DNA of 18,674 nucleotides, from the NCBI GenBank assembly GCA_938004315.1, contig CALKWG010000446.1:1-18674 (forward strand), in the 5' to 3' direction. Position 1 is the stretch's first letter. Each line of letters starts with the position of its first letter. Both the position numbers and the translations under genes were made by a program. This DNA comes from an uncultured Spirochaetaceae bacterium (GTDB lineage Bacteria > Spirochaetota > Spirochaetia > Treponematales > UBA12059). Positions 1 through 18,674 of this stretch are shown piece after piece. The notes under the pieces were generated by a model. The model saw nothing but the letters and a program-made list of their open reading frames with translations, did not search any database and had not been told where the DNA came from.

Positions 1-173
1 GCGCCGAAGCGGGTGCTGTCCTTGCCCGGGAGGTTGAAGGCGCCCGGATGATGGACGAACTTGACGGCCGCCGCCTCGACGCCGCGACGCCGAAGCTCCA
101 TGAGCGCGGCCTCGATGAAACCGGTCTTGCCGGTGTTGGACCATCCGATGAACGAAGCGACGCGGGGCTGCAT
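1..173 (-). CDS. mobB: Molybdopterin-guanine dinucleotide biosynthesis protein B, N-terminal part (MobB)
   Basis: Partial gene: 57 codons are visible from the ATG at 173 before it runs off the left edge. The protein opens MQPRVASFIGWSNTGKTGF, which contains a P-loop (GWSNTGKT, about residues 10-17) directly after a first beta strand. It continues to a VHHPGAFNLPGKDSTRF segment that matches the MobB pattern of His-His followed by D/N-x-PGKDS-x-R. MobB is a GTP-binding accessory protein of molybdenum cofactor maturation that works with MobA in the cytoplasm. The start lies 8 bases after the stop of the Rsm22-like gene, so the two are probably co-transcribed. There is only a weak Shine-Dalgarno sequence. 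A different P-loop GTPase is possible because the C-terminal half is missing, but the PGKDS motif makes MobB the best call. Confidence 0.85.
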   Translation of the reverse strand, partial: MQPRVASFIGWSNTGKTGFIEAALMELRRRGVEAAAVKFVHHPGAFNLPGKDSTRFG

Positions 174-181
174 TGGCCCGA

Positions 182-1390
182 TCATAGCCCGGCTTCCGGC
201 CTCGGGGCAAGCGCGGGCCTAAGCCGCTCCAGGCGGGTCGCCGGGCCTACGCCCCAGCCGCCCTCCCGTCGCTCGGGCTCGACCACGCGCAGGAGCTCGT
301 AACGCCCGAGCGCGAAGAAGCCGGCGGCCTCTGCCGCCGGATCGCCGCGCTTGGCCGAGAGGGGAAAGCGCCCGGCCGGGCCGCAAAGCAGGCGGCGGAC
401 CCGGCCGGCCTTGTTGAGCATGGGCTCGGAGACGACCCTATAGGCCTCGCCCGAGGCGATCGCGCCCTCGACGGCGAGCCTAGCCTCGGGAGGGCGGAGG
501 CAGAACCAGCTCATCTTGACGAGGCCGCGGTCAAGGCCGCAGCGCGCCGCCAGCTCGAGGACGAAATCGGGCGGCTCCCAGGCCGCCTCGTCGTGGCAGC
601 TCTGTCCGGGGCCGGCTTGCAGGGCGGGGCAGGGTCCGCTCCGCGAGCATGGCGCGACGATTACCCAACCTTCGGCGACGAGTAGGTCGCGGAGCGCCAT
701 GGCCTCGCGCGCGGCGCTTAAGGTGGCCGGCTCTATCATGAGCACGGATCCGCCCGGTTCGAGGCTCGCGGCCGCGGCGCGCACGACGGCCGCCCTTCGA
801 GCGATCGCGTCCGGACCCGAGAGCTCGTTGAGCGCGTGCCCGAGCATGACGAGGTCGAAGCCCTCGCCGCCTGACCGGCCCGGCGGCAGGCTCTCCAGGT
901 CGGCCCTCTCGGTCAGAGCCGCCGCCTGGCCTAGGAGCCGCCCGGCGAGGGCGAGGGCGCGCTCCGAGCCGTCGATCAAGACGGCGGAGGCGGCGCAGCG
1001 ATCCAGGGCCGCGGCGGCCATCGGCCCGGGGCCCGAGCCGAGGTCCAGGACGCGTCGCGGCCATAAGCCGGAGAGCGCCATGGCCCGCGAAGCCTGCGCG
1101 TATGAGCTCGTCCAATAGTAGAGTAGATAGGCTCCCAAGAGCTCCGGATCGTCCATGTAAGCGGCGCCGGCCAGCTCGCGCTCGCCGGTGAGGCCGCGCT
1201 GGAGCCGGAGCAGGGCCCGGGCGACGCGGCCGAGCTCAGCCTCGCTTAAGCGCTCCCCGTCCCGCCCGGCGCTATCGGATCCGGGCGGCCGGGAAGTCGG
1301 CGAAGGCGTCGCCGCGCGATATGCCTTGATGAGGGCGCGGCGCCGTTCGACGGGGATGCCTAGGCTAATCTCGCCGCTCGTTCGATCCAT
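182..1390 (-). CDS. Rsm22-family small-subunit ribosomal methyltransferase-like protein
   Basis: This 402-residue protein has a SAM-dependent methyltransferase fold. Motif I is VLDLGSGPGP (residues 114-123), preceded by the family's YYWTSSYAQA segment (91-100), with a LVMLGHALNEL strand near 180-190 and IEPATLSAAREA near 219-230. It also carries the cysteines that mark Rsm22/METTL17 proteins: Cys248, Cys254 and Cys265 (CSRSGPCP ... SCH) and a late Cys336, the set that binds a 4Fe-4S cluster in characterised family members. The family acts in assembly of the small ribosomal subunit; true methyl transfer is unproven for many members. The gene sits between the YkgJ-like gene (33-base gap) and mobB (8-base gap), in an apparent operon. 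No clear Shine-Dalgarno sequence precedes the ATG at 1390. The family call is firm from the motifs; the substrate is not visible. Confidence 0.8.
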   Translation of the reverse strand: MDRTSGEISLGIPVERRRALIKAYRAATPSPTSRPPGSDSAGRDGERLSEAELGRVARALLRLQRGLTGERELAGAAYMDDPELLGAYLLYYWTSSYAQASRAMALSGLWPRRVLDLGSGPGPMAAAALDRCAASAVLIDGSERALALAGRLLGQAAALTERADLESLPPGRSGGEGFDLVMLGHALNELSGPDAIARRAAVVRAAAASLEPGGSVLMIEPATLSAAREAMALRDLLVAEGWVIVAPCSRSGPCPALQAGPGQSCHDEAAWEPPDFVLELAARCGLDRGLVKMSWFCLRPPEARLAVEGAIASGEAYRVVSEPMLNKAGRVRRLLCGPAGRFPLSAKRGDPAAEAAGFFALGRYELLRVVEPERREGGWGVGPATRLERLRPALAPRPEAGL

Positions 1391-1423
1391 AGGCGGAGCA
1401 TAGCAGGGCGAGGCCTCCCTCCG

Positions 1424-2104
1424 CTAGGACGCGTTCGGCACGGGCGGGGAAAGGTCGGGGCCGTCGTTCTCGGGGTCGGCGTTTGCCGAAAGGCCGACGA
1501 GGAAAAGGATCTTCGATAACGCGGCCTCGAGCCGTTCGGGCAAGGGACCCCGTTCCCCGCCGGCGGGGCAGAGCGCCGCCGCCTCGGAGCCGAAGTCGGC
1601 CATCACCGGCGCGGGGACGGCTCCGAAGGACTTGAGGCCGTCGCCGGCGGCCCGGCGCAGGCCGGGCGCGGCCGCGGCGTCGGGCATGAGGCGGCAGAGG
1701 GAGTAGCTCGGCTCGCCCCGCTTGTCCCGCACGGCGGAGAAGGCGAAGAGCCGGCAAATGAGGGGGCGGGCTTCGTAAACCGAGCAATGATAGGGCGTAT
1801 CGGGCCGGTAGAGCGGGCAGCCGAGGCGGCCGCCTGGGTAGGCGGTCGCTTCGATCCCGGTCGCGGCCAGCGCGTAGGCCCGCTCGGGCTCGGCGACGGC
1901 CAGGTAGGCCGCCAGGTATTCGGCCTCCGCCGGCAGGATGTCCGGCACGAAGCCCTCGCAGCAGCTTCCGCAGCCGAAGGGGCAGGACAGCCCCGCTGCG
2001 TCCTGGAAGCGTCGGACGGCCTCGTCGGCTCGGGCGTACAGCGCTTCCAAGGCGGCCAGGCGCTCGCGCGCCGCGCATGCGGGGAGACGTTCGGCTATGT
2101 CCAC
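1424..2104 (-). CDS. YkgJ-family cysteine-cluster protein (CxxxCxxCC)
   Basis: The protein is 226 residues from the GTG at 2104. It has the signature CPFGCGSCC (Cys41, 45, 48, 49 from this start), then GCPLY (Cys96), HCSVYEARPLICRLF (Cys107, Cys117) and a late SLCRL (Cys137). This is the conserved pattern of the YkgJ/UPF0153 zinc or iron-sulfur cluster-binding family, whose biochemical role is poorly defined. The frame is open to an ATG at 2167, but the extra 21 residues are Pro/Arg-rich, and that ATG lacks a Shine-Dalgarno sequence. The GTG has GGAG 8 bases upstream, so I prefer it. The gene lies between the vanZ-like and Rsm22-like genes on the same strand and may have its own promoter at 2179-2208. 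Because Rsm22 also carries a metal cluster, a shared metal-related role is possible but is only inference from position. Confidence 0.8.
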   Translation of the reverse strand: MDIAERLPACAARERLAALEALYARADEAVRRFQDAAGLSCPFGCGSCCEGFVPDILPAEAEYLAAYLAVAEPERAYALAATGIEATAYPGGRLGCPLYRPDTPYHCSVYEARPLICRLFAFSAVRDKRGEPSYSLCRLMPDAAAAPGLRRAAGDGLKSFGAVPAPVMADFGSEAAALCPAGGERGPLPERLEAALSKILFLVGLSANADPENDGPDLSPPVPNAS

Positions 2105-2178
2105 GGGGGTCGCTCCGCCTCGGCTGGGCCGGTATCGCCGCGGCTGTATCGCGGGCGGGGGGCACATCGGGCGCTGAG

Positions 2179-2208
2179 AATCTAGCGCCCCAAGCCTCGA
2201 TTAGTCAA
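2179..2208 (-). promoter_or_regulatory. Candidate promoter for the YkgJ-like / Rsm22 / mobB genes
   Basis: On the minus strand a TTGACT -35 box (2208-2203) and a TAGATT -10 box (2184-2179) are separated by 18 bases, inside the short AT-richer gap after the vanZ-like stop. Transcription would start near 2172, leaving about 68 bases of leader before the preferred GTG at 2104. The match is 5 of 6 and 4 of 6 to the sigma-70 consensus. This is consensus matching only. Confidence 0.35.
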
Positions 2209-2215
2209 TATATAC

Positions 2216-2680
2216 TCACCTAGCCTTGTTCTTCGAGGCGATGGGGCGGAGGCGGGGGACGAGAATCCGCCCCGCCAGGAGCCCGAAGGCCAGCCCCGCG
2301 GCATCCGCGGCGAAGTCGGCCAAGTCGGCGCCTCGCCCAGGGACGGCGGCCTGGGCCAGCTCGGTGCCCGCGGCCAGGAAGAGCCCGAACGCGGCCGCCG
2401 CCGTCGCGCCGACCCGGAACCGACCGCGCGCGGCCGCGTCGGCCTGCGCCGCCAGGCCGTAAAGCGCGAACAGGGTGAAATGGACTAGCTTATCGGCGCC
2501 GGGGAAGAGCCCCGGCCCATCGCCCTCGGGAAGCGGCATCAGGGTCAAGGCCAAGATGAGCGTCGCCGACGCGAACGACCGGAGCGGCGGCCGGGCCGCC
2601 GGCTTTTCCTCAGCTCCCACGGGGCTTCCTGCCGGGCCGCCACGGGCTCCGGGAGCCGCCGGCTTTCCCTCAGCTCCCAC
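2216..2680 (-). CDS. VanZ-like membrane protein
   Basis: This is a small membrane protein with a VanZ-like core: a first hydrophobic segment (SATLILALTLMPLP), then DKLVHFTLFALYG, a hydrophobic stretch, ELAQAAVPGRGADLADF and a final helix. The charged D-K-hydrophobic-H and E-x-x-Q / R-x-x-D-x-x-D pattern is typical of VanZ-like proteins. The family is named after a teicoplanin-resistance gene, but most chromosomal members have no known function and I assign none. Three starts are possible: TTG at 2719 (no good Shine-Dalgarno), GTG at 2680 (AAGGAAG 4 bases upstream; 154 residues; overlaps the uvrC end by 11 bases) and GTG at 2620 (AGGAAG 4 bases upstream; 134 residues). The two GTG starts are copies made by a 60-bp tandem duplication. 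I chose 2680 for its stronger Shine-Dalgarno sequence and overlap with uvrC. Confidence 0.7.
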   Translation of the reverse strand: MGAEGKPAAPGARGGPAGSPVGAEEKPAARPPLRSFASATLILALTLMPLPEGDGPGLFPGADKLVHFTLFALYGLAAQADAAARGRFRVGATAAAAFGLFLAAGTELAQAAVPGRGADLADFAADAAGLAFGLLAGRILVPRLRPIASKNKAR

Positions 2681-2699
2681 GGGGCTTCCTTCCCGGCCG
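2595..2699. repeat. 60-bp tandem duplication at the uvrC/vanZ junction
   Basis: Positions 2595-2639 recur at 2655-2699 with a period of exactly 60 bases and only a few mismatches (for example at 2606/2666 and 2631-2633/2691-2693). The right copy covers the uvrC stop codon (2670-2672) and both copies encode a GSPVGAE.KPAA peptide at the N-terminus of the vanZ-like frame. The period is a multiple of three, so the frame is kept. Confidence 0.85.
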
Positions 2700-4577
2700 C
2701 GGAGAGGCCCGCGGGGCAACGGCCGATCCGGGCGAAGGCGTATCCTCTACGCCGGCCGCGGCCGCCCGGGAGGCCGCCTCGCGTACGGCGCGGGCCGCGT
2801 CGGGCTCCAGGCCGGCGGCCTTGGCGATATAGGCGGGTTCGGCCTCCGCGACCGCGCGGAGCGAGCCGAAGGCGTCCATGATGCGCCTGGCGCGCCGCGG
2901 CCCGACGCCCTTCACGGCCTCGAGCACGGGGAAGGCCAGGGCCTTGCCGCGCAAGCGCTGGTTCATGCCGGTGGCGAAGCGGTGGGCCTCGTCGCGTAGG
3001 GCCACCACGAGCCTGAGCCCCGGCGAATCCTTGGGCAGGACGACGGGTTCGGACGCGCCGAAGGGCCAGAGCTCCTCGTTCTCCTTGGCCAGGCCGACGA
3101 CCGGCAGCTCGAGGCCCAGGGCCTCGAGGACGCCTTGGGCGGCGTTGACCTGCCCGCGCCCGCCGTCGATGAGTAGGAGGTCCGGTAGCTCGACCTCTTC
3201 GTTGGCCAGGCGCGTGAAATGCCGGGCGACCGCCTCGCGCATGGCGCCGAAGTCGTCGATGGCGCCGTCGAGGCTCCGGATCTTGAAGATGCGGTACGAT
3301 TTCTTCTCCGGGACGCCGTTACGGAAGGCGACGAGGCTGGCGACCGTGTGCTTGCCCGAGAGTTGGGCTATATCGAAGCCGTGCACCAGCTCGGGAAGGC
3401 TCTCCAGGCCCAGGGCCTTGCGGAGCTCCTCCATGGCCTCGAGGTCGCCGGTCTCGCGGCGGCGCTTGACGATGTCCTCGCGGGCATTGTGCGCGGCCAT
3501 GGCCATGGCCGCCTCGTGCCTTCGCTCGGCTGGGCTCCGTAGCTCGAATTCGACGCCCAGGCTGCGGCGGAGGTAGTCGGCCGCCAGCTCGAGCCCGGCA
3601 GGATCCTTGGCGTACAGCTCGGGCGGCGGCAGCCGGCCGGGGCCGTAATAGCCGGCCATGAATTCGGACGCGGCCTCGGCCTCCGAGGCGAAGCTGCGCT
3701 CGCGGAACAGGTCGCGCCCGACGAGCTTGCCGCCGCGGGCCTGGAAGACCACGAAGCTGATGAGGGTGCCGTCGGCGTGCCAGGCCAGGTAGTCGCGGTC
3801 GCCCTGGGCGAAATCCACGGTGCCCGTGTCGCCCTTGAAGGCCTCGATGGCGGCGACGGTGTCGCGGAGCGCGGCCGCCTTCTCGAAGGCCAGCGCCGCC
3901 GAGGCGGCCTCCATGTCAGCGCGCAGGGATTCCAGAAGCGCCTCGCTCTCGCCCGAGAGCAGGGCGGCGACGCGTTCGACCTGGAGCAGATACTCTTCGC
4001 GCGTCGTCTTGCCCGCGCAGGGGGCCGAGCAGCGCCCTATATGGTAGTACATGCAGGGCGTCTCGCGCTTACGCATGAGCTTGCAGCGCCTGAGCGGGAA
4101 AAGCCGGCGTATCAGGTCGAGGTAGCGGTCTATCACGTCGGCGCTAGGGTAGGGACCGAAGTAGCGGCTACCGTCGTCTATGATACGTCGCGTGCGGAAG
4201 ACGCGCGGGAATTCCTCGGCCGTGATCCGTATGGACGGGTAGGTCTTGCCGTCCTTCAGGTTGACGTTGTAGCGCGGCTCGTGCCGCTTGATCAGGTTGT
4301 TCTCGAGGAGCAGGGCGTCGTACTCGGTCTCGGTCAGGATCCATTCCAGGGTCCGCGCCTTGGAGACGAGGAGCCGGGTCTTCGCGTCCTTCTTTCCGGA
4401 GAAGTACGAGGCGAGCCTGGCTTTGAGCGATTTGGCCTTGCCGACGTAGAGTATGCGGCCGGCCTCGTCGCGCCAGATATAGACGCCCGGCGCCTCCGGG
4501 GCCTTTTTGGCCGTCTCGCGGGGGCCGGGAGGGGGAGCCTTCCCTTCGATGACTTCGACGCTTGGGTTATCGTCCAT
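2670..4577 (-). CDS. uvrC: Excinuclease ABC subunit C (UvrC)
   Basis: UvrC is the dual-incision nuclease of nucleotide excision repair, acting with UvrA and UvrB on damaged DNA. All domains are present in 635 residues, the usual length. The GIY-YIG nuclease is at 30-110 (GVY 31-33, YVGKAKSLKARL 44-55, catalytic Glu in LENNLIKRHEP 91-101). Four cysteines at 165, 175, 183 and 187 match the iron-sulfur site reported for UvrC. A UVR motif lies near 214-247. The RNase H-like nuclease has Asp402 (GFDIAQLSG), Asp471 (LIDGGRGQV) and His532 (DEAHRFA). Tandem helix-hairpin-helix motifs (VKGVGPRRAR) occupy about 551-600. A Pro/Arg-rich tail follows. The ATG at 4577 has no Shine-Dalgarno sequence but lies 13 bases after a good -10 box, suggesting a very short leader. 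The stop overlaps the preferred vanZ start. Confidence 0.97.
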   Translation of the reverse strand: MDDNPSVEVIEGKAPPPGPRETAKKAPEAPGVYIWRDEAGRILYVGKAKSLKARLASYFSGKKDAKTRLLVSKARTLEWILTETEYDALLLENNLIKRHEPRYNVNLKDGKTYPSIRITAEEFPRVFRTRRIIDDGSRYFGPYPSADVIDRYLDLIRRLFPLRRCKLMRKRETPCMYYHIGRCSAPCAGKTTREEYLLQVERVAALLSGESEALLESLRADMEAASAALAFEKAAALRDTVAAIEAFKGDTGTVDFAQGDRDYLAWHADGTLISFVVFQARGGKLVGRDLFRERSFASEAEAASEFMAGYYGPGRLPPPELYAKDPAGLELAADYLRRSLGVEFELRSPAERRHEAAMAMAAHNAREDIVKRRRETGDLEAMEELRKALGLESLPELVHGFDIAQLSGKHTVASLVAFRNGVPEKKSYRIFKIRSLDGAIDDFGAMREAVARHFTRLANEEVELPDLLLIDGGRGQVNAAQGVLEALGLELPVVGLAKENEELWPFGASEPVVLPKDSPGLRLVVALRDEAHRFATGMNQRLRGKALAFPVLEAVKGVGPRRARRIMDAFGSLRAVAEAEPAYIAKAAGLEPDAARAVREAASRAAAAGVEDTPSPGSAVAPRASPRPGRKPRGS

Positions 4578-4590
4578 ATCGTTCGATACT

Positions 4591-4625
4591 AAGATATAGG
4601 AAACGCGGGCGATTGTCAGTCGCCC
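4591..4625 (-). promoter_or_regulatory. uvrC promoter with an inverted repeat around the -35 box
   Basis: On the minus strand CTGACA (4619-4614) and TATCTT (4596-4591) are 17 bases apart, 5 of 6 and 4 of 6 to consensus. The predicted start near 4584 leaves only about 6-7 bases before the ATG at 4577. The -35 box lies in the 7-base spacer of a perfect inverted repeat, GGGCGA (4607-4612) and TCGCCC (4620-4625). The same spacer reads TTGTCA toward the divergent LamG/FN3 gene, but no good -10 box follows on that strand. Confidence 0.5.
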
Positions 4626-4658
4626 GGCGTCCGCGCATCCGAATCGTAAGGGGCCCCG

Positions 4659-6266
4659 ATGAGCTCGTTCTTCTTAGCCGTACTTTCGCTCCGCGCAGGA
4701 CTCTCGAGCCGCGTCGCGGCGGACCTTCGACCCGGTGTCGCCTTCGCGCTCGCCTTGGCCTGCGCCGCGGCGGCTTACGCCCAGCAGCCCGCCCTGCGGA
4801 GCTTCACCATAGACGCTTCGACGCTCTCGCCCTCCTCGCCCCATCAGTGGATCTTGGACGGGGTCATAAGCCTGCCGGGCGCGACCGGCGGTCTGGACCT
4901 GGCCCTGGATCCGGCCTACGCGCCGGCTCTGCGCGGCGGGGCCGGTAGAGAGGCGGAGGATCTCTACCTCTCCTTCGACGGAGCGGTCCCGAGCGACGCC
5001 GCCGGCCGCTGGTCGGTGACGGCCGTGGGGCCATCCGCCCCTTCGACGCCCGCCGAGGCGCGGCGCGGCTCTGGCGCCGGGGTCTTCAGGGCGCCGACCA
5101 CCAAGCTTATTCTCGAGCCGCGAGCGAGCGAGCTCATGAGACACGGCGACTTCGCCGCCGACTTCAGCATGGAATTCTGGCTCAAGCCGAGCCGCGCCGA
5201 GAATGGCGAGATTGTGCTCCTATGGAAGGCGACGCAGGAGCGCGGTCGCTCGCGCCTGGCCCAGCAGATCACGGTCCTGGTGCAGCGCTCCCGCTTGACC
5301 TTCGGCTTCTTGAACTTCTTCGCCGATCCCTCCGGCAAAGAGACGGCAATTAGCCTGCAAGCCGCCTCGCTCCTGCCCGCCGGCCGCTGGTCCCACCACG
5401 TGGTGCGCTTCGACGCGGCGACCGGCCTCCTCGAGTACCTGATGGACGGCAAGCCCGAGGCCGTGGCCTACGCGACCTCGACCGGGAGGCAAGGCGGCTC
5501 CGTCTTCCTGCCGCTCGGCGGCTCCTCAGGCCGCATGGAGCTAGCCCCTAATTATACGGGTTTCTTGGACGAGTTCCGCCTCGTGAACGCCTGGGTGGAG
5601 CGGCCGGCCTTGAGCCGCTACGATACGGGCGGCGGGACCGCGATCTCACCGATCTACGACCTAGGCTACCCCAACTCGCTCATCGCCCGCATCGACGCCC
5701 AGACGGCGGAGCCGGGCGAGGCCGCCGTGCACTGGGAATTCCGCGCCGCCGATTCGTCGGCCGGCTGGCGGGACGGGCAACCCGCCTGGCTACCCTTCGA
5801 GCCCGGCAAGCCCCTCGTCGGCCAGGACGGCAAGCCGATCCGCGCCCGTTACCTGCAGCTGCGCCTCTCCCTTTATCCCGACGCGGCCGGCGAGCGTAGC
5901 CCGCGGGTCTTCTCCGTTTCGGCGGCCTACGAGCCCGACCTGCCGCCCGCGCCTCCCTCGCGCCTGCTCCTGACGCCGGGCGACGGCAGCCTTCGGGTAG
6001 AATGGACCAGGGCCGTCGAGGCGGACGTACGGGGATATGTGCTATACTACGGTACGGCGTCGCGCGAGTACTTCGGCGCCGACGCCGCCCAGGGTCCGAG
6101 CCCTATCTGGATCCCCGGGCGCGACACGGTAAGCTATACGCTACGCGGCCTGCGTAACGGGACTTTGTATTTCGTCGCCGTGGCGGCCTACGACGGGGCT
6201 GAGCCGCCCCAAGTCGGGGAGTTCTCGGCGGAGAGCGGCGCGCGGCCCTCGAGGATATCGCCATGA
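4659..6266 (+). CDS. Exported LamG-like / fibronectin type III domain protein
   Basis: The protein has 535 residues. The N-terminus is a long signal peptide with hydrophobic core VAFALALACAAAAYAQQ, likely cut after AYA near residue 41; a relaxed lipobox ending at the Cys in LALAC cannot be excluded. Residues about 145-320 look like a concanavalin A-like/LamG beta-sandwich (FSMEFWLKPSRAENGEIVL ... GRWSHHVVRFD ... GFLDEFRLVNAWV). A middle beta-rich part (about 325-425) resembles nothing I can name. Residues 430-530 form a fibronectin type III domain (PSRLLLTPGDGSLRVEW ... VRGYVLYYGTAS ... LRNGTLYFVAVAAYD). Such proteins are usually surface or periplasmic binding proteins; the ligand is unknown. 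AAGGGG precedes the ATG by 5-6 bases. The stop overlaps the next ATG as ATGA, indicating translational coupling to the TPR gene. Confidence 0.75.
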   Translation: MSSFFLAVLSLRAGLSSRVAADLRPGVAFALALACAAAAYAQQPALRSFTIDASTLSPSSPHQWILDGVISLPGATGGLDLALDPAYAPALRGGAGREAEDLYLSFDGAVPSDAAGRWSVTAVGPSAPSTPAEARRGSGAGVFRAPTTKLILEPRASELMRHGDFAADFSMEFWLKPSRAENGEIVLLWKATQERGRSRLAQQITVLVQRSRLTFGFLNFFADPSGKETAISLQAASLLPAGRWSHHVVRFDAATGLLEYLMDGKPEAVAYATSTGRQGGSVFLPLGGSSGRMELAPNYTGFLDEFRLVNAWVERPALSRYDTGGGTAISPIYDLGYPNSLIARIDAQTAEPGEAAVHWEFRAADSSAGWRDGQPAWLPFEPGKPLVGQDGKPIRARYLQLRLSLYPDAAGERSPRVFSVSAAYEPDLPPAPPSRLLLTPGDGSLRVEWTRAVEADVRGYVLYYGTASREYFGADAAQGPSPIWIPGRDTVSYTLRGLRNGTLYFVAVAAYDGAEPPQVGEFSAESGARPSRISP

Positions 6267-9118
6267 AGGAACGCAGCAAGCAGTCGGACGCCCTCGCCAA
6301 GGCCAATAACGCGCTCAAGCTCCGCGATTTCGACGCGGCCGAACGCATGGCGCGCGCCGCGCTCCTCGAGAACCCCGAGGGCCGTGAGGCGCGCCTCGTC
6401 CTAGGGACGGTCTACCTGCGCACCAACCGCCCTTCGGACGCGCTCGCCGCCTACGCCAGCGCGGTGGAGGCCGACGCCAAGGACGTGAGGGCGCTCGAGG
6501 GCATGGCCCTGGCCTACCTACGGCTCCACAAGCCCATGGACGCGCTCGCGGCCCTGGAGCACGCCGTGGACTACGCGCCGAACGACGCCGAGCTCCTCTT
6601 CAACCTCGGCAACGCCCACAAGGCCCTGGGCAAGCTCCGCGCCGCCGAGATGTCGTACGCCAAGGCCGTCGAGCTCGATCGCCAACACGTGATGGCCTAT
6701 AACAGCCTGGGCAACGTCTACCTGGCCATGGGCGACCCCGCCAAGGCGGTCGACGTGTATTGGCGCGGCCTGGTCGTCGACCCTAATTACCCGTCATTCC
6801 ACTTCAATCTCGGCGCCGCCTACGAGGCCATGGGCAAGCAGGACGACGCCCTGCGGGAATACGAGGCCGCCGTCAAGGCTAGGCCCGGCTGGGTGGAGGC
6901 CATGGTGCGCTACGGCTCCTGCCTGGCCAAAGGCGGCCAGCAGAAGCGCGCCATAGACCTCTTCTCCCAGGTCATCGCGGTCGATCCCCTGAACGCCCAG
7001 GCGAGGAACGGCATCGGCCTGGCCTACGCCGAGGACGGCAAGCCCGACGAGGCGGTGAGCTGGTTCCGCAAGGCCTTGGAGGCCGACCCGTCCTTCATCG
7101 ACGCGGCCGTCAATATCCAGGCCGTGCTCGAGCGCACCGGGCGCTACGCCGAGGCGGTGGACGAGATCAAGGCCCTGGTCGAGCTCATGCCCGATAACGA
7201 CGGCCTGCGCGTGCAGCTGGCCAAGCTCTATCGCGCCTTGGGCCACCTGGACCGCGCCATGGCCGCGGTCGTCGAGGTGCTCAGGCGCTCGCCGAACGAC
7301 GTCGAGGCGCTCAAGCTCTACGGAGCCCTCCTTCGGGCCACCGGCAAGGATCAGAAGGCGCGCGACGTCTACCGCAAACTGGTCCGCATCGACCCGAAGC
7401 AGGCCGGCTTCAAGGTAGACCTGGCCCGCATGAGCCGCGAGGCCGGCGACGCCGACGCCGCCATCGAGGAGCTCGAGGGTTACTTAGTCTCGCGCCCGCG
7501 CGATACCCAGGCCAGGATAGAGCTGGCCCGCGCCTACGGCGACAAGGGCGATTGGGCGCACGCCGTCCAGATCCTCAAGGAAGTCCTCGCGGATAAGCCT
7601 GAGGACGCCGAGGCCCTGCTCGAGCTCTCGGCGGCCTACCAAGCCCTCGGCGATAAGCAATCGGCGGTCGACGCGGCCGGACGGCTCGTCGACCTGCGCG
7701 GCAGCCGGGGCAAGAACGAGGATATCGACGGGCTCGAAGGCTCGCTCCAAGCCTACGAGCGGGCGGTGAAAGCCTATTCCCAAGATATGCGCGACGCGTG
7801 GGAGCGCAACCTGGCCGTCCTACGGGAGAACCTGCGCGGCGAAGAGGCCGAGCGGGCCTCATCCGGCGGGGCGGACGCCGAATCGGGCACCCTGATCGGG
7901 CTCATGACGCCGGAGGCCATCCCCGTCGACGAGGAGGAGGAGATCCTCTTCATCGACGAATCCGACGAGGAGCTGGCGGAAGACGAAGGCCCGGACGAGC
8001 TCTTCCTGGATTTCGAGGATGACAAGCCCGAGTTGGACGAGCTCCTCGCCGGCGAGGACCTGTATCCCGACGCCCCGGCCGGCCGGGAACGCGGTACCGA
8101 CGACGAGACCGTCGAGCTGGAGCCCGAGCGCGAGGCTCCCCGCCGCCCCGAGGAGCGCGGCGACGAACGGAGCCCCGAGCCGGAATGGCCGCGCGAAGAC
8201 CAGCCCCCGCAACAAGCCGCGCCGCAGGCTCCCGCCCCGCGGCAGGCGCCGCCGCCTCAATATCCCCAGCCGGCGGCGAGCCCGACGCCGGCTCCGTCGG
8301 TCATCGTCATGCCGCCGCCCAGCTACCCGCCGTATCCGCCCTATCCGCCGTACCCGGAGAAGCCGCCGAAGCCTAAGAAGGATAAACTTCCGCCCCTCGA
8401 GCCCTTGGACCTTTCTCAGCCCGAGGAGGATGAAGCGCCGCTCGAAGAGGAAGCGCCGGCCGAAGAGGGCGCGTCGTTCGAGGAAGCGCCGCTCGAAGAG
8501 GAAGCGCCGCTCGAAGAGGAGGCGCCGGCCCTCGGGGAAGCCGAGCCCGAAGGGGAGCCCGAGGACGAAGCTCCCGAGTACGTCGAGGAGCTGCTCGACG
8601 ACGAGCCGGAGACAGCGCCCGAAGATGATATCGTCGAAGAGGATGAGGACCCCTGGGCCGAAGATACGGCCGCCGAAGAGCCCACGCCCGAAGAGGACGG
8701 TCGGCCCGAGGAGGATTCCTACGCCGCCTACGAGGAGCCTGAGTTCGAGCCCGATCTGCCGCCCCGCGAGGCGCCGGCGGAGGAGCCCGAGGCGGCGGAG
8801 CCGGAGGCGGCCGAGCCGGAGCCGGAGGAGGAGGGTATCGACCCCCTCGGCCCCGAGGCCGCGAAGCTCTTTATGTACCTCAAGGATCTGTCCAAGGAGC
8901 TCCCCGGCGATAAGCGACGCGAGATGGCCGAGAAGGGCATCGACGAGAAGCTCGACCGCATCATCGCCGCGGCAGGCGGCGGCCGAGATGAGCGAGAGAA
9001 GCCCGCCGAGGCCGAGGAAGACCTGCCTAAGGAGATTTTCGGCGTGCCCGTCTCGCCGCGCCTAGCCAAGCTCATCCATTTCATGCGACAGGAGAAGCAG
9101 CATGGACGCGACCGATAG
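6263..9118 (+). CDS. Large TPR-repeat protein with acidic, proline-rich tail
   Basis: The protein has 951 residues and no signal peptide, so it is probably cytoplasmic. Residues about 8-495 consist of roughly 13 consecutive 34-residue TPR units with the usual W/L-G-Y-A-P spacing (for example AELLFNLGNAHKALGKLRAA and AYNSLGNVYLAMGDPAKA), a scaffold for protein partners. From about 545 the sequence turns very acidic (DEEEEILFIDESDEELAEDE). It then has a Pro/Gln-rich linker with PPYPPYPPYP near 688-698, Glu/Pro/Ala repeats, and a conserved-looking, more ordered C-terminus (about 860-951, GIDPLGPEAAKLFMYLKDLS ... KEIFGVPVSPRLAKLIHFM). It starts by ATGA overlap with the LamG/FN3 gene and its end overlaps the HDOD gene by 17 bases, so the three are probably made together. 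The partner and process are unknown. Confidence 0.85.
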   Translation: MKERSKQSDALAKANNALKLRDFDAAERMARAALLENPEGREARLVLGTVYLRTNRPSDALAAYASAVEADAKDVRALEGMALAYLRLHKPMDALAALEHAVDYAPNDAELLFNLGNAHKALGKLRAAEMSYAKAVELDRQHVMAYNSLGNVYLAMGDPAKAVDVYWRGLVVDPNYPSFHFNLGAAYEAMGKQDDALREYEAAVKARPGWVEAMVRYGSCLAKGGQQKRAIDLFSQVIAVDPLNAQARNGIGLAYAEDGKPDEAVSWFRKALEADPSFIDAAVNIQAVLERTGRYAEAVDEIKALVELMPDNDGLRVQLAKLYRALGHLDRAMAAVVEVLRRSPNDVEALKLYGALLRATGKDQKARDVYRKLVRIDPKQAGFKVDLARMSREAGDADAAIEELEGYLVSRPRDTQARIELARAYGDKGDWAHAVQILKEVLADKPEDAEALLELSAAYQALGDKQSAVDAAGRLVDLRGSRGKNEDIDGLEGSLQAYERAVKAYSQDMRDAWERNLAVLRENLRGEEAERASSGGADAESGTLIGLMTPEAIPVDEEEEILFIDESDEELAEDEGPDELFLDFEDDKPELDELLAGEDLYPDAPAGRERGTDDETVELEPEREAPRRPEERGDERSPEPEWPREDQPPQQAAPQAPAPRQAPPPQYPQPAASPTPAPSVIVMPPPSYPPYPPYPPYPEKPPKPKKDKLPPLEPLDLSQPEEDEAPLEEEAPAEEGASFEEAPLEEEAPLEEEAPALGEAEPEGEPEDEAPEYVEELLDDEPETAPEDDIVEEDEDPWAEDTAAEEPTPEEDGRPEEDSYAAYEEPEFEPDLPPREAPAEEPEAAEPEAAEPEPEEEGIDPLGPEAAKLFMYLKDLSKELPGDKRREMAEKGIDEKLDRIIAAAGGGRDEREKPAEAEEDLPKEIFGVPVSPRLAKLIHFMRQEKQHGRDR
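8432..8518 (+). repeat. 18-bp in-gene direct repeats coding for Glu/Ala/Pro units
   Basis: The identical 18-mer GAAGCGCCGCTCGAAGAG occurs at 8432-8449, 8483-8500 and 8501-8518, the last two abutting. Degenerate copies lie between and after them. All keep frame in the TPR protein and encode E-A-P-L-E-E units. This is a low-complexity minisatellite within the coding region, not a CRISPR array. Confidence 0.9.
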
Positions 9119-9971
9119 CGCCCGTAGGCTCAAGGCCTACATCGCGGGCATGCCGAGCCTGCCCACTACGGTGAGCAAGGTGCTCGAGATCTGCAACAGC
9201 CCTAAGACCAGCCCCGTGGATCTCGATCGCGTCATATCGCTCGACCCGGTGCTCATGGGCAAGGTGCTCAAGCTCATCAACTCGGCCTATTACGGCCTCT
9301 CCAACCAGGTGACGAGCCTCGTGCGGGCCATCATCATGCTCGGGGTCAACACGGTGAAGAATTTGGCCCTGAGTACGGCCGTATTGGACCGCTTCGCCGA
9401 CAAGAGCGGCTTCCGAGCCCTGAATATGGAGGGCTTCTGGCGCCATTCGCTCTGCGTCGGGGCCGTGGCCAAGATGATAGCCAAGAAGAAGGGCGTTGAG
9501 GCGAGGTTGCTCGACGAGTACTTCGCCGCCGGCCTCCTCCACGACATCGGCAAGATACCGATGAACAACGCCCTGTCCGACGAATACCTCCGCGCCATGG
9601 GCTTGGCCGACCGCGAGCGGATCCCGCTCTACCTGGCCGAGAAGCGGGCCATGGACCTGGACCACGCCGAGGTCGGGGCCATGATAGCCGCCGCGTGGCG
9701 CCTGGACGGTCCCATAGCCGACGCCATACGCTACCATCACGCCTTCGGCCTCTACGAAGGCGAGAGCGCCGACATCGTCCTGGCCGTCATCGTAGCCGAC
9801 TACTACGCCAACCGCGAGGGCGTCGGCTTCTCCGGCTGCCTCTATCCCGAGAAGCCCGCCCCCGAGCTCTTCGAGCGCCTGGGCGTGCCTAAGGCCTGGC
9901 TCGAGGACATCGACGACGCCGTCAACGCCGAGATCGAACGGGCCTCGGTCTTCCTGAAACTGCGCTCCTAA
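9102..9971 (+). CDS. HDOD/HD-domain signalling protein
   Basis: The protein has 289 residues. An HDOD domain begins near residue 10 (AYIAGMPSLPTTVSKVLEI, VISLDPVLMGKVLKLINSAYYG), as in proteins linked to bacterial signalling and chemotaxis. Unlike many HDOD proteins it keeps a set of likely metal ligands: His115 (FWRHSL), His147-Asp148 (LLHDIGK), His188 (LDHAEVG), His212-His213 (RYHHAFG) and Asp233 (VADYY). That arrangement resembles active HD/HD-GYP phosphohydrolases, though no GYP motif is present. AGGAG lies 7 bases before the ATG, inside the end of the TPR gene (17-base overlap). Domain family is clear; substrate and catalytic activity are inference. Confidence 0.85.
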   Translation: MDATDSARRLKAYIAGMPSLPTTVSKVLEICNSPKTSPVDLDRVISLDPVLMGKVLKLINSAYYGLSNQVTSLVRAIIMLGVNTVKNLALSTAVLDRFADKSGFRALNMEGFWRHSLCVGAVAKMIAKKKGVEARLLDEYFAAGLLHDIGKIPMNNALSDEYLRAMGLADRERIPLYLAEKRAMDLDHAEVGAMIAAAWRLDGPIADAIRYHHAFGLYEGESADIVLAVIVADYYANREGVGFSGCLYPEKPAPELFERLGVPKAWLEDIDDAVNAEIERASVFLKLRS

Positions 9972-9993
9972 GGGGCCGGAAGGGATCTATCCT

Positions 9994-10914
9994 ATGTTCA
10001 GCGTGCGCATTTGGGGCGACCGCGGGTCAATGCCCGTGCCCGGCCCGGATACCGTGGCTTTCGGCGGCAATACGTCCTGCCTCGAGATCCGCTGCGGCCG
10101 GCGGCTCATCGTCATAGACGCCGGCTCGGGCGTCCGGGGGCTGGGGGACTGGCTCGTCCGTAACGAGCTGAAGAACGGGCCGATCGACGCCGACGTCTTC
10201 ATCACCCACACCCATTGGGACCATATCATGGGCTTCCCGATGTTCACGCCCATCTACGTCCCGGGGACGACCCTGCGCATACGCGGCCCGGTCAACTTCG
10301 AGGACGAGACCCTGGAGCAGATCATCGGGGGGCAACTGTCGTACCGCTACTGGCCGGTGCGCCAGGACGAGCTGGCGGCGAAGATCCGCTACGAGAGCTT
10401 AAAAGAGACCGAACTCGATTTGGGCGACGGCGTCGTCGTCAAGACCAAGTACTTAAACCATCCGGTGCTCTGCCTAGGCTATCGCGTAGAGTACGAGGGT
10501 AAGGCCTTCGTGACCGCCTACGACCATGAGCCCTTCATCAACCTCTTCCCGACCGACCCGGCCGATCCGGACTATGACGAGGCCGTAGCCCGCGAGGGCG
10601 AGGCCGCCGCCCGCGAGGAGAACGAGCGCGTCGAGGCCTTCTTCCGCGGCGCCGAGCTCCTGGTGCACGACACGCAGTACACGGCCAAGGAGTATAAGGC
10701 CGGCAAGCAGGGTTGGGGGCACTCGTCGTACGAGCACGCCATCAACGCGGCTAACCGCGCCGGGGTCAAGAGGCTCCTCCTTTTCCATCACGATCCCAAC
10801 CGCTCGGACGCCGAGCTCCAGGAGCTGGAGCTTTTCTACCAGGCCAAGACCAGGGGCCGGACTTCGATGGCCGTCGACGTCGCCCGGGAGGGCATGACCG
10901 TCAACTTGGCTTGA
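9994..10914 (+). CDS. Metallo-beta-lactamase-fold hydrolase
   Basis: The 306-residue protein has an MBL-fold dinuclear metal site: THTHWDH at 71-77 (His72, His74, Asp76, His77), His156 (LNHP), bridging Asp177 (YDHE) and His265/His266 (LLFHHDP). The opening VRIWGDRGSMPVPGP and GGNTSCLEI are typical of the lactamase-B-like group related to RNase Z and phosphodiesterase-type MBL proteins. An insertion near 183-215 is acidic (DPADPDYDEAV). No signal peptide is seen, so it is probably cytoplasmic. It follows the HDOD gene after 22 bases with an AAGGGA ribosome-binding site and may belong to the same transcript. Substrate cannot be told from sequence; a cyclic-nucleotide or phosphoester role is possible. 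The stop codon lies inside the -35 box of the next gene. Confidence 0.8.
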   Translation: MFSVRIWGDRGSMPVPGPDTVAFGGNTSCLEIRCGRRLIVIDAGSGVRGLGDWLVRNELKNGPIDADVFITHTHWDHIMGFPMFTPIYVPGTTLRIRGPVNFEDETLEQIIGGQLSYRYWPVRQDELAAKIRYESLKETELDLGDGVVVKTKYLNHPVLCLGYRVEYEGKAFVTAYDHEPFINLFPTDPADPDYDEAVAREGEAAAREENERVEAFFRGAELLVHDTQYTAKEYKAGKQGWGHSSYEHAINAANRAGVKRLLLFHHDPNRSDAELQELELFYQAKTRGRTSMAVDVAREGMTVNLA

Positions 10915-10939
10915 CAGCCGAGGTCCGCGCGGCCACAAT
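10905..10939 (+). promoter_or_regulatory. Promoter for the Gate-domain protein, perfect -35 inside a hairpin
   Basis: TTGACA (10911-10916) matches the -35 consensus exactly and CACAAT (10934-10939) matches the -10 at 4 of 6, with a 17-base spacer. The TGA stop of the MBL gene lies within the -35 box. Flanking arms CTTGGC (10905-10910) and GCCGAG (10917-10922) form a 6-bp inverted repeat with one G-T pair, and its spacer is exactly the -35 hexamer. Transcription would start near 10946, giving an almost leaderless mRNA for the ATG at 10949. Confidence 0.5.
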
Positions 10940-10948
10940 GCGCCGTCT

Positions 10949-11965
10949 ATGCCTATGAACGCCGATCAGCCAAGCCCGGTGCGGGCGAGCCTGGGCCGGG
11001 GCGCCGCCTCGGGCGCCGCCTCGGCCATAGTCGCCGCCTTATCCTTCGCGGCCGCCCACGCGGCCGTCGCGTATTCGTCATATTTCGGCCTCGCGGAGCC
11101 CGTCGCCAGGGCCCTCGACGCCGTGACCGGCCTGTTGGGCCTGCCCGGCGAAGCCCTCATCGTCCTCTTCTTCTCGGTCTTCTTCAACCTCTTCGCCGCC
11201 ATCGGCGCCCTGGTCGCCTTCGGGCTGTCCGGCGCCGAGCTGAGCGTCGTGGCCCTCATGTGCCTCGTCGCCCATAACGTCGCCTACGAGGCGGCGTTCA
11301 TGCGCAAGACCGGCTCCTCGGCCGCCAAGATGGCGCTCATGCGGGTGGGCTGGGCCGTAGGCCTCGCTTGGCTCATAGGGCTCGTCCGCGGCGACCGCGT
11401 CCCGGTCATCGCCGAGCTCCCCGGCCTAGGCTGGTTCGTCCGGGCCGTCGGCTCCGTGGGCGGCGAAGGCGGGGGGGCGTCGGCCCTCGCCGCCGCGACC
11501 GACGCGGCCGCGTTTACGCGCGCCTGGCTGGGCGAGATCGGCCTCCGGCTCGCTATCTACGCTCCGTTGGTCTTCTTAGCCCGCATGCTACGCGCCATGG
11601 CGACCGCCTCGGGGCTCTATTTCGCCGCGGCGAAGCTCGCCGAGCCCTTCATGCCCGTCTTCGGGTTGCCGCGGCGCGAGGGGCTGGCCTGGGCTCTGGC
11701 CGTCGGGGCCGGCTACCGCCCGGCCTCGGGCGTCTTAGACCAACGCATCCGCGACGGCGCCATGAAGAAACAGGACGCGGACCTGTTCAACCACTACGCG
11801 GCGCTCTGCCACGGCTTACTCGAGGACACGGTCTACCTAGCCCTCGCCGGGGCCTCGATCCCCTTGATGCTCTTGGCTCGCCTACTGGCCGGACCCGTCG
11901 TGGTGTGGTTCGAGAGGGCGAGGCGGAGCCGTTTCAGGCGTTCGTTTAAGGTAGGGACCGCATAA
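10949..11965 (+). CDS. Gate/nucleoside-recognition-type inner-membrane protein
   Basis: This 338-residue integral membrane protein has about 7-8 hydrophobic segments (roughly 25-45, 70-90, 95-115, 130-148, 190-215, 225-245 and 305-325). Features such as FMPVFGLPRREGLAWALA, GAGYRPASGVL and an AALCHGLLEDTVYLALAG segment resemble the Gate (nucleoside recognition) domain found in SpmA/SpmB-like and transporter proteins, with helices carrying small residues and a conserved late Glu-Asp-Thr. I rely on overall resemblance, so this is tentative. It is a monocistronic plus-strand gene with its own promoter, and it converges on the next minus-strand gene. ATG codons at 10949 and 10955 are both possible starts. 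Transport substrate is unknown. Confidence 0.55.
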   Translation: MPMNADQPSPVRASLGRGAASGAASAIVAALSFAAAHAAVAYSSYFGLAEPVARALDAVTGLLGLPGEALIVLFFSVFFNLFAAIGALVAFGLSGAELSVVALMCLVAHNVAYEAAFMRKTGSSAAKMALMRVGWAVGLAWLIGLVRGDRVPVIAELPGLGWFVRAVGSVGGEGGGASALAAATDAAAFTRAWLGEIGLRLAIYAPLVFLARMLRAMATASGLYFAAAKLAEPFMPVFGLPRREGLAWALAVGAGYRPASGVLDQRIRDGAMKKQDADLFNHYAALCHGLLEDTVYLALAGASIPLMLLARLLAGPVVVWFERARRSRFRRSFKVGTA

Positions 11966-11999
11966 GCGCCGGGCGGCCGTAGGCCTTTTAGGCCGAATC

Positions 12000-12020
12000 G
12001 CGCGGCGACGCGGGCCGCGC
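12000..12020. terminator. Candidate bidirectional hairpin between convergent genes
   Basis: GCGCGGC (12000-12006) and GCCGCGC (12014-12020) form a perfect 7-bp stem with a 7-base loop. It lies between the convergent Gate-protein gene (stop at 11965) and the hypothetical gene (stop at 12021). Neither side has a proper T-run, so if it terminates transcription it does so without a classical U-tract. Confidence 0.35.
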
Positions 12021-12437
12021 TTAAGCGGCGAACGAGACGAGCATGCCCGGCAGTACCGCCGGCTTGGCGTAGGCAGCCGGGCTCGGATCGGGCTTGGCCA
12101 TGGCCTGGGCCGCGTCGTTGGCCGCGACGGCTTCATGGAGCATCTTCCCGTATTCCTCGATGAGCGCGTCCAGGCGCTCGCCGCGCTCGGCCGAGCCGGG
12201 TAGCTCGCGCTGAGCGAGCTCCTTGCGGGCGCCGCGGAGACGGTCGATAAGCACGTCGAGTATCTTCAGCTTGTCCAAGGTATAGACCGACGAGGCCGAC
12301 GCCGCCGTGCCCGCGACGTTCTTGAAGTTGGCGTAGGGCAGCTGCGATGGCGGCACGGGGATGGCGATACGGCCGGAGGCCGAGGCCGCTCCGTAGAGGT
12401 ACGAGTAGGGTAGGTAGTTCGACACGCGCATATCCAT
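12021..12437 (-). CDS. Hypothetical protein, 138 residues, unrecognised
   Basis: I do not recognise this protein. From the ATG at 12437 it begins MDMRVSNYLPYSYLYGA, then IPVPPSQLPYANFKNVAG, an aromatic/proline-rich N-terminus. A predicted helical, charged middle (about 55-105: LDKLKILDVLIDRLRGARKE ... RGERLDALIEEYGKMLHEA) could form a coiled coil, and a Pro/Ala tail ends in VLPGMLVSFAA. There are no cysteines, signal peptide or transmembrane segments. An earlier ATG at 12467 exists, but it lies in an inverted repeat and lacks a Shine-Dalgarno sequence, whereas the 12437 ATG has GGAG 7 bases upstream. Base composition and codon use fit the neighbours, so it is likely a real gene. It is separated from sua5 by about 100 bases and is probably transcribed alone. 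Confidence 0.65.
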   Translation of the reverse strand: MDMRVSNYLPYSYLYGAASASGRIAIPVPPSQLPYANFKNVAGTAASASSVYTLDKLKILDVLIDRLRGARKELAQRELPGSAERGERLDALIEEYGKMLHEAVAANDAAQAMAKPDPSPAAYAKPAVLPGMLVSFAA

Positions 12438-12450
12438 ATCGACGCTCCGA

Positions 12451-12478
12451 CGTTCCGTATATTCCATATATCGGAACG
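12451..12478. promoter_or_regulatory. Inverted repeat upstream of the hypothetical gene
   Basis: CGTTCCGTATAT (12451-12462) and ATATATCGGAACG (12466-12478) are inverted copies, a perfect CGTTCCG/CGGAACG outer match with one extra base near the centre. The repeat ends just upstream of the GGAG ribosome-binding site (12445-12448) of the minus-strand hypothetical gene. It could be an operator for a dimeric repressor or a 5'-UTR hairpin. No regulator is identified. Confidence 0.55.
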
Positions 12479-12513
12479 AATTACGCGCGATATTAGCGTT
12501 TGATCGTCGGGCA

Positions 12514-12530
12514 GGCCCGCAGAGCGGGTC
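12514..12530 (-). terminator. Weak hairpin after sua5
   Basis: GGCCCGC and GCGGGTC pair as a 7-bp stem (one G-T) with a 3-base AGA loop, a few bases beyond the sua5 stop on the minus strand. There is no T-run after it, so it is only a possible terminator or mRNA 3' end stabiliser. Confidence 0.3.
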
Positions 12531-12536
12531 CGGCGG

Positions 12537-13517
12537 CTATTTCTGGGAGGCCTTGTAGAGGCGGTCGTTTACGGCGCGGCCTATGCCCTCGGCCGGCAGC
12601 TTCTCGGCCCAAAGCTCGTCCCAGTCGCCTAAGTCCAGCTCGTGCAGGCGGTAGAAGAGCGCGGCGGCCGCCTCTAATGCGTCGCCGCCAGGCGAGAGGT
12701 CGACGACGCGCGCGAAGTAGCCGCGCCCCTCGGCCGCGGCGGCCGACGCGGCGCCGAAGCAGAGGGCGGCGGCCCGGCCGCGAGGGCGGGCCTCGGCCAG
12801 GCGGCCGCTCTCGGCTAGGCGCAGGGGCCGGGTCGGGGCGTAGTGGCTGGGCAGCTGCCCCGGCGCCCGAGGGCTGTCGGTCGCCCGGTCGAAGAGCTCT
12901 AGCCCCGGTACGAGCTCCCGCAGGAGCTCGAAGGCCAGTCCGCCCGGCCTGAGGACGAGGGGCGGGCTTTCGGAGAGGTCGAGCACGGTGCTCTCGACGC
13001 CGAGGGAGCAGGGGCCGCCGTCGACGACGTAGTCGACGCGCTCGCCGAGCCCGTCTACGACGTGCGAAGCCCGGGTGGGGGAGAGGCGGCCGAAGGGGTT
13101 GGCGCTCGGCGCGGCGACCGGCACGCCGGCCAGGCGTATGATCTCGCGAGCCACCGGATGGGCCGGGCAGCGCACGGCCACGGTGGGCAGGCCGCTCGTC
13201 GCCAGTTCGGGCACGCGCTCGCGCTTGGGGAGCACCAGGGTCAGCGGGCCTGGCCAAAAGCGCTCGGCTAGCTCCTTCGCGTAACGCGGCGAGAAGTCGG
13301 CCACCTCGGCGGCCGCGGCCGGGTCGGCTACGTGCACGATGAGCGGGTCGAAGCTGGGGCGATCCTTGGCGGCGAATATCTTCGCGAGGGCCGTCGGGTC
13401 CCAGGCGTTGCCGCCCAGGCCGTAGACCGTCTCGGTCGGGATGGCGACGAGCTTGCCGTCCCTGACGGCGTCGGCGGCGATCTGTAGGTCGGCGGGTGAG
13501 GTCCCGAGCAGGCGCAT
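12537..13517 (-). CDS. L-threonylcarbamoyladenylate synthase (Sua5/YrdC/YwlC)
   Basis: This enzyme makes threonylcarbamoyl-AMP from threonine, bicarbonate and ATP, the first step of the essential t6A37 modification of ANN-decoding tRNAs, and acts in the cytoplasm. The 326-residue length is that of the two-domain Sua5 type, not the short TsaC type. The YrdC domain (about 8-200) has IPTETVYGLGGNAWDP (26-41), AAKDRPSFDPL near 49-59, FWPGPLTLVLPK and APSANPFGRLSPT. The linker motif APGQLPSHYAPTRPL leads into the C-terminal Sua5 domain (about 225-326), which is somewhat degenerate and ends LYKASQK. It starts 4 bases after the purE stop, so the two form an operon. The ATG is preceded by AAGG about 10 bases upstream. 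Confidence 0.95.
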   Translation of the reverse strand: MRLLGTSPADLQIAADAVRDGKLVAIPTETVYGLGGNAWDPTALAKIFAAKDRPSFDPLIVHVADPAAAAEVADFSPRYAKELAERFWPGPLTLVLPKRERVPELATSGLPTVAVRCPAHPVAREIIRLAGVPVAAPSANPFGRLSPTRASHVVDGLGERVDYVVDGGPCSLGVESTVLDLSESPPLVLRPGGLAFELLRELVPGLELFDRATDSPRAPGQLPSHYAPTRPLRLAESGRLAEARPRGRAAALCFGAASAAAAEGRGYFARVVDLSPGGDALEAAAALFYRLHELDLGDWDELWAEKLPAEGIGRAVNDRLYKASQK

Positions 13518-13521
13518 CGGC

Positions 13522-14079
13522 TTAAGCCTTGGCCCCGGCCGGGGAGCGGCCGTCCAGGGCCGCCCAATCCGCCGCCCCGCTTCGCTCGAGCCGCTCGGCC
13601 TTGGCGAGCACCTCGGCCTCGAGCTCGCGCGCGTAGGCCGCCACGCGTCCGGCCAAGGCCTCGTCGGCGCAGGCTAGGATGCGGGCCGCCAGGAGGCCGG
13701 CGTTCTTACCGCCGTCGATGGCTACGGTCGCGACGGGGACGCCGCCGGGCATCTGGACGATTGAAAGGAGTGAATCTAAGCCGTCCAGGGTCTTGGATCG
13801 CACGGGGACGCCGATGACCGGCAGCGTAGTCATGGACGCGACCATGCCCGGCAGATGCGCCGCCCCGCCGGCGCCGGCGATGATGAGCTTCAGGCCGCGC
13901 GCCTTCGCGCCCGTGGCGTATTCGACCATACGCTCGGGCGTCCTGTGCGCCGATACGATCGTGAGCTCGTAGGCTACGCCGAGTAGCCGTAGTACCTCGG
14001 CCGCGGGCGTCATGGCGGCTAGATCCGAGTCGCTGCCCATGATGATGCCGACGAGGGGCCCTTGGTCGCGCTGTTCCAT
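13522..14079 (-). CDS. purE: N5-carboxyaminoimidazole ribonucleotide mutase (PurE class I)
   Basis: PurE rearranges N5-CAIR to CAIR in de novo purine synthesis. The 185-residue protein has every class I motif: GSDSD at 15-19, SAHRTPERM at 43-51 with His45 at the position of the catalytic His of E. coli Pur[12 protein letters not shown] at 69-79, [14 protein letters not shown] and [20 protein letters not shown] charged Ala-rich tail follows. No purK is nearby in the window. The ATG at 14079 has no Shine-Dalgarno sequence and lies only 6 bases after a TATACT -10 box, so a leaderless mRNA is likely. sua5 follows after 4 bases. Confidence 0.96.
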
Positions 14080-14085
14080 GCGCGC

Positions 14086-14124
14086 AGTATAGGCCTAGCC
14101 GCGGCGCTTCATCAATCGCCGCGG
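14086..14124 (-). promoter_or_regulatory. purE promoter with an 8-bp inverted repeat around the -35 box
   Basis: On the minus strand TTGATG (14115-14110) and TATACT (14091-14086) are 18 bases apart, 4 of 6 and 5 of 6 to consensus. The -35 box lies in the 10-base spacer of a perfect 8-bp inverted repeat, CCGCGGCG (14099-14106) and CGCCGCGG (14117-14124). The predicted start coincides with the A of the ATG. The repeat could be an operator or a cruciform-forming site; no purine regulator motif I know matches it. Confidence 0.45.
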
Positions 14125-14172
14125 GGACGAAAGCCGTAGTATCAAGTATGTCGAGCATATTTGTTTTGTATA

Positions 14173-14260
14173 GTAAAACACTCAACTAATTCGTTTTACA
14201 ATTTGACACTATTGCGATATTTAAATATTTGTCGCGCATTTTGCTAAATGGCCATATAAT
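14173..14260 (+). promoter_or_regulatory. AT-rich promoter/operator region of agcS
   Basis: A perfect 7-bp inverted repeat, GTAAAAC (14173-14179) and GTTTTAC (14193-14199), ends 3 bases before a consensus TTGACA (14203-14208). A weak -10, TATTTG, lies 17 bases later. A second, exact TATAAT box at 14255-14260 has no good -35 at normal spacing. TTGACA is also flanked by CAAT (14199-14202) and ATTG (14211-14214). Two start sites, one regulator-dependent, are plausible. I looked for a glycine riboswitch here and saw none. Confidence 0.45.
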
Positions 14261-14287
14261 CCCGTTTACGTCCGACATGTCCATACT

Positions 14288-14294
14288 AAGGAGG
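14288..14294 (+). promoter_or_regulatory. Strong ribosome-binding site of agcS
   Basis: AAGGAGG is a full match to the anti-Shine-Dalgarno sequence, 7 bases before the ATG at 14302. It contrasts with the missing Shine-Dalgarno sequences of purE and uvrC. Confidence 0.85.
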
Positions 14295-14301
14295 AAATTG
14301 C

Positions 14302-15666
14302 ATGGACACGATCGTTGCGATTAACAATTGGGTCAACGGCATCGTATGGGGACCGCCCTTCCTGGTCCTCTTAGTCGGTACCGGCATCTACCTGAGCGTC
14401 AGGCTCGGGTTCTTCCAGTTCACGGGCCTAGGCCTCGCGTGGAAGAAGAGCTTCGGTACCCTCTTCGCCAAAAAAGAGAGCTCGGCCGGAGGCGCCATCA
14501 CCTCCTTCCAGGCGGTAAGCTCGGCCATGGCGGCCACGGTCGGCGTCGGTAACATAGCCGGCGTCTCCACCGCCCTCGCGCTCGGCGGCCCCGGCGCTAT
14601 CTTCTGGATGTGGATCTCGGCGATCTTCGGCATGATGTCCAAGTTCGGCGAGGCCGCCCTCGGCGTTAAGTACCGCAAGGTCAACGAGGACGGCACTATC
14701 CAGGGCGGCGCGATGTTCTACATCGAGATGGGCCTCGGTAAGAAGTGGAAGCCCCTGGCCGTCGCCTTCGCCTTCATGACCGGCATCGCGGCCCTGGGCA
14801 TCGGCAACATGGTCCAGGCCAACACCATGGCCCACGCCTTGGAGACCGGCTTCGGCCTCCCGCCCCTGGCTACCGGCATCGCGGTCCTCGTCCTCGTCGG
14901 CCTCGTGATCCTGGGCGGCATCAAGCGCATCGGTAAGGTCGCCGAGCTCGTCGTGCCCTTCATGATCATCTTCTACGTAGTCGGCGCGATCGTCATCCTT
15001 ATCATGAATGCCGGCAAGATCCCCGGCGCCTTCGGCATGATCTTCGGCTACGCCTTCAGGCCGAGCGCCGCCGTCGGCGGTTTCGCCGGCGCCGCGGTCT
15101 CCCAGGCCATCCGCCGCGGTATAGCGCGCGGCGTGTTCTCTAACGAGGCCGGCCTCGGCTCCGCCTCCATCGCGCACGCCCAGGCCAAGAACACCCCGGT
15201 TCGCCAGGGCATGTGGGGCATGTGGGAAGTCTTCATCGACACCCTCATCGTCTGCACCATGACCGCGCTCGTGGTCCTGGTGACCGACGCCCTGCCCACC
15301 GGCCTGACCGGCGCGGCCTTGGCCTCGGAGGCCTTCAACCGCGGGCTCGGCGGCGTCGGCGGGACCCTCGTGCTCTTAGCCCTGTCCTTCTTCTCCTATA
15401 CCACTATGTTGAGCTGGTGCTTCTACGGCGAGCAGAGCTGGGAATACCTCTTCGGCAAGAAGGTCATCCTGCCCTACCGCCTGGTCTTCCTGGCCTTCCT
15501 GGTGGTCGGCGCCGTCGGCGGCTTGCACTTGATCTGGGATATCGCCGATACCTTGAACGGCCTCATGGCCATCCCGAACCTGATCGCCCTCGTGGCCCTG
15601 GCCGGCGTGCTGGCCAAGGACAAGCTCGAGTATCTTAAGGAGCTCAAGACGAACAAGGACGCCTAG
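14302..15666 (+). CDS. Sodium/alanine (glycine) symporter, AGCS family
   Basis: This 454-residue inner-membrane secondary transporter couples uptake of small neutral amino acids (alanine, glycine) to sodium. It begins with a helix (WVNGIVWGPPFLVLLVGTGI) and has about 10-11 membrane segments. Family signatures are visible: FQAVSSAMAATVGVGNIAG, then GGPGAIFWMWISAIFGM with a following KFGEAALGVKYR, and RGIARGVFSNEAGLGSASIA. The length is at the short end of the usual 440-540. Start choice is fixed by the full AAGGAGG site. The gene stands alone and ends at a hairpin terminator. Substrate among alanine, glycine and D-amino acids cannot be told from sequence. Confidence 0.95.
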   Translation: MDTIVAINNWVNGIVWGPPFLVLLVGTGIYLSVRLGFFQFTGLGLAWKKSFGTLFAKKESSAGGAITSFQAVSSAMAATVGVGNIAGVSTALALGGPGAIFWMWISAIFGMMSKFGEAALGVKYRKVNEDGTIQGGAMFYIEMGLGKKWKPLAVAFAFMTGIAALGIGNMVQANTMAHALETGFGLPPLATGIAVLVLVGLVILGGIKRIGKVAELVVPFMIIFYVVGAIVILIMNAGKIPGAFGMIFGYAFRPSAAVGGFAGAAVSQAIRRGIARGVFSNEAGLGSASIAHAQAKNTPVRQGMWGMWEVFIDTLIVCTMTALVVLVTDALPTGLTGAALASEAFNRGLGGVGGTLVLLALSFFSYTTMLSWCFYGEQSWEYLFGKKVILPYRLVFLAFLVVGAVGGLHLIWDIADTLNGLMAIPNLIALVALAGVLAKDKLEYLKELKTNKDA

Positions 15667-15676
15667 CAGGGTGATG

Positions 15677-15705
15677 CGGCGGATCGTCACGGCGATCCGC
15701 CGTTT
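15677..15705 (+). terminator. Rho-independent-type terminator of agcS
   Basis: CGGCGGATCG (15677-15686) and CGATCCGCCG (15693-15702) form a perfect 10-bp stem with a 6-base TCACGG loop, 11 bases after the agcS stop. It is followed by only TTT. The stem is strong but the U-tract is short. Confidence 0.75.
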
Positions 15706-15725
15706 CAGCTCGAGTCCCGGCGCGG

Positions 15726-15761
15726 CCGGCCTTTACACGGCCGGTCCCGCCGGGCGATAAT
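15726..15761 (+). promoter_or_regulatory. Promoter of the cobalamin riboswitch and btuFCD
   Basis: TTTACA (15732-15737) and GATAAT (15756-15761) each match consensus at 5 of 6, with an 18-base spacer. CCGGCC (15726-15731) and GGCCGG (15739-15744) form a perfect 6-bp inverted repeat whose 7-base spacer holds the -35 box. Transcription would start near 15768, just before the leader hairpin and the riboswitch. Confidence 0.5.
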
Positions 15762-15810
15762 GGGGTCGCCCGTAGGGCCGAACGAACCGCGTAGGCGGAC
15801 GTTCGAACTA

Positions 15811-15966
15811 CGGACGGGTGACCCCCGAAGACGCGCGGCTATGACGCCGCGCCTCGCGCGGGGGCAAGAGGGGGAATCCGGTGAGAAGCCGGAGCTAGCC
15901 CGTAACTGTATGCGGAGCCGAGGCCGAGAGCCCTAGGACCGCGAGCCAGGATACCCTGCCCGTCCG
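15811..15966 (+). promoter_or_regulatory. Cobalamin (adenosylcobalamin) riboswitch aptamer
   Basis: The conserved core is clear: GGGGGAATCCGGTGAGAAGC (about 15870-15889) closes as a TCCGG/CCGGA hairpin. It is followed by GGAGCTAGCCCGTAACTGT (15891-15909) and the B12 box AGCCAGGATACCCTGCC (15944-15960). P1 is a perfect 8-bp helix, CGGACGGG (15811-15818) with CCCGTCCG (15959-15966). Peripheral hairpins include GCGCGGC/GCCGCGC (15833-15839 and 15846-15852) and GCGG/CCGC (15912-15915 and 15939-15942). An extra stem upstream (CGTAG 15771-15775 with CTACG 15808-15812; CGAACG 15779-15784 with CGTTCG 15800-15805) abuts P1 and shares two bases with it. It controls the B12 uptake genes that follow, normally switching them off when the coenzyme is abundant. 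Confidence 0.93.
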
Positions 15967-16113
15967 ATAAGTCGCATTGGAACGCTTCGTGGTACAGGCG
16001 TCGAGCGACCGACCGGACGGCCCCTCTTTCGGGGTCCGCGCGGCCCGTCATTCGCAATCCAACCAGAACCGTTCCTCCTGCCGCTCCCCGCGGCATACCT
16101 AAGGAGGACGTCC
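15967..16113 (+). promoter_or_regulatory. Riboswitch expression platform with Shine-Dalgarno-hiding hairpin
   Basis: This gene-free leader holds mutually exclusive pairings. CGGACGG at 16014-16020 repeats the 5' P1 strand and can pair with 15960-15966 instead of it. The same bases could also pair, via GACGG, with CCGTC at 16045-16049, enclosing a CCCC/GGGG hairpin (16021-16034). At the end, TCCTCC (16073-16078) pairs with GGAGGA (16103-16108), the Shine-Dalgarno core. It encloses a perfect TGCCGC/GCGGCA stem (16079-16084 and 16090-16095). No U-tract is present, so control of translation initiation, not of termination, is the likely mechanism. Confidence 0.65.
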
Positions 16114-17016
16114 ATGAGTAGGACGAAGATCTTCGTAGCGGCGGCCCTGTTCGCCGCCCTCGCCTTGGCCACGGCTTCGGCCCAAGCCGTGAGCTTCACC
16201 GACGCGCGCGGCCAGACCCTGCGCCTGCCGGGCAAGGCCGTCCGTGTCGTATCGCTCTCGCCCGCCCTGACCGAGATACTCTACGCCGCCGGCGGCGGCA
16301 AGGCGGCGGTCGGCGTCACCAGCTACTGCAACTTCCCCGCCGAGGCCGACGCCCTGCCTGAGATCGGCGGCTATTCACCGAACACGATCAGCGTCGAGGC
16401 CATCGTCGCGCTTCGCCCCGACCTCGTCATCGGCGAGCTGTCGGCCCACGGCCGCCTGGCCGAGCAGCTGGCCGCCGCGGGGCTGCGCTTCGCCGCCTTC
16501 AACCTGCGCGACTTCAACGCGATCTACGAGGCGATGCTCCAGCTCGGGAGCGTCGCCGGCGACGGTTCGGTCGCCCTGCGGCAGGTGAACGCGATCAAGG
16601 CCAGGCTCGCCGCCGTCGCCGTTACGATAGCCGGCGTCCCCGCCTCGGCCCGCCCGCTCGTCTTCTGGGAAGTCTGGGACGAGCCCTTGATGACCGCCGG
16701 CCCGAACACCTTCATCGCTCAGGTGCTCGCCGCCGCCGGCGCGCGCCACGCCTTCGCCGACGTCACGCAGGATTGGCCGGTGATTAGCTTCGAGGACATC
16801 GTCATGCGGAAGCCCGACCTGATTATGGCCTCCGATACGCACGGCGTAGCGCTCAGCCCCGAGAAGCTGGCGGCGCGGCCCGGTTGGTCCAGCCTGGCGG
16901 CCGTGCGGGATCGGCGCATCGTCCTCTTGAACGGCGATATCGTCTCCAGGCCCGGCCCCCGCTTCATCGAGGCGGTGGAGCTCGCGGCCAAGGCCCTCTA
17001 TCCGGACCGCTTCTAG
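16114..17016 (+). CDS. btuF: Vitamin B12 ABC transporter, periplasmic binding protein (BtuF-like)
   Basis: The 300-residue protein has a classical signal peptide (TKIFVAAALFAALALATASA, cut near residue 23-25) and no lipobox cysteine, so it is probably a soluble periplasmic protein. The two-lobed class III binding fold is visible: RVVSLSPALTEILYAAG in lobe 1, GVTSYCNFP, ISVEAIVALRPDLVIG, then WEVWDEPLMTAGPNTFI, SFEDIVMRKPDLIMASD and a C-terminal SRPGPRFIEAVE. It captures cobalamin or corrinoids and hands them to BtuC. The cobalamin riboswitch upstream makes B12, not heme or siderophore, the likely ligand. The ATG follows AAGGAGG by 6 bases. Its TAG stop overlaps the btuC GTG by one base. Confidence 0.88.
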   Translation: MSRTKIFVAAALFAALALATASAQAVSFTDARGQTLRLPGKAVRVVSLSPALTEILYAAGGGKAAVGVTSYCNFPAEADALPEIGGYSPNTISVEAIVALRPDLVIGELSAHGRLAEQLAAAGLRFAAFNLRDFNAIYEAMLQLGSVAGDGSVALRQVNAIKARLAAVAVTIAGVPASARPLVFWEVWDEPLMTAGPNTFIAQVLAAAGARHAFADVTQDWPVISFEDIVMRKPDLIMASDTHGVALSPEKLAARPGWSSLAAVRDRRIVLLNGDIVSRPGPRFIEAVELAAKALYPDRF

Positions 17017-18083
17017 TGATCCTTCGGGGGGGTAAGCCGGCGCGGCGCGCCGACGCCGCGCGCGGCGAGGCGGCCGGGCGCGCCGCGGCGTTCATCCTCA
17101 TCGCCTCGGCCGCGGCGGCGGCCTTCGTCTTGGCCGTCGGCATGGGCGCGGTGACTATCGCGCCGCCGGCGGTCCTGGACGCGCTCTGGGGACTGGCGAC
17201 GCGCCGGGAAGCCGAGCCGGCGCAGGTGATCGTAGGCCTACGCCTGACCCGCGCCCTCATGGCGGCGGCCGTCGGCGCGTCGCTGGCGTCGTCAGGGGCG
17301 GCCCTGCAGGGGCTCTTTAGGAACCCCTTGGCCGACCCCTACGTAATCGGGAGCTCGAGCGGAGCGGCCCTGGGCGCGGTCATCGCGATGACCCTGGGCG
17401 CGGGCCCCGCATTCTTCGGCTTCTCCCCCATCGGCTTCGCCGCTTTCCTCGGCGGGCTCGGGGCGACCCTCCTGGTCTACCTCGTCGCCGGCGCCTCGCG
17501 CGTCCGCCGCGACGCCGCCAGCCTGCTCCTGGCCGGCTCGGCCTTAAGCTCGCTTATATCGGCCTGCGTCTCCGTCATCCTGGCGCTCAAGGATAAGGAC
17601 CTGCATCAGGCCTGGTTCTGGCTGCTCGGCGGCTTCTCCGGGCGCGGGCTTCCGCAGCTCGGGGCGGCCGCCCTGGGCATGGCCGTCGGCTTCATCGCCC
17701 TGATGTCCGGGAGCAGGGCCTTGGATCTGCTATCGGCCGGCGACGAGGAGGCGCGGAGCCTCGGCCTCTCGCCGACTAAGGCTAGGCTGGCCCTGGGCGG
17801 CGCCGCGGCGCTGGCCGTCTCCTCCTCGGTCTCCGTGGCCGGGGCCATAGGCTTCGTGGGCCTCGTGTCCCCGCATTTGGCTAGGCGCTTCGTCGGCCCG
17901 TCGCACCGCGCGCTCCTGCCGGCTTCGGCCTTGCTCGGGGCCGCCATGCTGCTCTTGGCGGACGCCGTGTCGAGGACCGCCTTCGCTCCGATAGAAATGC
18001 CGGTCGGCGCGGTGACCGCTCTCATCGGCGGGCCGTTCTTCCTCTATAAGATAGCCAGGCGCGGGCTGGAGGCGGGGCGATGA
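17016..18083 (+). CDS. btuC: Vitamin B12 ABC transporter permease (BtuC-like, FecCD family)
   Basis: This is a 355-residue inner-membrane permease of the FecCD/BtuC family with about 10 membrane helices. Signatures are GLRLTRALMAAAVGASLA, LQGLFRNPLADPYVIGSSSG, the coupling region LDLLSAGDEEARSLGLSP, and GAIGFVGLVSPHLARR near the C-terminus. The frame is open upstream inside btuF, but the extra residues are a Pro/Arg-rich out-of-frame shadow. The GTG at 17016 overlaps the btuF stop (TAGTG), keeps the usual family length and leaves a short polar N-terminus before the first helix, so I chose it. The stop overlaps the btuD start as ATGA. It forms the pore through which B12 enters the cytoplasm with BtuD. 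Confidence 0.9.
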   Translation: MILRGGKPARRADAARGEAAGRAAAFILIASAAAAAFVLAVGMGAVTIAPPAVLDALWGLATRREAEPAQVIVGLRLTRALMAAAVGASLASSGAALQGLFRNPLADPYVIGSSSGAALGAVIAMTLGAGPAFFGFSPIGFAAFLGGLGATLLVYLVAGASRVRRDAASLLLAGSALSSLISACVSVILALKDKDLHQAWFWLLGGFSGRGLPQLGAAALGMAVGFIALMSGSRALDLLSAGDEEARSLGLSPTKARLALGGAAALAVSSSVSVAGAIGFVGLVSPHLARRFVGPSHRALLPASALLGAAMLLLADAVSRTAFAPIEMPVGAVTALIGGPFFLYKIARRGLEAGR

Positions 18084-18628
18084 AGTCCGTCCGTATACTC
18101 GAGGCGAGCGTCATCGCCGCGGCCGGCGACGCGGGCGCGACGCCCCCGCCCCCCGAGGCCCGAGCGGCCGGCGCGAGCGAGGCCCTGCTCTCAGTCAAGG
18201 ACCTTGACGCCGGCTATAGGGCCGACCGCGGCCTCGGCGTCCCCCGCCGCGTCGTCGTCTCGGGCGCGTCGTTCGAGCTTAGGTCCGGCCGCCTCCTCGC
18301 CCTGCTCGGCGCGAACGGCTCGGGTAAGACCACGCTCCTAAAAACCTGCGTGGGGCTCCTCCCGTCCCTGGGCGGCCAAGCGTCGATAGATTACCGCCCG
18401 GTCGGGCGCATGGGGCCGCGGCATTTGGCTCGTCTCGTGGCTTGGGTGCCCCAGCAGACCGAGCCGGCCTGGTCGTATACCGCCCGGGAGCTCGTGGCCC
18501 AGGCGCGTTACGCCCTGCTCGGGCCGTTCAAGCCCTTCGGGGCCGAGGACGACGAGGCCGTGGACGCGGCCCTCGAGGCCATGGACGCCCGCCCGCTGGC
18601 CGACCGGACCTTCGGCACACTCTCGGGC
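18080..18628 (+). CDS. btuD: Vitamin B12 ABC transporter ATP-binding protein, C-terminus missing (BtuD-like)
   Basis: The first 183 codons are real. An unusual polar, proline-containing N-terminal extension of about 35 residues precedes the ABC domain (LLSVKDLDAGY). Walker A is GANGSGKT (77-84) and the Q-loop is AWVPQQTEPAW (121-131). The family's helical domain then runs to FGTLSG (178-183), the start of the LSGG signature. There the genomic sequence ends: the next base, 18629, is the first of an Illumina adapter. Walker B, D-loop and switch His are therefore missing by assembly artefact, not by mutation. Codons after 18628 (RSEEHTSELQ...) are adapter-derived and should not be counted. The start is by ATGA overlap with btuC. 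This subunit powers B12 import from the cytoplasmic face. Confidence 0.9.
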
Positions 18629-18674
18629 AGATCGGAAGAGCACACGTCTGAACTCCAGTCACCGAATACGATCT
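18629..18674 (+). other. Illumina TruSeq adapter with index (not genomic)
   Basis: From 18629 the sequence reads AGATCGGAAGAGCACACGTC and continues through 18662 as the standard TruSeq read-1 3' adapter. CGAATACG (18663-18670) then occupies the 8-base i7 index position, and ATCT (18671-18674) begins the following constant part. The match is exact over the whole constant part. This is untrimmed read-through at the contig end. Confidence 0.98.

Follow-up and report, generated by a model that had tools for sequence, protein, structure and literature searches.

An untrimmed TruSeq adapter at the end of a spirochaetal contig, fused to a cut btuD-like gene

The stretch analysed here (the window, 18,674 nucleotides from an uncultured Spirochaetaceae bacterium) runs out inside a reading frame that is open to the contig end, and the question is whether its last codons belong to the organism or to the sequencing library. 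We regard it as virtually certain that the final 46 bases are untrimmed adapter and not genomic DNA; the route by which they were joined to the contig is less certain.

As shown in Table 1, the non-genomic stretch (18629-18674) is made up of TruSeq adapter, an index slot and ATCT, and the composition proposed by the first-pass annotation (adapter, 8-base index, start of the next constant block) was borne out base by base. The exact 34-base read-1-side adapter lies at the contig end, points outward on the + strand, and is followed by eight index bases and by the post-index block (ATCTCGTATGCC...), four bases of which are present before the contig terminates at 18674, inside the adapter block. 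All the fixed adapter bases were matched (38/38). The index slot is placed just as in 94 stretches of viral_contigs (IMG/VR) that contain the adapter, eight bases and ATCT. The adapter core and most of the read-1-side extension are also printed in PMC11536531.

Table 1. Features of the window, with positions counted from its first base
Feature	Positions	Strand	Evidence or remark
MobB-family gene, cut by the contig end	3-173	-	PF03205, E 1.4e-10
TPR-repeat protein, 951 aa	6263-9118	+	
Cobalamin riboswitch, upstream of the operon	15838-15971	+	RF00174, 53.5 bits vs gathering score 31.5
Periplasmic binding protein, btuF-like	16114-17016	+	PF01497, E 4.3e-35
FecCD-family permease, btuC-like	17001-18083	+	PF01032, E 1.7e-86; 17001 is the start of the searched frame rather than a mapped start codon
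btuD-like ABC-transporter ATPase gene, 5' part, 183 codons	18080-18628	+	Pfam ABC_tran (PF00005), residues 62-183; alignment; motifs
Chimeric ORF, 198 aa (183 genomic + 15 adapter codons, RSEEHTSELQSPNTI)	18080-18673	+	Open to the contig end
Spurious antisense ORF, 101 aa	18338-18643	-	Start codon inside the adapter
Illumina TruSeq read-1-side adapter, 34 bases	18629-18662	+	Non-genomic; identity 34/34
Index slot, 8 bases, CGAATACG	18663-18670	+	Non-genomic; flanked by both constant blocks
ATCT, first four bases of the post-index constant block	18671-18674	+	Non-genomic; identity 4/4

With both strands of the window counted, chance would give an exact match to the 34-mer about 2e-17 times (69% GC, independent bases). 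The 13-base adapter core has one exact copy in the window. With up to three mismatches it gave three matches in total, the other two each differing at three bases, where shuffles would lead one to expect 8.5; loose matches of this kind therefore carry no information, and the weight lies on the long exact one. Base composition changes at the junction as well (GC 0.50 in the last 46 bases vs 0.74 in the preceding 500). A search of the window for Nextera and read-2-side adapters returned nothing beyond the core common to both TruSeq sides, and adapter sought at the contig's other end was absent there. That other end also cuts a gene, of the MobB family, after 57 codons.

The genomic sequence ends at 18628, inside the btuD-like ATPase gene. 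Its genomic part contains Walker A (GANGSGKT from residue 77) and the Q-loop (VPQQ from residue 123), stops after the LSG of the ABC signature, and lacks the LDEP of Walker B. At 18629-18631, where relatives encode the second glycine of the signature, the window has the codon AGA, i.e., the first three bases of the adapter. The location of the cut, inside the signature motif and right after LSG, had been called in the first-pass annotation, and the relatives, which carry LSGG at this point, agree with it.

Among 514 relatives of the ATPase, the best 120 were compared, and 19 of these 120 were used for the alignment, in which L, S and G are invariant at the cut point (19/19) and the H-loop is visible. 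The closest relative among those listed, P0001 (317 aa; 80% identical across 92% of the query), has GEARRILIARALAQ after the cut point and reads GGEARRILIARALAQ where the window has GRSEEHTSELQ, the first G being common to both. An exact LSGG was found in 110 of the 120 listed relatives; in nine of the remaining ten a different residue precedes SGG, and the tenth, P0106, has LSSGE. At the DNA level, 70 genome_contigs loci were compared and the 15 that are spirochaetal by title, including one titled Rectinema subterraneum (L109) that we presume to be a spirochaete, were examined for the signature. The second glycine of LSGG was present in 15/15: nine closer loci (L095-L103) have LSGG(E/Q)ARR, together with LDEP, and six more distant ones (L108-L113) have LSGGQFQR. 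The 13-base adapter core was absent from both strands of all 70 loci.

These comparisons bear on whether the 46 bases could be genuine genomic DNA, with a BtuD that truly ends in RSEEHTSELQSPNTI. The frame does stay open through the tail, as such a protein would require; yet the tail exactly matches a synthetic oligonucleotide, at the chance expectation given above, a genuine tail would destroy the ABC signature and omit Walker B, and both the aligned relatives and the spirochaete loci are uniform at this site. We consider this reading so improbable as to be negligible. Nothing further came up in favour of genuine DNA. A limit of the adapter reading is that the continuation past 18628 is visible in relatives only, the best of which among the genomes searched has 61% protein identity. 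In the organism, the bacterial gene presumably continues normally past 18628.

The same relatives make an uncultured spirochaete the probable source of the contig. The nine best of the 70 genome_contigs loci (L095-L103) are titled Spirochaetes, Spirochaetae, Spirochaetales or Spirochaetota, and the close protein relatives P0013, P0024 and P0025, among those listed, are spirochaetal by name; a further close protein relative (P0009, 58%), named as a Clostridia MAG, counts against a spirochaetal affinity. In the class of G002, 6/394 genomes matched at E 1e-30 or better, with a best protein identity of 61%. These 394 genomes are an even sample of a larger group, with eight candidates scored per genome, and the window's species was not found among them.

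None of the 15 adapter codons closes the frame, and a gene caller tolerant of open ends could therefore report a chimera of 198 aa, ending in LSG-RSEEHTSELQSPNTI. On the opposite strand, the adapter supplies the start codon of an antisense ORF (GTG, read as CAC on the + strand). The first-pass annotation had anticipated an in-frame tail reaching the contig end, a possible chimeric protein and a spurious antisense ORF; the frame was found as described, and the chimeric and antisense products were confirmed as mechanical ORFs. The tail peptide RSEEHTSELQ had no match in the literature search.

Upstream of the cut gene, the ATPase has a cobalamin-linked operon context, made up of the RF00174 riboswitch and the btuF-like and btuC-like genes. 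Together these resemble an unremarkable operon for vitamin-B12 uptake, of the btuFCD type, and the adapter tail at the contig end makes this operon appear to stop there. For each of the three operon proteins the best NCBIfam model stays below its cut-off. The btuF-like protein scored 105.3 bits against the BtuF model (cut-off 234) and reached the broad subfamily TroA_like (NF038402; 63.5 vs 30), and the btuC-like permease scored 229.7 bits against the best BtuC model, PRK09535 (cut-off 461). The truncated ATPase scored at best 85.4 bits vs a cut-off of 537 (PRK09536), and 36.3 bits vs 281 with the BtuD model PRK03695, a test that the truncation makes weak; it reached none of the cut-offs among the best 25 of 106 families. 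The names btuF, btuC and btuD are thus used at the family level, because the best NCBIfam models fall below their cut-offs. The gene name btuD, given in the first-pass annotation, accordingly holds in part: the operon and the riboswitch speak for it, whereas no NCBIfam cut-off among those 25 families supports it. Like BtuD/FhuC-type ABC ATPases, the gene product has Walker A and the Q-loop, and the gene takes the last place in a btuF-btuC-btuD order with a cobalamin riboswitch upstream; it differs from them in having 183 genomic codons only, cut after LSG.

Elsewhere in the window, the C-terminal part of the TPR-repeat protein is long, acidic and proline-rich.

As to how adapter came to be the contig terminus, we infer a read-through. 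In the most likely course of events, the insert stopped at 18628 and was shorter than the read. The read would then have continued into the A-tail, the adapter, the index and the first bases of the block behind it, and its end would have been retained by the assembler as the end of the contig. A-tailing is a step of library preparation chemistry, to which the A at 18629 would correspond.

The 94 IMG/VR stretches with adapter, eight bases and ATCT give a measure of how such tails end. In 45/94 the stretch ends within or at the end of the post-index block; 34/94 pass through the whole block into other bases, 15 of them into A only and 19 into other sequence; and a further 15 have other sequence behind an incomplete block, which makes 34/94 with other sequence in all. 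A contig ending inside the adapter is therefore usual, not absolute. Three of the 94 are exceptions in another respect: in L029 the adapter points inward, and in L054 and L092 it lies over 500 bases away from the contig end; these three are possibly chimeric joins. Such internal or inward adapters lend some credit to a different origin of the tail, in which the adapter was joined by chimeric ligation or an adapter-dimer event, an artefact too that differs in route only. The outward orientation, the index and next block in correct order and the stop inside the adapter are nevertheless what a plain read-through would leave, and we judge the ligation or dimer route to be quite unlikely. The adapter 34-mer read backwards, used as a control, was absent from IMG/VR. 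We also considered whether the tail is 46 bases long because the assembler works with words of a fixed length. This idea is not supported, as tails vary within one index, from 46 to 50 bases in the six IMG/VR stretches that share TCCGCGAA.

The tail has ample precedent: adapter left at the ends of contigs is an artefact that is widespread and already documented in print, without biological interest. Moeller et al. 2024 report that 1,110/15,657 MGnify species assemblies are adapter-enriched at p<0.01, with about 157 expected, and that enrichment in published assemblies is concentrated at contig ends (PMC11536531). The present tail resembles the contamination described in that paper in having the same 12-base core and read-1-side extension, forward at the contig 3' end. 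Nothing of substance sets it apart; in the window the index is retained too, as are four bases of the block that follows it. In our own comparison, the 34-mer occurred in 4/394 genomes of one relative's class, and 4/4 reach the contig end (40-72 bases); the reversed 34-mer gave 0 among the matches listed for the 394 genomes.

The meaning of the finding is one of data quality only. Trimming of the contig at 18628 is called for; the 198-aa protein needs a flag as partial and the removal of its 15 C-terminal residues, and the antisense ORF should not be kept.

It had also been suggested that the library might be identified from the index, a side claim that does not compete with the readings above. 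The 8-base slot can indeed be read, and we suspect that CGAATACG belongs to a commercial unique-dual-index set. Indexes of this length come from kit sets that are reused across many runs and laboratories, and they name a well, not a sample. The adapter with index CGAATACG occurred in no other contig of viral_contigs and genome_contigs. Literature matches for the octamer were unrelated by title among those listed, and for CACCGAATACGATCT, in which the octamer stands between flanking adapter bases, the literature search gave no match. The index is at most a weak hint, and there is little chance that it traces the library or the sample.

Adapter-derived residues can also be found at protein level. 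When both adapter sides, translated in their three outward frames, were compared with the C-termini of the 120 listed ATPase relatives, 2/120 showed adapter-like residues; the inward frames of both sides gave 0/120. It is very probable that protein databases repeatedly contain C-termini derived from adapter, which within a single family look like a short conserved tail, and a systematic census of them could remove many false termini. Both of the proteins found here come from ENA contigs: P0015 ends in IGRAHV, which is what the same adapter encodes in its third frame before the stop, and P0005 ends in IGRASWRERV, which shares 9/10 residues with a frame of the read-2 side.
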